Shown piece by piece: positions 1 through 64,000 of a DNA stretch of 64,000 nt. A model generated the notes under the pieces. The model made no database searches and was not told the DNA's origin. It saw only the letters and a program-made list of their open reading frames with translations. Origin of the DNA: Polynucleobacter acidiphobus (GTDB taxonomy: Bacteria; Pseudomonadota; Gammaproteobacteria; Burkholderiales; Burkholderiaceae); contig NZ_CP023277.1 in NCBI RefSeq assembly GCF_003065385.1, positions 1,580,564-1,644,563 on the forward strand. Reading direction: 5' to 3'. Both the position numbers and the translations under genes were made by a program. The first letter of the stretch is position 1, and each line of letters begins with the position of its first letter.

Positions 1-24
1 GCGCAGCCGGGCGATTGGATCGAC

Positions 25-1431
<1,407 letters not shown>

Positions 1432-1490
1432 TCAAAACCTGATTTTAATGGGTTTATGGCTGACCTCATAGATTGCTATACTGCGCCCTT

Positions 1491-2105
1491 ATGAAAATTA
1501 TTGGATCCCTAACTAGCCCTTTTGTTCGCAAAGTACGCATCGTCATGGCGGAAAAAAAGATTGATGCCGAACTGGTCCTTGAGAATGTATGGAACTCAGA
1601 GACCACCATTGCAGAATTTAATCCTTTAAGCAAGATTCCGTGCCTGCTGATGGATGATGGCGGCGCCATGTTTGATTCGCGGGTGATTGCTGAATACATT
1701 GACACCTTAAGCCCAGTGGGCAAGCTTATTCCCGCCACCGGTCGGGAACGTGCTGCGGTTAAAACCTGGGAAGCCTTAGCCGATGGCGTAATTGATGCCG
1801 GTATACTGGCGCGCCTAGAAAAAACCTTTCGCAATGATGGCGAGCAAAGCGAGAAGTGGCTTGAGCGTCAAATGCATAAAGTGCATCAGGGCATGGAGAC
1901 TATGTCAAAGAGTTTAGGTCACTCAAAATGGTGCCATGGTAATCAATTTAGCCTTGCCGACATTGCCTTGGGATGTGCGCTTGGTTGGTTTGAATTACGC
2001 TTTCCTGAGCTTAACTGGAAAACTCAATACCCAAACCTTGCGACGCATTTTGCACAACTATCGAATCGCGCCTCGTTTAAGCAAACCGTTCCACCGGCAC
2101 AATAA
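1491..2105 (+). CDS. Glutathione S-transferase family protein
   Basis: A 204-residue protein with the two-part GST fold: an N-terminal thioredoxin-like domain (MKIIGSLTSPFVRKVRI, with a Ser in the glutathione-contacting motif; KIPCL with the cis-proline; DSRVIAEYID) and a C-terminal helical domain containing FSLADIALGCALGW. This resembles the bacterial stringent-starvation/beta-class GSTs. It probably conjugates or reduces small electrophiles in the cytoplasm, but the substrate cannot be told from sequence. The ATG at 1491 is preferred over an upstream TTG because the fold starts there. It is divergent from purB and convergent with mnmA, with only 3 bp between the two stop codons. Confidence 0.88.
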   Translation: MKIIGSLTSPFVRKVRIVMAEKKIDAELVLENVWNSETTIAEFNPLSKIPCLLMDDGGAMFDSRVIAEYIDTLSPVGKLIPATGRERAAVKTWEALADGVIDAGILARLEKTFRNDGEQSEKWLERQMHKVHQGMETMSKSLGHSKWCHGNQFSLADIALGCALGWFELRFPELNWKTQYPNLATHFAQLSNRASFKQTVPPAQ

Positions 2106-2108
2106 TCC

Positions 2109-3218
2109 TTAGCGAACGATAATTCCGCCGCCCAAGCAAACATCTCCTTGATAGAGAACGGCGGACTGACCTGGCGTGACCGCCCACTGAGCCGCCTCGA
2201 ATTGCAACTCAAAGGAGTCGCCCTGCTCCGCAGTGATTGCGCAGAGCGCGTCCTCTTGGCGATAACGGGTTTTTGCGCTGTATTGACCTAGCGGCGGTTC
2301 ATGGCCCGCGATCCATGAGGCGTCCATCGCAGCTAAGGTTTCGCTGAGTAGCCAGGGATGATCGTGGCCTTGTGCGACATAAAGTGTGTTGCTCACAAGG
2401 TCTTTGCGGGCCACATACCAAGCATCACCGGTTCCATCTTGGCTTCCACCCAAACCGATTCCTTTGCGCTGCCCCAATGTAAAGAATGCTAAGCCCATAT
2501 GCTCTCCCAATTGCTTGCCATCGACACTCAGGATCGGGCCTGGGGTTCTTGGTAAATAGCGATTTAAGAATTCTCGAAATGGGCGCTCGCCAATAAAACA
2601 AATCCCCGTTGAATCTTTCTTACGAGCGTTGGGTAAACCCAAATCTGCAGCGATCTCGCGAACCTCTTTTTTAGTAATGTCGCCAAGTGGGAATAGCACT
2701 TTGGATAATTGGGCTTGCGTTAAGCGATACAAGAAGTAACTCTGGTCTTTTGTGAGATCCCGGGCTTTCAATAACTGCACACGATCTGCATGGCACTCGA
2801 CTCTGGCATAGTGCCCAGTAGCAATCAAGTCGGCCCCCAAATGCATCGCGTGATCCAAAAATGCCTTGAATTTAATCTCGGCGTTGCAAAGCACATCCGG
2901 ATTTGGTGTTCGACCTGCTGCGTACTCTCTCAAAAAATCAGCAAACACACGTTCACGATACTCTTGGGCAAAGTTCACGGCTTCAACATCGATCCCCAAG
3001 AGATCAGCAACAGATACAACATCAATCCAATCTTGCCGTGCGGAACAATACTCATCCTGATCGTCGTCTTCCCAGTTTTTCATGAAAAGACCAACCACCT
3101 CGTAGCCCTGTTGTTTGAGTAACCAGGCGGCCACCGAGGAGTCAACGCCTCCCGACATGCCCACCACCACCTTTGGCTTACCAGAGTTCGTAATTTTTGA
3201 AGAATTAGGGGCGGTCAT
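2109..3218 (-). CDS. mnmA: tRNA-specific 2-thiouridylase
   Basis: MnmA thiolates C2 of the wobble uridine in tRNAs for Lys, Glu and Gln, using sulfur relayed from IscS and ATP. The N-terminal PP-loop [13 protein letters not shown] binds ATP. The two catalytic cysteines are visible in [12 protein letters not shown] and in [12 protein letters not shown]. The C-terminal beta-barrel ends with LGGGIIV. The ATG at 3218 gives 369 residues, the normal family length; a TTG five codons upstream is the alternative. The gene stands alone, convergent with the GST gene. Confidence 0.95.
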
Positions 3219-3416
3219 CGATGAAAACGACAAATATTAGGGGTAACCATTAAAAAGTGCGAAAATACGGATATTGTTTCAAGCTCATATTGTAAAAGTC
3301 TCGGTCAAGCTCTGGCCAAAGGGATATACAGGAGACTGGGCGGGCTAGCTCACAAGGCATGGCTAATTTATTAAAATGGTTCCTTTTTTAAAAATTCTTG
3401 CTTTTGGAGATACGCC

Positions 3417-4553
3417 ATGCGCATTGGAGTGCCGCTGGAAACTAGACCCGGAGAGACCCGGGTTGCCGCGACCGCTGAGACCGTTAAAAAGCTAATTAGC
3501 CAGGGTCATCAAGTCATTATTCAATCAGGTGCAGGGGTTGGCGCCAGCCTTCCCGATAGTGCCTATGAGGCCGTTGGGGCCAGTATTGGCTCTGCAGCCG
3601 ATGCATTTGCCTGCGAGATTGTTCTTAAGGTTCGTGCGCCCCAGGCCGATGAGCTAAAGCAGATCAAGGCGGGATCCGTCCTGCTTGGCATGCTCGATCC
3701 CTTTGATAATGCAGGAATTTCTGCCATGGCTGCTCAGGGAATCACTGCCTTTGCCCTCGAAGCCGCTCCTCGGACTACCCGCGCCCAAAGCATGGACGTC
3801 CTATCCTCCCAAGCCAATATTGCTGGTTATAAGGCCGTGATGTTGGCCGCGAATGAGTATCAGCGCTTTATGCCCATGCTGATGACCGCTGCGGGAACCG
3901 TAAAAGCTGCCCGCATCCTAATCTTGGGTGCTGGAGTTGCCGGTTTGCAGGCCATTGCGACCGCTAAGCGCCTAGGTTCAGTGATTGAAGCCTCTGATGT
4001 CCGTCCTGCTGCCAAAGAGCAAATTGAGTCCCTTGGTGCCAAATTTGTGGATGTGCCCTATGAAACCGATGAGGAACGCGAGATTGCTCAAGGGGTTGGT
4101 GGTTATGCCCGTCCCATGCCAGAGGCATGGATGAAGCGCCAAGCGGCTCTGGTGGCTGAGCGTGCAGCTCAAGCTGATATTGTGATTACCACCGCCTTGA
4201 TTCCTGGGCGTAAACCCCCTGTTCTCTTACATGCCGATACCGTTGAGAAGATGAAAGCTGGCTCGGTGGTGATCGATATCGCCGCTGGTCGTGGCGAGAA
4301 CGGCTCAGGAAACTGCCCGCTGACTCGTGCGGACCAAGTGATCAATCACAACGGCGTTAAGATTGTTGGCTACACCAATTTACCAAGCATGGTGGCTGCG
4401 GATGCCTCAGCCCTCTATGCCAGAAACTTGCTTGATTTCATGAAGCTCATCATTAATAAGGAAGGGCAACTTGCCATTCCTGCCGCAGCCGATGACGATA
4501 TTGTTGCCGCCTGCTTGATGTGCCGTGATGGCCAAGCCATTCGCACTAATTAA
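3417..4553 (+). CDS. pntA: NAD(P) transhydrogenase subunit alpha, part 1
   Basis: This is the NAD(H)-binding dI component of the proton-translocating transhydrogenase, which makes NADPH from NADH and NADP+ using the proton gradient. The 378-residue protein starts [17 protein letters not shown], has the RQD-loop equivalent around [20 protein letters not shown], and a Rossmann motif [11 protein letters not shown]. It lacks the membrane helices found at the C-terminus of E. coli PntA; these are supplied by the next gene, as in many alpha- and betaproteobacteria. A GGAG lies a few bases before the ATG. It is the first gene of a three-gene operon. Confidence 0.95.
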
Positions 4554-4570
4554 TTATTGAGGGAACCAAA

Positions 4571-4909
4571 ATGGATGCTGCTGCTATTCAAAGTCTATTA
4601 ACCGTCCAAAACATCACGGTTTTTGTGTTGGCTATTTTTGTTGGCTACCACGTGGTATGGAATGTAACACCTGCTTTGCATACCCCGCTGATGTCGGTGA
4701 CGAATGCCATTTCAGGGATCATCATTGTGGGCGCGATGTTGCAAACGGAAGTCATCAATGGTGATGAAATCACCCTAACAAGCTTGATTGGAGCGCTAGC
4801 TATTTTCCTAGCATCCATCAATATCTTTGGTGGTTTTATGGTCACTCGGCGAATGCTTGAGATGTTCAAGAAAAAAGCTCCGAAGAACGAATCGGCTGGC
4901 AACCAATAA
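4571..4909 (+). CDS. pntAB: NAD(P) transhydrogenase subunit alpha, part 2 (membrane part)
   Basis: A 112-residue inner-membrane protein equal to the C-terminal membrane portion of E. coli PntA. Hydrophobic segments are visible at about residues 13-33 ([16 protein letters not shown]), 42-60 and 75-98, and a charged tail follows. The family motif GAMLQ with a nearby acidic stretch is present. It starts 17 bp after pntA and ends 11 bp before pntB, so the three are almost certainly co-transcribed and assemble into one proton-pumping complex. Confidence 0.93.
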
Positions 4910-4920
4910 GAGAGCACATC

Positions 4921-6285
4921 ATGTCAAACTTCACAGCCATTTCTTATCTTGTTTCGTCCGTGCTATTTATTTTGGCACTCAAAGGACTCTCGTCCCCAAC
5001 CACCTCGCGCCAGGGTAATGTCTATGGCATGGTTGGGATGGCACTTGCGGTTGTTACAACCTTCCTCATCCCAAGCTTTAAGCCGGTATATTGGTTAATT
5101 GGGGGAGCAATCATCGCGGGTGCCATCATTGGCTCAATTGCAGCACAGCGCGTGCAAATGACCAAGATGCCCGAGCTGGTCGCTTTAATGCACTCCTTCG
5201 TGGGTTTATCAGCGGTATTAATTGCGATTGCCGCAGTCTTTAATCCCGCCCAAGCCCATAGTGGCGCTCAGAAAATTGAGTTATTTATTGGTGCCTTTAT
5301 TGGTGCGATTACCTTCACGGCATCCGTTATTGCCTTTGGAAAACTCTCTGGCAAGGTCAGCGGTAAACCAGTCAGTTTTTCGGGGCAGCATTTGCTCAAC
5401 TTGATCATGGCGATCTTGATGGTCGCTGCTGGCGTTGCATACTTCCTCACCGATAGTCACGCCGCATTCTTGATCATGTGTGCAATTGCCCTAGTGCTCG
5501 GTATCACCTTGATTATTCCGATTGGTGGCGCTGATATGCCGGTGGTGGTATCGATGCTCAACAGCTATTCTGGTTGGGCGGCAGCTGGTATCGGCTTTAC
5601 CCTCAATAATCCTGTGTTAATCATTGCGGGTGCTTGCGTTGGATCCTCGGGTGCGATTCTGTCCTACATTATGTGTAAGGCCATGAATCGCTCGATTACC
5701 GCTGTTTTGCTCGGGGGTTTTGGTGCTGAAGCTGCTGCAGGTGGCGACGATGGCGGTCCCAAGAACTACAAAACTGGTTCTGCAGAGGATGCTGCCTTCT
5801 TAATGACTAACGCGGATACAGTAATTATCGTTCCGGGTTATGGTCTTGCGGTAGCGCGTGCTCAGCATGCCCTTAAAGAGCTCACCGAGAAGTTAATTCA
5901 TCATGGCGTAACTGTTAAGTACGCTATCCATCCCGTTGCTGGTCGCATGCCAGGACATATGAACGTTCTCTTAGCAGAGGCGGAAGTTCCTTACGATCAA
6001 GTTTTTGAGATGGAAGACATTAACAGCGATTTTGGACAAGCTGACGTGGTTCTCGTTTTGGGTGCCAATGACGTGGTCAATCCTGCAGCACGCACGCCCG
6101 GCAGCCCGATCTTTGGTATGCCAATTTTGGAGGCGTTCAAAGCCAAAACCATCATCGTCAACAAGCGCTCGATGGCGGCTGGCTACGCCGGCCTCGACAA
6201 CGAGCTCTTCTACATGGACAAAACCATGATGGTCTTTGGTGATGCCAAGAAGGTCGTGGAGGATATGGTCAAAGCGGTAGATTGA
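4921..6285 (+). CDS. pntB: NAD(P) transhydrogenase subunit beta
   Basis: The 454-residue beta subunit has multiple transmembrane helices in the first 260 residues or so (proton channel) and a C-terminal cytoplasmic NADP(H)-binding dIII domain. Recognisable dIII elements are VPGYGLAVARAQHAL, KYAIHPVAGRMPGHMNVLLAEA and VLVLGANDVVNPAA. The length is normal. A GAGAGCACATC stretch precedes the ATG. It is last in the operon and is followed within 20 bp by a strong hairpin terminator shared with groEL. Confidence 0.95.
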   Translation: MSNFTAISYLVSSVLFILALKGLSSPTTSRQGNVYGMVGMALAVVTTFLIPSFKPVYWLIGGAIIAGAIIGSIAAQRVQMTKMPELVALMHSFVGLSAVLIAIAAVFNPAQAHSGAQKIELFIGAFIGAITFTASVIAFGKLSGKVSGKPVSFSGQHLLNLIMAILMVAAGVAYFLTDSHAAFLIMCAIALVLGITLIIPIGGADMPVVVSMLNSYSGWAAAGIGFTLNNPVLIIAGACVGSSGAILSYIMCKAMNRSITAVLLGGFGAEAAAGGDDGGPKNYKTGSAEDAAFLMTNADTVIIVPGYGLAVARAQHALKELTEKLIHHGVTVKYAIHPVAGRMPGHMNVLLAEAEVPYDQVFEMEDINSDFGQADVVLVLGANDVVNPAARTPGSPIFGMPILEAFKAKTIIVNKRSMAAGYAGLDNELFYMDKTMMVFGDAKKVVEDMVKAVD

Positions 6286-6304
6286 TCAAAGCAGTAGACA
6301 ATAA

Positions 6305-6328
6305 AAAGGGCAGCCTAGGCTGCCCTTT
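6305..6328. terminator. Bidirectional hairpin terminator between pntB and groEL
   Basis: A perfect inverted repeat, AAAGGGCAGCCT followed by AGGCTGCCCTTT, lies between the convergent stop codons of pntB and groEL. A-rich sequence flanks it on the left and T-rich on the right, so it can act as a Rho-independent terminator for both strands. Confidence 0.88.
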
Positions 6329-6348
6329 GTTTTGGACCGAAGTCTTAA

Positions 6349-8321
<1,973 letters not shown>

Positions 8322-8444
8322 TCCCTCTCCTATGTTAGTAAGTATTAACTAATAAAATATGCTGCCTCATGATCTCTGCACATTGCGCTAAATATATGAT
8401 TTATATAAATATTTTCAATAAAATGAAATAATTTATAATCATTA

Positions 8445-8471
8445 TTAGCACTCTCGTGTAGTGAGTGCTGA
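8445..8471 (-). promoter_or_regulatory. CIRCE operator (HrcA-binding site) of groESL
   Basis: The site reads TTAGCACTC, nine bases, then GAGTGCTGA. The consensus is TTAGCACTC-N9-GAGTGCTAA, so 17 of 18 positions match. It sits immediately downstream of the predicted -10 box, where HrcA binding would block initiation at normal temperature. The hrcA gene is not in this window. Confidence 0.93.
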
Positions 8472-8500
8472 TTATATAGGTCTTCATTCGCTGTTTTCAA
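8471..8500 (-). promoter_or_regulatory. groESL promoter
   Basis: On the minus strand TTGAAA (8500-8495) and a perfect TATAAT (8476-8471) are separated by 18 bases. The same stretch contains CTTGAAA followed after 14 bases by CCTATATA, which loosely resembles a sigma-32 promoter, so it may be read by both sigma factors. The -10 box abuts CIRCE. Confidence 0.7.
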
Positions 8501-8651
8501 GAGCCCGCTCCCTTAGCCCCAATATGGGTTTTGGATGATGCATTCCATCATCGGGCAGCCGTAGGAAATTTCTTACACATAAATCATCTTTATGCCCTTA
8601 CTTAAAACAGTTGGCATGCATAGACTCGTTGATATTCGATTGGAGAAAAGC

Positions 8652-9488
8652 ATGAGCCCTAAATCACGGCTTTATAACTTGGTGATGGCATGGAAGAACA
8701 AGCCCTTCCGTGAACTACGTGACATTGAACAGCCGTATTGGGAAAGCCCGAAAGACCAAGAACAATTTACTGATCGTCTTCCAAGAAACTCCGTTGATGA
8801 ATTCGCGTATCGGGGAATTGATTTTGAACCCATCTTCAATCGCTCGGGAAGCGCCCTAAAGGGGGTTTTATTTCGGCCCCTATTAACAGCCAGATCATCC
8901 GAGGTTTTGCGCCTCTGCATGGAAGGAATTGATGCGATTCATTATTGGCAATGCAGTAATCGCATCATCCCCCTCATTCTGCCAATCAATGTATCTGACC
9001 TAAAGATTGCATCATGCATTGATGGACTGTGCGATCTGATTCTAAATTCAAGGCTGCCCATTGGCCTGATTAATATTGGCTTTACACATCATCAGGATAT
9101 CGATAACGAATTAATTTCTGCCATCACAAAGCTAAGACGCTTGGGAGTGTTATTTCATGCTCTTCAGTTTGATGGAAATCCTAATACCATCAAATTAATT
9201 AGCCAATTTCAATTTGAGGCTGTTCATTTCGATGCATCGCACATCCGCGAGACGAACTCGTCAACTGGCGCCCAACTGATTGACCAAATCCACTTATTTA
9301 AGAAGTGGTCCTGCAAAACCTACTTCAGTAACGTGACCTTTGTCCGTGATAACGAACTTGCCTATCAACTTGCTATCGATTATTGCTATGGCAGCCTCAT
9401 GCTCTCACCTGTCAATCGACATCAAATTATTCATATTCAAGATAGTCGCATTGGCAAAGCACTTTTTTCTATTCAAACATCAAAATAA
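8652..9488 (+). CDS. Degenerate EAL-domain protein
   Basis: A 278-residue protein resembling cyclic-di-GMP phosphodiesterase EAL domains but almost certainly inactive. The equivalent of EAL-LR is RPLL (about residues 75-78), so the metal-binding glutamate is lost. The Asn motif is retained as PINVSD. The KxD motif is altered to VHFDASHI, and the DDFG loop to FDGN. The start at 8652 has a good Shine-Dalgarno (GGAG, six-base gap); an earlier ATG at 8592 has none. It ends 23 bp before a BvgA-like regulator and its hybrid kinase, so it may be a BvgR-like regulatory partner rather than an enzyme. c-di-GMP sensing is possible but unproven. Confidence 0.75.
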   Translation: MSPKSRLYNLVMAWKNKPFRELRDIEQPYWESPKDQEQFTDRLPRNSVDEFAYRGIDFEPIFNRSGSALKGVLFRPLLTARSSEVLRLCMEGIDAIHYWQCSNRIIPLILPINVSDLKIASCIDGLCDLILNSRLPIGLINIGFTHHQDIDNELISAITKLRRLGVLFHALQFDGNPNTIKLISQFQFEAVHFDASHIRETNSSTGAQLIDQIHLFKKWSCKTYFSNVTFVRDNELAYQLAIDYCYGSLMLSPVNRHQIIHIQDSRIGKALFSIQTSK

Positions 9489-9511
9489 CTTTAACCACAA
9501 GGAGACCTGTA

Positions 9512-10135
9512 ATGCGTAATAAAGTGATGTTGATTGATGATCATCCCGCCATGTTGATGGCATTGAAGTCCATGCTGCTAAACCAAGTGCCGTTTGAGGT
9601 GGTGGCCCAAGCCCAAAGTGGCGAAGAGTGCCTCAGTGTTTTAAAAAATGTCCAACCCGATATTGTGATTCTGGATTTGGATATGCCCAAAACCGATGGC
9701 TTTGATGTTATCCGCAAGATTGGGATCTCTTACCCCAATATTCGTATCCTAATCCTATCAAGCCTCGACGAGCAGGTGTACGGAGGACGAGTACGCTCTT
9801 TGGGTGCGCATGGCTTTGTGAACAAAACAGCTAGCGCCAATATTATTCTGGCAGCTTGCGTTGCCGTTTCACAAGGCTATACCTTCTTTTCAACAGGGCG
9901 TAATGGCCATGCAGCCCTATCCGATAGTGAGAAGATGGCGTCTATTTCTGACCGAGAATTACAAGTCATGAAATACCTTGGCAAAGGGAAATCCAATGCA
10001 GAGATATCGGACCATCTCAATATCAGCAGCAAAACGGTTGCAACCTACAAGCATCGTCTATTTGATAAGTTAGGGATCTCCAATATCGCTGATCTAGTTC
10101 TCTTTTGCCGCAATAACCACATCATTGAGGGCTAG
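9512..10135 (+). CDS. Response regulator, NarL/LuxR family (BvgA/EvgA-like)
   Basis: This 207-residue transcription factor has an N-terminal receiver domain (acidic pocket LIDDHP at residues 7-12, phosphoacceptor Asp55 in VILDLDMP, conserved Lys in FVNKTA) and a C-terminal LuxR-type helix-turn-helix (SDRELQVMKYLGKGKSNAEI ... SSKTVATYKHRLFDKLG). This matches the BvgA/EvgA subgroup. GGAG lies before the ATG. The partner hybrid kinase begins 2 bp downstream, so phosphate most likely arrives through its Hpt domain. Targets are unknown. Confidence 0.9.
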   Translation: MRNKVMLIDDHPAMLMALKSMLLNQVPFEVVAQAQSGEECLSVLKNVQPDIVILDLDMPKTDGFDVIRKIGISYPNIRILILSSLDEQVYGGRVRSLGAHGFVNKTASANIILAACVAVSQGYTFFSTGRNGHAALSDSEKMASISDRELQVMKYLGKGKSNAEISDHLNISSKTVATYKHRLFDKLGISNIADLVLFCRNNHIIEG

Positions 10136-10137
10136 AA

Positions 10138-12495
10138 TTGGGGCGTAGCGCGATGCATTCTTTATTAGGGTGGGTATTCGGTCTAAGCATCGCGCTTTGC
10201 TTCCAATGCGCTCACGCCCAAGGAGGCTTTCCTCAATTTACTCAAGCAGAGCAAGAATGGATCAAAGCCCACCCGATCGTTCAATTTAGTATTCATGAAA
10301 AGTATCGCCCCTACTGGGATAGCGGCATTTATCCCAAACTACTATCAAAGTTAAAAGATTGTTCGGGCATCGAATTTTCACCAAAGTGGCGTAGTTCTGA
10401 TGACGTTGGCATTCATCAAATTCGTAATGGCGAAGTAAGCCTTGTGATTGATCCCAATAGAAAACTGGAATCAGCGATTCCTGGACGGCTCACAGAACCG
10501 ATCTTTTGGGGACACGATGTGATGATGGCAACGCAAGCCAATATCACATCCTCATTAAATCCCAAGATTGAAAAGACCATCTTTTTTGATCGTGGTTATG
10601 ACTTCTCAGAGCCAATAAAAGAAGCGCGCCTCATCAATTCACCAGAATTGATCGCTCAACAGCTGTTAGCTGGAGAGGCGCACTTTGCGGTGATGCCGCT
10701 ACGCTTGGCAATGCATCTTAGCGAACAACCCAATCTTCAAGACATGCAAATTCGGCCTTTAGGCCATAAGCCATTTGCCTATCGATGGCTGATTGCAGAC
10801 CAAGCTCGCATCCTGCACTCGATTGTTCAAAAATCATTACATGAAGCGGATCCGTTTTTCATGGGTGAGCTATTAGCGCTTCCATCTTTAGCGTTCGATC
10901 GATCAAGATCTCTAGCAAATTGGCTCTGGTTTGGCATCGCCAGCTCCTTTGTATTGATAGCGTTTCTGGTTGGCCACCATATTTGGCAACGTAAGAGGCA
11001 ATTCCGAACAGAGTCCGACTTATTAAGCATTGCTCAAGAAGCAAAAGATGCCAATGATGCTAAATCCGCATTCTTAGCCACTGTTAGCCATGAAATCCGC
11101 ACACCAATGAATGCAGTCATCGGCGCTCAGGAACTGTTACTGAAAAATAGTTCATTAAATCAACATCAACGCGATTTACTGCAAAGTGCCCACACGTCGG
11201 CGGCTTCATTATTAGGAATGCTCAATCAAGTGCTTGATATGGCAAAAATTGAAGCGGGCAAATTTACCGTTGAGCATGAACCAGTTGATTTAAAGAAAAT
11301 TCTTTCCGAAATTAATCAAACCTTCTTTGGGTATGCCAAGAATAAAGGGCTTCATCTAGCCAGCTTTATTGATCCAAATATTGCCGATGTATTACTGCTC
11401 GATCCCTTACGTATCCGTCAAATTCTTCACAATCTCCTGAGTAATGCCATTAAATTTACCGAGCAAGGTCTTGTGTTTTTTGAGGTTCGGATATTGGCTA
11501 ATGACCATGCAGGCCAATTATTGGAGTTTCGGGTGATTGACCAAGGCATTGGAATGGCTAAACAGGACATTGAGCGGATGCAGATGCCCTTCGAGCAAAT
11601 TCGTTCCCATCTATCAACGAATAACGAGTCAGGCTCAAGCACTGGCCTTGGACTAAGTATTACCAATCATCTGATTGGATTGATGCAAAGCCAATTGATC
11701 ATAGAAAGTGCACCCAGTTTGGGAACGAGTATTCATTTTGTCGTCGCATTTTCTAGAACCTGTCACCCAATTGAGAATGTGCAGCGCTCTCTGAATTCAC
11801 CAGGCCACCCTTTGCTTAAAAATCGTCGTGCACTGATTGTTGAGGATCATCCGGCTAGCCGACAAATCCTTTACTTGCAATTGCAAACCCTTGGCATTCA
11901 AGTTGATCAGTGCACCAATGGTGACGAAGCACTTGAATATTTGCATAAGGATTCCTATGACATGATTCTTACCGATCACTCAATGCCTGGAATGCATGGT
12001 ACGGATTTGGCTCGCTCGATTCGATCGATGGGTTATCACGATATTGTGATTATTGGCATTACAGCGGATATCTATGCTCAGACTTTGCAGGACAAGCTGA
12101 TGCAATCAGGAATGAATGGTGTTCTGATTAAACCTGTCCGCCTAGAATGCCTTGAATCTGAATTATTAAAGCATTTGCATCTGCGCCCCACAAGAGCGCC
12201 CACTAACCCATCAGACCAATCTCTACCGATGAATAACTTGATTCTGGAGGAGGTTTATAAAGTTCAACTCGAAACACTGGAGATCCTCAAAGAGAAGATT
12301 GATCGTAGCTCACTAATGAGCTTGATTCATAAAATCAAAGGGGGGGCATTGCTGAGCGAAGATCAATTACTCTATGTCCAATGCGTTCATTTGGAAAAAT
12401 CAGAGGCTGATCTGACGATACTGCAGCAATCCTTCCAAGAAAGTCTTATTGCTAGCAATCATCGCCTAGACAAACAGATCAACACTCCTCATTAA
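10138..12495 (+). CDS. Hybrid sensor histidine kinase, BvgS/EvgS-like
   Basis: A 785-residue four-module phosphorelay kinase. It has an N-terminal signal (about 1-27), one periplasmic Venus-flytrap solute-binding domain starting FTQAEQEWIKAHP, a transmembrane helix at about 260-283, and HisKA with His318 in SHEIRTPMN. The ATPase has N-box HNLLSNAIKF, DQGIGM and STGLGLSI. A receiver has Asp613 in LTDHSMPG, and a short C-terminal Hpt-like segment has His731 in HKIKGGALL. Compared with BvgS it has one sensor domain rather than two, and no PAS domain fits between membrane and kinase. The TTG at 10138 has GAGG seven bases upstream; ATG at 10153 is a credible alternative. The signal sensed is not known. 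Confidence 0.9.
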   Translation: MGRSAMHSLLGWVFGLSIALCFQCAHAQGGFPQFTQAEQEWIKAHPIVQFSIHEKYRPYWDSGIYPKLLSKLKDCSGIEFSPKWRSSDDVGIHQIRNGEVSLVIDPNRKLESAIPGRLTEPIFWGHDVMMATQANITSSLNPKIEKTIFFDRGYDFSEPIKEARLINSPELIAQQLLAGEAHFAVMPLRLAMHLSEQPNLQDMQIRPLGHKPFAYRWLIADQARILHSIVQKSLHEADPFFMGELLALPSLAFDRSRSLANWLWFGIASSFVLIAFLVGHHIWQRKRQFRTESDLLSIAQEAKDANDAKSAFLATVSHEIRTPMNAVIGAQELLLKNSSLNQHQRDLLQSAHTSAASLLGMLNQVLDMAKIEAGKFTVEHEPVDLKKILSEINQTFFGYAKNKGLHLASFIDPNIADVLLLDPLRIRQILHNLLSNAIKFTEQGLVFFEVRILANDHAGQLLEFRVIDQGIGMAKQDIERMQMPFEQIRSHLSTNNESGSSTGLGLSITNHLIGLMQSQLIIESAPSLGTSIHFVVAFSRTCHPIENVQRSLNSPGHPLLKNRRALIVEDHPASRQILYLQLQTLGIQVDQCTNGDEALEYLHKDSYDMILTDHSMPGMHGTDLARSIRSMGYHDIVIIGITADIYAQTLQDKLMQSGMNGVLIKPVRLECLESELLKHLHLRPTRAPTNPSDQSLPMNNLILEEVYKVQLETLEILKEKIDRSSLMSLIHKIKGGALLSEDQLLYVQCVHLEKSEADLTILQQSFQESLIASNHRLDKQINTPH

Positions 12496-12539
12496 TCCAA
12501 ACAAGCTCATCCGTTCATCTAGGTCTTTTAGCATTAGAG

Positions 12540-12818
12540 CTAGCGCTTATTCACGGCGTCTTTAAAGGACTTGCCAGCAGAAAATTTGACTGTCTTAGAG
12601 GCTGCAATTTTAATCGCCTCACCGGTCTTTGGGTTACGCCCCATTCTGGCTGCGCGTGATCCCAAGGAAAAGCTTCCAAAGCCCACCAATTGCATCGTGT
12701 TACCCTTGGCAACGCTCGCCTTGATCGCATCGAGAGCTAAATTAAGGACCTCCTCCGCTTTGGTTTTACTTAAATCCGCTCCATCTGCAATCACATCCAC
12801 TAAATCTGCTTTTGTCAT
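12540..12818 (-). CDS. hupB: HU-family DNA-binding protein
   Basis: This 92-residue nucleoid protein binds and bends DNA as a dimer. The full DNABII pattern is present: MTKADLVDVIA, the GFGSF turn, RxGRNPKTGE in the beta-arm, and a Lys-rich C-terminus (AGKSFKDAVNK). It could be HupA or HupB; sequence alone does not decide. It is a single gene, convergent with the hybrid kinase gene and divergent from the D,D-peptidase gene. Confidence 0.95.
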   Translation of the reverse strand: MTKADLVDVIADGADLSKTKAEEVLNLALDAIKASVAKGNTMQLVGFGSFSLGSRAARMGRNPKTGEAIKIAASKTVKFSAGKSFKDAVNKR

Positions 12819-12952
12819 GATCTATTTCCTTTAATTGGGTGTTATTTGTCGAGAAGCGGATTGCCATGAATTGGCTAAACTGGATCTCCACGTTTATCCT
12901 AGCAAAGATATGTAGAAAATCTGTAAATACTTTTAGACAAAGTAAAAAAATA

Positions 12953-14530
12953 ATGGGATTTATGAACTTTAGTGGGCTAAGTTGTATTTTTTTAACTCGA
13001 AATCTAGGGTTAGTACTAGCACTTTTCTGCTTCGCCCCTTTTCTTGGTCATGATGCTGCGGCCCAATCTACCCTTCCCACTAGCGTTGAACAGGCGATTA
13101 AACGTAGTGGCATTCCGAAAGATTCGATCAGCATTGCGGTTAGTGAAATTCCATCGGCAGCCAATCCAAAGCTTAGCTCACCTTCGATTATTCGTTGGCG
13201 TGATGAAGTTGCCATGAATCCAGCCTCCACGATTAAATTACTCACCACCTTGGTTGCCCTTGATGTTTTGGGGCCAAAGTACCGATGGAAAACCGAACTC
13301 TTCACCGATGGTGCGATCAAAAATGGGACCTTAAAAGGTAACATCTATTTTGTGGGTCATGGTGATCCCAAATGGATCCCAGAGGAGCTTGATCGCCTAA
13401 CAAAACAATTGCGTGCCCTTGGTATCCAACGCATTGATGGCAATTTGGTTTTTGACCGAAGCGCGTATGCCAAGCAAGTGATGGAAGAGGTCACGATTGA
13501 TGGTGAAACCTTACGCGCCTATAACGTTCCACCTGATCCTTTGTTGTATGCCTTTCGCACCCTCTCTTTTCAGATTAATCCGAATAAAAATGGTGACGGC
13601 TTTCAGATCAGTTATACCCCAAAGTTAGCCCGGCTCACGGTCCAAAATGACATTTTGATGAGCTCGGCTCCATGCGATGGGGCAAAGCGTAATCTCCGCC
13701 TTGAAATGGTTCCCAACCCATTGGAGATGGCAAACTCTCAAGTAAAGAATAAATCCGCAATCCAGTGGCAAGCTATTTTTACCGGCGAACTACCTCAGAA
13801 CTGTCGGGGCGTTACATTCAATGTGGTCAAGTTCGATCCCGATACCTTTCTGACCCTAGGATTTACTGCGGCGTGGGAAGAGGCCGGGGGGCTTTGGGTT
13901 CGCCCACCTCGCGGTCAAGCAGGATCAGTTCCTGTATATGCCCGCCCTCTATTGAGCATTGAAGGTTTAAGTCTTTTAGATGCTGCCGAGGACATTAATA
14001 AGTTCTCAAACAATGTAATGGCCCGACAGGTTTTTTTGACCCTCGCCCTTGAAAAAATTGGTAAGCCTGCTGATATTGAATCAGCAAAAGGTGTGGTGCA
14101 AGCTTGGCTAAATCAGCGCGGATTGGATTTTCCGGAACTCGTGATTGAGAATGGTTCAGGCCTATCCCGTAACGAAGCAATCTCTGCACGCAATCTGAAT
14201 AGCCTCTTGATTTCGGCTCAAAACTTGCCGATTGCCGAGACCTTTGCCGCTACCTTGCCGGCCGCTGGATCCGAGGGAACCATGCGAAACCGCTTGATTA
14301 CTCAACTACGTAAATTTTTACACCTCAAGAAAAAACCAGAGGCCCGCATCAAAACAGGCTCTCTAAACAATGTTCGTACGATCTCGGGTTATGTCTACAG
14401 TAAATCAGGTCGGATCTATGCAGTGACCTCGTTCATCAATGACCCCAAAGCTAATCGAGGCCAAGAGGTGCATGATCAACTGCTCACGTGGTTGCTAGAG
14501 GACGGTCCAGATCCAAAAGATGCGCGCTGA
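12953..14530 (+). CDS. dacB: D-alanyl-D-alanine carboxypeptidase/endopeptidase, PBP4 family
   Basis: A periplasmic class C penicillin-binding protein that trims peptidoglycan crosslinks. All three active-site motifs are present: SxxK as STIK (in MNPASTIKLLTTL), SxN as SRN (in GSGLSRNEA), and KTG in RIKTGSLNN. A signal peptide ending near HDAAAQ is visible. The long reading frame begins at a GTG at 12839, but the signal peptide fits better from ATG 12953 or 12962, neither with a strong ribosome binding site. The last 55 bp overlap the 3' end of the convergent tsaC gene. Confidence 0.9.
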   Translation: MGFMNFSGLSCIFLTRNLGLVLALFCFAPFLGHDAAAQSTLPTSVEQAIKRSGIPKDSISIAVSEIPSAANPKLSSPSIIRWRDEVAMNPASTIKLLTTLVALDVLGPKYRWKTELFTDGAIKNGTLKGNIYFVGHGDPKWIPEELDRLTKQLRALGIQRIDGNLVFDRSAYAKQVMEEVTIDGETLRAYNVPPDPLLYAFRTLSFQINPNKNGDGFQISYTPKLARLTVQNDILMSSAPCDGAKRNLRLEMVPNPLEMANSQVKNKSAIQWQAIFTGELPQNCRGVTFNVVKFDPDTFLTLGFTAAWEEAGGLWVRPPRGQAGSVPVYARPLLSIEGLSLLDAAEDINKFSNNVMARQVFLTLALEKIGKPADIESAKGVVQAWLNQRGLDFPELVIENGSGLSRNEAISARNLNSLLISAQNLPIAETFAATLPAAGSEGTMRNRLITQLRKFLHLKKKPEARIKTGSLNNVRTISGYVYSKSGRIYAVTSFINDPKANRGQEVHDQLLTWLLEDGPDPKDAR

Positions 14531-15552
14531 AGCCGATCGCGTACCGCATCCCACGCCTCGGTCTTTGGAGGGCTTGGGATAAAAATGGCTTGGTATTGGC
14601 CTTGATCAAGATCTCTTAAGAGGCGATAGAGTTGCTTTGCAACTAATGCGGGATCCATCGCAAGTGCTATGAAAGTCAGATTGTTCAAATAGGCTTTGAG
14701 TAGAGCCTCATGCTGTGAATGCTCTTGTTCCCAAACAAGCACAGCAAATTTAGCTTCAGGCGCTTGCCGAATCAAGGAATCGAGTTGCAATGCTAGATCA
14801 GAAACTGAATATAAATACAGAGGGGTATGGGGTGCGTAGTGAGCAAGATGGGTACCTGATACTCGGGGCTGGCTTACTCCACCTCCACCACTCACCACAT
14901 CAATTCTGGTGCTTGCTTTAATCATGGATGGGCTAATTGATCCTGGGCGAAGTAATTTGGGTGACCCTTCGCCAGAGACATCCAAAATGGTTGACTCAAT
15001 TCCATGCTCACAAGACCCGCCATCTAAAATCAATAGATCTGGATTATTTGGAAACTCAGCCTCAACGTCGGCCGCTGAGGTCGGTGAGATACGCCCATAA
15101 CGATTAGCAGATGGTGCGGCAATACCGCCCCCAAAACGTTGCAATATCTCTTGGGTCAATGGATGAGCCGGTGAACGAATCGCCACGGTGGCCTGTCCTC
15201 CAGTGACAGAATCCAAAACCGATTTACTTTTTTCAAAGACCAACGTTAAAGGTCCTGGCCAAAAGTGCTTGATCAAAATCAGTGCGCTCTCCGGGATGTG
15301 CCGAGTCCAGGGGCTTAAGATGGTCAGCCACTCTTGTTCAAGATCTTTGCTGCTACTTGATGGTGCCTGAACATGAACAATCAAGGGATGATCGGTAGGC
15401 CTTCCCTTGAGTTGGTAAATTTTTTGGATTGCATCACGATTACTCGCATCAGCACCCAAACCATATACGGTCTCGGTGGGAATGGCTACAAGCTTCCCAG
15501 TCCGAATTGCATCAAGAGCACAATCGATTAAGGACGAATTCAGCTTGGTCAT
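14476..15552 (-). CDS. tsaC: Threonylcarbamoyl-AMP synthase (Sua5 type)
   Basis: Makes threonylcarbamoyl-AMP from Thr, bicarbonate and ATP, the first step of the t6A modification of tRNAs reading ANN codons. The N-terminal YrdC domain shows GKLVAIPTETVYGLG, YQLKGRP, and APSANRYGRISPT. A C-terminal Sua5 domain (from about residue 230) makes this the long form, 358 residues. ATG 15552 is chosen over TTG 15558. It follows purK by a few bases, at the end of a long leftward operon. The 3' end overlaps dacB by 55 bp on the opposite strand. Confidence 0.93.
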   Translation of the reverse strand: MTKLNSSLIDCALDAIRTGKLVAIPTETVYGLGADASNRDAIQKIYQLKGRPTDHPLIVHVQAPSSSSKDLEQEWLTILSPWTRHIPESALILIKHFWPGPLTLVFEKSKSVLDSVTGGQATVAIRSPAHPLTQEILQRFGGGIAAPSANRYGRISPTSAADVEAEFPNNPDLLILDGGSCEHGIESTILDVSGEGSPKLLRPGSISPSMIKASTRIDVVSGGGGVSQPRVSGTHLAHYAPHTPLYLYSVSDLALQLDSLIRQAPEAKFAVLVWEQEHSQHEALLKAYLNNLTFIALAMDPALVAKQLYRLLRDLDQGQYQAIFIPSPPKTEAWDAVRDRLQRASFGSGPSSSNHVSS

Positions 15553-15560
15553 TCCCAAAT

Positions 15561-16760
15561 TTAAGGATCAATCCCTAAATGCTTGGCAACCTCAGCACAG
15601 GCCCGCTTTGCTTCCTCAATGGTATGGCCCAAACAATTGATATGGCCCATTTTGCGCCCAAGCTTGGGGCTAGCTTTGCCATACAGATGCAATTTAGCAC
15701 TAGGATGATCCAACACTTGATTCCAGGGGGGTTCTTGAGTTATCCCAGAACTAAACCATGCATCACCCAAAATATTGAGCATAGAGACATTGGTCAGCAG
15801 ACGCACATCTCCTAAGGGCAGGCGTGCCATGGCTCTTACTTGTTGCTCAAATTGACTGGTTACACAAGCGTCCATGGTGTAATGCCCTGAGTTATGGGGC
15901 CTTGGCGCAATCTCATTAACGATCACGGTTTGATCATTCAACACAAAGTACTCCACACACAAAACGCCGACATAGCCCATTTCTTCTGCAATCAACTGAC
16001 TGGCACGAATGATTTTAGGTACTAAGCTCGCTGGAAGAGATGGGGATGGAACGGTACTGGTATGCAAAATCCCATTTCGATGTACGTTCTCCGAGATCGG
16101 ATACGCAACGCATTGCCCGTCATGACCGCGCACTACCAATGCTGAAACTTCAAATGCCAGCGGCATCCGTTTTTCAAGTACGCAAGCCACACGACCTAAA
16201 TCCTGCCAAGCCTTAGCTAAATCATTACGTTGATGAACAGTGACCTGTCCCTTGCCGTCATAACCCAAGCGCGCGGTCTTTAAGATCCCTGGAAATAAAT
16301 GATCGGGTAGCTGGGCAAGATCACCTTCTGAACGAATCACTGCATAAGGAGCTGGACCAATCCCGGAGAGGCCTTGGCATTGTTCCAAAAACTGCTTTTC
16401 CACAATTCGGTCTTGTGCGATGGAAACACAAGCACCGCGCGGTGCCACAAAGATCCCTTGTGCTTCAAAATAATCCAGGGTCTTGGCGGGAACGTTCTCA
16501 AACTCAGTACTAATGGTCGCACAAAGTGCTGCCATTTCATGCAATGCGGTTGCATCATCGTAATTGGCGCAAAGATGCTTCTCCGCAACAGCGCCTCCCG
16601 GACTCAAAGGGTCTGGATCCAAAACACAAACCTTATAGCCTAGCGATTGCGCCTCGTGCACAAACATCCGCCCCAATTGACCGCCACCCAAAATACCAAG
16701 CCATGCCGGTGGAAGAATTGCGGATTGATCCTTCAAATTAGTACCTTGCGATGAACTCAT
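15561..16760 (-). CDS. purK: N5-carboxyaminoimidazole ribonucleotide synthase
   Basis: The ATP-grasp enzyme that carboxylates AIR at N5 in purine synthesis. The 399-residue protein has the N-terminal LGILGGGQLGRMFVHEA motif, the ATP-grasp lysine region ILKTARLGYDGKGQ, and FVLNDQTVIVNEIAPRPHNSGHYTMDACVTSQFEQ. It lies 21 bp after purE, which rearranges its product. Confidence 0.96.
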   Translation of the reverse strand: MSSSQGTNLKDQSAILPPAWLGILGGGQLGRMFVHEAQSLGYKVCVLDPDPLSPGGAVAEKHLCANYDDATALHEMAALCATISTEFENVPAKTLDYFEAQGIFVAPRGACVSIAQDRIVEKQFLEQCQGLSGIGPAPYAVIRSEGDLAQLPDHLFPGILKTARLGYDGKGQVTVHQRNDLAKAWQDLGRVACVLEKRMPLAFEVSALVVRGHDGQCVAYPISENVHRNGILHTSTVPSPSLPASLVPKIIRASQLIAEEMGYVGVLCVEYFVLNDQTVIVNEIAPRPHNSGHYTMDACVTSQFEQQVRAMARLPLGDVRLLTNVSMLNILGDAWFSSGITQEPPWNQVLDHPSAKLHLYGKASPKLGRKMGHINCLGHTIEEAKRACAEVAKHLGIDP

Positions 16761-16781
16761 TATGCGTTTGGATTGGGCAAC

Positions 16782-17270
16782 TTAAGGCAACTTCATTGCG
16801 CGGGCAGCTTGGGTTTGCTCCGCACGAAACGCGTGCAATTTTTTAGCCAGCTCCGGATCTGAATGCGCCAACATGCCGACGATATGCAAAGCTGCATTTG
16901 CTGCACCTGCCTCGCCAATCGCAAAGGTTGCTACTGGAATGCCTTTAGGCATCTGCGCGATTGAATACAAAGAATCCTCTCCTCGCAAATACTTGCTGGG
17001 AACAGGCACGCCCCACACCGGCACAATCGTTTTGGATGCCAGCATTCCGGGCAAATGAGCTGCGCCGCCTGCTCCAGCAATGATGGCTCTCAAGCCCCGC
17101 GCCTGCGCAGATTCAGCGTAGGCGAACATTTCGTCGGGCATGCGATGGGCAGACAGCACTTGTTTTTCATAGGCAATCCCAAAATGCTCAAGCATCTGAA
17201 CTGCATGCTGCATCGTATCCCAATCGGAATTGGATCCCATTACTACGCCTACGATGACCGGACTCGTCAT
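16782..17270 (-). CDS. purE: N5-CAIR mutase, catalytic subunit
   Basis: Converts N5-CAIR to CAIR. The 162-residue protein has the class I PurE pattern: VVMGSNSDWDTM (substrate phosphate loop), SAHRMPDEMF with the catalytic His, and AGAGGAAHLPGMLAS. It sits 60 bp after purC and 21 bp before purK, in pathway order. Confidence 0.97.
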   Translation of the reverse strand: MTSPVIVGVVMGSNSDWDTMQHAVQMLEHFGIAYEKQVLSAHRMPDEMFAYAESAQARGLRAIIAGAGGAAHLPGMLASKTIVPVWGVPVPSKYLRGEDSLYSIAQMPKGIPVATFAIGEAGAANAALHIVGMLAHSDPELAKKLHAFRAEQTQAARAMKLP

Positions 17271-17330
17271 GAAAACTCCAAGAATCTCAAAGTTGTATTA
17301 TCGCAGTCTTTATGGGGGTCTAGGCACCCA

Positions 17331-18224
17331 TTACTGGGTTAGGCGCTGCCAGGCTTCACGGTATTTTTCGGCAGTTTTCTGAATAATCTCATCGGGCAAA
17401 TGAGGAGCGGGTGCCGCCTTATTCCAAGGTTGGCCTTCAATCCTGACGGACTCGAGCCAATCACGTAAAAATTGCTTATCAAACGAGGGTGGATTGGATC
17501 CGACTCGATAGGTGTCAGCAGGCCAAAACCGTGAAGAGTCAGCCGTTAGGATCTCATCCATTAAAACTAGCTGTCCTTTAGCATCCAAACCAAACTCAAA
17601 TTTTGTATCGGCAATGATGATTCCGCGCCGACGCGCGTAGTCTGCCGCTTCGGTATACAAACGAATACTGGTGTCCTTAATCTTTTTGGCTAACTCACTT
17701 CCAATGCGACGTTCAACCTCGGCATAAGAAATATTTTCATCGTGATGCCCCATCTCTGCTTTGGCAGCAGGAGTAAAAATAGGCTCTGGTAGTACTTGCG
17801 CATTTTGCATTCCCTTGGGCAAGGCAATTTCACAAACAGAACCGGTCTCTTGATAGTCTTTCCAGCCACTACCCGCTAAATACCCCCTGACAACCGCCTC
17901 AACTAAGATTGGCGTCAAGCGCTTGGCAACTACAGCCCGACCACGCACTTGATCAATCTCAGATGGGTCAACTACGGTCGCAGGATCAACACCGGTCAAG
18001 TGATTGGGGATGACATGGGCCAAATGAGAAAACCAAAAATTACTCATTTGATTGAGTACAACACCTTTCTCAGGAATGGCTTCCTGCATCACCACATCGA
18101 AGGCGGAGATACGATCACTCGTAATCATTAATAAATGATCCTGATCGATCGCATAAACATCGCGCACCTTACCTCGCGAGACTAATGGCAGCGAGGAAAT
18201 TGAAGTGGTGTGTAATGCATTCAT
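17331..18224 (-). CDS. purC: SAICAR synthase
   Basis: Joins CAIR and aspartate using ATP to form SAICAR. The 297-residue protein is the longer SAICAR synthase form found in betaproteobacteria and yeast. Visible motifs are [12 protein letters not shown] near the N-terminus, [14 protein letters not shown], and DTKFEFG with the following [12 protein letters not shown]. It starts 2 bp after pyk, so the glycolytic and purine genes are likely co-transcribed. Confidence 0.96.
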
Positions 18225-18226
18225 GA

Positions 18227-19663
18227 TTAACGAACTTTAATAATTTTCAAGGTATTGGTGCCGCCAGGCTGATCCATTGGCTCACCGATCGTTAAAACAA
18301 TCGTGTCACCTGATTTCACAACCCCTAACTTCTTTAAACGCTCTTCAACCTGCAGCAAAGCGACTTCACGATCAGCTCCTTTGCCAATACTAAAAGGCCT
18401 GACATTGCGATACGTGCTTAAGGCGCGCTGGGTTTCCACGCGACTAGTCAGTGCGAATATGGGCACTCGAATGTTATGTCGACTCATCCAAATCGGCGTT
18501 GAGCCAGAGTCAGTCAAAGCCGCAATTGCTGTGGCGTTGAGATGATGAGCTGTAAAGAGTGCACCAAGTGCGATCGCTTGATCAATCCGTTCAAAGCGCT
18601 GGTCCAAGAAGTCTGTGTCCAAGTGAACCACTTCGGATTTTTCTGCTTCGATGCAAATAGCAGCCATCTGCTCAATGGTCTTCACTGGGAACTGGCCGGT
18701 GGCTGATTCTGCTGAGAGCATCACCGCATCGGTGCCATCCAATACCGCATTCGCTACATCGCTCACCTCAGCGCGAGTGGGTACTGGGGCACTAATCATC
18801 GACTCCATCATTTGGGTCGCAGTGATCGTAAATTTATTGGCATCCAAGGCCATTCGAATCATGCGCTTTTGCAATGCAGGTACTGCCGGATTACCAACTT
18901 CAATTGCCAAATCACCACGCGCCACCATGATGCCGTCGCTCTCATCAATAATGCTTTGCAGGGCTTCGGTAACGATCGCCTCGGCACGTTCGACTTTTGC
19001 AATCAGGCGGGCTTTGCCCTTGCCATGCTTCGCACTGGCAGCATCGGCTAACTTGCGGGCATAAGCCATATCGGCCCCATCCTTGGGAAAGCTAATCGCT
19101 AAGAAATCAATCCCCATGGAAATCGCAGCATCTAAATCAGCAATATCTTTCTCGGTGAGAGCGGGTGCTGTTAAGCCGCCGCCAGCACGATTAATGCCTT
19201 TGTTATTCGATAAAGGGCCGCCGCTCTCTACCCGGGTGTAAATTTCTCCACCCTTGACTTGGTCGACTACTAAGACAATCAAACCGTCATTGAGTAAAAG
19301 TCGATCACCCGCCTCTACATCGTTGGGTAAATTTTTGTAATCCAGTCCCACCCGCTCTTCATTACCAAGCTCACAGTTGACGTCCAAAATGAAGCGAGCA
19401 CCCTCTTGAAGAATGACTTTTCCATTGGCAAACTTACCCACCCGAATCTTCGGGCCCTGCAAATCAGCCATGATGCCCACTTCACGATCAAGCTCTTTCG
19501 ATATCTGACGCACCAGGTCATAACGTGCCTGATGATCAGCAACGGTTCCATGTGAAAAATTAAGACGAACCACATTGAGTCCCGCACGAATCATGTCACG
19601 CAAGACCTCGGGCTTCTCGGACGCAGGCCCCAGCGTGGCAATAATTTTGGTAGCTCGTTGCAT
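18227..19663 (-). CDS. pyk: Pyruvate kinase
   Basis: Transfers phosphate from phosphoenolpyruvate to ADP in the last step of glycolysis. The 478-residue protein has [34 protein letters not shown], the active-site Lys region [25 protein letters not shown], and the family signature around [10 protein letters not shown]. It lies 2 bp downstream of pgk. Confidence 0.97.
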
Positions 19664-19665
19664 GA

Positions 19666-20877
19666 TTACTCCTTCGCGCGCTCTGCAAGCACGGCAAATG
19701 CAGGTAGGGTTTTGCCCTCAAGAAACTCCAAGAACGCCCCGCCTCCGGTTGAAATGTAGTCCACTTGATTCTCGATGCCGTACTTTGCAATGGCGGCCAA
19801 GGTATCCCCACCACCAGCAATCGAGAATGCTGGTGAGTGGGCAATGGCTGCTGCAATCATTTTGGTGCCGCCTCCAAACTGATCGATTTCAAATACGCCT
19901 AAAGGGCCATTCCAAACAATCGTGCCGGCATGCGCCAACATCATCGATAGTTGTGCGGCTGTTTTGGGACCAACATCCAAAATCATGTCGTCTGGCGCCA
20001 CTTCGTCGACAGGCACCCGATTGGCTCTGGCTAAAGGCGATAACTCATTGGCAACCACCACGTCCTCAGGAATTGGCACGCGTGCCCCACGCTTTTCCAT
20101 GAGCGCAATAATTTCTTTAGCTTCATTCACCAAATCTGGCTCAGCCAGCGACTTACCAATATTGATACCTTTAGCCAATAAAAAGGTGTTGGCAATCCCG
20201 CCACCAACAATTAATTCATCAACTTTCTCGGCGAGCGACTTCAGAATGGTCAATTTAGTTGATACCTTAGAACCCGCCACAATGGCAACCAGCGGCCTTC
20301 TGGGTTCTGCTAATGCTCGACTCAAAGCATCGAGCTCAGCAGCCATTAGAGGGCCAGCACACGCGACCTTAGCAAACCGGGCAATACCATGCGTTGTGGC
20401 TTCAGCGCGATGCGCCGTGCCAAATGCATCATTGACGTAGACATCGCATAAGGCAGCCATTTTTTTGGCTAATTCATCCGTATTCTTTTTCTCACCCACA
20501 TTGACCCGACAGTTTTCCAAAAGAACCAGATCGCCTGGGTTCAGTTCAAAACCACCGTCAACCCAATTGCTAATTAATGGAACCTTACGATTTAAGATCT
20601 CCGCAATGCGATGGGCAATTGGTGCCAAACTATCTTCCGCCTTAAACACTCCTTCGCTAGGCCGACCCAAATGAGAGGTCACCATCACCGCTGCTCCGCC
20701 ATCCAAACACATCTGAATCGCCGGGATCGATGCCCGAATCCGCGTATCTTCGGTAATGTTGCCAGCCTCATCTTGAGGGACGTTCAAATCAGCACGGATA
20801 AATACCCGTTTACCTCTGAGCTGACCAGATGCTGCGAGATCGCTAAGGCGCTTTACATGAAGCAAAGTGGTGGACAT
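19666..20877 (-). CDS. pgk: Phosphoglycerate kinase
   Basis: Interconverts 1,3-bisphosphoglycerate and 3-phosphoglycerate with ADP/ATP. The 403-residue protein begins with the [12 protein letters not shown] segment, has [28 protein letters not shown], and the C-terminal nucleotide-site loop [14 protein letters not shown]. It is first in the pgk-pyk-purC run. About 50 bp separate it from azlD upstream, where its promoter may lie. Confidence 0.97.
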
Positions 20878-20926
20878 AGACGATTAATTTTGGAGAAATT
20901 AGAGTATTTGAAGTGGGAGTTCCATT

Positions 20927-21274
20927 TTAGAGCCAGTAACGCACCAAACTAAACACCGTCATACCTAAAATAAGGGTTGGCAGCATCTGACGAGTCCAGA
21001 AGTAGGCCAAAAAACCTGCTAATCCACCCCAAAGATTGGGGGATTTCCAGTCCATTTGACTAATTTCAGCTGCTCCAGGGGGCAAAATCAGCTCAGGTGC
21101 CACGATGCCCACAATCGCCGCTAAGGGTGCATAGCGAATCGCTCGCAGAACCAACTCGGGCACCTGAACCCGTGCGCCCAAGAACACAAAGAAAGCCCGG
21201 GTTAAAAGGGTCACGAGGGCCATCCCCCCAATCAGTAAGGCAATCTCAAAAGAGCCTAAGGAGTCTGGCCTCAT
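20927..21274 (-). CDS. azlD: AzlD-family small subunit of a branched-chain amino acid exporter
   Basis: A 115-residue inner-membrane protein with about four hydrophobic segments, matching the AzlD family (LLTRAFFVFLGARVQVP; RAIRYAPLAAIVGIVAPELI; WGGLAGFLAYFWTR). Its ATG overlaps the azlC stop codon by 4 bp, indicating translational coupling. AzlCD pairs export branched-chain amino acids or analogues; the actual substrate here is inferred from the family. Confidence 0.85.
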   Translation of the reverse strand: MRPDSLGSFEIALLIGGMALVTLLTRAFFVFLGARVQVPELVLRAIRYAPLAAIVGIVAPELILPPGAAEISQMDWKSPNLWGGLAGFLAYFWTRQMLPTLILGMTVFSLVRYWL

Positions 21275-22032
21275 CGCATTGCCTTGGGTGAGCGGTCGGC
21301 CAAGATTCCAACTATGATGGCTGCCAAAATGGCAACCGTCAAATTCAGCTTGAGCGGCAAGCTATAGGTCAAGATAGCAACAATCGCGGCAACAATTGCT
21401 GCCCAACGGGCTGCTCGATGATCCAGCATCGGGACAATCACCGCAATTAAGGCCAAGGTCCCGGCAAACTCCATCCCCCAATCATCCGGAATTTGACTTG
21501 CCCCTAGGATGCCTAGAATCGAACCAACCTGCCAAATGCCCCAATTGCCAGTGGCAAGCCCATACATGAAGTAAGTGCGGTAATACGAATCGTTCTTCCG
21601 CTCGGACACCGCTTGCACCTCGGGAAAACGGCTGGTGTACATCAAGTACCCAAAATCCGCTGTGAAATACCCCAAGATGGCTCTGCGCCAAGCGGGTAAA
21701 TGAGAAAAGTGAGCTTGCACGCCAATGCTAAAAATCACAAAACGCAAGTTCACGATGAATGCGGTGATCAGAATCGTAAAGACTGAAAATCCTGCCCCAA
21801 TCAGCGGAAGTGCGGCAAGCTGAGCGGAGCCCGCAAAGACGAATAAAGTCATCCCCAGCGCCTGCTCGGTTGTCAGGGCCGATTTACCCATCGCTAACCC
21901 GGTCACCGCGCCCCAGCTAAAGATAGCAAGAGCCGAGCGTGACATGGTTTTCAGCCCATCACGCCAAGCGGATTGCTGTTGCTGGTTCCAGCCCGAGTAA
22001 GGTAATTTAGCAGTCAGGCGAGCGAAATCCAT
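21271..22032 (-). CDS. azlC: AzlC-family transporter large subunit
   Basis: This 253-residue multi-span membrane protein is the large AzlC subunit. The motifs WGAVTGLAMGKSALTTEQALGMTLFVFAGSAQLAALPL and the following NLRFVIFSIGVQAHF region are typical. The ATG at 22032 (MDFARLT) is preferred over a TTG ten codons upstream. It is translationally coupled to azlD and divergent from ilvE, a branched-chain aminotransferase, which fits a role in branched-chain amino acid balance. Confidence 0.85.
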   Translation of the reverse strand: MDFARLTAKLPYSGWNQQQQSAWRDGLKTMSRSALAIFSWGAVTGLAMGKSALTTEQALGMTLFVFAGSAQLAALPLIGAGFSVFTILITAFIVNLRFVIFSIGVQAHFSHLPAWRRAILGYFTADFGYLMYTSRFPEVQAVSERKNDSYYRTYFMYGLATGNWGIWQVGSILGILGASQIPDDWGMEFAGTLALIAVIVPMLDHRAARWAAIVAAIVAILTYSLPLKLNLTVAILAAIIVGILADRSPKAMR

Positions 22033-22159
22033 AGATGGGCTGATTATAGAAAGCCCGGCCAATTAGGCGGCAGACCAAGCGATTCCTCTGCTCTACAATA
22101 AGCTTCTAGGGCTAAATTGCATAAACAATCTGCAAGCCCGCCACAACATAAAGGTGCTA

Positions 22160-23098
22160 ATGATGTCGATGTCTGACCGCGATGGAGTTATTTGGTTCGA
22201 TGGCAAGATGGTCCCCTGGCGGGATGCCAATATTCATGTGCTAACGCATAGCCTTCACTACGGGATGGGTATCTTTGAGGGCATTCGTGCCTACAAGACC
22301 GAAAATGGCACGGCGGTGTTTCGCTTGGCCGAACATGTCAAGCGCCTCTTTAATGGCCTAAAGATTTTTCAGATGAAAATCGAGTACACCGAAGAGCAAA
22401 TCGCCCAAGCCATTCTTCAAGTCGTGCGCGATAACAAACTGGCCTCGTGCTATATCCGCCCCATTATTTTTATTGGCTCAGAAAAATTGGGTATTTCGCC
22501 AACGGGCAATAAAGTGCATACGGCTATTGCAGCCTGGCAATGGGGTGCCTACCTTGGCGAAGATGGCATTAACAAAGGGATTCGGGTCAAAACCTCATCC
22601 TTTACCCGTCACTTCGTGAACTCTTCCTTAGTTCGCGCAAAAGCCTCTGGTTACTACATTAATTCCATCTTGGCACATCAAGAAGTGGCCGCTAATGGCT
22701 ACGATGAGGCCCTCCTATTGGATACCGAAGGCTATGTCTCTGAGGGTTCAGGCGAGAACATGTTCATGGTACGCAATGGCATCGTCTTCACCCCTGATCT
22801 CGCGTCCTGTCTTGATGGCATTACCCGAGACTCGATCATCCGCATTGCCAAAGACCTAGGATTTGAGGTTCGAGAAAAACGCATCACCCGTGATGAGGTG
22901 TACTCGGCCGATGAAGCCTTCTTTACCGGCACCGCAGCTGAGGTAACCCCAATTCGTGAGCTGGATGATCGAACCATTGGCGATGGCAAACGTGGTCCGA
23001 TTACCAAACAAATTCAGGATGTCTTTTTCGATACGGTATATGGTCGTAACGATCGTTATCGTGCTTGGTTAACCACTGTCAAATTTAGATTGCTATGA
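22160..23098 (+). CDS. ilvE: Branched-chain amino acid aminotransferase
   Basis: A PLP-dependent fold-type IV transaminase that makes Val, Leu and Ile from their 2-oxo acids. The 312-residue protein shows IWFDGKMVPWRDA, HYGMGIFEGIRAY, the PLP lysine in VRAKASGYYINS, EALLLDTEGYVSEGSGENMF and the late FFTGTAAEVTPI motif. An AAGG five bases before ATG 22160 supports that start. The stop overlaps the next gene by 4 bp. Confidence 0.95.
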   Translation: MMSMSDRDGVIWFDGKMVPWRDANIHVLTHSLHYGMGIFEGIRAYKTENGTAVFRLAEHVKRLFNGLKIFQMKIEYTEEQIAQAILQVVRDNKLASCYIRPIIFIGSEKLGISPTGNKVHTAIAAWQWGAYLGEDGINKGIRVKTSSFTRHFVNSSLVRAKASGYYINSILAHQEVAANGYDEALLLDTEGYVSEGSGENMFMVRNGIVFTPDLASCLDGITRDSIIRIAKDLGFEVREKRITRDEVYSADEAFFTGTAAEVTPIRELDDRTIGDGKRGPITKQIQDVFFDTVYGRNDRYRAWLTTVKFRLL

Positions 23099-23292
23099 GT
23101 GATTTAAACGAACTGAATGCGGTCATGGTTCACGGCAATGACTTGCCGCTGCATTGTCCAACCAAAGATACTCCCGCCTGGAACTATCACCCACGTGTTT
23201 TTCTGGATATTTTGGCTACCGGTCAGGTGAAATGCCCCTATTGCGGCACTGAATACCACTTGATTACTGGCACCGAACCCCACGGCCACTGA
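23095..23292 (+). CDS. Zinc-finger CHCC domain protein
   Basis: A 65-residue protein with LHCPTKD, the VFLDI segment, then QVKCPYCGTEYHL, matching the CHCC zinc-finger family related to the mitochondrial complex I subunit NDUFS6. The likely metal ligands are the cysteines in PLHCP and CPYC plus a nearby histidine. It overlaps ilvE by 4 bp and precedes waaF by 25 bp, an arrangement I recall as common in Burkholderiales. Its role is not established. Confidence 0.85.
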   Translation: MSDLNELNAVMVHGNDLPLHCPTKDTPAWNYHPRVFLDILATGQVKCPYCGTEYHLITGTEPHGH

Positions 23293-23317
23293 TATTGGCC
23301 CGAAACGGGGCTACGCT

Positions 23318-24352
23318 ATGCCACGCATCCTCGTTATCGCCCCACATTGGATTGGGGATGCGGTTATGTCCTTGCCGCTCATCACCCTCATTCATACCAA
23401 GTTTCCCAATTGCAGCATCGATGTCCTGTGCACCCCATGGGTAGGCCCTATCTATCGCGCCTGTCCTGCAGTTAAAACAATCATTGAGCGTGATTTTCAG
23501 CACGGCGCCCTGCAGTGGAGCTTACGACGATCGACCGCGCGCGAACTAAAGAATCAAGGTTATGACATAGCATTTGTTTTGCCAAACAGCATGAAGTCAG
23601 CACTTATTCCATGGCTTGCAGGCATCCCAAAACGGATTGGCTACCAAGGTGAGTTTCGCTTTGGCTTGATCAATGTTTCGCTGCCCAATCCATCACGCCA
23701 TGCGCGTACGCCCATGATGGAGCACTATGCAAAATTATTGGGTGGCGCGCTAGATCAAGCAAGCAATCTTCAAAATCTGCCATTCCCAAAATTAAGTATT
23801 GATCCAACTCTTGCCCAATGGGCAGCTAACAAGATCGATCAGATCGGCGGTAAGCCTCTTTATGTATTTGCTCCTGGCGCCGAATACGGCTCTGCAAAGC
23901 GCTGGCCAACAAGTCACTTTGCGCAATTGGCAAACCAGATTTTGGAGGGCAACCCCGACTCAAAAATTATTATTCTAGGCAGCCAAGCCGATCATGTGCT
24001 CGGCCAAGAAATTGTGCAATCTGCCAATCGATCTGATCGCATCCACAACTGGTGCGGTGCGATTCGCTTAGACCAATCGATGGCACTCATCGCACAATGC
24101 ACATCCCTCATCAGCAACGACTCGGGTCTTATGCATATTGGTGCAGCTCTCTCGATTCCACAAATTGCTATTTTTGGTTCGAGCAATCCCAAGCATACGC
24201 CGCCCTTATCCCAAAAAGCCCAAATTATCTGGCTCGGATTAGACTGCAGCCCCTGCTATCAACGCACCTGCCCACTTGGGCATCTCAATTGCCTCAATCA
24301 GATCGATTCGCAACGCGTCTACAGTATGCTTACACCATTAAAGGCCCAATAA
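23318..24352 (+). CDS. waaF: ADP-heptose:LPS heptosyltransferase II
   Basis: A GT9 glycosyltransferase adding the second L-glycero-D-manno-heptose to the lipopolysaccharide inner core at the cytoplasmic face of the inner membrane. The 344-residue protein shows MPRILVIAPHWIGDAVMSLPL, FAPGAEYGSAKRWP in the ADP-heptose site, and SNDSGLMHIGAAL, all typical of WaaF. A Cys-rich C-terminus (LDCSPCYQRTCPLGHLNCL) is a known WaaF feature. Confidence 0.92.
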   Translation: MPRILVIAPHWIGDAVMSLPLITLIHTKFPNCSIDVLCTPWVGPIYRACPAVKTIIERDFQHGALQWSLRRSTARELKNQGYDIAFVLPNSMKSALIPWLAGIPKRIGYQGEFRFGLINVSLPNPSRHARTPMMEHYAKLLGGALDQASNLQNLPFPKLSIDPTLAQWAANKIDQIGGKPLYVFAPGAEYGSAKRWPTSHFAQLANQILEGNPDSKIIILGSQADHVLGQEIVQSANRSDRIHNWCGAIRLDQSMALIAQCTSLISNDSGLMHIGAALSIPQIAIFGSSNPKHTPPLSQKAQIIWLGLDCSPCYQRTCPLGHLNCLNQIDSQRVYSMLTPLKAQ

Positions 24353-24359
24353 ATAGCTT

Positions 24360-24791
24360 ATGCCGCGCTTTGCACGACTCTTTCAGAACCCCGATGAGGT
24401 GATTGACGCCTGGCGTGAGACCCTGCGGCAAGGGGATGTCGAAGGAGCCCTTGCCTTGTGGCTCGATGACGACTCAATTACTTGTGTTCTACCAGAAGGT
24501 AATCGCTTAAGCGGTCATGCGGAGATTCGTGCGGGGCTCGAGCGGATGCTCGCAAGGCCTCTCTATTTAGAACCAATCGCTTGCATCGAGCACATCACCG
24601 TGAGTGCTGCAGTGTTTGATTCAATGGAAGCTGTCTATTTTAAGAATAAGCAAATCGAAGCCGACTTCATGATTAATATCACCTTGGTCCTCATGCAAGA
24701 CGGCAAAGGCTGGCGCATTGCCCATTTACATGCCAGTCGTTCGCACGATGATGACTTTGAGTTTCCGAGCGATCAGCACGAGCTGCACTAA
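24360..24791 (+). CDS. NTF2-like / SnoaL-fold protein (DUF4440 type)
   Basis: A 143-residue protein with the cone-shaped NTF2-like pattern: an N-terminal helix (VIDAWRETLRQGDVEGALAL), a strand with SITCVLPEGN, and late strands ending GWRIAHLHAS. Members include small enzymes and binding proteins, so no reaction can be assigned. It starts 7 bp after waaF and may be co-transcribed. Its last 4 bp overlap the convergent protease gene. Confidence 0.75.
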   Translation: MPRFARLFQNPDEVIDAWRETLRQGDVEGALALWLDDDSITCVLPEGNRLSGHAEIRAGLERMLARPLYLEPIACIEHITVSAAVFDSMEAVYFKNKQIEADFMINITLVLMQDGKGWRIAHLHASRSHDDDFEFPSDQHELH

Positions 24792-26440
24792 CTCTTTTTT
24801 TGCTCTTTCTGCTCTTCGCGGTATTGATTCTGAAACACGCGCAATCGCGCATCAATCACTGATCCCAGATAAAAGTCATTACCGGCGGCCGAGCGTGCAA
24901 TTTTGAGCTGCTCAATCGCTGATGGCCAAGCCCCTTCGGTGGCAAACTTCTCCGCAAGTGCGTAATGCCGCAAACCAATCTTTTTGTCTTGGTCATACGC
25001 ACGCGCCAATAAATCCCACCAGATCGTCTCATTCGGCTGTGCTTTAGTCTTGGCTCGCAACAGAGCAATCGCCTCATTAGCCCGACCCAAACGCAGTTCC
25101 GCATTGACCGTCGCCACCGCTGCAGAAAATGAGAATGGATCTGCCTTGGCCGCATTTTGGGCATACTGCAAAGCCTCTTCAGGTCTACCTCGGGCAAGCG
25201 CTAACTCAGATGCCGTGTAATCAAACGATAAACTCTGACGCTGCACAGGTGAACCGGGTGCCAAGACATTTTGTGCCACGGCCCTAGCCTTTTGTAAAAA
25301 ACCTTCAGCTTGATCAAAGCGCCCCTGGCGTTGAGCAACCAAAGCTAAGCCATAGAAGCCTTCCATTTGCTTTTCGGGGGCAGCTTGTTTACTCAAACTC
25401 TCAAATAAATTACGCAAATCAAATAAGCCACTGGTACTTCCACTCTGCTCGACGCGAGCTCTAGCTTTAATGAGATAAAACTCGAGCGCACTGGGTACCC
25501 GATTTTGTGCAACGGTCCTCGCCCGGTCTTGCATATCGGCAATTCGGTCGGTGGTTAAGGGATGGGTGCGCAAATACCCTGGCACACCACTATCCATGAT
25601 TCCATAAGCCTTTTGCAATCGCTGAAAGAATGCGGGTGCGCCATTCACATCGTAACCACTCGCTTGCAAGATCTGAAAACCAATGCGATCGGCTTCGCGT
25701 TCTGCATCCCGCGAGTACGAGAGTTGATTCTGAATCGCAAGCGCCTGACCGCCGGTGATCAGGCCAGCAGCAGCACCGGGATTACTAGCCGCTGCCAATG
25801 CTCCAAGCACAATGCCAGCTAAGGCAATGATGGAGTTCGTGCCCTGGCGCTCTAAAGAGCGCGCTAAGTGACGTTGCAATACATGACCAATCTCATGACC
25901 CATCACCGAAGCAACCTCTGAATCGGTCTCCGCAGCAATTAAGAGCCCCGTATGAAAACCAATAAATCCACCGGGTAATGCAAACGCATTAATCGATGGG
26001 TCTTTCACCGCAAATACCTCGTAGTCATACGCCGCGCTGCCTTGGGCATTCGCTCCACCGAGTTGCAAGCGTCGTGCCGCTTGCATCAGCCGCCGCTCCA
26101 TCGAATTAAGGTAATCGTAGATGGGCCAATCGTTTGAAAAATCCCGATCCCTACGAATCTCACGCATGATCTGCTCACCAATCTTGCGCTCATCTAAAGG
26201 GCTTAGAGCGTCCCCACCAGGATCGCCCATATCCGGCAAGACCAAGATGGGTTGGGATTGCAGGGTATTGCGGGAGGGTAAATTGGCTGAGCGTGCTTCC
26301 GGTGACTGAATCACCCGCCCAAGGTTCTCTTTGGCTGCGTTGTCTTGGGTGACCGATACCCCCGGCTGCTGTGCGAAGGAGGAGACACTTAAGACCCCGC
26401 TTAAGCACAAAGCAACGATTCGTTTTACTTGCTTCCCCAT
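24788..26440 (-). CDS. bepA: M48 family metalloprotease with TPR tail (BepA/YfgC-like)
   Basis: This is a periplasmic zinc protease and chaperone for outer-membrane protein assembly, judged by family. The 550-residue protein has a signal peptide ([20 protein letters not shown]), a catalytic HEIGH motif at residues 182-186, a downstream glutamate ligand region [11 protein letters not shown], the blocking-loop region [11 protein letters not shown], and a C-terminal half of TPR-like helices ([15 protein letters not shown] and similar). It is divergent from moaC, with 23 bp between the start codons. Confidence 0.88.
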
Positions 26441-26463
26441 GCCTATATGGTAAAACCTCTTGT

Positions 26464-26940
26464 ATGAACAAACTGACGCATTTTGATTCCAGTGGCCAAG
26501 CGCATATGGTCGACGTTAGCGATAAAGCGTCTACCCACCGGGTAGCCATTGCGACTGGCTGTATTCAAATGAATCCTAACACCTATGAACTGATTGAGTC
26601 GGGTGGTCATAAAAAGGGGGATGTCCTAGGTATCGCCCGAATTGCCGGAATACAGGCGGCCAAGAAAACAGCTGATCTCATCCCTCTCTGCCATCCAATT
26701 GCACTCACCCATGTAAGCATTGAGTTCCGATCCGATCAATCCAGCCACGCGATTTATTGTCAAGCCAGAGCCGAGACCACAGGGCCCACTGGTGTTGAAA
26801 TGGAAGCGCTGACCGCCACCCAAATTGCCCTACTCACGATCTATGACATGTGCAAAGCCGTCGACCGTGGCATGGTCATGAGCGATATCAAATTACTTGA
26901 AAAGAGTGGTGGCAAATCAGGGGATTGGAAGGCGAGCTAA
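26464..26940 (+). CDS. moaC: Cyclic pyranopterin monophosphate synthase
   Basis: Acts with MoaA in the first stage of molybdenum cofactor synthesis. The 158-residue protein shows the family N-terminus [18 protein letters not shown], the [11 protein letters not shown] active-site motif, [30 protein letters not shown], and the C-terminal [14 protein letters not shown]. The ATG at 26464 gives the standard length; the longer open frame upstream is not conserved-looking. No other moa genes are in the window. Confidence 0.97.
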
Positions 26941-26961
26941 GCGCTCGCCCCAACTAGACGA

Positions 26962-27465
26962 TTACTTACCCACGCGGCACTCAGCCGGCAAGAGCTTAGC
27001 GGGTAAGTTAGTTTGTTCCGATCGGCAGGACCAGCCACCCGACCAAGTAACTAAATTACTTTGTGACAGATCAATTGCGCGGGGTGAAGCAACATCTGGC
27101 TCATTGGTTGGAATCAAAATCAAACTGTTTTTGCCATCAGGCGCTACCGATGTTTGGTAATCAATGGCGATTGCCCCGCTTGGCAAGATCTCAATTTCTT
27201 TCACACTCCGCGTTGGGGTAAATGAAAAAGACTCTTGGGTAACCCGATCCATGGGGCTTGGTCCTTTGCTGGCGTATGCCTCGGTCACAGCCAATTTGGC
27301 ACTCGAAGCTAGATTTAGTCCTTCTACCACTCGGCCACGAGCAATGTAATCCTGATACTGCGGCACAGCAACGGCAACTAAGATGCCGATAATGGCCACC
27401 ACGACCATCACCTCAATTAATGTAAATCCCCGTTGATCGTCTTTGACTTCTTGATGTGTATGCAT
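26962..27465 (-). CDS. pilA: Type IV major pilin-like protein
   Basis: A 167-residue prepilin. The leader of 13 residues ends in Gly13 before FTLIEVMVVVAIIGILVAVAVP, with the conserved Glu at mature position 5. A C-terminal Cys pair (WSCRSEQ ... LPAEC) could form the D-region disulfide loop. Such pilins build type IVa pili for twitching, adhesion and DNA uptake. No assembly genes are adjacent, so whether it is the major pilin is inferred. Confidence 0.88.
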   Translation of the reverse strand: MHTHQEVKDDQRGFTLIEVMVVVAIIGILVAVAVPQYQDYIARGRVVEGLNLASSAKLAVTEAYASKGPSPMDRVTQESFSFTPTRSVKEIEILPSGAIAIDYQTSVAPDGKNSLILIPTNEPDVASPRAIDLSQSNLVTWSGGWSCRSEQTNLPAKLLPAECRVGK

Positions 27466-27562
27466 AAAAAATCCCCTCCTTGATGGACCTCTATCTTCGG
27501 ACAGAAATCCATCGCAGAGGGGTTTATTGGTTGTCAGTAATCCTTGATTTTAATATCAGTGC

Positions 27563-28270
27563 TTACGCAGCTTTGGATTTACTTTTAGCACGACGCTTCA
27601 TTAACTCACCAAAAGCCATCACAGCAACTGCGCCCGTGATACCAGCAATGGTGGAGTATCCGGCCATACCCTCGCCAAACTGCTTGACGATGGCAGGATC
27701 GGTCACCATCATGCCGCCAGCAATCCAGCCTAGAAGACCGGCACCCGCTGTCACAATCAATGGGAAGCGATCAATCAAGAACAAAACTACCTTACTACCA
27801 GCGATGATGATCGGCACAGAAACGATCAAGCCGAACACGACATAACCAATTTGATGGGATGCATCATCAACTTGTCCTGCGGCGCCAGCAATCGCCAATA
27901 CGTTATCCAAGCTCATCACGATATCGGCAACGATGATGGTCTTAATTGCAGCAAACAACTTATCTGGAGCATCTAAGTTGTGCTCTTCCTCATCGTGCTG
28001 AACCATCAACTTGTAACCAATCCACAAGAGTAATGCGCCACCAACGAGTTTTAAGAACGGGATTTGTAGTAAGGTCACTGCAAACGCGACCAAGATGACG
28101 CGCAGAATAATCGCACCAGCGGTACCGTAAATGATGCCCTTCTTACGCTGATTTGGATGCAAATTACGACAAGCCAATGCAATCACAACAGCATTATCAC
28201 CACCCAACAAAAGATCGATGATGATGATTTGAATCACGACCGACCAGTCAATCATTGCTAAAAATTCCAT
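27563..28270 (-). CDS. TerC/YjbE-family integral membrane protein
   Basis: A 235-residue membrane protein with about seven hydrophobic segments. The TerC pattern is clear: IIIDLLLGGDNAVVIALA near the N-terminus and ADIVMSLDNVLAIAGAA in the middle, each with the Asp-Asn pair inside a membrane segment. Members are linked to metal (often manganese) export and tellurium resistance. Downstream of sucD by 78 bp in the same direction. Confidence 0.88.
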   Translation of the reverse strand: MEFLAMIDWSVVIQIIIIDLLLGGDNAVVIALACRNLHPNQRKKGIIYGTAGAIILRVILVAFAVTLLQIPFLKLVGGALLLWIGYKLMVQHDEEEHNLDAPDKLFAAIKTIIVADIVMSLDNVLAIAGAAGQVDDASHQIGYVVFGLIVSVPIIIAGSKVVLFLIDRFPLIVTAGAGLLGWIAGGMMVTDPAIVKQFGEGMAGYSTIAGITGAVAVMAFGELMKRRAKSKSKAA

Positions 28271-28348
28271 GTCTTCCTCTAATAGTTATAACTACTTACC
28301 CAAACACTTCGTTTCAACATCGCCTGCCATTACAACTGAATTCACAAA

Positions 28349-29242
28349 CTAAATCATTGCTTTTAGTAAAGTCGCCATCTCAGAAGGGTTTTTGGTGACC
28401 TTAAAGCCACACTCTTCCATCACCGCTAATTTGGCATCCGCGGTATCAGCACCACCGGAAATCAACGCGCCCGCATGACCCATGCGCTTGCCTGGGGGCG
28501 CGGTCACACCCGCAATGAATCCCACAACAGGTTTTTTCATATTGGTCTTGCACCAACGTGCTGCCTCAACCTCATCCGGACCACCAATTTCGCCGATCAT
28601 AATGACCGCGTCTGTCTCAGGGTCTTCATTAAACATTTTCATCACATCAATATGCTTTAAGCCATTGATGGGATCTCCACCAATGCCAACTGCAGTTGAC
28701 TGGCCAAGCCCAATTGCAGATAACTGTCCCACAGCTTCATACGTTAGGGTGCCAGAGCGACTCACAACTCCAATGCGACCTTTGCGATGAATATGACCAG
28801 GCATGATGCCGATCTTGATTTCCTCAGGAGTAATCAAACCAGGGCAATTGGGGCCTAACAATAAGGTCTTCTTACCGCCCTTGGCTTCTTTTTGCAGCAT
28901 CTTGTTGCGAACTTCGAGCATGTCGCGCACTGGAATGCCTTCGGTGATACAAATGACTAAATCTAGATCGGCCTCAACCGCTTCCCAAATCGCTGCGGCA
29001 GCACCTGGAGGTGGAACATAGATCACCGAAACCGTAGCACCGGTTTCTTTGGCAGCATCTTTAACAGTTCCAAAGATCGGAATCCCAAAAATCGATTCGC
29101 CAGCTTTTTTAGGATTGACGCCAGCCACAAAGCAGTTTTTACCGTTTGCGTATTCTTGGCACTTCTCCGTATGAAACTGGCCGGTCTTGCCGGTAATCCC
29201 TTGGGTAATAACGCGTGTATTTTTATTAATCAAGATTGACAT
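28349..29242 (-). CDS. sucD: Succinyl-CoA ligase, alpha subunit
   Basis: The alpha subunit binds CoA and carries the phosphohistidine. The 297-residue protein starts MSILINKNTRVITQGITGKTGQFHTEKC, has GPNCPGLITPEE, GVVSRSGTLTYEA and the active-site His in KRMGHAGALISGG. It lies 27 bp after sucC. Together they convert succinyl-CoA to succinate with substrate-level phosphorylation in the TCA cycle. Confidence 0.97.
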   Translation of the reverse strand: MSILINKNTRVITQGITGKTGQFHTEKCQEYANGKNCFVAGVNPKKAGESIFGIPIFGTVKDAAKETGATVSVIYVPPPGAAAAIWEAVEADLDLVICITEGIPVRDMLEVRNKMLQKEAKGGKKTLLLGPNCPGLITPEEIKIGIMPGHIHRKGRIGVVSRSGTLTYEAVGQLSAIGLGQSTAVGIGGDPINGLKHIDVMKMFNEDPETDAVIMIGEIGGPDEVEAARWCKTNMKKPVVGFIAGVTAPPGKRMGHAGALISGGADTADAKLAVMEECGFKVTKNPSEMATLLKAMI

Positions 29243-29269
29243 AGTGATTTCCTCAAATTAGATGGTCGC

Positions 29270-30436
29270 TTACTTGCCTTGCACAGCCGCCACAACTTTT
29301 GTTGCCGCCTCAGCCATGGAATCAGCACTGATGATGGGTAATCCCGAGTCAGCCAAAATCTTTTTGCCTAACTCTTCGTTGGTCCCCTTCATCCGAACCA
29401 CCAAAGGAACAGATAAATTGACTGCTTTACACGCAGTCACTACGCCATCGGCAATCACATCGCAACGCATGATGCCGCCAAAAATATTGACCAAAATAGC
29501 TTTCACACTCTTGTTTTTGAGCATGATCTTGAACGCTTCAGTTACTTTCTCTGCCGTTGCGCCACCGCCTACATCTAAAAAGTTCGCTGGCTGGCCACCA
29601 AATAATTTGATGGTGTCCATCGTCGCCATCGCCAAGCCTGCGCCATTAACCAAACAACCAATATTGCCATCAAGGGAAATGTAGGCAAGATCAAATTTAG
29701 ATGCTTCAATTTCAGCAGGATCCTCTTCATCCACATCACGATAGGCCACGATCTCAGGATGGCGATACAGTGCATTTGAATCAAAGTTAAATTTCGCATC
29801 GAGAGCCTTGATATTTCCATTGCCCTCAAGAATGAGTGGATTAATTTCCACCAAAGATGCGTCGGTATCCCAATAGGTTTTGTAGAGATTTTTCAATACC
29901 TCACGAGCTTGGGCTTGTGAGCCCTCAGGAACACCGATACCTTTGCTGAGTTGATCGCACTGCGCATCGGTTAATCCAACTAATGGATCAACAAATACTT
30001 TAATAATTTTCTCAGGAGTCTTTTCTGCAACCTCTTCGATATCCATACCGCCCTCGCTCGAGGCCATCACGACCACTTTCTGGGTGGCGCGGTCGGTCAA
30101 AATTCCGAGGTAGTACTCTTTCTTAATATCAGCGCCGTCCTCAACTAATAAACGGCGTACTTTTTGTCCCTCGGGACCGGTCTGATGGGTTTTTAATTGC
30201 ATACCCAAGATTGCGCTGGCGTATTGCTTCACTTCATCCATGCTCTTGGCCACTTTCACACCGCCGCCTTTACCGCGACCGCCCGCATGAATTTGCGCTT
30301 TCACAACCCAAACTGGACCGCCTAACTTCTTCGCGGCTTCAATTGCCTCATCTATGCTAAACGCTGGAATACCATTGGGTACCGGTACATTAAATTGGCG
30401 CAGAATCTCTTTGCCTTGGTACTCATGAATTTTCAT
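29270..30436 (-). CDS. sucC: Succinyl-CoA ligase, beta subunit
   Basis: The beta subunit contains the ATP-grasp nucleotide site and the succinate site. The 388-residue protein begins [22 protein letters not shown], with [28 protein letters not shown], and [15 protein letters not shown]. It is first in the sucCD pair. A hairpin-rich leader with a possible FNR-type site precedes it. Confidence 0.97.
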
Positions 30437-30508
30437 AACAGCTCCTGGAATGATTAAATTTCAACGCCAGCGTGAAAAGCTATTTTCCTTGATGGGGCCC
30501 TTGGGTCA

Positions 30509-30522
30509 TTGACCCAAATCAA
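30509..30522. promoter_or_regulatory. Possible FNR/ANR-type box upstream of sucC
   Basis: TTGACCCAAATCAA differs from the consensus TTGAT-N4-ATCAA at one position. It lies 73 bp before the sucC start codon, inside a larger inverted repeat (30487-30524). Oxygen-linked control of sucCD is plausible but not shown. Confidence 0.42.
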
Positions 30523-30588
30523 GGCAAAAAAGGCTTAATACGCCCTCAAAAGACCCATAAGTCTAACATTTTCACTGCACCAAATTGG

Positions 30589-31086
30589 CTATTTCGAGGG
30601 GGTTCGACCACTAATTAGTCGACTGACAAGCTCTGGATGAAAGCCTTTTGAAACCAAGAAGCGGTACTGCTTAGCACGCTCCTTTGGATCTGAGGAAATT
30701 TCACCAAATTTACGGGCCCACAAGGCCTGGGCACGCTCAAATTCGGAGGAACTTAGCTCATGACTTAGCTCTGAAATCATGCTGGGCTCAATTCCGGCCC
30801 GCTGCAACTCATCAGCCACACGGCGCAAACCGAAGCGCTGACTGCGCCGTCGCACGAGGGCCTGAGCATACCGCTCATCAGATAACCAACCCCGGGCCTC
30901 AAAGTCATTCAAAACTTGGGTAATTTGCTCTTCAAGGTCGGCAGGAGGACTGTCATCTGCCTGACTGGATAAGCGTAGTAACTTTTGCGCCAGCTCATGA
31001 CGGCTATATTCGCGTCGCGATAAAAGGCGCAAAGCCCGAGCTTTGAGACTCGGGCTTTGTTTAGAAGCGTGATCTGATCCTGGCAT
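30589..31086 (-). CDS. recX: Regulatory protein RecX
   Basis: RecX binds RecA filaments and limits their activity. The 165-residue protein shows the repeat-helix pattern of the family: ALRLLSRREYSRHELAQKLLR, FEARGWLSDERYAQALVRRRSQRFGLRRVADELQ, and RFLVSKGFHPELVSRLI. Its ATG overlaps the recA stop codon (TAATG), so translation is coupled. A 10-bp hairpin near its 5' end may reduce transcription past recA. Confidence 0.93.
   Translation of the reverse strand: MPGSDHASKQSPSLKARALRLLSRREYSRHELAQKLLRLSSQADDSPPADLEEQITQVLNDFEARGWLSDERYAQALVRRRSQRFGLRRVADELQRAGIEPSMISELSHELSSSEFERAQALWARKFGEISSDPKERAKQYRFLVSKGFHPELVSRLISGRTPSK
31031..31058 (-). promoter_or_regulatory. Hairpin early in recX, possible attenuator
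   Basis: AAAGCCCGAG and CTCGGGCTTT form a perfect 10-bp stem with an 8-base loop, starting 28 bases into recX on the transcribed strand. A short T-rich stretch (CTTTTA) follows a few bases later. In E. coli a terminator between recA and recX lowers recX levels; a similar role here is an inference. Confidence 0.5.
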
Positions 31087-32186
31087 TAAGCGCTCGCGGA
31101 TTCGATCTCCTCATCGTCTAGGGTCTCACTAATCAGGGTGCCGCCACTCTTAACACCGAGCTTTTGCCGAATCTTCGCTTCGATCTCCTTCGCAATCTCA
31201 GGATTCTCTTTTAAGAACTCGCGCACATTATCTTTACCCTGACCGATACGATCGCCGTTATAGCTATACCAAGCGCCCGACTTTTCAACGATCTCAGCCT
31301 CAACGCCCATATCGATAATTTCACCTTCGCGAGAAATGCCTGAGCCGTACATGATGTCAAAGATTGCTTCACGGAATGGTGGGGAAACCTTGTTCTTGAC
31401 AACCTTCACACGGGTTTCGTTGCCGATCACATCATCACCCTTTTTAATGCTACCAATCCGACGAATATCAAGACGCATGGAGGCATAGAACTTAAGGGCA
31501 TTTCCACCAGTCGTGGTTTCTGGCGAGCCAAACATCACACCAATCTTCATCCGAATTTGGTTAATGAATATCACCATGGAATTGGTACGCTTGATCGTGC
31601 CTGTTAATTTACGCAAGGCTTGGCTCATCAGTCGTGCCTGCAGGCCCGGTAATGAGTCCCCCATATCGCCTTCAATCTCAGCCTTTGGAACTAAGGCTGC
31701 GACCGAGTCGATCACGATTAAATCAATTGAACCTGAACGCACCAGCGCATCGGCAATTTCCAATGCCTGCTCACCGGTATCGGGTTGAGAGATTAATAGA
31801 TTGTTGACGTCCACGCCCAACTTAGCAGCGTACTGCACATCGAGCGCATGTTCGGCATCGATAAATGCGCAGGTGCCACCGAGCTTTTGCATCTCAGCAA
31901 CAGCATGCAGGGTTAATGTGGTTTTACCGGAGGACTCTGGGCCATAGATTTCAATGACGCGCCCACGCGCCAAACCACCGACGCCAAGAGCAATATCGAG
32001 CCCTAAGGAGCCACTTGATACCACCTGAATATCTTGATTAATTTCTGCGTCACCAAGACGCATGATCGAACCCTTACCAAACTGTTTTTCAATTTGAGCC
32101 AAGGCAGCCGTTAGTGCTTTTTGCTTCTCGCCACTCATCCCTGCAAACTCTGATGAGGCTGATTTTTTCTTGTCGTCCATGGCCAT
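31086..32186 (-). CDS. recA: Recombinase RecA
   Basis: The strand-exchange protein and SOS co-protease. The 366-residue protein has the Walker [18 protein letters not shown], Walker [20 protein letters not shown], loop L2 region around [23 protein letters not shown], and the C-terminal acidic tail. An E. coli-type LexA box lies about 60 bp upstream. Translationally coupled to recX. Confidence 0.99.
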
Positions 32187-32246
32187 CCTTTTCTAGATAT
32201 CGGTTCGGTTTTGCTTGCTTAATTGCTGAAATTCATACTGTACGCT

Positions 32247-32266
32247 TACTGTATATAAAAACAGTA
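32247..32266 (-). promoter_or_regulatory. LexA-binding SOS box of recA
   Basis: TACTGTATATAAAAACAGTA is a near-perfect match to the gammaproteobacterial-type LexA consensus CTGT-N8-ACAG with the flanking TA pairs. It overlaps the core promoter, as expected for a repressor site. Confidence 0.93.
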
Positions 32267-32276
32267 TTGTTTGCAA
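32248..32276 (-). promoter_or_regulatory. recA promoter
   Basis: On the minus strand TTGCAA (32276-32271) is followed after 17 bases by TACAGT (32253-32248). The LexA box covers the spacer and -10 element, so repression would block polymerase directly. Confidence 0.6.
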
Positions 32277-32367
32277 GTGGGTATTTCTGATTTATTGGTG
32301 CGATTGGCTTGATATTTGGTTAAGTAAGTACTTGTTTACTTATAAGTATATGATTTATATATAAATA

Positions 32368-32904
32368 TTACTTTTCTTTAGCAAAGTGTAGAAATACCGG
32401 CATCGCCATTGCCCAAATAACAGCCAAGTAGATGAGAGCAAAAACCTGTGTCTCTGAGTTTGGCCAAGACGCTGCCCCAAGGCGCACTCCCGCTTCGTAG
32501 CACAGGGGCCCGGCAATCGCGCCCAATACCGCTGCCAAGCCATTTTTCCCTTGCAGCCAAGCCATCGACTCTTTCAGGGTGGTAGCAAAGACCAACCATA
32601 GCGCCCACATCCAAACCGGTGAAATTGCCGCAAATGGAAAATCCGATTCAAACCGAATCCAACCCAGTTGGACCAAAATCGTGTCAGCGATCAAGCCATA
32701 AATGAATACTTTGAGAAGCAGTTCATGTTCACTGCGGGCATTGCGATGTAACCAAAGATAAACCCCGATGCAAAGGAGTGCGATTGCAAGTGCTAAACCC
32801 AATTGATGGTGAGCAGCACCCAAGATGCAAGCAAACCAACCAAGCTGGAACAAAACAAAGTTCCAGATCTTGCGCCAAGTACCCCGAGTAATTGCTAAAT
32901 TCAC
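32368..32904 (-). CDS. DUF2878 family membrane protein
   Basis: A 178-residue inner-membrane protein with about five or six hydrophobic segments (WNFVLFQLGWFACILGAA; LGLALAIALLCIGVYLWL; VWMWALWLVFATTL; AAVLGAIAGPLCYEAGVRLGAA; FALIYLAVIWAMAMPVFL). The pattern fits DUF2878, whose function is unknown. The GTG at 32904 is taken as the start because it lies 10 bp past the stop of the DUF3833 gene and begins a family-like N-terminus; the open frame itself extends into that gene. It is last in a three-gene envelope set. Confidence 0.72.
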   Translation of the reverse strand: MNLAITRGTWRKIWNFVLFQLGWFACILGAAHHQLGLALAIALLCIGVYLWLHRNARSEHELLLKVFIYGLIADTILVQLGWIRFESDFPFAAISPVWMWALWLVFATTLKESMAWLQGKNGLAAVLGAIAGPLCYEAGVRLGAASWPNSETQVFALIYLAVIWAMAMPVFLHFAKEK

Positions 32905-32914
32905 AATCTTCAAT

Positions 32915-33472
32915 CTAGCGCTTATAGAAAGCCAAGGTAACTTCACCCAAATAAATACCAAACTTACTCATTTCGGCCTTATTGAGCATCACCTTATCGT
33001 CCATCAGATACATCCAATCATTAAATTGCACGTGATAGGTTTTACCGTCCACTGGCAAAGCCAAGGTGTAGCGCCAATTGAGCGCATTACCCGCTAACTC
33101 GCCTACCGCTTCGCCAATCACATCACTGGCTGTTCCACTATAACGGCCAGGGGCCACCTCGGTGAGTGTCCAAATGCGTTTTTGCTTAGTGCCATCGGAG
33201 TACACAAAATCTTCATCTAGAATGCCAACCTTTTTGCCATCCTTAACTTCCCATTTAGCTTTAATAATCACCTTAAAGCGTTTAACAACCTCGCCACTGC
33301 GATTGGTAAAGATTCCGTAGGCATCAATCTCACCGTTAAAGTAAGTGGCCAAATCCAATTTGGGGACCTCTTTGCTATACATTTGCACGCTTGGGCTTGA
33401 ACAAGAAACCAAACCAAGGGATAGAACAGAAATCAAAGAAATGGCTATTAGACGCTTGAGTCTAGTGAACAT
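32915..33472 (-). CDS. DUF3833 family lipoprotein
   Basis: A 185-residue protein with a lipoprotein signal ending in the lipobox LVSC. The mature part is beta-rich, with YFNGEIDAYGIFTNRSGEVVKRF, FVYSDGTKQKRIWTL and VQFNDWMYLMDDKVMLNKAEMSKFGIYLGEVTL, matching DUF3833. The function is unknown. It sits between a chalcone-isomerase-like gene and the DUF2878 gene, all in one direction. Confidence 0.82.
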   Translation of the reverse strand: MFTRLKRLIAISLISVLSLGLVSCSSPSVQMYSKEVPKLDLATYFNGEIDAYGIFTNRSGEVVKRFKVIIKAKWEVKDGKKVGILDEDFVYSDGTKQKRIWTLTEVAPGRYSGTASDVIGEAVGELAGNALNWRYTLALPVDGKTYHVQFNDWMYLMDDKVMLNKAEMSKFGIYLGEVTLAFYKR

Positions 33473-33492
33473 AGTGAGCACCAAGTGAAGAA

Positions 33493-34062
33493 TTAAGGGT
33501 TAGGACAGTTTGCAGCAATTAAAGCGGGAGGGCAGCGAGTCGCAATCAACGCGGAACGTAACTTCGGTACGCTGGTGCGCTCATCAAGCCAGATTCCAAA
33601 AAAGGCTTTAGCAAATGCGTCGCCAGGAATATCGCCAATGGGTTTGCCATTGTGTAAGAACAAGGTTCCGCGATCGGGAAGATGGATACCAACTAAGGTG
33701 TCACCCGAGGCAATATCGGGAAATAGCTTTTCAAGGCTTTGCAACCAGATCGTGCGCTGCTTCTCTGACACCCCCAAACGCGTCATCTCATCGATCGTGC
33801 GCTTGGCTAAATCAGCACCTTTAAAGGATCGAATGTAATGAATTTCCAAGGCAAAGCCATTTTGGCCTTTGGGATCAGCCACGTAATAGCGAGCATCGTA
33901 GACGTCAAAACCCCAAAATGTCAGTCGCCCCTGACCTTGCAGGCTGGCAGTCTCAATGTAGCGATAGACCGGGGATTTGGTACCGGAGGCACTCGCAAAT
34001 ACCCAGCTTGGCCCTAAAAGGGTGAGCACAAGGCAGAGGTTTAGGATAGGAGTCCAATTCAT
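33493..34062 (-). CDS. Chalcone-isomerase-like secreted protein
   Basis: A 189-residue protein with a signal peptide (LNLCLVLTLLGPSWVFASA) followed by a chalcone-isomerase-like fold: GQGRLTFWGFDVYDARYYV, ALEIHYIRSFKGADLAKRTIDEM, GDTLVGIHLPDRGTLFLHNGKPIGDI, and FAKAFFGIWLDERTSVPKLR. Bacterial members lack proven isomerase activity. ATG 34062 is chosen; ATG 34074 is also possible. Confidence 0.82.
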   Translation of the reverse strand: MNWTPILNLCLVLTLLGPSWVFASASGTKSPVYRYIETASLQGQGRLTFWGFDVYDARYYVADPKGQNGFALEIHYIRSFKGADLAKRTIDEMTRLGVSEKQRTIWLQSLEKLFPDIASGDTLVGIHLPDRGTLFLHNGKPIGDIPGDAFAKAFFGIWLDERTSVPKLRSALIATRCPPALIAANCPNP

Positions 34063-34128
34063 GCCACTTAGCATAGAGGAGTTTTGTGACCCTTGCACAA
34101 ACCCCATTTTTCACGAGGAAGAATAAAA

Positions 34129-34152
34129 AAACCCGCTCCGAAGAGCGGGTTT
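34129..34152 (-). terminator. Terminator of the symporter operon
   Basis: AAACCCGCTC, CGAA, GAGCGGGTTT forms a perfect 10-bp stem with a tetraloop. On the minus strand a T-run follows (A-run at 34125-34131 on the plus strand). It lies 20 bp after the symporter stop codon. Confidence 0.9.
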
Positions 34153-34171
34153 CGAGAACCAACAATCTTGC

Positions 34172-36313
34172 TTAGTTTGCTGTGGTGTTCATGGTATCAC
34201 CACGCAACGTTGGGTAACGCACGTGATCGACCAACTCCTGAATATCTTTACGTGGAGCTGGGGTTACCAAGCTCACCAAGATAATCACTGCAAAGCCAAC
34301 CGGTACACCAAAGAGACCAGCAGAGATTGGCTGAATACCCCACCAGAGTTCAACTGGGGAAGTGACGCCAAAAATTCCGCGCATCCATGGTTGTGTTGTT
34401 GCCATGTAGTAGAAGGTAATTGCAAGACCAGCCACCATACCAAGGCAGGCGCCTGCTTTAGTCGCACGCTTCCAGAAAATACCCAAGGTAAGTGCTGGGA
34501 AGAATGAGGCTGCAGCAAAGGAGAACGCCGCACCCACTAAGAACAGAATATCTGCTGGTTTTTGAGCAGCTACATAAGCAGCGGCTAAGGCCACGAGCAA
34601 CAACAAGGCTTTCGAAATCGCTACGCGCCGTGAAGCAGGAGCATTTGGATCGATCATCTTGTAGTACAAGTCATGGGACAAAGCGTTTGCAATGGTCAAC
34701 AACAAGCCGTCAGCAGTTGAAAGCGCAGCAGCTAAACCACCCGCTGCCACCATTCCGGAGATCACGTATGGTAAGCCCGCAATTTCTGGGGTTGCCAACA
34801 CGATGATGTCACCGCCAACTGTCATTTCTGCAAGCTGGAAGATACCGTCTTTATTGATATCAGCAACAGACAGGAGCGATGGATCAACCTTCGTCCATGC
34901 CGCAATCCACGCTGGTAGCTTATCAAACGGCGTTCCCACCAAGACCGTGAAGACCTCGTATTTCACCAAGACTGCCAGGGCAGGTGCAGTGAAGTAGAGC
35001 AAGAAGATGAAGAACAGCGACCAGGTCACAGACTCACGCGCAGCTTTCACCGATGGTGTGGTGTAAAAGCGCATCAGGATGTGTGGCAATGCCGCAGTAC
35101 CTAACATCAAGCAGAAGATCAATGCTAAGAAATTGCGACGCGATGTATCAAATGCAGTGCGAGCTTTCTCGTCACCGTCTGGATTACCCGCAAACTGCTG
35201 TGCATGCCGTGGCATATTCGCTAACGGGTTCGAACGATTATTGGCGCTAGTGCGTTGTGCTGTCCACGCTTTCTTAGCAGCTTCCGCATCTTTTGGAACG
35301 GCAGCCAAAGCTTTTTCAGCAGCAGCAATTTCTTCAGCAGGCGCATTCGCTGCTTTCAGATCAGCCACTTTCTTCTCTGCAGCAGCCTTGTCAGCAGCTA
35401 AGGCGGCAGGCACGTCCTTTAACTTCTCAGCAAGTGCATCAGCGCGTGCTTTGAAAATTGCACGAACTTCAAGCTCTTTAGGATCCTTGATGAGCTCAGC
35501 TTCTTTAGCGGTTACCTTTTCCAACTGCTGACCATAGATCAGTTGTGGAATTGGGAAGCTAGTTTGCTTCACAGACAACCAAACCACTGGAATCATGTAA
35601 GCAATGATCAAGATGATGTACTGTGCAACCTGTGTCCAGGTCACCGCACGCATACCACCCAAGAACGAACAAACCAAAATACCAGCAAGGCCCATAAAGA
35701 TACCAAGTTCAAATGGTACGCCAGCCAGACGGGTGGTAATCAAACCAACACCGTAAATCTGCGCAACCACGTATACGAACGAGACCAGAATCGCGGCCAA
35801 AATACCAATGAAGCGAGGCAAGTTACCGTCATAACGAGCGCCCAAGAAGTCAGGGATCGTAAATTGACCGAACTTACGCAGGTATGGTGCCAAGAATAGT
35901 GCCACTAAGCAGTAGCCGCCAGTCCCTCCCATAATGAAGGCTAAGCCGCCGTAACCGGTGAGGTACAGAGTACCTGCCATACCGATAAACGATGCTGCCG
36001 ACATCCAGTCGGATCCTGTTGCCATACCGTTGTACACCGCAGGCACTCGTCGACCAGCTACATAATATTCCGCGGCTTCATTGGTTCGACTCATCACGCC
36101 GATACCGGCGTAGAGCAAAACAGTTGCGCCTAAGAAGATGTAACCGATCATTGCACGCGGCAATCCCATTTGCTCTAGGATTGCAAGCACAACGACGAAG
36201 GCTAAAAAGCCGCCGGTATACCAAGCGTAGACTTTATTTAGCTTCTTTTTAAAGTCGGCGTTACTACCACCGCCGCCGAAGAGACTTCCGTCACCAGGTG
36301 TCATTCCAGCCAT
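34172..36313 (-). CDS. Sodium:solute symporter, ActP-like (VC_2705 subfamily)
   Basis: A 713-residue membrane transporter related to acetate permease ActP. Typical regions are NEAAEYYVAGRRVPAVYNGMATGSDWMSAASFIGMAGTLYLTGYGGLAF, GGMRAVTWTQVAQYIILI, and SGMVAAGGLAAALSTADGLLLTIANALSHDLYY. About 150 residues beyond the ActP length come from a hydrophilic, Ala/Lys/Glu-rich segment at about residues 255-385 that should form a coiled coil. It lies 2 bp after the gene for its small subunit. The solute is probably a small organic acid, inferred from the family. Confidence 0.87.
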   Translation of the reverse strand: MAGMTPGDGSLFGGGGSNADFKKKLNKVYAWYTGGFLAFVVVLAILEQMGLPRAMIGYIFLGATVLLYAGIGVMSRTNEAAEYYVAGRRVPAVYNGMATGSDWMSAASFIGMAGTLYLTGYGGLAFIMGGTGGYCLVALFLAPYLRKFGQFTIPDFLGARYDGNLPRFIGILAAILVSFVYVVAQIYGVGLITTRLAGVPFELGIFMGLAGILVCSFLGGMRAVTWTQVAQYIILIIAYMIPVVWLSVKQTSFPIPQLIYGQQLEKVTAKEAELIKDPKELEVRAIFKARADALAEKLKDVPAALAADKAAAEKKVADLKAANAPAEEIAAAEKALAAVPKDAEAAKKAWTAQRTSANNRSNPLANMPRHAQQFAGNPDGDEKARTAFDTSRRNFLALIFCLMLGTAALPHILMRFYTTPSVKAARESVTWSLFFIFLLYFTAPALAVLVKYEVFTVLVGTPFDKLPAWIAAWTKVDPSLLSVADINKDGIFQLAEMTVGGDIIVLATPEIAGLPYVISGMVAAGGLAAALSTADGLLLTIANALSHDLYYKMIDPNAPASRRVAISKALLLLVALAAAYVAAQKPADILFLVGAAFSFAAASFFPALTLGIFWKRATKAGACLGMVAGLAITFYYMATTQPWMRGIFGVTSPVELWWGIQPISAGLFGVPVGFAVIILVSLVTPAPRKDIQELVDHVRYPTLRGDTMNTTAN

Positions 36314-36315
36314 GA

Positions 36316-36579
36316 TTAGTCATCCTCCGCTTCAGCACAGTCATACTCTTGATCGAGCTTGTTCATATAGTGTGCGTAATAGCCAATGATCGCAACATAC
36401 ACGACCAATGCACCTTGCGCTCCTACCCAAAAACTAAACGGCCAACCAAAAAAGTTGAACGATAGTTCTCTAGCGTTATAGCCAACAACAAAGGTCACAA
36501 TAAACCAAATCGCCAACAGCAGAGCTGATATGCGTAGGTTCTTTGACCAATATTGTTTATGCGATTCTGTTAATTGCAT
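36316..36579 (-). CDS. Sodium/solute symporter small subunit (DUF4212)
   Basis: An 87-residue protein with two transmembrane helices (LRISALLLAIWFIVTFVVGY; FSFWVGAQGALVVYVAIIGYYAHYM) and an acidic C-terminus. The motif NFFGWPFSFWVGAQG is diagnostic of the small partner of VC_2705-type symporters. It ends 2 bp before the large subunit. An AGGAG-rich stretch precedes the ATG. Confidence 0.9.
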   Translation of the reverse strand: MQLTESHKQYWSKNLRISALLLAIWFIVTFVVGYNARELSFNFFGWPFSFWVGAQGALVVYVAIIGYYAHYMNKLDQEYDCAEAEDD

Positions 36580-36642
36580 AACAGTTTCTCCTTAGGTTAT
36601 TAAAAACATCTACATCAAACTTCGTACTGCTACTTCATTGTG

Positions 36643-37215
36643 CTAAGCAGTTAGACCAGTCTCCCGCTCCAACTGCTTCGCAAATTTCGGCTCAAATTCT
36701 TTTAAATGCCTGATGATTTTTACTGCTTCTTCGGGTTCTTGGCGATCCACATAAACCCTTGCTAATTGGTACCAACCATAGGGACTCATGGGCTGAAGCT
36801 GAGTATTTTTCTTCAAAGCCTTGATGGCTTCATCAAAACGACGCTGCTGAATTAGGGTTAGCCCTAATCCGTACCAGGCTAGATCCATCTTCTCGTCTAG
36901 CTTAAGCGCTTTGCGAAAACTGAATTCAGCATCCTCCACTTGACCCAATTCTTCTTGTAAATAAGCAAGGTTGTACCAAGAGTAGGCTGGGGCATCTGAG
37001 CGCTGTACAACCCTTTTATAAAAAGCGACTGCGCCCTCTTTGTCTCCTGCTTGAGTTTTTAAATAAGCAAGGCTCGAGAGTACATAGGGATCATTTGGGT
37101 ATTCACGCAACATTTCTTCAAACACCGTCATTGCTTGCTGCTGCAAGCCAAATAGGATGAAAGCAGAGGCTCGCCACTTAAAGAGATACCAGCGTAAATT
37201 GTGGCTTACTGACAT
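36643..37215 (-). CDS. Tetratricopeptide repeat protein
   Basis: A 190-residue protein made of about four TPR units: AMTVFEEMLREYPNDPYVLSSLAYLKTQ, AVAFYKRVVQRSDAPAYSWYNLAYLQEELG, AEFSFRKALKLDEKMDLAWYGLGLTLIQQ, and AIKALKKNTQLQPMSPYGWYQLARVYV. Such repeats bind other proteins; no partner can be named. No signal peptide is seen. Its first codons overlap the end of the upstream small membrane protein gene by 10 bp. Confidence 0.85.
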   Translation of the reverse strand: MSVSHNLRWYLFKWRASAFILFGLQQQAMTVFEEMLREYPNDPYVLSSLAYLKTQAGDKEGAVAFYKRVVQRSDAPAYSWYNLAYLQEELGQVEDAEFSFRKALKLDEKMDLAWYGLGLTLIQQRRFDEAIKALKKNTQLQPMSPYGWYQLARVYVDRQEPEEAVKIIRHLKEFEPKFAKQLERETGLTA

Positions 37216-37502
37216 AGCTCAACCCCAATCGTGACGCAATGCTCAATTTTGGCCAGGGTCACAGCAATGTATAAGACCGCGACAATACAGAAGGCAACAA
37301 ACGGAATTTGATGGTCCGCAATTTGCTTCGGCGAGATAAAACGCGCCACGCTGGTCCAAGGCTTATTCACGATTTGGAATAGCTGATAAAACAGATTGGT
37401 CTCGCGCTTTACTCCAGTTAAAACATACAGCAAACCTTGGCCAATTAATGCCAGTCCACCGATGTATAAAAGTAATTGAGCGATATTCAGAAATAAAAGC
37501 AC
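37206..37502 (-). CDS. Small membrane protein, unknown function
   Basis: A 98-residue protein with two strongly hydrophobic segments (LLFLNIAQLLLYIGGLALIGQGLLYVL and PFVAFCIVAVLYIAVTLA) joined by a polar loop. The GTG at 37502 is preceded by AAGG with a six-base gap and is preferred over a TTG at 37535. It overlaps the TPR gene start, so the two are probably translated together. I do not recognise the family. Confidence 0.65.
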   Translation of the reverse strand: MLLFLNIAQLLLYIGGLALIGQGLLYVLTGVKRETNLFYQLFQIVNKPWTSVARFISPKQIADHQIPFVAFCIVAVLYIAVTLAKIEHCVTIGVELCQ

Positions 37503-37643
37503 GGAAAGCCTTATGGAGCCTAGTGAGAAAACCAATGGGGATTATGGTTGGGGCGCAAAAACACCCAAATCGGTGCTTACCCTAGGTCGCGATAAATAAA
37601 TCCCTTGGGATCTAGGACTTACCCTAGGTATGTCAAGCTAAGC

Positions 37644-38291
37644 TTACGATCTAGGAATCCAAGCAGCGTTCTGGGCGAGGGTTTTAAGCCCCTTAAGGCT
37701 ATTCGCCTCGCGTGCAATTGAACTCCACAGGCAAAGCAGTAACTCACAGGTTGCCAAGGTATCGGCCGCTGCTTGATGGCGAACTGCGCACTCAATTCCA
37801 AAATGGGATAACCAATCGTCTAAAGCGCGCGCCTTTGGCTTTAATCCAGATAAAGCAGCCAATGGCTCAATATCAATCCAATCATTACCCAATGGTGCTA
37901 AGTTAAGTTGCTGATACGCGCGATTAATCATGGCCTGATCAAAAGGCGCATGAAATGCCAGCAGTGGAGAATTACCAACCCAGTGGCGAAACTCCTCCAA
38001 CACCTCAACGGCCGGTCTACCTTGCTTTTGAGCCCCTACGCCAATGTGATGCACCAATATATTGTCCTTATCGGAGGCGAACTCTTGGCGAAGAACGGCT
38101 TCATAACTATCCCCCAAAATAATCGAGGGTCTAGTAAAGCCTGGTCCCACCTCAACAGCAATCGCCGCAATCGCCAATAGTCGATCGCGATGGGGATCAA
38201 GACCCGTTGTTTCAACATCGAGCACAACCCAGCGATTGGGTTCAGGCACTGGTGATGAAAAACCAAAACGCGCCAATAAACTAGCGAACAT
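37644..38291 (-). CDS. DnaQ-like 3'-5' exonuclease
   Basis: A 215-residue DEDDh exonuclease. ExoI is WVVLDVETTGLDP, ExoII region is PLLAFHAPFDQAMINRAY, and ExoIII is HQAAADTLATCELLL with the catalytic His and Asp. Its ATG overlaps the end of the DUF294 gene by 11 bp. This pairing beside a VC_2705-type symporter is recurrent in proteobacteria, so despite its fold it may act in a signalling or nucleotide-turnover unit rather than in replication. Confidence 0.85.
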   Translation of the reverse strand: MFASLLARFGFSSPVPEPNRWVVLDVETTGLDPHRDRLLAIAAIAVEVGPGFTRPSIILGDSYEAVLRQEFASDKDNILVHHIGVGAQKQGRPAVEVLEEFRHWVGNSPLLAFHAPFDQAMINRAYQQLNLAPLGNDWIDIEPLAALSGLKPKARALDDWLSHFGIECAVRHQAAADTLATCELLLCLWSSIAREANSLKGLKTLAQNAAWIPRS

Positions 38292-40182
38292 AATCAAGCT
38301 CTAAACGCTGTTGCAGATTACGCACTTCAGATAATGACTCTCGCAGAATGGTCTTATCCACCGAATTTAATTGCTCCACATCTACCGCATTGGGGTTGCC
38401 TCCAATCGCATGACTGTCAATCTGTGCGGCTAAGCGTAAGGTCTGCAAATACTCAAAGGCTGCAATCCAAGCAATGCTCTCTGATTCATTGAGTTTTAAT
38501 GCGCGGCCAATTGCAGCGAGTCGCTCACGCGTATTGACGGCACTGATACCATTGGCCAATGAATAGATTCGGGCGCAGTCGACCACAATTGCGGTACCTT
38601 GTAACTTAACATCGATGATTTTCTTGCCATCGAGCTCTTTGGTTTCCAAACTACCAAACCAGTTAAATGGCACTTTCCACTTCAGAGAGTTTTCAACCAG
38701 CAATTTAATGAATCGTGGGGTGGCCTCTGCGTGCTTCACAACGTAATTACGTAATGGCTCAAGCAAAGACTCGTTGCCGGCAAGCGCCCTAAAGTCAAAG
38801 AAGATGCTGGCATTGAGAAGATCCTCTGGATTGCCTTGCTCAATCCAACGTGCGAAGCGTTGCAACCACTCCTGTTGGCTAATACAAAGCTCAGGGTTAC
38901 TCGCCATGATGTTGCCTTTACATAATGGATAGCCACATGCATCAAGAGCATGATTAACATCTTTGGCAAACGCAAGATAACGCGCTTTGTGGGAAACCTC
39001 GGAGTCCATAAAAATGAGTGCGTTGTCTTGATCAGTCGCAATGGTCTGCTCACTGCGACCCTCTGAACCGAGCGAGATCCATGCAAATCGGTCCATACTC
39101 AGATCATGTTGCTTAGCAAAGATAGCAATCAGTTGTGCCGTTAATACATCGTTGAGGTGACTAATTAAGGCGGTCAATTGACGCGCTTGCACACCTTGGC
39201 CCAAGAGATTTCGAGCAAATTTGCGAATATTGCTAGCGCATTCTTTTAGGATTGCCACATCTTCAGCCGCCCGAATTGCACTGCTAATGTTGTTAAGAGA
39301 CAAGCGTTGTAGAGAAAATAAATCGCGCTCCGAAATAATGCCAACCAGCTCCTTGCCACGTAATACTGGTAAATGACGAATGTGATACCGAGACATCGTT
39401 AAGCCAGCGGTCTCAGCAGTATCGTCTATGGATAAAGTTTTTACGTCACGCGACATGATTTGGGAAATCGGCGTTTCGAGGGGAACTTGTGCAAGCGTTA
39501 CCCGACTTAACACGTCGTAGCGCGTCAAGATGCCCACAATACTTCCACCTTCATCAACCACTAAAACAGAGCCCACTTTTTTATCATGAATTAATTGCAA
39601 GGCAACCTTCAGCGGGGTGTCAGGACGAACCGAAATCGGCTTCTTGAGCGCCAGATCGCGCATTGGACTTTCAAGTGACTGCTCGGTTAATGCTTGAGAG
39701 GCAAAACTATTACGCAAAGCCGTCCTTGATTCCTCAAGGAGCTTCAAGATACGGTTATTTAAGAAGTCACTGAAAGGCTTGGATCGCTTAGCGAGCTCAT
39801 GCATACGCTCTATCGGTAAGGCTAAGCAAAAACAGTCATCGATTGCCACGTACTTCACCGTGCTTGGAAGCCCTCCGTAACATGCACTAACTGCCAATAG
39901 ATCGCCCGGGTCAAGCTCAAATCCAGTCTCTTCAAAACCAGGAATCAAACGGCGACCCGACACCCTTCCTTGTCGAATCAGATAAAGCATCTTTGGTACA
40001 CCGTCTGCCGGAGAAAGAATAATTTCTTCAGGAGCAAAGTACGATTCAGCAGAATGATGTAAAAAGAAGTCGACGTCCTGCTCTGCCATTTTTGAAAAAG
40101 GCAGTACGCGCATTAATTGCTGACGTAAATTTTGTACAAGGCTGTACGATATGGGAGTCACTTTTTGATCCGTGGATTCCAT
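38281..40182 (-). CDS. cNMP-binding / CBS / DUF294 nucleotidyltransferase-like regulator
   Basis: A 633-residue soluble protein. Order of domains: a cyclic-nucleotide-binding-like beta barrel (about 20-140, EEIILSPADGVPKMLYLIRQGRVSG), two CBS repeats (about 170-290, e.g. VGSVLVVDEGGSIVGILTRYDVL and HLPVLRGKELVGIISERDLF), a DUF294 nucleotidyltransferase-like domain with SLGSEGRSEQTIATDQDNALIF, and a C-terminal helical domain. The GSxGRxE and DxD residues are kept, so transferase activity is possible. It likely controls the neighbouring symporter; this is inferred from the conserved neighbourhood. Confidence 0.88.
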   Translation of the reverse strand: MESTDQKVTPISYSLVQNLRQQLMRVLPFSKMAEQDVDFFLHHSAESYFAPEEIILSPADGVPKMLYLIRQGRVSGRRLIPGFEETGFELDPGDLLAVSACYGGLPSTVKYVAIDDCFCLALPIERMHELAKRSKPFSDFLNNRILKLLEESRTALRNSFASQALTEQSLESPMRDLALKKPISVRPDTPLKVALQLIHDKKVGSVLVVDEGGSIVGILTRYDVLSRVTLAQVPLETPISQIMSRDVKTLSIDDTAETAGLTMSRYHIRHLPVLRGKELVGIISERDLFSLQRLSLNNISSAIRAAEDVAILKECASNIRKFARNLLGQGVQARQLTALISHLNDVLTAQLIAIFAKQHDLSMDRFAWISLGSEGRSEQTIATDQDNALIFMDSEVSHKARYLAFAKDVNHALDACGYPLCKGNIMASNPELCISQQEWLQRFARWIEQGNPEDLLNASIFFDFRALAGNESLLEPLRNYVVKHAEATPRFIKLLVENSLKWKVPFNWFGSLETKELDGKKIIDVKLQGTAIVVDCARIYSLANGISAVNTRERLAAIGRALKLNESESIAWIAAFEYLQTLRLAAQIDSHAIGGNPNAVDVEQLNSVDKTILRESLSEVRNLQQRLELDYVR

Positions 40183-40305
40183 CGAATAAATACCTCGCTT
40201 CGGTTAACTATCGGTACTATTTCATTATGAACACGATGCACTATTGAATCAATACAATCAGATTATTCTGTTATTTACCTTGATTTTTAGTCAACTACTG
40301 CGCCC

Positions 40306-41016
40306 ATGAAATACCAACTGATTGCGTTTGATGCCTACGGAACCTTATTGGATGTATATGCAGTTGCAGCGCGTGCTGAGCAATTGTTTCCGGGGCATGG
40401 AAAATCGTTATCGCAGCTCTGGCGAGATAAACAGCTCGAGTACACCCGGCTGATCTCACTTGCTGATTCAAGCGCCCAGGGCAGTCAACACTATCAATCG
40501 TTTTGGGATATCACGACTGCGGCCTTACGCTATAGCTGCAAACAACTGGGGCTTAATCTCACGCCCGAGAGTGAGGCGCAGTTACTAGCGCAATATGCCC
40601 ATTTGGATCCTTTTTCTGAATCAAAGCAGGTTCTTGGTAATGTAAGAGCGCTAGGTTTAAAAACGTGCGTCCTTTCTAATGGCAATTCAGAAATGCTATC
40701 GTCAGCCCTTGGCCATAGTCAGCTCGCGCACTATTTCGATGCGGTGATTTCAGTCGATGAGGCACGGCAGTTCAAAATTACGCCTGCCAGTTATCAATTG
40801 GTTCTTAAGCACTTCCCCGTAGCAAAAGATCGGGTGTTATTTATATCCTGCAATGCCTGGGACATCATTGGCGCCAATTGGTTTGGATTTGATACCTTTT
40901 GGGTCAATCGCTATCAACTACCCTTTGAAGAAATTGGAATCGCCCCAAGCTATAGCGGTTTCAATCTGAATGACTTGATGCCCTACCTGAAAACTACTCC
41001 ATCAGCATCGCAATAA
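40306..41016 (+). CDS. Haloacid dehalogenase, type II
   Basis: A 236-residue HAD-superfamily enzyme that hydrolyses 2-haloalkanoic acids to hydroxy acids. The nucleophile lies in LIAFDAYGTLLDVYAV; the substrate Arg/Asn region and motif II VLSNGN follow; motif III is the Lys in DEARQFKITPASYQL; and the late SCNAWDIIGANWFGFDTFWVNR is diagnostic of L-2-haloacid dehalogenases. Convergent with a small membrane-protein gene, overlapping by 23 bp. Confidence 0.9.
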   Translation: MKYQLIAFDAYGTLLDVYAVAARAEQLFPGHGKSLSQLWRDKQLEYTRLISLADSSAQGSQHYQSFWDITTAALRYSCKQLGLNLTPESEAQLLAQYAHLDPFSESKQVLGNVRALGLKTCVLSNGNSEMLSSALGHSQLAHYFDAVISVDEARQFKITPASYQLVLKHFPVAKDRVLFISCNAWDIIGANWFGFDTFWVNRYQLPFEEIGIAPSYSGFNLNDLMPYLKTTPSASQ

Positions 41017-41239
41017 ATTCGTAGATCAAATACCCAGCACCAATTGCCAGAATGGTGTACACAAAAGTTTTAACAAAAGTCTGGCCAAGCGCGCCTAAAC
41101 GCTCCTGCAAAAAGATTAAAAAGGTGTAATCTGGATTCGGGTCATTACGCCATCGATAGAAACTCACCACGAGTTGGTAAAGATTAAAGACCACCCATAA
41201 GCCAAAGGTGATTTGGATAAAAGTAAATATGTATTGCAT
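40994..41239 (-). CDS. Small membrane protein, unknown function
   Basis: An 81-residue protein with two hydrophobic segments (FTFIQITFGLWVVFNLYQLVVSFY and VKTFVYTILAIGAGYLIYEFIAML) and a polar linker RWRNDPNPDYTFLIFLQERLG. I do not recognise it. Its 3' end overlaps the dehalogenase gene on the opposite strand. Confidence 0.6.
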   Translation of the reverse strand: MQYIFTFIQITFGLWVVFNLYQLVVSFYRWRNDPNPDYTFLIFLQERLGALGQTFVKTFVYTILAIGAGYLIYEFIAMLME

Positions 41240-41310
41240 GGCTGCATTCTAGAGCTTTTTCATCATCAGCCAATATCATTACAATGCCAGCAATACATTA
41301 AAGGCAGATC

Positions 41311-41958
41311 TTGGACTTTTCCTACCTCATCGATTTATTTCTAAATCTTGACAAGAACTTGGCCCTCATCGCCAATGAGTGGGGTACCTGGATTTATGTC
41401 CTGTTATTTACCATCATCTTTGTTGAAACTGGGCTTGTCATCATGCCCTTTCTGCCCGGCGACTCCTTGCTCTTTGTCGCGGGCGCACTCACTGCAGCCG
41501 GCGATCTAAGTCTTCCGGTACTCATGGTCTTACTGACCAGTGCGGCCATTTTGGGTGATGCGGTGAACTACTCGGTTGGGCGCTTTGTGGGCAATAAGGT
41601 TTTCTCGTGGGAGAACTCGCGCTGGTTTAATAAGAAAGCCTTTGATCAGGCACACGCCTTTTATGAAAAATACGGCCCCATCACCATTGTGATTGGTCGA
41701 TTTTTGCCATTTGTCAGAACGTTTGCCCCCTTTGTGGCCGGCGTGGCTCAGATGCGCTACCCCGTATTTGTCTTCTACAACATTATTGGCGGCATCATCT
41801 GGGTGTGTAGCCTAACAGGGCTTGGTTTTTTGATTGGCGAGCATCCGTGGGTGAAAAGTAATTTTTCGATCGTTGCGCTCGCAATGATCATCATTCCTGG
41901 CTTACCTGCGCTTTGGATTTTTCTGAAAGAACTTTGGAAGAAATTTAAATCTAAGTAA
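41311..41958 (+). CDS. DedA family membrane protein
   Basis: A 215-residue inner-membrane protein. DedA-family proteins are thought to move polyprenyl-phosphate or phospholipid between membrane leaflets. The signature region is ETGLVIMPFLPGDSLLFVAGAL, followed by GDAVNYSVGRFVG, and FYEKYGPITIVIGRFLPFVRTFAPFVAGVAQM with the essential Arg residues. The start is TTG at 41311, supported by AAAGG six bases upstream; no ATG fits. Confidence 0.92.
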   Translation: MDFSYLIDLFLNLDKNLALIANEWGTWIYVLLFTIIFVETGLVIMPFLPGDSLLFVAGALTAAGDLSLPVLMVLLTSAAILGDAVNYSVGRFVGNKVFSWENSRWFNKKAFDQAHAFYEKYGPITIVIGRFLPFVRTFAPFVAGVAQMRYPVFVFYNIIGGIIWVCSLTGLGFLIGEHPWVKSNFSIVALAMIIIPGLPALWIFLKELWKKFKSK

Positions 41959-42060
41959 ATTCATTTACTTAGCAACACAATCTCGGTGGTGATTGGCTGT
42001 CAAGTTAATTTGACAGAGCTTATCGGTATACTGACCTTCCAAAAATCAGCAGGAGAAAAT

Positions 42061-43572
42061 ATGTTTATTTTCCTAATGCGGCTATGGAAACGGTTCAAGC
42101 ACTATCTTCGTGTGCAAAGTGAACGTTTGTTTCCAGCAATACTGGTCCAACCTAATCACAAGAGAGAGTCAACGAAACCCGATGCAATTTCATTGAGCGT
42201 CATTATTCCTGCGCTTAATGAAGAGAGGCAAATATCCTCGGTGATTGCCTTTGCGCTTAAAGATAAGTTGACCAAAGAAGTCATTGTGGTTGACGATAGT
42301 TCGATTGACCGAACTGCTGAACTAGCGAAGCAGTCAGGAGCCCGAGTGATTCGAAGTTCCATGCTAGGCAAAGGGGCATCCATGCATGATGGCCTAATGA
42401 TTGCCCAGCATGACTACATTCTTTATCTAGATGGTGATCTAAAAGATCTCAATGAGAACCTCGTCGCGACCATGCTCGAACCGCTGCAGAAAGATCAGGC
42501 GGATTTTGTGAAAGCCAAATTTGGCCGAGGTGGGGGTCGGGTAACAGAACTAACGGCAAAACCCATGTTGAAAGTTTTCTTTCCGGAACTTGCCCACATT
42601 AACCAACCGCTTGGTGGAATCATTGCCGCCAAGGCAAGTCTCCTCAAAAACCTGCACTTTGAAAATGGCTACGGGGTTGATATTGGACTTTTATTGGGCG
42701 CATTCCAGAAAGGTGCGCGTATCGCAGAAGTGGATATTGGCTCCTTAGAGCATGAGAGTCAGCCATTGCACGATCTAACGTATATGGCCAATGAAGTGGC
42801 CAGAGTCATTCATTTCTATTCGAAAGAGGCTGGGCGTCTACATGTTGAGCAGATTAGTGAAATGTATGAAATGCAACGCCAAGCATCGGCTTCCTTTGAT
42901 TTCATCATCTCGCGCCAAAAAAATCGTGACAAGGTACTACTGCTCGATATGGATGGCACGATTACACCCAATCGCTTTGTTGTCGATTTAGCTAAATTTA
43001 CCAATACCCACGAAACCTTAAACGCTTTATTGGACAACCCCCAGGATGATTCGGGTACCCGTAGTCAAAAAATTGCAGAGATTTTTAAGTTCACCCATCG
43101 CAATCAATTTGAAAAAGTGGCCATGGGATTACCGATTCGCCCAGGGGTCATTGAACTAGTCAATGAGATGAAACGTCAGGGCTTCATGGTTGGGATTGTT
43201 TCTGATAGTTACTTTATTGCCGCTGAAATTATGAGGCGTCGTATCTTTGCTGATTTTGCGATTGCCCACGTACTCCACTTCCAGAACGATATCTGTACGG
43301 GCCAACTGCGCATCAACTCTGATTTTCTTCCTGATGCGTCAAGCGATCGATCGCTAGCGTGCAAGAGCCATGTCGCCAATCGCTTCCTGACCAAAAAATC
43401 CAAACCTGGCTTTAAGGAAGTATGGGCAGTTGGGGACAACATCAATGACCTTCATATGTTGAAGTTGGTTGATAGGGCATTTGTGATTGATCCTAAATCA
43501 CCCCAGTTAACCCAGATCAAGGGCATTACAAGCATTGATTCATTCCGTGATTTATTGGTCGGCGCATCGTAG
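42061..43572 (+). CDS. Bifunctional GpgS-like glycosyltransferase / HAD phosphatase
   Basis: A 503-residue two-domain fusion. The N-terminal part (about 40-250) is a GT-A glycosyltransferase: LSVIIPALNEE, VVDDSSIDRT, the metal-binding DGD at 124-126, and a block GRVTELTAKPML ... QPLGG ... GYGVDIGLLLG that closely resembles glucosyl-3-phosphoglycerate synthase (GT81). The C-terminal part (about 290-490) is a HAD-IB phosphatase with nucleophile Asp296 in DMDGT, VSDSYF, and GDNINDLHML. A reasonable guess is synthesis and dephosphorylation of a glycosyl-phosphoglycerate, giving a compatible solute such as glucosylglycerate. ATG 42061 has AGGAGA just upstream. It follows dedA by 102 bp. Confidence 0.8.
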   Translation: MFIFLMRLWKRFKHYLRVQSERLFPAILVQPNHKRESTKPDAISLSVIIPALNEERQISSVIAFALKDKLTKEVIVVDDSSIDRTAELAKQSGARVIRSSMLGKGASMHDGLMIAQHDYILYLDGDLKDLNENLVATMLEPLQKDQADFVKAKFGRGGGRVTELTAKPMLKVFFPELAHINQPLGGIIAAKASLLKNLHFENGYGVDIGLLLGAFQKGARIAEVDIGSLEHESQPLHDLTYMANEVARVIHFYSKEAGRLHVEQISEMYEMQRQASASFDFIISRQKNRDKVLLLDMDGTITPNRFVVDLAKFTNTHETLNALLDNPQDDSGTRSQKIAEIFKFTHRNQFEKVAMGLPIRPGVIELVNEMKRQGFMVGIVSDSYFIAAEIMRRRIFADFAIAHVLHFQNDICTGQLRINSDFLPDASSDRSLACKSHVANRFLTKKSKPGFKEVWAVGDNINDLHMLKLVDRAFVIDPKSPQLTQIKGITSIDSFRDLLVGAS

Positions 43573-43582
43573 AGCCGGGGCT

Positions 43583-44485
43583 TTATTTCTGAAAGTGGTC
43601 TTTTATTTGACTGGCTATCGTTGTAAAAGCATCGATTCGGGCCGTTGTTTGTCGTGCAACAAGTGCAATGCTTCTTTTCGGTGTTGGTATTGCCAAGGGT
43701 CTAGCAATTAACTTCGTTTGATTTAATAAGCCACCCTTAATAGCCAGTTCGGGAATCAGCGCGACCCCCATGCCCGCCTGTACCATTTGTACGAGCGTTA
43801 ATAAACTACTAGCCTCAAGACCCTTCCAATTGGCCATCTCTGACCGTTTACACGCTTGCATACTATGGTCCCGAAGGCAATGTCCTTCTTCTAAAAGCAG
43901 TAAGCGCTCAGCCAGGGATGCGGTTAAACGAATATCTTTATTACTCAGCACGGGGTCGCCCTTGGGTGCCACCAACCAAAACTCATCAATCAAAACCTCT
44001 TTAACTAATAGATCATGGGTATCGTATGGCAACGCGATTAGGGCAAAATCAAGCTCATGGTTATGAAGCTTTTGCAATAAATTGGCCGTTAAATCCTCTC
44101 GGAGTCCAATTTGTAACTGCGGATACTGCTTACTTAGTGCAGGCAAAAGCTTGGGCAAAATAAATGGAGCAATCGTTGGAATAACACCGAGTCGCACCAG
44201 CCCTGTCATCGCCCCTGAATAGGTTTTCACAAAATCACTCAAATCCTCGGCTTGCGCCACCAATCCTTGGGCGCGCGCCATCACTTCTTTGCCGATGGGA
44301 GTCAGCGATACCGATTGGCGATCGCGCTCAACCAGCTGCGTTCCCAAAATATCCTCTAGTTCCTTTAATCCGGCACTAAGTGTTGACTGACTCACATGGC
44401 AGGATTCAGCTGCTCTTGTGAAATGCAAACTTTTTCCAAGTGCAAGAAAATATTGCAATTGCTTTAGAGTAGGTAAAGCTGACAT
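43583..44485 (-). CDS. oxyR: LysR-family hydrogen peroxide sensor OxyR
   Basis: A 300-residue LysR-type regulator. The N-terminal helix-turn-helix is LHFTRAAESCHVSQSTLSAGLKELE. The redox pair is present: Cys203 in EEGHCLRDH and Cys212 in QACKRSE, nine residues apart exactly as Cys199/Cys208 of E. coli OxyR. It should activate peroxide-defence genes when the disulfide forms. It is divergent from the rubredoxin-reductase-like gene, 142 bp apart, which may be a target. Confidence 0.93.
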   Translation of the reverse strand: MSALPTLKQLQYFLALGKSLHFTRAAESCHVSQSTLSAGLKELEDILGTQLVERDRQSVSLTPIGKEVMARAQGLVAQAEDLSDFVKTYSGAMTGLVRLGVIPTIAPFILPKLLPALSKQYPQLQIGLREDLTANLLQKLHNHELDFALIALPYDTHDLLVKEVLIDEFWLVAPKGDPVLSNKDIRLTASLAERLLLLEEGHCLRDHSMQACKRSEMANWKGLEASSLLTLVQMVQAGMGVALIPELAIKGGLLNQTKLIARPLAIPTPKRSIALVARQTTARIDAFTTIASQIKDHFQK

Positions 44486-44627
44486 AACTTTGCTTCTTAT
44501 CTATTCAATCGATTACGAGTATGATTTTGATTCATTTACATCATAAAGCGTTTTTTTGCTTCCTAAGTAATTAAACCTACCCTATAACTAACCCCCTACC
44601 CCATTTAGAAATGAAGGAGCAAAGTGC

Positions 44628-45806
44628 ATGACTCAAGCTGAAAAGCCAATCATCATTATTGGCAGTGGCTTAGCAGCCTATACCCTGATTCGTGAGTACC
44701 GCAAGCTCAATACTGACTTTCCTATCACCCTAGTTACTCAGGAATCTGGTGATTTTTATTCCAAGCCGATGCTATCGACTGCGATTGCCGGTCAAAAATC
44801 CGCTGAGCAACTCGTCACCAGCTCGGGGGCCAAAATGGCTGAGCAATTCAATCTCACTTTGCATACCCATGCAACCGTGAAAAAGATTGATCCAAAGCAT
44901 CAAATGATTTCTGTAGTCCTTAGTGATGGTCAATCAATTGACATTGGGTATAGCCAATTAGTTCTAGCGCTTGGCGCTGATCAAATTCGAGTTCCGATCG
45001 ATGGGGACGCTAGCGATGCGATTCAATCGGTCAATGATTTGCATGATTACGCCATCTTTCGTAAGCAACTCGATGGCAAGAAAAAAGTGGTGATTCTTGG
45101 CGCGGGTTTGATTGGTTGTGAATTTGCAAACGATTTGGCACTCGGTGGTTATCAGGTTGAAGTAATTGATCTTGCAGACCAGGCCCTGAGTCGCCTTTTG
45201 CCAAAACCCATTGCTCAAGCACTTGAGCAGCAGCTATCCAGCCTTGGTGTCCTTTGGCATTTAGGAAGCAGTATTCAATCGATCTCTCACGATGGTGATC
45301 ATCTGCGAGTTTCATTAAGAAATGGCCAATCAATCAATGCGGATCTGGTGCTATCAGCGCTCGGACTGGCACCAAGAGTTCAATTAGCCAAAGAGGCAGG
45401 AATTGCCACTAATCGTGGAATTATTGTGAATCGTCAGTTAGAAACCAGCATCCAGAATATCTATAGCTTGGGTGATTGCGCAGAAGTTGAGGGCCAGGTA
45501 CTTCCGTACGTGATGCCAATCATGCAAGCTGCTCGCACCTTGGCCATGGTTTTGGCTGGACAAGACGCATCCTTAGTTTATCCAGCGATGCCGGTAATGA
45601 TTAAAACGCCGGCTTTACCTTTGATTGTTTCGCCCCCTCCGATAGGAAGTTCGGGCTCATGGTCAATTAAGCAGATAGACGGCGGGATGGAGGGGCTCTT
45701 TCATAATGATCAAGCTGAGCTCATCGGTTTTGCGCTAGCGGGATCAGCAACCAGTCAGCGGGCCACTCTCACTAAACTCCTCCCCCCAATTTTAGGAGCT
45801 TCTTAA
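44628..45806 (+). CDS. FAD-dependent pyridine-nucleotide oxidoreductase (rubredoxin reductase-like)
   Basis: A 392-residue flavoprotein with an N-terminal FAD site IIIIGSGLAAYTLIREYRK, an NAD-binding site VVILGAGLIGCEFANDLALGGYQVEVID, and the second FAD motif NIYSLGDCAEVEG. The opening AYTLIREYRKLN and STAIAGQK resemble rubredoxin-NAD+ reductases. The electron acceptor could be a rubredoxin encoded elsewhere. Divergent from oxyR; convergent with a secreted-protein gene with 4 bp overlap. Confidence 0.88.
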   Translation: MTQAEKPIIIIGSGLAAYTLIREYRKLNTDFPITLVTQESGDFYSKPMLSTAIAGQKSAEQLVTSSGAKMAEQFNLTLHTHATVKKIDPKHQMISVVLSDGQSIDIGYSQLVLALGADQIRVPIDGDASDAIQSVNDLHDYAIFRKQLDGKKKVVILGAGLIGCEFANDLALGGYQVEVIDLADQALSRLLPKPIAQALEQQLSSLGVLWHLGSSIQSISHDGDHLRVSLRNGQSINADLVLSALGLAPRVQLAKEAGIATNRGIIVNRQLETSIQNIYSLGDCAEVEGQVLPYVMPIMQAARTLAMVLAGQDASLVYPAMPVMIKTPALPLIVSPPPIGSSGSWSIKQIDGGMEGLFHNDQAELIGFALAGSATSQRATLTKLLPPILGAS

Positions 45807-46219
45807 GGGCGCCAGAATAAGCTTAGCTTTTGTGGATCGCCCTCTTTGATGACCACGCTGCGCTTGAGTAATTTGCCCTGATAACTTGCTTCAACGGTGT
45901 ATTGCCCTGGCGGGGCGTTGAGAAGCATTAAGGGTCCATCGCATACGACCCCTAAGATGCTTTGTTGTTTGGCGTTTAGCACACGGATATCAATACCCGC
46001 AATCCAAACGCCACGCCCACTTCCATCAATCTCCGACATCTCAATCAGTAGTGACCACTTTTTGGCAGCGGCAAACATTGCGCTTGACTCATCACTGCCA
46101 ATGCCGCCTGTGATGAAGGTCAAATCGCCCTGCGTCTTACTGAGTGGTAATTGAGCAAGGCTTGCGCCGGAAAAGAATCCGGCGCAAACGATCAGGCATT
46201 GAATTACCAAACGACGCAC
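45803..46219 (-). CDS. Secreted protein, unknown function
   Basis: A 138-residue protein with a signal peptide (LVIQCLIVCAGFFSGASLAQ) and a short beta-rich body. The end, LLNAPPGQYTVEASYQGKLLKRSVVI, looks like a carboxypeptidase-regulatory or transthyretin-like beta-sandwich strand pair. The GTG at 46219 is preferred; a TTG at 46243 lies right after the DUF3313 stop. It is probably co-transcribed with that lipoprotein gene. Confidence 0.65.
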   Translation of the reverse strand: MRRLVIQCLIVCAGFFSGASLAQLPLSKTQGDLTFITGGIGSDESSAMFAAAKKWSLLIEMSEIDGSGRGVWIAGIDIRVLNAKQQSILGVVCDGPLMLLNAPPGQYTVEASYQGKLLKRSVVIKEGDPQKLSLFWRP

Positions 46220-46243
46220 GAAGATTTCCCAGCTAGGTCTCAA

Positions 46244-46933
46244 TTATTTCATCGCAGAACCAGGCAATGGCTTTAAGGGCGACTCCATCGCAAACACCAC
46301 AATACGTCGCGTCATATCCTGAAAGGCGCCAACGGAGCTCGAACCAAGACGGAAAGGTTCCCCCTGTACTGCGACCATACCGCCCGCAATAAATTCTTTG
46401 GTTTGGCTATCGGTCACTCGATTTTCAACGACCAAGGCAGGTGTTTTTGAATTATTCCCCGTTGCAAATGCAGCCGCATTCGCAGCCAATCCAATCGGGG
46501 TAAAGTTCCAAGGCTTAAGACCATCGGCGGATAACTCGGCACCGGTGATACCAACGGCGACACGCGCTACCCCAGGGCCAGGCTTATCGACCAGCTTAAT
46601 ATCAGAGCGTCTTTGAACAGCTTGACGCATCGCCTCTTCTAAAATTTTCTTGGTCTGCGCAATTACCTCAGGCGTAATCTCTTTGGTGTACTCAGTCTGA
46701 TTTAAGTAAATTGGATCAATCATGACCGCGGTATAACTCGACGCTTGAATACCTGGCTTGATATAGCGCCATGCTCGGATATCTTTAGGCGTATTACCAA
46801 CCACCTGCAGCACGTTGTAATTTGGCAGAAATCCAGACTCGGGCATACGCTCGGTCATCACCTTTGGACCGCCCCCGCATGCAGTCAACCCTAAAACGAC
46901 TGCGCTTACACCGATTGCTAATTGAATCTTCAT
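46244..46933 (-). CDS. DUF3313 family lipoprotein
   Basis: A 229-residue lipoprotein: the signal QLAIGVSAVVLGLTAC ends in a lipobox Cys, and the mature part contains ARMPESGFLPNY-like and RYIKPGIQASSYTAVMIDPIYL segments of DUF3313. The function is unknown, although a periplasmic or outer-membrane location is expected. The ATG at 46933 has AGGA seven bases upstream. A 57-codon membrane-protein gene ends 20 bp before it. Confidence 0.8.
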   Translation of the reverse strand: MKIQLAIGVSAVVLGLTACGGGPKVMTERMPESGFLPNYNVLQVVGNTPKDIRAWRYIKPGIQASSYTAVMIDPIYLNQTEYTKEITPEVIAQTKKILEEAMRQAVQRRSDIKLVDKPGPGVARVAVGITGAELSADGLKPWNFTPIGLAANAAAFATGNNSKTPALVVENRVTDSQTKEFIAGGMVAVQGEPFRLGSSSVGAFQDMTRRIVVFAMESPLKPLPGSAMK

Positions 46934-46953
46934 ATTCTTTCCTAAGAAGTTGA

Positions 46954-47127
46954 TTACGAACGAAGTGAATTCAAGCACTTGCATTTGATGCTTGACGATA
47001 AGGCGATCAGAAAGTAACTAATAATGCCAATCGTAAAGACGGTTGCATCTTGCGAATGAAAGAACATTAGTAACCCAATAATAGTGATTCCGACGGCAAG
47101 GCAACTGAGTATGGTTTTTAAGAACAT
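46954..47127 (-). CDS. Small two-helix membrane protein (57 residues)
   Basis: The frame encodes 57 residues with two hydrophobic helices (TILSCLAVGITIIGLLMFF and VFTIGIISYFLIALSSSI) and a Cys-Lys-Cys near the end. A near-perfect ribosome binding site GGAGGAG lies just before the ATG. It runs into the DUF3313 gene with a 20-bp gap. No family was recognised. Confidence 0.65.
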   Translation of the reverse strand: MFLKTILSCLAVGITIIGLLMFFHSQDATVFTIGIISYFLIALSSSIKCKCLNSLRS

Positions 47128-47195
47128 GGCTCCTCCAATAATTGGTAAATAAGTATAAGATTAATTTAGGAGTTCAAATAGTACCCAAAGCCTCC

Positions 47196-47555
47196 TTAAG
47201 TCCGAAACATGAAATACACGGCACCCAGTAAACATAGGCCCGCCCAGAGGTAATCGGTCTTAAATGGCTCCCCCATATAAAAGATCGCAAAGGGTATGAA
47301 TACGCTCAGAGTAATCACTTCTTGGGCTATTTTTAACTGGCCCAAAGAGAAATACTCGTAGCCGATTCGATTGGCAGGGACTTGCAAAACGTACTCAAAA
47401 AATGCGATCCCCCAACTGACAAAGACAGCAATCCACCAGGGTCTGGCACTTAAGTCTTTCAGGTGGGCATACCACGCAAAGGTCATAAACACATTCGATA
47501 GAATCAGCAGCCCTATGAATGAAAAGGGGCCGGTTAGGGAGCTTAGTGTTGGCAT
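47196..47555 (-). CDS. DUF486 family membrane protein
   Basis: A 119-residue protein with four hydrophobic helices. The segments LLILSNVFMTFAWYAHLK, SWGIAFFEYVLQVPANRIGY, and FYMGEPFKTDYLWAGLCLLGAVYFMF match DUF486, a group related to small multidrug/EamA-like transporters. Substrate unknown. Confidence 0.85.
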   Translation of the reverse strand: MPTLSSLTGPFSFIGLLILSNVFMTFAWYAHLKDLSARPWWIAVFVSWGIAFFEYVLQVPANRIGYEYFSLGQLKIAQEVITLSVFIPFAIFYMGEPFKTDYLWAGLCLLGAVYFMFRT

Positions 47556-47669
47556 TAGACAGATCTCAGCGTTATAAAACCTTCACTTTACTAAAACCAA
47601 CTGACTTTTTGATCTAGCGCAAATTGCCAAGCCCACCTCTTGCTAGACTGAAGCCGACTCGAGGTAAAA
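47556..47669. other. Intergenic region
   Basis: About 110 bp between the divergent DUF486 gene and the small Cys-rich gene. The stretch CTTGCTAGACTGAAG precedes the GAGG ribosome binding site. No operator or RNA gene was recognised. Confidence 0.4.
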
Positions 47670-47846
47670 ATGCGACTTATATTATTTTGTGAACATACCG
47701 GTGCTCGTTTAGACCCAAAGCAATCGGCCACCGTCTGCGCTGCCGAAAATCACTGTGACTCGCATACCAACTGCCCTTTGCTATCCAAGCCAGCAGAGCC
47801 AAATCAACCGCTTGGCGCTTTACCTTCTGTCGACATTTCTTCATAA
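47670..47846 (+). CDS. Small Cys/His-containing protein (58 residues)
   Basis: An open frame of 58 codons starts at ATG 47670, five bases after GAGGT. The product has cysteines at 7, 23, 29 and 35 and histidines at 9, 28 and 32, a spacing that could bind zinc or iron, and a Pro-rich C-terminal third. It is followed after 41 bp by another small gene in the same direction. An opposite-strand frame covers the same region but lacks a good start. Family not recognised. Confidence 0.5.
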   Translation: MRLILFCEHTGARLDPKQSATVCAAENHCDSHTNCPLLSKPAEPNQPLGALPSVDISS

Positions 47847-47887
47847 GATAAAAGTGTTTACACTCTTCCCAAAAGGAGAGGTCTCCC

Positions 47888-48151
47888 ATGCGAATGGTTT
47901 TGTATCTATTAATTGCGTTAATACCCATCGGGATGGTGTATTCACGTCTTTTGGATCGATCAAAATTACGGGATTTTTTTATTGCCATCTCGTATCTGAG
48001 CATGATGGCATGGGCATTTTTCTTTGCCCTGCTCTTAGAGATGCTGTTTCGGATTCCCCTTAAGTACTCCGTCGCTGTTTTAGCCGTTGTGATGGCCTAT
48101 GCCCACTTTCGGGCCATCGCCTATCTGCACAAAAAGCGTCAAGGGAACTAA
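47888..48151 (+). CDS. Small membrane protein, unknown function
   Basis: An 87-residue protein with two or three hydrophobic segments (MVLYLLIALIPIGMVYS; AISYLSMMAWAFFFALLLEMLF; YSVAVLAVVMAYAHFRAIAYL) and a basic tail. GGAGAGG lies upstream of ATG 47888; a second ATG two codons on is possible. No family recognised. Confidence 0.65.
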   Translation: MRMVLYLLIALIPIGMVYSRLLDRSKLRDFFIAISYLSMMAWAFFFALLLEMLFRIPLKYSVAVLAVVMAYAHFRAIAYLHKKRQGN

Positions 48152-48331
48152 TTAAGCCTGATCGTTTTTGCTTTCAAGCTTGATTTGCATAGCCTCGTCT
48201 TGGGGTTCATCAAGATTTAATGGCATATGCACCATTTTTTCACCATCCCACTTTTGGCCACACCAACATTCTCCGGCGTCATTGATAATGCAAACACCGG
48301 ATCCGCAACAACGACTATCCGACTTTTTCAT
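48152..48331 (-). CDS. Small Cys-rich protein (59 residues)
   Basis: The product begins MKKSDSRCCGSGVCIINDAGECWCGQKW, giving five Cys within about 20 residues, likely metal-binding. ATG 48331 has GAGGTGAAG just upstream and is preferred to an open extension reaching 48436. It lies 17 bp after the DUF2452 gene and abuts the convergent membrane-protein gene. Confidence 0.65.
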   Translation of the reverse strand: MKKSDSRCCGSGVCIINDAGECWCGQKWDGEKMVHMPLNLDEPQDEAMQIKLESKNDQA

Positions 48332-48348
48332 ATCTTCACCTCGTTGAT

Positions 48349-48774
48349 TTAGTCTTCCACCACTTCCCAGGTGCTGTCGCCCAACTTCCGAACTACCTGG
48401 CAAAAGGACCAGCCTGCTGGAATTCCGCAACTCCACTCGCCTGGAGCATTTTGAACCAAACGATAAGAGCCGACGCTCTCATCCTGATACAAATAATATT
48501 TTTTGCCATAGACCGGGCTGAAACTAAACTTGGCCGCATGAACCATTTCAGTTGCATCTAGGCGCGCTTGTAGCGCTTTTGCTTGACGCATCAAAACAGC
48601 AGCCTGCTCCATGATGCGCTCATATTCTTGATTGGCATGCGCCCTAGCAATATTGATGGCCTTATCTTTTTCCTCACGAATCGGCACGGGCGCAAATTTA
48701 GGTGCGCCCACTTCCATGGGGTACTCAATGGCGTTATGACGGGCTGGATCGGTATCTTCAATGCGCATGATCAT
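48349..48774 (-). CDS. DUF2452 domain protein
   Basis: A 141-residue soluble protein. An N-terminal YPMEVGAPKFAPVPI stretch is followed by a helical segment (ANQEYERIMEQAAVLMRQAKALQARLDATE) and a C-terminal part with FSPVYGKKYYLYQDESVGSYRLVQNAPGEWSCGIP, typical of DUF2452. Function unknown. Likely co-transcribed with the small Cys-rich gene downstream. Confidence 0.75.
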   Translation of the reverse strand: MIMRIEDTDPARHNAIEYPMEVGAPKFAPVPIREEKDKAINIARAHANQEYERIMEQAAVLMRQAKALQARLDATEMVHAAKFSFSPVYGKKYYLYQDESVGSYRLVQNAPGEWSCGIPAGWSFCQVVRKLGDSTWEVVED

Positions 48775-48854
48775 TGAATTCTAGTGGTTTATCACCAAAA
48801 TCACAGAGCCCAACCTAGGGTTTTTAATTACTGATAAATCTGTATAGTGAAATT

Positions 48855-48926
48855 GACAGCCTTGTTCTTAAATAAAGGCTGATTTATTTCCTTTGAATTT
48901 AAGCCCCGCAAGGGGCTTCTTTTTTG
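48855..48926 (+). ncRNA. Candidate small RNA ending in a terminator
   Basis: Between two leftward genes lies a rightward unit with a possible -10 box TATAGT (near 48846), a stem-loop pairing CAGCCTT with AAGGCTG, an unpaired stretch with TTTCCTTTG, and a strong terminator. No gene on the plus strand ends just upstream, so the terminator needs another transcript to serve. The -35 box is weak, and transcription is not shown. Confidence 0.35.
48901..48926 (+). terminator. Rho-independent terminator
   Basis: AAGCCCC, GCAA, GGGGCTT is a 7-bp GC-rich stem with a tetraloop, followed by CTTTTTT. The T-run reads in the plus direction, so it does not serve the leftward gene ending at 48928 well. Confidence 0.8.
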
Positions 48927-48927
48927 A

Positions 48928-49704
48928 CTACTTCTCGACAAAAGCCCGCTCGAAGACGTAGTCGCCCAGCTCTCCGGAGGATGGAGAGACCTTAAAGCCC
49001 CGTTGATCCAATAACTCGCTGGTTTCTTTCAGCATTGCAGGGCTGCCACAGATCATGGCGCGATCCACTGCAGGATCGAGTGGTGGCAATCCAATATCGG
49101 TAAACAGTTTTCCAGATTCAATCGCGGTAGTTAAGCGACCCGTATGCGAATAGGCTTCACGCGTCACGGTGGGGTAATAAATGAGTTGATTGCGGACCAA
49201 CTCCCCCAAAAACTCATCATTAGGTAATTCGTTTGTAAGGTAGTCCTGATAAGCAAGCTCACTCACCACACGCACGCCGTGGACCAATACAATTTTCTCA
49301 AACCGCTCATAGGTGTCTGGATCGCGAATAATGCTCAGAAATGGGGCCAAGCCGGTTCCGGTACTGAATAGATATAAATGCTTTCCTGGGTTGAGATCAT
49401 CAATCACCAAGGTACCAACGGATTTCTCGCTCACAAGAATAGGGTCGCCCACCTGAATATGCTGAAGCCGCGAGGTTAATGGGCCATTGGGTACTTTGAT
49501 ACTAAAGAACTCCAAATGCTCCTCATAGTTTGGACTCACCACACTATAGGCGCGAGCCAATGGCTTACCATCTACTTCTAGACCGATCATTAAAAAATGG
49601 CCATTCCGAAAGCGTAATCCACGGTTGCGGGTCGTTGTAAAGCTAAATAGACTTTCGTTCCAGTGTTTGACAGAGAGCACGCGCTCTGTTTGATAGGTGG
49701 CCAT
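48928..49704 (-). CDS. fpr: Ferredoxin--NADP+ reductase
   Basis: A 258-residue flavoenzyme moving electrons between NADPH and ferredoxin or flavodoxin. The FAD motif is RAYSVVSP, the NADP site is LFSTGTGLAPFLSIIRD, and ICGSPAMLKETSELLDQRGF is near the C-terminus. The ending GDYVFERAFVEK is typical of the Fpr subclass that closes in an aromatic-containing tail. Stands alone. Confidence 0.94.
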   Translation of the reverse strand: MATYQTERVLSVKHWNESLFSFTTTRNRGLRFRNGHFLMIGLEVDGKPLARAYSVVSPNYEEHLEFFSIKVPNGPLTSRLQHIQVGDPILVSEKSVGTLVIDDLNPGKHLYLFSTGTGLAPFLSIIRDPDTYERFEKIVLVHGVRVVSELAYQDYLTNELPNDEFLGELVRNQLIYYPTVTREAYSHTGRLTTAIESGKLFTDIGLPPLDPAVDRAMICGSPAMLKETSELLDQRGFKVSPSSGELGDYVFERAFVEK

Positions 49705-49758
49705 AACTATTCGGGGGTTCGCATATAAGAATCAATCCCTCCATTGTAATGAATGGAC

Positions 49759-50847
49759 TTATAGCGCTGGATAATCGGTATAACCCTTTTCATTGCCACC
49801 ATAGAATGTGGCGCGCTGATACGGATTTAACGGAGCATTTAGCTCAAAGCGTTTTGGCAAATCGGGATTGGCAATAAATAGCCTGCCAAATGCAATTGCA
49901 TCGGCCTCGCCATCGGCAATCGCTTTCTCAGCGCTGGCTTGGTCAAAGCCACCAGCCAACACCACCTTGCCAGTAAACAAAGAACGAAATAGCTGACCGG
50001 TACGCGGCGCATCAGCCACTAACTGATCATTACCCCCGGCAGTGGTTGCGCGCGGTTCAATTAAATGCAGATAGGAAAGATTGAATCGATTAAGTGCATT
50101 GATCAAATAGGCAAACAAAGCCTTCGGATCGGAATCAGCAATGTCGTTGAATGTGCCATAGGGCGACAAACGGATTCCAACACGACCACTACCCCATACC
50201 GGAATAATCGCCTCTAGTATTTCTAAGACTAATTTGCAGCGATTGGCAATCGAGCCGCCATATGCATCCGTTCGCTGATTCGTGCGATCTTGTAAAAACT
50301 GGTCCAACAAATAACCATTGGCTGCATGCAATTCAACGCCATCAAACCCAGCCGCTTTAGCCTGCTCGGCAGCGTGCACATAATCAGCTTTTAGTTTCTC
50401 AATTTCATCAAGCGTTAAGGCTCTTGGGGTTTCATACTCGGCCAAGGACCAAGATGCGGTATATACCTTGCCTGCGGGTTGAATGGCTGAGGGAGCGACC
50501 GGCAAGCCGTCATCTGGATGCAGTGAGGAATGAGAGATGCGCCCAACATGCCATAACTGCAAAACGATTTTGCCACCCCGCGCATGTACTGCATCGGTCA
50601 CTGTCCGCCACGCAGCCACTTGAGAGTCACTATAAATACCAGGGGTTGCAGGATAGCCTTTACCCAATGGTGAGATCTGTGTTGCTTCACTAATGATGAG
50701 GCCAGCAGAAGCACGCTGCGCATAGTACTCGGCTGCTAATGGTCCTGGTACGCCGTCATCACCCGCACGCATCCGGGTTAGTGGTGCCATCAAGATTCGG
50801 TTTTCAAGGGAGAGTAAGCCAAGCGTAACGGGAGTGAATAAATTCAT
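49759..50847 (-). CDS. nemA: Old Yellow Enzyme family alkene reductase
   Basis: A 362-residue FMN-dependent NAD(P)H oxidoreductase reducing activated C=C bonds and nitro compounds. Seen: LFTPVTLGLLSLENRILMAPLTRMRA, the His/Gly region LQLWHVGRISH, the paired residues in DGVELHAANGYLLDQFLQDRTNQRTDAYGGS, and GEADAIAFGRLFIANPDLP. The ATG at 50847 has AAGG six bases upstream. The gene symbol is by family; substrate is not known. Confidence 0.9.
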   Translation of the reverse strand: MNLFTPVTLGLLSLENRILMAPLTRMRAGDDGVPGPLAAEYYAQRASAGLIISEATQISPLGKGYPATPGIYSDSQVAAWRTVTDAVHARGGKIVLQLWHVGRISHSSLHPDDGLPVAPSAIQPAGKVYTASWSLAEYETPRALTLDEIEKLKADYVHAAEQAKAAGFDGVELHAANGYLLDQFLQDRTNQRTDAYGGSIANRCKLVLEILEAIIPVWGSGRVGIRLSPYGTFNDIADSDPKALFAYLINALNRFNLSYLHLIEPRATTAGGNDQLVADAPRTGQLFRSLFTGKVVLAGGFDQASAEKAIADGEADAIAFGRLFIANPDLPKRFELNAPLNPYQRATFYGGNEKGYTDYPAL

Positions 50848-50910
50848 TACCAACCTTTGTTAAGTTCCATGTAAAGTGTGGATTTTATAGGCTATCCATA
50901 TAAATTTCTG

Positions 50911-51111
50911 ATGACATCAACAGCAAAATTTCAGGCAGGCGACCAATTAATTCATCTCAAGTCAGGTGGACACTATCGCGTAATTGGATTAGGGAAGATA
51001 GAGGCTAATTTAGAAGATGTATACATCTATGAAGCGCTTCGCAACCATACCCTATGGGTTCGGCCTAAAGCTGAAATGGAAGATGGCCGCTTTGTAAAGC
51101 AACTCGGATGA
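50911..51111 (+). CDS. DUF1653 domain protein
   Basis: A 66-residue protein with the DUF1653 pattern: FQAGDQLIHLKSGGHYRVIGLG, VYIYEAL, LWVRPKAEMEDGRF. Function unknown. ATG 50911 fits the family; a GTG at 50878 would lengthen it. Divergent from nemA and 7 bp ahead of the next gene. Confidence 0.75.
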   Translation: MTSTAKFQAGDQLIHLKSGGHYRVIGLGKIEANLEDVYIYEALRNHTLWVRPKAEMEDGRFVKQLG

Positions 51112-51118
51112 CGATTCG

Positions 51119-51559
51119 ATGTTTTTAGAAGAACATGATTTACAAACATCCACCAAGATCGACACCTTGGAAGCAAAGTATCGAGAGATTGAAGCATTTA
51201 CACACCTACTATTTGCTGATATGGATGAGGCTGAACGGACCCAGCATGAAGCCATCAAGCGCCGCTTTGAAGAGCTCAAAGTGACTCTTTTTAAAAACTC
51301 AGACCATATCTTGAGTCAGGCCAAGCATCCCGATTCAGGGTATGCCCAAAAAGCATTGCGCGAGGCGCAACTTAATATGATGTTCGATTGGGAACAGTTT
51401 GGGCTTACAGAGGATATGTTTTTCAAGTTATATCAATGCCATCGCAATCAATTGATCGGCGATGCTGATCTGAAAATGCGAGCTGCTTTAATCGAACAAA
51501 TCTTAGCGATTGAGACTAACCTCACGCTGCTCTTCAAAATCCGGCAACTGACTTTATGA
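51119..51559 (+). CDS. Helical protein, unknown function
   Basis: A 146-residue, charged, mostly helical protein (IDTLEAKYREIEAFTHLLFADMDEAE ... IKRRFEELKVTLFKN) with likely coiled-coil character and no signal peptide. It lies between the DUF1653 gene and an orphan modA, overlapping the latter by 4 bp (ATGA). Not recognised. Confidence 0.65.
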   Translation: MFLEEHDLQTSTKIDTLEAKYREIEAFTHLLFADMDEAERTQHEAIKRRFEELKVTLFKNSDHILSQAKHPDSGYAQKALREAQLNMMFDWEQFGLTEDMFFKLYQCHRNQLIGDADLKMRAALIEQILAIETNLTLLFKIRQLTL

Positions 51560-52305
51560 TTCCAAAACTCCTACTCATTCTCTTTTGTTCGTTCTTTGTA
51601 GGACTTGCACATGCTCAAGCGACATTTGTCGTCGTCGCAGCCAATATGAAAGACGCATTTATTGAGATCCAGAATCAGTTCCAGAAGGAAAACAAGGGTG
51701 AATTAAAAGTCATCTATGGCTCTTCGGGCAACTTTGCCTCACAAATCATGAACGGCGCCCCGTTTCACTTATTTATCTCTGCAGACGAGCAATATCCTCT
51801 TGAGCTATTTAAAAAGGGGAAAACGGTCAATGAGGGCACTGTTTATGCGATTGGAAAATTAGCGCTGATTGCCAATAAAGGTAAAGGCATTACTCTTGAT
51901 GACTCTAAAGACAAAACTGCAGATGCCATTAAGAGGGCTAACAAGATTGCTCTAGCAAAGCCCGAACTTGCCCCCTATGGTCGGGCCAGTGTTGAGTATT
52001 TGAAAGCCAGTAATTTATGGGAACTGGCGAACTCGAAGATTGTGTATGCCGACAATATTGCGATGGCAGCGATGTTTGTAACGACAGGCTCTGCTGACAT
52101 CGGCTTTACGGCCCTGTCGATTGCCAAATCACCATCCGTTGCCAAACAGATCTCCTCTATTGAACTAACCGACGGCTATCAGCCAATTAAACAACGGATG
52201 GTGCTCATTAAAAATCCCACCCCTGACGCAATACGGCTCTACGAGTTTATGCAATCCCCTAAGACCAAAGAAATATTACGTTCGTTTGGATATCAAACCC
52301 CATAA
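51556..52305 (+). CDS. modA: Molybdate-binding periplasmic protein (ModA-like)
   Basis: A 249-residue solute-binding protein. Signal peptide about 1-21 (LLLILFCSFFVGLAHAQ), then FVVVAANMKDAFIEI, IYGSSGNFASQIMNGAPFHLFISADEQY, and PELAPYGRASVEYL, all typical of ModA. Oxyanion ligands are expected at the Ser/Gly loops. No modB or modC is adjacent, so it is an orphan binding protein or uses a transporter encoded elsewhere. Confidence 0.87.
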   Translation: MIPKLLLILFCSFFVGLAHAQATFVVVAANMKDAFIEIQNQFQKENKGELKVIYGSSGNFASQIMNGAPFHLFISADEQYPLELFKKGKTVNEGTVYAIGKLALIANKGKGITLDDSKDKTADAIKRANKIALAKPELAPYGRASVEYLKASNLWELANSKIVYADNIAMAAMFVTTGSADIGFTALSIAKSPSVAKQISSIELTDGYQPIKQRMVLIKNPTPDAIRLYEFMQSPKTKEILRSFGYQTP

Positions 52306-52393
52306 CCAAAGCCCCTAAATCATTAGGGCTACCCTAACTGTGAATTCATGATTAACTAGTGCGGTGAACACTGGCAATAAAGGCAAACCCCGA

Positions 52394-52936
52394 ATGCGAT
52401 TTCTTTTGTTCTTATTTCTTCAGTTGGGCATGATCACTCTAGTGCATGCGAATACCTCTTTGGTGGATTCGGTCAAATCAAAGGTTGAAACGATTTGGAC
52501 TCAAGGCGATGTAGTTGGGTATTTGCCTTTGTATACCTACCATATGCCCTACGCTTATCCTCCAGAAAAGCTAGATCAATACACCGATATTCCACTGGGA
52601 CTAGGGATTGGTAAGGGCCTATATAACAATCGCGGCAATTGGGAGGGTCTCTATGCCATGACCTTCAGAGACTCCCATGGCGTTTATCAATACATGGCGG
52701 GCTATGGCTGGATCCCAACCTGGAACTTGTCTTCCAATGGAAATTGGAGGGTGGGCGCAGGAGCAACGGTATTTATGATGTCACGCAAAGATATTTTTAA
52801 TTACATCCCCTTCCCTGGCTTGCTCCCCGTCGGTTCACTCGGGTATAAAAATCTCAGCCTTCAAACCTCATTTGTGCCCGGTGGCGATGGTTTTGGTAAT
52901 GTCCTTTTTACATGGGCAAAATGGACTTTTAAGTAA
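52394..52936 (+). CDS. pagP: Lipid A palmitoyltransferase
   Basis: An outer-membrane beta-barrel enzyme that moves palmitate from phospholipid to lipid A. The catalytic triad is in place: His50 (YTYHMPYAY), Asp93 and Ser94 (FRDSHG). Other matches to E. coli PagP are NWEGLYAM, AGYGWIPTW, NYIPFPGLLPVGSLGY, and the end GNVLFTWAKWTF. The 180-residue form from ATG 52394 has a signal peptide; a GTG at 52364 is possible. It lies 11 bp before an outer-membrane protein gene. Confidence 0.9.
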   Translation: MRFLLFLFLQLGMITLVHANTSLVDSVKSKVETIWTQGDVVGYLPLYTYHMPYAYPPEKLDQYTDIPLGLGIGKGLYNNRGNWEGLYAMTFRDSHGVYQYMAGYGWIPTWNLSSNGNWRVGAGATVFMMSRKDIFNYIPFPGLLPVGSLGYKNLSLQTSFVPGGDGFGNVLFTWAKWTFK

Positions 52937-52947
52937 GATAGCTATCA

Positions 52948-53871
52948 ATGCTCAGATACCTAGCCCTCTTTGCTGGCTTTGTCCTCTTTAGTGGGTTCAG
53001 CCCCCTCTCTTTGGCCCAGCCCGCCGGTATTGCTCAAAGTCCTGGACTGAAAGCGTCTGTCAGCGTAGTTGGCATTAATCAATTTAATACCAACCTTAAT
53101 TCTGGGGGTAGCTTTGGTTGGTCTTATGCCAGCGCATCACTCGGACTTCTAAACAATGTCTCTCCAGTCACTACGGTTGGCGTGTCATTACGCTATGAAA
53201 CCGAGTTTTGGAACTGGAGCAATATGCAGGCCTATAGCTTGGGGGGTAAAAATCCTTGGGGTACGATCCAAAGCCCTGGTATCAGCTTTGTGTACTCTCA
53301 TAAATTCGATTCGGATTGGAAGCTCAATTTAATACCAACCATCGAGTCGACTGCTGAACAAGGTGCCGAGCTCGGTAACTCATTAACCTATGGCGCGATT
53401 GTGAATGCCTCCAAGCAGCTATCGCCTACTCTCAATCTCGGTTTAGGTACGGGAGTCTTTCGCCAAATTGATACCAACCGTATTTTTCCTTTCATTGTGA
53501 TTGATTGGAAAATTACCGACCGTTGGAATCTTAATAATCCATTTCCTGGCGGCCCTGCTGGTGGTGCAGGCCTAGAACTGAGTTATGCGGTCACTCCACA
53601 ATTTAAGATATCAGGTGGTGCAGCTTATCGCAGTTACCGTTTTCGTCTGAGTAACTCAAGTGCCTATGCTGGCGGCGTCGGACAAAATAAATTTGTTCCC
53701 ATCTTTGCACGATTCTCATACGCATTTGATCGAACCACTTTGCTTGATCTTTATACAATTGCGAACGTTGGGGGCAGCGTTTCAGCAATTGATTCAAGTG
53801 GTAATACCGTACTAAGCACTAATTACAAAACAGCCCCTGCCATTGCCTTGAGTCTAGTGAAGCGCTTCTGA
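52948..53871 (+). CDS. Outer-membrane beta-barrel protein (DUF6268-like)
   Basis: A 307-residue protein with a signal peptide ending SLAQ and many alternating beta strands ending in aromatic residues, closing with LSLVKRF (C-terminal Phe). This is typical of outer-membrane barrels inserted by BAM. The DUF6268 assignment is tentative. Probably co-transcribed with pagP. Confidence 0.7.
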   Translation: MLRYLALFAGFVLFSGFSPLSLAQPAGIAQSPGLKASVSVVGINQFNTNLNSGGSFGWSYASASLGLLNNVSPVTTVGVSLRYETEFWNWSNMQAYSLGGKNPWGTIQSPGISFVYSHKFDSDWKLNLIPTIESTAEQGAELGNSLTYGAIVNASKQLSPTLNLGLGTGVFRQIDTNRIFPFIVIDWKITDRWNLNNPFPGGPAGGAGLELSYAVTPQFKISGGAAYRSYRFRLSNSSAYAGGVGQNKFVPIFARFSYAFDRTTLLDLYTIANVGGSVSAIDSSGNTVLSTNYKTAPAIALSLVKRF

Positions 53872-54005
53872 TTTTTATGCTTTTCTAAGACAAAGTCTTA
53901 TAAAATCTATATATTTCCTTCCTTAAGATTGACTTTCCAGAAAGTAAGGCTCATTAATGTATCGATTGATTACTGTAGTACGTTTTTGATCCTTTGTAAT
54001 CTACT

Positions 54006-54905
54006 ATGGTCACACAAAAAATCAATAATTTCTTTTATATATCGTTTTTTCTTTTGCTTTTGTTTAACGGTAATTTTGTTTATGCAGTACAAGAGCCGCC
54101 AGGCTCTCAGAGTGTTGAGGAAGCAATAGCCGCTGAAAAGAAACAGTCAGCCGATAATGCGGCTAAGTATCAGTCGACGTACCAAAATTATGCGGTAAAG
54201 CCTCATGAAACAGCAATTATTTTGATGCATGGCAAATGGGGTAGACCTCCCGCACCACTTCATTCTAATTTTGAAGTCGAACGGTTTTATGTTGTATCAC
54301 CCCTTATGCCCTGGTCTGGGGTTAGTGCGTATGACAAAACGTATGAGAGTGCGCTCGCTGATGTCAATAAACTAGTTCTCAAACTTCGTGCAGACGGATT
54401 CAAAAAAGTAATTATTGGCGGACAAAGTTTTGGTGCAAACGGCGCCCTGGCCTATGCCGCTGTATACGCAGATGTCGATGGACTATTACTATTTGCACCA
54501 GGTCACAATCCTGATATTGATAGAAACAATCAACCTGGATTAGTTTCAGATGCTAGAAAAAATATTAAAGACGGTAAACCCGAACAGCTGATTACCTTTT
54601 CTGATTTCAATGATGGTGGACGCTATCGAGCCATAGAGGCTAGATCAGATGTCTTTTATTCATTTTTTAACGAAGATGGACTTGCCAATATGCAAGAATC
54701 TGCAAAGAAAGTGAAGAAGCCTATTCCCACAATCGTTTTTATGGGAAGTGATGATTTCATTACAAGAAAAGGCAGTGGCTATTTTTTTGACAGATTGCCC
54801 AAGCATGAAATGAGTAAATATCGAGTTAGTCGAGCAGCTCATCGAGAGGTCCCACTGGCATCATTCGATGAGTCTCTAAATTGGGTCAAGGGTTTACTCA
54901 AATAA
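54006..54905 (+). CDS. Secreted alpha/beta hydrolase
   Basis: A 299-residue protein with a signal peptide (about 1-27) and an alpha/beta-hydrolase core. The nucleophile elbow is GGQSFGANGA with Ser141, the HG motif is IILMHGKWG, an acid is likely in FMGSDDF, and the catalytic His is probably in RAAHREVP near the C-terminus. Substrate unknown. The DNA is more AT-rich than the genes to its left, which may mark an acquired segment. Confidence 0.78.
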   Translation: MVTQKINNFFYISFFLLLLFNGNFVYAVQEPPGSQSVEEAIAAEKKQSADNAAKYQSTYQNYAVKPHETAIILMHGKWGRPPAPLHSNFEVERFYVVSPLMPWSGVSAYDKTYESALADVNKLVLKLRADGFKKVIIGGQSFGANGALAYAAVYADVDGLLLFAPGHNPDIDRNNQPGLVSDARKNIKDGKPEQLITFSDFNDGGRYRAIEARSDVFYSFFNEDGLANMQESAKKVKKPIPTIVFMGSDDFITRKGSGYFFDRLPKHEMSKYRVSRAAHREVPLASFDESLNWVKGLLK

Positions 54906-54984
54906 ATATATTGTGGGAGTTTTTTGAGATTACCAATCATCAACTCGAAGCTTTTTGAAAATTCTTAATCGTTTTAACGATAAA

Positions 54985-55250
54985 TTATTCGTAATGAGTC
55001 CACATCCTCAAAATACGAACAGTCTTCTCTTTACGAAAAACCTCGTAAACTAAACGATGTTGAATATTGATTCTGCGAGAATAAGCACCCTTTAAAGCCC
55101 CCACCAACTTTTCGTATGGCGGCGGATTTTGAAACGGATCTACTTCTAATGGATCAAATAAAGTTTGTGCTTTATCTCCAAATCCAGCGGCTGAGAGTTT
55201 TTTGCATCCTTTGGGGCAAACTTGGAATAGACTGAATTCCAAGTTACCAC
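54985..55250 (-). pseudogene. yoeB: YoeB/Txe-type toxin gene, split by a -1 frame change
   Basis: YoeB toxins cleave mRNA at the ribosome. The C-terminal 70 residues match the family (PFQNPPPYEKLVGALKGAYSRRINIQHRLVYEV ... MWTHYE, with the catalytic Arg/His region). The family-like N-terminus, WNSVYSKFAPKDAK, lies in the next frame. It begins at a GTG at 55250 overlapping the antitoxin stop codon (GTGGTAA). The frames meet at a run of six A (55203-55198), in phase as A AAA AAC. Without frameshifting the product ends after about 33 codons. It may be a pseudogene, a sequencing error, or a case of programmed frameshifting. Confidence 0.75.
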
Positions 55251-55486
55251 TTTAATGTCCTCTTACTCTTGGCCAAAGGCTCGGCCATGGATTCCTTAAT
55301 AGACTCACGCATTCCTGGAATAGCTAATAGGTATAGTGTTTCCTGAATTACACTCCAGTCTTCTTCAGAAATTAATACGGCATTACTGCGCTTACCTGAA
55401 ATAAGCACTGGCTTATGTGTTTCTGCAGTTTGATCAATTAAGCGATATAAACCTGCTCGCGCTTCACTTGCGGTTAATGTGGTCAT
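55244..55486 (-). CDS. yefM: YefM/Phd-type antitoxin
   Basis: An 80-residue antitoxin. N-terminal TLTASEARAGLYRLIDQTAETHKPVLISGKRSNAVLISEEDWSVIQETLYLL matches the YefM DNA-binding domain; the C-terminal tail should wrap the toxin. It is upstream of, and overlaps, the true toxin start. It likely autoregulates through the inverted repeat at 55509-55524. Confidence 0.9.
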   Translation of the reverse strand: MTTLTASEARAGLYRLIDQTAETHKPVLISGKRSNAVLISEEDWSVIQETLYLLAIPGMRESIKESMAEPLAKSKRTLKW

Positions 55487-55508
55487 GATTTAACCCCTTT
55501 CTAGCTTA

Positions 55509-55524
55509 GTACGCAAAAGCGTAC
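55509..55524 (-). promoter_or_regulatory. Candidate operator of the toxin-antitoxin pair
   Basis: GTACGC AAAA GCGTAC is a perfect inverted repeat 22 bp before the antitoxin ATG, the expected place for autoregulation by a YefM-YoeB complex. Confidence 0.55.
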
Positions 55525-55608
55525 GCTTTGTCAATCGATCAATTGTGATTCTTGTTAACCCGGGGCGGGATCAACCATAGCTGAGGATGTCTGACTCTAA
55601 CTCTAGAC

Positions 55609-55625
55609 TGTCGTTTAAAACGACA
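55609..55625. repeat. Copy 1 of TGTCGTTT/AAACGACA near-palindrome
   Basis: TGTCGTTTAAAACGACA: two 8-bp arms with one central A. Related copies lie at 57252-57268 and 59251-59268. It sits in the 230-bp gap between the antitoxin and panE genes. Confidence 0.75.
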
Positions 55626-55720
55626 AATTCCATAACCTCACGAATGGGATATTCCTATGGTTAAGCTTGGCTGGGGCTGAGTAGACTAGAGCCAAAGACT
55701 TTAATTCTTTGATTTCTAGG

Positions 55721-56635
55721 CTAGGATCCCTTCATTTGTTTAACCGCAATCTGCGTATAAGCCATTTTGAGCAACTGACACCTCACACCACTTTTCTCAC
55801 CCTTGATAATCATTTTTCCCAAGATATGATCATGTTCGGTCTTTTGACCTGAAATTAAATCCCTCAACATCGAAGCAGTAAATAGTGAGCCCACTTTCGT
55901 CAGCATCTCAATTGCTTTGCTTCTGGGCACCTCTCCGATGGCATGACCAGCAGCTTTAGCAATTGAGCAGCATTCTTCATACATCGCTAACGTTAATTCT
56001 TTGCCGTAGGGAGTTGAAACAATTTCACCCACCGAACCACGACACAATGTTGTCATGCCAGCTAAGGTGGCTAGGAAAACCCATTTATCCCATAACACTT
56101 GCTCAATGTTTTCGCTGTAAGCACTATCGAAATCTGCCATTTTACAAAGCGCAATAAATTCTTTAGTCAAGGCTTCATGATCTGGAGCCCGTGGCCCCAC
56201 GGTCAACATATTCAGATCGGTCAATTGCTTGACAGCACCTTTATCTGTGATCATGGCCGCAATATGCGCCACACCGCCCATGACTCTGGCTTTACCGAAT
56301 TGTTGATCCAGAGCCTCCATATGAGAAAGCCCATTTAAAAATGGTAGTAATACTCCTTGGGTGCTTGCTTTGGTTAGCGACTTTAACGATTCATCCAAAT
56401 CAAATGCTTTAGGCGCCAAAATGATCAAATCATAGATTGGTTCCAGCTGACCAGCTGTCACCGCTTTGGGATGAACTGTAAAACTACCTTTAGGGGTTTC
56501 AATGGTCAGCCCGTGCGCCTGAATTAACTGATGGCGTTTATCTCGAAGTAAAAAAGTAATGTCTGCGCCAGCATTGATTAACTTAGCTCCAAAGAAGCCA
56601 CCAATGCCACCAGCACCAACAATTAATATCTTCAT
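55721..56635 (-). CDS. panE: 2-dehydropantoate 2-reductase
   Basis: Reduces ketopantoate to pantoate with NADPH, in pantothenate/CoA synthesis. The 304-residue protein has MKILIVGAGGIGGFFGAKL, the catalytic Lys region VLWDKWVFLATLAGMTTLCR, and a C-terminal helical part with a conserved SM.RDL element. Paralogues of the family act on other 2-oxoacids, so the substrate is a family-level call. Confidence 0.88.
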   Translation of the reverse strand: MKILIVGAGGIGGFFGAKLINAGADITFLLRDKRHQLIQAHGLTIETPKGSFTVHPKAVTAGQLEPIYDLIILAPKAFDLDESLKSLTKASTQGVLLPFLNGLSHMEALDQQFGKARVMGGVAHIAAMITDKGAVKQLTDLNMLTVGPRAPDHEALTKEFIALCKMADFDSAYSENIEQVLWDKWVFLATLAGMTTLCRGSVGEIVSTPYGKELTLAMYEECCSIAKAAGHAIGEVPRSKAIEMLTKVGSLFTASMLRDLISGQKTEHDHILGKMIIKGEKSGVRCQLLKMAYTQIAVKQMKGS

Positions 56636-56702
56636 TGTGTAACCTTGTCTTAAAAAATTTATTTACCTAATTCAGTAAAGATTTTGTAAGCAAGAGCTTA
56701 TT

Positions 56703-57197
56703 CTACCTTACTGCTACTAGGTCTGCCGAGCCGATATACTCCTTGAACTGCTTACACCATATCAGTACGCTGTTGACATCCTCAGGGTTTTGGGTCTTAA
56801 GGAGATAGAAAGCGGCTCCGTTAGGTTTTTTGATACGGCTGATCTCAATTTGCTGGGCACTGAACTCATCGTTATCTTTGATAGCGGGCTTACTGCTAAT
56901 GTAGATATGATAGTCTGGACCAGGGCTGGATCTAAAGTCTTCGCCAGATTGTAAAAATAGTTGATTGCCAACTTTGACTAAGGTCCACTCGCCAGAAGAG
57001 TTGTGTATCAAATCTTGGCCCTTGGCATTTTTATCAATCTGCCCTCGTTTAAGGATCTCACCTTCTACTTTTTGATTACTCTCAAAGCGTGACTTGATAT
57101 CTTGTGCGTGACCACGGATCGCGTCAAGAAGCTGAGCGCTTGCTGATATTGGGAGCAGAAGTGAAATAACGAGTAGCAAAAAACCAATTTTATTCAT
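56703..57197 (-). CDS. Secreted DM13-domain protein
   Basis: A 164-residue protein with signal peptide NKIGFLLLVISLLLPISASAQ and a DM13 domain: NSSGEWTLVKVGNQLFLQSGEDFRSSPGPDYHIYIS, and the late conserved Cys in SVLIWCKQFKEYIGSADL. DM13 domains are proposed to carry electrons through that Cys. ATG 57197 starts the signal peptide; ATG 57218 is possible. Confidence 0.8.
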   Translation of the reverse strand: MNKIGFLLLVISLLLPISASAQLLDAIRGHAQDIKSRFESNQKVEGEILKRGQIDKNAKGQDLIHNSSGEWTLVKVGNQLFLQSGEDFRSSPGPDYHIYISSKPAIKDNDEFSAQQIEISRIKKPNGAAFYLLKTQNPEDVNSVLIWCKQFKEYIGSADLVAVR

Positions 57198-57251
57198 GAA
57201 GAATTTAATAGTTGTCATGTAATTGGTATCAATATAGATCTTTTAGATAAA

Positions 57252-57268
57252 TGTCGTTTAAAACGTCA
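57252..57268. repeat. Copy 2 of TGTCGTTT/AAACGACA near-palindrome
   Basis: TGTCGTTTAAAACGTCA differs from copy 1 at a single base. It lies between the DM13 gene and the next membrane-protein gene. Confidence 0.7.
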
Positions 57269-57288
57269 GTTTTTATATAGGGATTTGA

Positions 57289-57663
57289 CTAATTTTCAAC
57301 AACATCAAATACCTTACCTCGAATTATCCGGAAGATTAGATACAAAGTTATCAGATGTAGCACCGCCACAAGTAAATTGCTAATCACCACAGGATTTGTA
57401 AAGCTGCCCACTGTAAACGGCGTCGTTAATTTATAGAGTACTTGAACTAGTAACAATGGCGCTACCAGTAATGGCAGTGGCCTGAACAAAAGTAGAATTG
57501 AGACTAAGAGTATTGCTCCATAAACCGACAGGAGAATTCCTCTAGCCGGACTGTAAGATCCATAAACACTTGAAATCCGAGGTAAATCCCACATAAGACC
57601 CATACAGACTGGTATTAAAACCAACACATTGACCAGCAGGGAAATTAAAATCATCCTCTTCAC
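57289..57663 (-). CDS. Membrane protein, unknown function
   Basis: A 124-residue protein with about four hydrophobic segments (MILISLLVNVLVLIPVCMGLMW; GILLSVYGAILLVSILLLF; LLVAPLLLVQVLYKL; ISNLLVAVLHLITLYLIFRII). GTG 57663 has AAGGAG eight bases upstream; another GTG lies three codons earlier. Not recognised. Confidence 0.65.
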   Translation of the reverse strand: MKRMILISLLVNVLVLIPVCMGLMWDLPRISSVYGSYSPARGILLSVYGAILLVSILLLFRPLPLLVAPLLLVQVLYKLTTPFTVGSFTNPVVISNLLVAVLHLITLYLIFRIIRGKVFDVVEN

Positions 57664-57793
57664 AAATTCCACTCCTTTATGGGTAGATGATAAAGGGAGT
57701 CCCTAGCCACAACGGTTTGAGCCGTCAGACAGAGTCAGCCACAGCCGGCACATTCACACAGCACCACAGTCAATTTGCTACAATTCTTAGTTC

Positions 57794-57832
57794 GGCGAAT
57801 TAGCTCAGCTGGTTAGAGCGACGGAATCATAA
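57794..57832 (+). pseudogene. 5' half of a tRNA-Met-like gene, interrupted in the anticodon loop
   Basis: Positions 57794-57832 hold the acceptor 5' strand GGCGAAT, the D-arm GCTCAGCTGGTTAGAGC, the 5' anticodon stem and the loop ATCATAA with anticodon CAT (57828-57830). The expected 3' anticodon strand (about TCCG), T-arm and ATTCGCC-ACCA end do not follow; unrelated DNA starts at 57833. A TACAAT box upstream suggests an intact promoter. It could be Met or Ile2 by anticodon, but the sequence resembles elongator tRNA-Met. Confidence 0.8.
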
Positions 57833-57840
57833 CGATGATT
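57825..57840. mobile_element. Likely left attachment junction of an island
   Basis: AATCAT AACG ATGATT is an inverted repeat straddling the point where tRNA sequence ends. Such symmetry around a few central bases is what tyrosine recombinases use. The right junction is not in the window. Confidence 0.5.
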
Positions 57841-58037
57841 TTGAGTAATGAAACAGTTTTACAACATTGGTTTAAGCATACGCTCACTGTGTTGTTCGAT
57901 TCGCACCACTCAACACGGCTCTCACTAATTTAAAACATATTTGCAGTAGCGTTCGCAGAACATCGTGTGAGATTTTGACAACGACGTAGCGGTTAATCGT
58001 CGCAGAAAATTTCTAACGACAGCACACTACGCTGTGT

Positions 58038-59249
58038 ATGAATGACCTTCGGTTTATTTTCACCACAACCACCGAAAAAATACCCTCATCCCTAAAACTC
58101 TTTGACGGCAAACTCACTGTCTATAAGCGTTCGCAGTCCGCGCAATGGCAATGTCGTTTTAAGCTTAGTAATGGCAAATGGCACAGTGCGAGCTGTGCGA
58201 CTACTGATTTAAATGCAGCACAACAACAAGCAGTGGTGCTGTATGAGACTGTTAAACTCAAAGTGGATGCGGGTTTAGCGATTCACACGAAAACATTTGG
58301 ACAGATTGCACGTGAAGAAATTACACGCTTAGCACGAGTAGCGACGACCCGACAGAGTGAGCGCAAATACAAAGACTATTTGTTTATATACGAAAAATAC
58401 CTCATTCCGTTTTTTGGCAGCTACGCAGTCGCTGATATTAATGATGAAGTAGTTGCCGAGTTCAGTGCGTGGCGTTTAGCTGAGATGGGAAAAGATGCAA
58501 AAGCAATTACAAAGAAACATCACGCAATGGCATTTAATCGAATTGTGCAGATTGCACGTGAGCGTGGGTATGTGTCTGCAAATAAAGTCATTCCCCAATT
58601 AGACATTAGTGGCGCAAAGAGCGAACCACGTCCTGCGTTTAGCAGTGAAGAGATAACACAACTCTATGCCTATATGCCACTGTGGCAAAAAGATGTAATT
58701 CACAAAGACTCAGAAGCAGCACGTATTTTATGCACTGCATATGTAAAGTTTTTAGTCAATACGGGTGTGCGCCACAGCACCGAATCGATGCCACTGCGGT
58801 GGAAGCACTTACAGTGGCACTATATCGGTAGTAAGCGTTATCTGCGAATATGGGTGAGCGGCAAAACAGGCGCACGTTATCTAATTGCAAAACACGAAGT
58901 CATTAGCGTATTAGAAGAGCTACTTAAGTGGCAACAATTACCGTATCGCACCTTAGATGAAATCATTAAAGCAAAGTTAGATAGACGTATCTTCACGCTT
59001 CCTACCGGCGAGATGCCGCACCTACTCGAAAATATCTTTCGACACTTAATGATTAAAAGCGGATTACAAAAGAATGCTGCGGGACAGAATCGAACCTTAT
59101 ACAGCTTACGGCATACCTATGCAACGGAAGCGTTAGCAAAAGGAATTGATATCCACACATTAGCGAAACAAATGGGAACGAGTGTGGTGATGATTGAAAA
59201 ACACTACAGCAAACTAACGGCAATGATGAGTGCGGAGCGATTGGCTTAA
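58038..59249 (+). CDS. Tyrosine recombinase (island integrase)
   Basis: A 403-residue integrase. It has an N-terminal arm-binding-like region (VYKRSQSAQWQCRFKLSNGKWHSAS), a SAM-like core-binding domain (about 95-200), and a C-terminal catalytic domain with Arg245 (NTGVRHSTESMPL), a Lys in SGKTGARY, Arg358 in YSLRHTYATEA, and the nucleophile Tyr390 in EKHYSKL. It points away from the interrupted tRNA and likely drove insertion there. Codon use is AT-rich compared with the left part of the window. Confidence 0.9.
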   Translation: MNDLRFIFTTTTEKIPSSLKLFDGKLTVYKRSQSAQWQCRFKLSNGKWHSASCATTDLNAAQQQAVVLYETVKLKVDAGLAIHTKTFGQIAREEITRLARVATTRQSERKYKDYLFIYEKYLIPFFGSYAVADINDEVVAEFSAWRLAEMGKDAKAITKKHHAMAFNRIVQIARERGYVSANKVIPQLDISGAKSEPRPAFSSEEITQLYAYMPLWQKDVIHKDSEAARILCTAYVKFLVNTGVRHSTESMPLRWKHLQWHYIGSKRYLRIWVSGKTGARYLIAKHEVISVLEELLKWQQLPYRTLDEIIKAKLDRRIFTLPTGEMPHLLENIFRHLMIKSGLQKNAAGQNRTLYSLRHTYATEALAKGIDIHTLAKQMGTSVVMIEKHYSKLTAMMSAERLA

Positions 59250-59250
59250 A

Positions 59251-59268
59251 TGTCGTTTTGAAACGACT
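59251..59268. repeat. Copy 3 of TGTCGTTT/AAACGACA near-palindrome
   Basis: TGTCGTTTTGAAACGACT has the same arms with a slightly longer centre. It lies right after the integrase stop codon and may act as a hairpin there. Confidence 0.65.
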
Positions 59269-59274
59269 TTTCAT

Positions 59275-59652
59275 TCACTTACTGCGACCCAAGTTGGGGG
59301 GGGGGGGGGAATTTAAAACCGTATCCGCATATTGCGTAAAACCCGAAATCACTTTAATTAATTTATCGGTGGGCTCGATGTATTTCACTCGCGCATCCAC
59401 ATCATCACTGCGATGTTTAATCCACTCCTCTTTTAATAGTCGTTTGTAATGATGCCGAATGGCAGTGTAGCTATGCGGCAAGGAGGAGAATAAAGACTTT
59501 ACTGTATAAGTTTGATTTGTTTTATATGCAATAACTATCTGCAATAGTAAGTCATATGCTACCAATGAATTAGCAATGGGCAATAACTTCTTATCACAAC
59601 CTCGTAATAAAAAAAGCTTCGAAATAATTTCAGTTTCTTTATCCACAAACAA
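59275..59652 (-). CDS. Winged-helix (MarR-like) protein with a 14-C tract
   Basis: A protein of up to 125 residues with a MarR-like helix-turn-helix and wing: YTVKSLFSSLPHSYTAIRHHYKRLLKEEWIKHRSDDVDARVKYIEPTDKLIKVI. It is a likely transcription factor of the island. The start is TTG 59652 or GTG 59646; neither has a ribosome binding site. The last codons run through 14 C (G at 59296-59309), encoding SPPPP; slippage would change the C-terminus. Convergent with the integrase. Confidence 0.68.
   Translation of the reverse strand: MFVDKETEIISKLFLLRGCDKKLLPIANSLVAYDLLLQIVIAYKTNQTYTVKSLFSSLPHSYTAIRHHYKRLLKEEWIKHRSDDVDARVKYIEPTDKLIKVISGFTQYADTVLNSPPPPNLGRSK
59296..59309. repeat. Homopolymer of 14 G
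   Basis: Fourteen consecutive G on the plus strand, inside the 3' end of the winged-helix gene. Very unusual in this AT-rich segment and prone to slippage in replication and sequencing. Confidence 0.9.
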
Positions 59653-59787
59653 TTCATTTTTTTATAAGTTTTATAACTATATGTTCAGTTATAAACATAA
59701 GCAACTAAACAAACATTTAAATTAAACATTTGTTTTTGCTGTTTGTTCATTTGTAAATTTAATTACAAAAAGCAACAATACATTGCT
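59653..59787. promoter_or_regulatory. AT-rich divergent control region
   Basis: This region separates the winged-helix gene from the envelope genes. It contains repeated TTATAA elements and an inverted pair AAACAAA ... TTTGTTT (about 59707-59735). It is a likely operator region for the winged-helix protein, by position only. Confidence 0.35.
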
Positions 59788-59949
59788 ATGGATAGCAATG
59801 AATACACAGAAAAAGAGCTTTTGTATTACAAAACTCGCTTTCTTCAAAAAATTAGCAAAAGCTTAAAACTGACCAATGCTCTATTAGCATTCTTCGCAGT
59901 TTTGTATCTTTGCCAATTAGTATTTCCACTCTTTGTTAGTAGTAATTAA
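59788..59949 (+). CDS. Small single-pass membrane protein (53 residues)
   Basis: From ATG 59788 the product has an acidic/basic N-terminus (MDSNEYTEKELLYYKTRFLQKISK) and one hydrophobic helix (LTNALLAFFAVLYLCQLVFPLFV). An earlier in-frame start at 59743 would add 15 residues. Its stop lies just before the next gene's ATG at 59951, so they are likely coupled. Not recognised. Confidence 0.55.
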   Translation: MDSNEYTEKELLYYKTRFLQKISKSLKLTNALLAFFAVLYLCQLVFPLFVSSN

Positions 59950-59950
59950 T

Positions 59951-61063
59951 ATGCAAACACAAGATACACAAGCAAATCAAGCTGAAGAAATCAGTATTGA
60001 AGATATCGCTAATTTTATTAAGGAAGAGTTTTGGAAAATTTCTATTTCAGGTTTATTAGGAATACTCTTGTCTCTGATATTGGGTTTTATTACAGCACAG
60101 TATCAAGCAAAATTAATTTATACAAATTACAGCGGCATTGACATACCGAGATTAAAGACTTTACAAGCATCGCTACCAAAACTATATGAAGAAGTTGAAA
60201 GGAATAATTCTCAAAATGATTTTTTAAAAAGTGAGAAAGTTTGGGAAACATCTGTTAAACCAAACATCTTAATAAAAAAAGCAGATGGCAAAGATTTATT
60301 AGATGTATCAGCTCTCACCAAAGCCTCAAACAGTATTCCAACAATCGAAATAATCGGATTTGGCACTACTAAAGCTAAAGCAATTCAGAATGTGGAAACA
60401 ATCAGTAATTTTTTTATAAATGGCTCTTCCTACCTTCAACTGCGTGATCTTATACGCAATTATGATTTGAGATCAATTGCTGTTGTTAGTAATGCACAAA
60501 AGAAAGTATCTGCTTTAGAAATTGAGTCTGTTTATTTAGAAAAACGAATTAAAAATCTAAATTCACTTAAAAATCAATTTCCCAATGCTATCAATGCAGG
60601 CAGTCAAGTAGTTGATGCAAAAGATAGTGGAGCAAAGTATCTTCCAATATCGACTCAAATTATTGCAGCAACTACAGATTTAAATGGGATACAGGAACAA
60701 TTAGCACGACTTAGGGATGAAGAGTCGCAAGTTAAAGTCTATTCAAGCTTTGCAGATAGTGGTAAGAAGATATTGACGGAAACCTCTGACCCAAAACAAT
60801 TAATTGATAAGCTACTAATAGTTATCGAAGGTATTCAAAAGTCAATTCCCCCTTCAAATACTATTCAGGTTAATGCAGCAGAATCGATTAGAGTTGATTT
60901 GAAATCAATTCAAACCGATAACCTATATGGATTACGTCAAATTGGTCAGATTGATGTTTCGAGTCCTAAATATGTCAAATATATAGGTATTGGCTTATTC
61001 GGTGGGCTAATGTTTGGCTTTATGCTCAGCATAGCACTTCGATTCAAATCGAAATTTTTCTAA
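59951..61063 (+). CDS. Wzz-like two-helix membrane protein
   Basis: A 370-residue protein with a cytoplasmic N-terminus, a first helix ISGLLGILLSLILGFITA (about 34-52), a large helical periplasmic part rich in coiled coil (VSALEIESVYLEKRIKNLNSLKNQ; DLNGIQEQLARLRDEESQVKV), and a C-terminal helix YIGIGLFGGLMFGFMLSIALRF. This topology matches polysaccharide co-polymerases (Wzz family), though no strong Wzz motif is evident. The neighbours are all envelope proteins. Confidence 0.65.
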   Translation: MQTQDTQANQAEEISIEDIANFIKEEFWKISISGLLGILLSLILGFITAQYQAKLIYTNYSGIDIPRLKTLQASLPKLYEEVERNNSQNDFLKSEKVWETSVKPNILIKKADGKDLLDVSALTKASNSIPTIEIIGFGTTKAKAIQNVETISNFFINGSSYLQLRDLIRNYDLRSIAVVSNAQKKVSALEIESVYLEKRIKNLNSLKNQFPNAINAGSQVVDAKDSGAKYLPISTQIIAATTDLNGIQEQLARLRDEESQVKVYSSFADSGKKILTETSDPKQLIDKLLIVIEGIQKSIPPSNTIQVNAAESIRVDLKSIQTDNLYGLRQIGQIDVSSPKYVKYIGIGLFGGLMFGFMLSIALRFKSKFF

Positions 61064-61066
61064 ATT

Positions 61067-61882
61067 ATGTCTGTGTCAATAAAGCGTTTCTTTTCAGCTT
61101 TACTATTTTTTCTGTTTTCATACTCTGCATACTCTCAAACACAACCCACGAATTTTGCAGCTAAATTTGAATATGACTTAAAGTTAAGTGTGGATGCAAA
61201 TAAGCGTGCAGCTTATTTAAAGAAAAACAACGAACAACCAAGTGCTTATGAAAAAGTCTTTACTGTGCTTACAGGAACAGTTCAGGTTGCGAATATTGTG
61301 GATGACGTTAAATTTACCCAAAACTCTTATCAAATCACATCGATTGGAAATCTCATTGCAGGTCTATCAACTGCACTTGGAGGACAGCGTTTAGTTAGAG
61401 AATCAATTGGCACTATTAGCGCAAGTGGGCTGCTTTCCTCTGTGTATCAAGAAAAGCGTGGCAATACGGATTTATTAATTAGCCGTTATGAGCCTCCTAA
61501 AAAATCAATTACTTTTTTTAAAGCTTCTTTTCGCAACCCTATTAACTCTACTACCTTAGAAGGGCAGCTTATTGATTTAGTGAATGTAGGCTATCAATTT
61601 ATCGGTCGCCCTCTTCCCACCAAACCAATCACTTATCAAGTAAGTGATGCACGCTCAGTAAAACGCTATACCCTAATACCCGCTGAAGTTTGGGAATTTC
61701 CAATCGACGGTAAAAAAATTAAAGCGACACGGTTTTATAAGACGACGTCTAAAGAGGATACCAATACGTTTGAAATTTGGTTTTCGGAAGGAAAAAATTT
61801 TCCAATACGCTCTGTTATTGGACTTAGCGAGCAATACGGCGCAACGATTCAAGTTGATTTGAAGAAATTACCAAATTTATAA
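61067..61882 (+). CDS. Secreted DUF3108-like protein
   Basis: A 271-residue protein with a signal peptide (FFSALLFFLFSYSAYSQ) and a beta-rich body. The pattern ... ISASGLLSSVYQEKRGN ... YTLIPAEVWEFPIDGKKIKATRFY ... FEIWFSEGKNFPIRSVIGLSEQYGATIQVDL resembles DUF3108 periplasmic proteins. It starts 3 bp after the Wzz-like gene. Confidence 0.65.
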   Translation: MSVSIKRFFSALLFFLFSYSAYSQTQPTNFAAKFEYDLKLSVDANKRAAYLKKNNEQPSAYEKVFTVLTGTVQVANIVDDVKFTQNSYQITSIGNLIAGLSTALGGQRLVRESIGTISASGLLSSVYQEKRGNTDLLISRYEPPKKSITFFKASFRNPINSTTLEGQLIDLVNVGYQFIGRPLPTKPITYQVSDARSVKRYTLIPAEVWEFPIDGKKIKATRFYKTTSKEDTNTFEIWFSEGKNFPIRSVIGLSEQYGATIQVDLKKLPNL

Positions 61883-61884
61883 CG

Positions 61885-62124
61885 ATGCAACGCAATTCTT
61901 TAATCGTAATGATTTCAATTTTAGCCATTTGCTTTGTTTTGCTAACACTTATTTTTCAAAACATCTGCACTCCCACTAAAAATGTTGTTGCGAACTCTGC
62001 GAACGCATTGATTGAGACTGTTATTCCACAACCTATAAATAATCAGAAGCAATCCGACCCATTAAGTTATGAAGGCGTAAAACGTGTGATTGTGAAATGG
62101 GTTTCGCAATACTGCGCTAAGTAA
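61885..62124 (+). CDS. Small membrane-anchored or secreted protein
   Basis: A 79-residue protein with one N-terminal hydrophobic helix (LIVMISILAICFVLLTLIF) and a polar tail ending VKRVIVKWVSQYCAK. It starts 2 bp after the preceding stop codon, in the same run. Not recognised. Confidence 0.6.
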   Translation: MQRNSLIVMISILAICFVLLTLIFQNICTPTKNVVANSANALIETVIPQPINNQKQSDPLSYEGVKRVIVKWVSQYCAK

Positions 62125-62139
62125 TAGAGTTGAATTATT

Positions 62140-62268
62140 ATGCTTAAAAAAGCGTTTCTTCACTTATTCTTAACCCTATTTTATGCTGTAGGTTCTGTTT
62201 TCTTAATATTTGGCAATATCTTTATTCATCTATCTGAAAAAATTCTCACTTACTTAGATAAAAAGTAA
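62140..62268 (+). CDS. Small membrane protein (42 residues)
   Basis: A 43-codon frame. After MLKKAF the product is almost entirely one hydrophobic stretch (HLFLTLFYAVGSVFLIFGNIFIHL), ending EKILTYLDKK. It follows the previous gene by 15 bp and ends 1 bp before the convergent recombinase gene. Weak ribosome binding site. Confidence 0.45.
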   Translation: MLKKAFLHLFLTLFYAVGSVFLIFGNIFIHLSEKILTYLDKK

Positions 62269-62269
62269 T

Positions 62270-62845
62270 CTACACCAACTCCACAGCCCTACGCTTCATC
62301 TCATCATTCACGTCAATATACGCCTGCGTCGTCATAATACTGCGATGTCCTGCTAAGCTCATTAACACACGCACACCGATACCCTTATTCGCTAAGTTTG
62401 TAATAAACGTGCGTCTGCCACTGTGGCTACTTGCGCCGTCAATGCCCACACGCTTATACAGATAGTGGAAGAACTGCGTTAAGGTATTAGCACTAAAACC
62501 GTCGCTATTGGCTTTCTGACTATAAAACAGCTTTTGATTGAGATTAGTGGGTATGTATCTACGGCAATAAAGCTCTAACTCTTTACGCAGTCGCTCATTC
62601 ACAAACACGATACGTGAGTGATTGCCTTTCGTTTGTGTAGCTGAGAGTCGTATTTCTGCTTTTACGACGCCACTGCCGTCGACTACATCGCCGTATGTGA
62701 GGCTCGCTACCTCACCCACACGCATTCCACTTAAAAACGTGGTCATTACGATTGCCCGATTACGTGCTGCGTGTTTGCGAGTAGTGACGTAGTCTAATAC
62801 GCGTCGCAGTTCCGTTTGCGTTAGTGTCTTTGCTTGCTTACTCAT
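62270..62845 (-). CDS. Short tyrosine recombinase (FimB/FimE-sized)
   Basis: A 191-residue, catalytic-domain-only recombinase with a complete active site: Arg42 (SGMRVGE), Lys73 (TQTKGNH), His141 and Arg144 (HSGRR), His167 (AGHRS), Tyr176 (QAYID). It lacks the N-terminal DNA-binding domain of the integrase at 58038. FimB/FimE-type enzymes of this size often invert promoter segments; this one may also assist element movement. Palindromic ATTACTTAAGTAAT lies 27 bp upstream of its ATG. Confidence 0.88.
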   Translation of the reverse strand: MSKQAKTLTQTELRRVLDYVTTRKHAARNRAIVMTTFLSGMRVGEVASLTYGDVVDGSGVVKAEIRLSATQTKGNHSRIVFVNERLRKELELYCRRYIPTNLNQKLFYSQKANSDGFSANTLTQFFHYLYKRVGIDGASSHSGRRTFITNLANKGIGVRVLMSLAGHRSIMTTQAYIDVNDEMKRRAVELV

Positions 62846-63723
62846 TCTCTATTTCTCCTCTAAATCTAAGCATTACTTAAGTAATACTATGTATTCTTTG
62901 TTTGTTAATTCCTACCTCTTTTTGTCTGCTGTTTGTGCAATAAATTTCTTTCCACAAAACAATGAGATAGCAGCAGTAGCATTACAGATATAACAAAATT
63001 AGTATTTCCTTATATTGGTTTATTTAGTGCAGCACCAATTGATTACTTCAGTTTTGTAGTCAAAAAGCCACATTCACAGCTGAGTATTTTTTAGCTTCAC
63101 TGCATAGTGTTCTGTGTCGTTAATACAAAGACACGTGAAGATAGCTAAAACGTGCTTATTTGACGTTTTTGACGTATTTAAAGAGTGGTTTTGTAAGTGC
63201 AGTGTTTGATGAGTAATGAAGCAAACTGCGTTTGCTTGTGCTTTCACAAAAGCTTCGCTTTTGCTCAGCACGTTTTTTCTTTGTTTTCTTTTTTTCTTAT
63301 TTCATTTGTTTGATGGATTGCTTATTTGATTACTTAAGTGAGAAGTAATAAAGAGATATAGAACAATATTGATTTTAATGATTACACTGGTTTTTGAGCA
63401 AAGAACGGCTATACGCATACTCTTTAAAGTATTCGTTTAGTCGTCCTTACTAATGAACTTCACCATTACTGGTTTCGTCGCATAGTCCTGTAATACAGTT
63501 TTACGTAAGACAATCGTATTAAAACTTACAACTCACTGCTGCATTGATTTGCATTGTGAGCAACTGTGCGGCACTTACTTATTACTGTCGTTTGCTATTA
63601 CAGCAGCAAACGACTAAGTGCAGACGCATTAGCCGTCATATTCCAATCTGCGTTTTTGTCCTTTTTTAGTGCAGTGACTTATCTGCGTGTATTGCCTATT
63701 TTTGCCTATTCTTCTTACTGTGT
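62846..63723. other. Gene-poor AT-rich island DNA
   Basis: About 880 bp without a convincing gene. It holds the ATTACTTAAGT repeats and clustered hairpins near 63220-63275 (AAGCAAAC/GTTTGCTT; AAAAGC/GCTTTT nested in GTGCT/AGCAC). T-rich DNA follows, so transcription may end there. Short frames exist but look random. Confidence 0.5.
62872..62885. repeat. Perfect palindrome ATTACTTAAGTAAT
   Basis: A 14-bp palindrome upstream of the short recombinase gene. An 11-bp copy, ATTACTTAAGT, recurs at 63329-63339. It could be an operator or recombinase site. Confidence 0.6.
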
Positions 63724-63999
63724 TTATTTAGGTGTTTGTCGATTTGCCTTAATTTTTCTACGTGCTTTTTTAGTATGTCGATTTGCCTTAAATTCTGCTC
63801 GTTTTAGTTTTTTGCCTAAATTCATTACTTCATACGTTTGGCGCTTTGTAATACTGCTGCGCTTTTGAGTGTGATTAGCGCAATAGTAAAAGTCCATTAA
63901 TGTGTCTTTTTGCGCTTCACTTAATAGCTCAATTTTGTGCTTTAGTAAGTAAAACGCGGTCTTTTGCGCTTGTAATAGCCATATGTCCGTTTTTTCAAA
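63724..63999 (-). CDS. Partial gene at the right edge, unknown function
   Basis: On the minus strand a frame stays open for 91 codons from the window edge to a stop at 63724. The product is charged and helical (WLLQAQKTAFYLLKHKIELL ... NLGKKLKRAEFKANRHTKKARRK) and ends with a strongly basic tail, suggesting nucleic-acid binding. Its start lies beyond 64000. It is preferred over the antisense frame at 63566-63868, whose product is a Phe/Leu-rich string typical of a shadow. Confidence 0.5.
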   Translation of the reverse strand, partial: FEKTDIWLLQAQKTAFYLLKHKIELLSEAQKDTLMDFYYCANHTQKRSSITKRQTYEVMNLGKKLKRAEFKANRHTKKARRKIKANRQTPK

Positions 64000-64000
64000 C

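Follow-up and report, generated by a model that had tools for sequence, protein, structure and literature searches.

The window analysed here is a 64,000-bp stretch of the Polynucleobacter acidiphobus genome (G000; other G and L numbers denote compared genomes and loci, and C1 denotes the contig) and spans G000:C1:1580564-1644563 on a single contig of 1,851,737 bp. The host gene modA (51556..52305, forward strand; TIGR01256, 175.6 bits) is followed by extra DNA (52306-57793) and then by a displaced 5' half of the elongator tRNA-Met(CAT) gene (57794..57832, forward strand), which constitutes the left end of an island. The half is identical to nt 1-39 of the intact gene of the same genome at 39 of 39 positions. 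This identity includes 5 nt upstream and breaks off directly after the anticodon loop. With an E value of ~2e-12 within 14 kb, the match is not a chance one. The ORF of a 403-residue tyrosine integrase (int; 58038..59249, forward strand; PF00589, 30.4 bits against a cut-off of 27.1; phrog_1 integrase, E 3e-27) starts 205 bp further on, between the half and the intact gene. The first-pass annotation had described a half tRNA with a CAT anticodon that ends at 57832, a recombinase 205 bp beyond it and a split in the anticodon loop by a recombinase-bearing island, and these descriptions are borne out. Neither ARAGORN nor Rfam at its gathering threshold reports a tRNA in the window.

The island body occupies the rest of the window (57833..64000) and continues to window-equivalent position 67347, 9,515 bp from 57833, where it passes into the rebuilt tRNA-Met gene. 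Its G+C content is 39.5%, versus 47.7% for window positions 1-52000. In addition to int, the island encodes a second, short tyrosine recombinase of 191 residues (62270..62845, reverse strand; PF00589, 98.4 bits), which recurs in the G039, G023 and G008 islands at 54-62% identity, and a DUF6641 protein that is common to related islands. Domain matches also reveal a two-ORF transposase, which we take to be of IS3 make-up. The cargo further contains winged-helix-like and Wzz-like ORFs, both below the Pfam cut-offs, and MarR-like and MASE1-like ORFs, likewise below cut-off. Close to where the winged-helix-like ORF (59275-59652) ends, 14 consecutive G residues (59296-59309) may reflect a variable tract or a weakness of the sequencing. 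No phage structural family is found among the island ORFs scanned (ten with Pfam and six with PHROGs, part of the island being masked). The integrase has no match among 50,697 phage records, and an IMG/VR search sensitive to close relatives only yields two contigs with matches of just 40 and 23 residues. Scans of phage and viral records reveal no excised circle or phage form of the island.

The intact tRNA-Met gene and the tRNA complement

Is the elongator tRNA-Met gene of G000 broken? A genome-wide search for the first 26 nt of the tRNA with up to two mismatches finds two places only: the half itself and, 9,515 bp further right, a second copy. The right-hand copy is a complete and contiguous tRNA-Met gene (ARAGORN; RF00005, 67 bits) on the same strand at G000:C1:1647872-1647948 (window-equivalent 67309-67385), and the window ends 3.3 kb before it. 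The two island ends share an exact 44-bp direct repeat that consists of AGTTC and tRNA nt 1-39, with its left copy at 57789..57832 (forward strand) and its right copy outside the window at L003:9868-9911 (window-equivalent 67304-67347). The intact gene contradicts the earlier statement that the tRNA is not restored. Rightward extension, as the first-pass annotation proposed, does find the predicted 3' half at the right end of the island behind the same TCATAA core; this half is already joined to an island-borne 5' half.

RF00005 has 39 matches in the G000 genome, and ARAGORN calls a tRNA at 38 of them. The 39th match (L102, G000:C1:108613-108674) resembles, by eye, a tRNA-Thr(TGT) remnant. A count of the CAU tRNA genes, also proposed earlier, yields only one intact elongator tRNA-Met, at the island, with an initiator (~552689-552765) and a tRNA-Ile2 gene that contains a probable group I intron also present. 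RF00005, ARAGORN and a genus survey, in which the half and the intact gene account for both tRNA-Met matches of G000, reveal no second elongator gene. The intact gene is thus the only elongator tRNA-Met gene found in G000.

These observations bear on several other accounts of the half. If the insertion had disabled the gene, tRNA-Met would be supplied by another gene or by a whole tRNA carried by the element. The left copy is really only a half, as this account demands, but the complete gene at the right end and the failure to find a further elongator copy make such disablement, which had been suggested before, very improbable. Joining of the halves in trans or by intron splicing is less credible still: the split does lie in the anticodon loop, where such introns occur, and a probable group I intron does divide tRNA-Ile2 in this genome, but the window has no Rfam match at the gathering threshold and a split or intron-bearing tRNA would have no contiguous gene such as that at 1647872-1647948. 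The contiguous gene contradicts disablement, trans joining and an intron alike, including the earlier idea that the halves are joined some other way. Misassembly is just as implausible. The 44-bp repeats can mislead assemblers and the layout is odd, but it lies on a single contig of an assembly with 99.99% completeness and recurs in other genomes, public records included, and we reject this explanation as very improbable.

The tRNA-Ile2(CAT) locus of G000 lies behind rpoD (L140:4188-6789, G000:C1:389187-391788) and comprises a 5' half (nt 1-40), followed by a gene interrupted in its anticodon loop and, 2 kb further on, by a separate 3' half. The probable group I intron that splits the gene scores 35.6 bits against RF00028 (E 3.5e-6), below the curated cut-off of 50, and ARAGORN misses the gene. 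Similar splits are present in L166 and L167. The intron also breaks the integrase target and, as a speculation, might protect it. A literature search finds no report on Polynucleobacter group I introns, which is not proof of their absence.

Empty, occupied and apparently stacked sites

Relatives provide both states of the site. G069 represents the empty site, in which modA directly precedes the tRNA: one intact tRNA-Met gene lies ~40 bp beyond modA, the next gene is the one found downstream in G000 (80% protein identity), and no island is present. G063 represents an occupied site, in which modA directly precedes the 5' half; modA, ~40 bp and the half are followed by 9 kb of other DNA and then by an intact tRNA-Met gene, and no match to the G000 integrase exists within this unit. 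Other occupied sites include those of G008 and G039, and the island layout of G000 recurs with a related integrase in G008, G039 and G023. The displaced half of G023 (L116:13134-13198) carries internal tandem duplications.

We infer a recombination event from this layout. By tyrosine recombination, a mobile island would enter the sole elongator tRNA-Met gene in its anticodon-loop segment, using an attachment site that would bear a copy of the tRNA 5' half with promoter-like DNA ahead of it. The event would strand the original 5' half next to int at the left end, and at the right end the 5' half of the island and the 3' half of the host would together form a complete tRNA. The 5' half and the upstream DNA of the intact gene come with the island. 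The G000 unit would now be an apparent layer of an island stack whose own right end has been lost or exchanged. We are highly confident in this overall account, in which a mobile island sits in the anticodon-loop segment, has displaced the old half, has rebuilt the tRNA and appears to form one layer of a stack. The account is opposed by four loci of the integrase clade that have no tRNA half, by relatives at 39-42% identity that use tRNAs in another arrangement, by the lack of the clade's arm motif at the G000 right end, by the absence of a two-hexamer promoter and by the failure to find an excised form in phage and viral records.

The DNA around the half points to stacking. L159, a public MAG contig, encodes an integrase 94% identical to int. 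Within the extra DNA of G000, the segment 52308-53873 also stands before the leftmost half in L159, and the segment 53874-57793 is missing from L159 between the matching upstream genes and that half. The genes of the extra DNA (52364-57672) encode PagP (52364-52936), a YoeB/YefM-type toxin-antitoxin pair (54985-55486) and a PanE-like reductase (55721-56635). A stretch at 57727..57767 (forward strand) is 78-81% identical to the right ends of the G008, L162 and G039 islands and 79% identical to the G035 tRNA-Phe island, and is therefore probably the right arm of an older island. An interpretation of the DNA to the left of the half as plain host promoter was considered and rejected, because its match to G069 and G063 is limited to the final 14-15 nt, and the preceding stretch matches the related right ends. 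No further 5' half was found to the left of 57794, with only short chance matches in window positions 50001-64000 and none genome-wide (first 26 nt, up to two mismatches), so that 53874-57793 has no recognisable left end.

A motif picked after inspection of the sequences, ACAG(N3-9)CATT, provides a further clue. Among 13 left ends, 11 carry it at +20/+21 from the half (background 1.5%), G000 as ACAGTTTTACAACATT (57853..57868, forward strand), and it is a proposed integrase arm site. Of 13 right ends, 8 have the motif somewhere in the 170 bp that precede the rebuilt tRNA (background 2.9%). Its absence from the right end of G000 indicates that the unit now seen does not represent one clean insertion. 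The G000 right end is 98% identical to that of G063 over 180 bp, tRNA included, and the left end of G063 differs. In L159, the G000-type right end stands before, not after, the same integrase. Stacked islands with the loss or exchange of an end would explain the mismatched ends of G000. As one layer of such a stack, the present 9.5-kb unit may no longer excise.

Polarity of related islands

Among the 42 best-scoring integrase relatives (44-100% identity, with one at 41%), the longest tRNA match of each locus was counted; L047, L050 and L149 offer less than 230 bp upstream of the integrase. A 5' half on the same strand ends 164-211 bp upstream of the integrase in 13 of the 42 loci (tRNA-Met in four, tRNA-Phe in six and tRNA-Ile2 in three), including one Met half broken by duplications and one Phe half that ends at nt 31. 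The other 29 loci have no tRNA match within the scanned stretch, and the longest match is a 3' half at none of the 42. The far end is covered in 12 of the 13 half-bearing loci: ten have a contiguous intact tRNA on the same strand, one contig ends inside the tRNA and one locus has an intron-like split gene. In the tree, all 13 fall inside an 18-member clade (support 95/77). Its remaining five members are one locus with 109 bp of upstream sequence and four that lack a tRNA match. The Met users group together in one clade, as do the Ile2 users (100/100 for each), the Phe users form no single clade, and the sister group of 23 loci has no half. The clade of int thus leaves a 5' half 164-211 bp upstream of the integrase at three tRNA genes (Met, Phe and Ile2). 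The expectation of the first-pass annotation that users of the anticodon loop carry the matching 3' half is correct for most catalogued islands and incorrect for this clade.

Public loci, 20 of 28 of which were covered and which partly repeat genomes already sampled, have a 5' half near the integrase in 12 of 20 cases, one of them in a Methylophilaceae MAG. The remaining eight are all at most 62% identical to int. In L176, the 5' half is located at the far end; a whole tRNA-Lys precedes the integrase in L173 and L174, L175 has a tRNA-Phe 3' half, L177 has a whole tRNA-Phe with 3' pieces beyond, and L168, L169 and L178 have no tRNA match near the integrase. The relatives at 39-42% identity (L173-L175 and L177) are thus located at tRNAs in a 3' or other arrangement.

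The tRNA-Met survey covered 121 genomes of the genus, of which 115 have a match (one by cross-match only), and finds 16 5' fragments in 12 genomes and one 3' fragment in each of five genomes, with both kinds in G160. The count leaves out six internal matches of 84-85% (G078, two in G159, G177, G025 and G003), three of which overlap tRNA-Ile2 matches, and a tRNA truncated at a contig end (G152); the broken half of G023 and a degenerate half in G076 lie below its threshold. With 3' fragments starting at nt 29-32 and nt 39 as the last position of the commonest 5' fragment, the sequence shared by both kinds is confined to the surroundings of the anticodon loop. Both polarities also occur at the tRNA-Phe gene of G071 (L107:5156-18820), where two 5' halves precede the intact gene and a 3' half follows it.

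The combination of an intact tRNA, an upstream same-strand fragment, a tyrosine integrase between them and an empty site in G069 identifies the G000 island as a member of an already known type, the tRNA island with a 5' fragment. In Islander, this is the minority polarity, with 159 of 3,919 islands displacing a 5' fragment, and such islands likewise combine a tyrosine integrase, a crossover in the anticodon region and an intact tRNA opposite a fragment (PMC4383910). Unlike in that collection at large, one integrase clade here occupies three tRNA genes of one genus and carries promoter-like DNA along. In archaeal pTN3-type integrases, attB also lies in the tRNA 5' half and the restored tRNA is cut off from its original promoter, a separation that a review describes as seldom met in bacteria (PMC5495485, PMC8371274). 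pTN3 is archaeal, uses tRNA-Leu and disrupts its own integrase gene on integration, whereas int is intact and lies 205 bp from the half (PMC8371274, PMC5495485). Tyrosine integrases at needed, non-redundant tRNA genes are also described in a report on tRNA-dependent lysogeny; those phages, however, share ~10 bp with the gene, leave it unrebuilt and bring a whole tRNA, whereas a 39-nt half rebuilds tRNA-Met in G000 (PMC10865867). The common 3'-fragment islands at tRNA-Met in G014, G026, G071 and G006 use the same gene and the same anticodon-loop region, but displace the 3' half (from nt 29-32) and keep the upstream DNA. Title searches reveal no literature on these Polynucleobacter elements or on promoter-side tRNA fragments at such bacterial islands, which is not proof of absence.

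Upstream DNA and tRNA supply

The two ends of the G000 island differ in the DNA ahead of the tRNA sequence, sharing 32% of positions from -60 to -11. At -15, the displaced half has the -10-like box TACAAT (57779..57784, forward strand; box scan) and the rebuilt gene has TATAAT. A two-hexamer scan for consensus promoters reports none at either end, and promoter activity at these ends is accordingly something that we infer. All 13 right ends at Met and Phe have, at -15 or -16, a hexamer that agrees with TATAAT in at least five of six letters; the background in the 12-position window, which was chosen after inspection of the sequences, is 5.9%. A similar box is present at most left ends (8 of 9 Met and 4 of 4 Phe), which makes it a common tRNA promoter feature and not a mark of islands. 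The DNA ahead of the gene is whatever the island provides, and integration is therefore likely to exchange the promoter of the sole elongator tRNA-Met gene. The integrated and excised states could then differ in the tRNA promoter, not in the integrity of the tRNA. A switchable tRNA, whose expression excision and integration alter through such a promoter swap and not through gene breakage, would accord with the end repeats, the integrase and the differing upstream DNA. We regard it as unlikely in G000, given that the two ends appear not to belong together as a pair and that phage and viral scans find no excised form; a stacked layer remains our preferred account of this unit.

The tRNA-Ile2 islands have a different arrangement. 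rpoD precedes tRNA-Ile2 (NF004208 match in G000), and none of the four tRNA-Ile2 right ends has a TATAAT-like box beside the tRNA. All four have the island-borne, promoter-like box TTACAAT at -38 to -107. In three of them, the interval from this box to the tRNA holds a copy, 93-97% identical, of the 64-70 bp ahead of the host tRNA. The copied stretch opens at the ATG of the last 17 rpoD codons; this rpoD tail follows the box in L151, L152 and L164, and L165 has no tail. We read the tRNA-Ile2 islands as replacing the transcription context that integration would cut away. More broadly, and only tentatively, a Polynucleobacter integrase clade may be specialists that capture both the 5' half and the promoter of needed tRNA genes (Met, Phe and Ile2), with every arrival exchanging the promoter of a single-copy tRNA, with later arrivals stacking and replacing the promoter again and with tRNA-Ile2 islands standing in for the lost rpoD operon with a promoter and the last rpoD codons. 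We judge this broader proposal somewhat improbable; if it is true, the host could depend on, or be regulated through, island promoters.

The present analysis removes an apparent broken tRNA gene and demonstrates that the edge of a window is able to create one. It also uncovers a natural experiment, in which one tRNA gene receives islands of opposite polarity at one anticodon loop in sister species. One polarity keeps the upstream DNA and the other replaces it, and thus the effect of island promoters on tRNA supply becomes testable.
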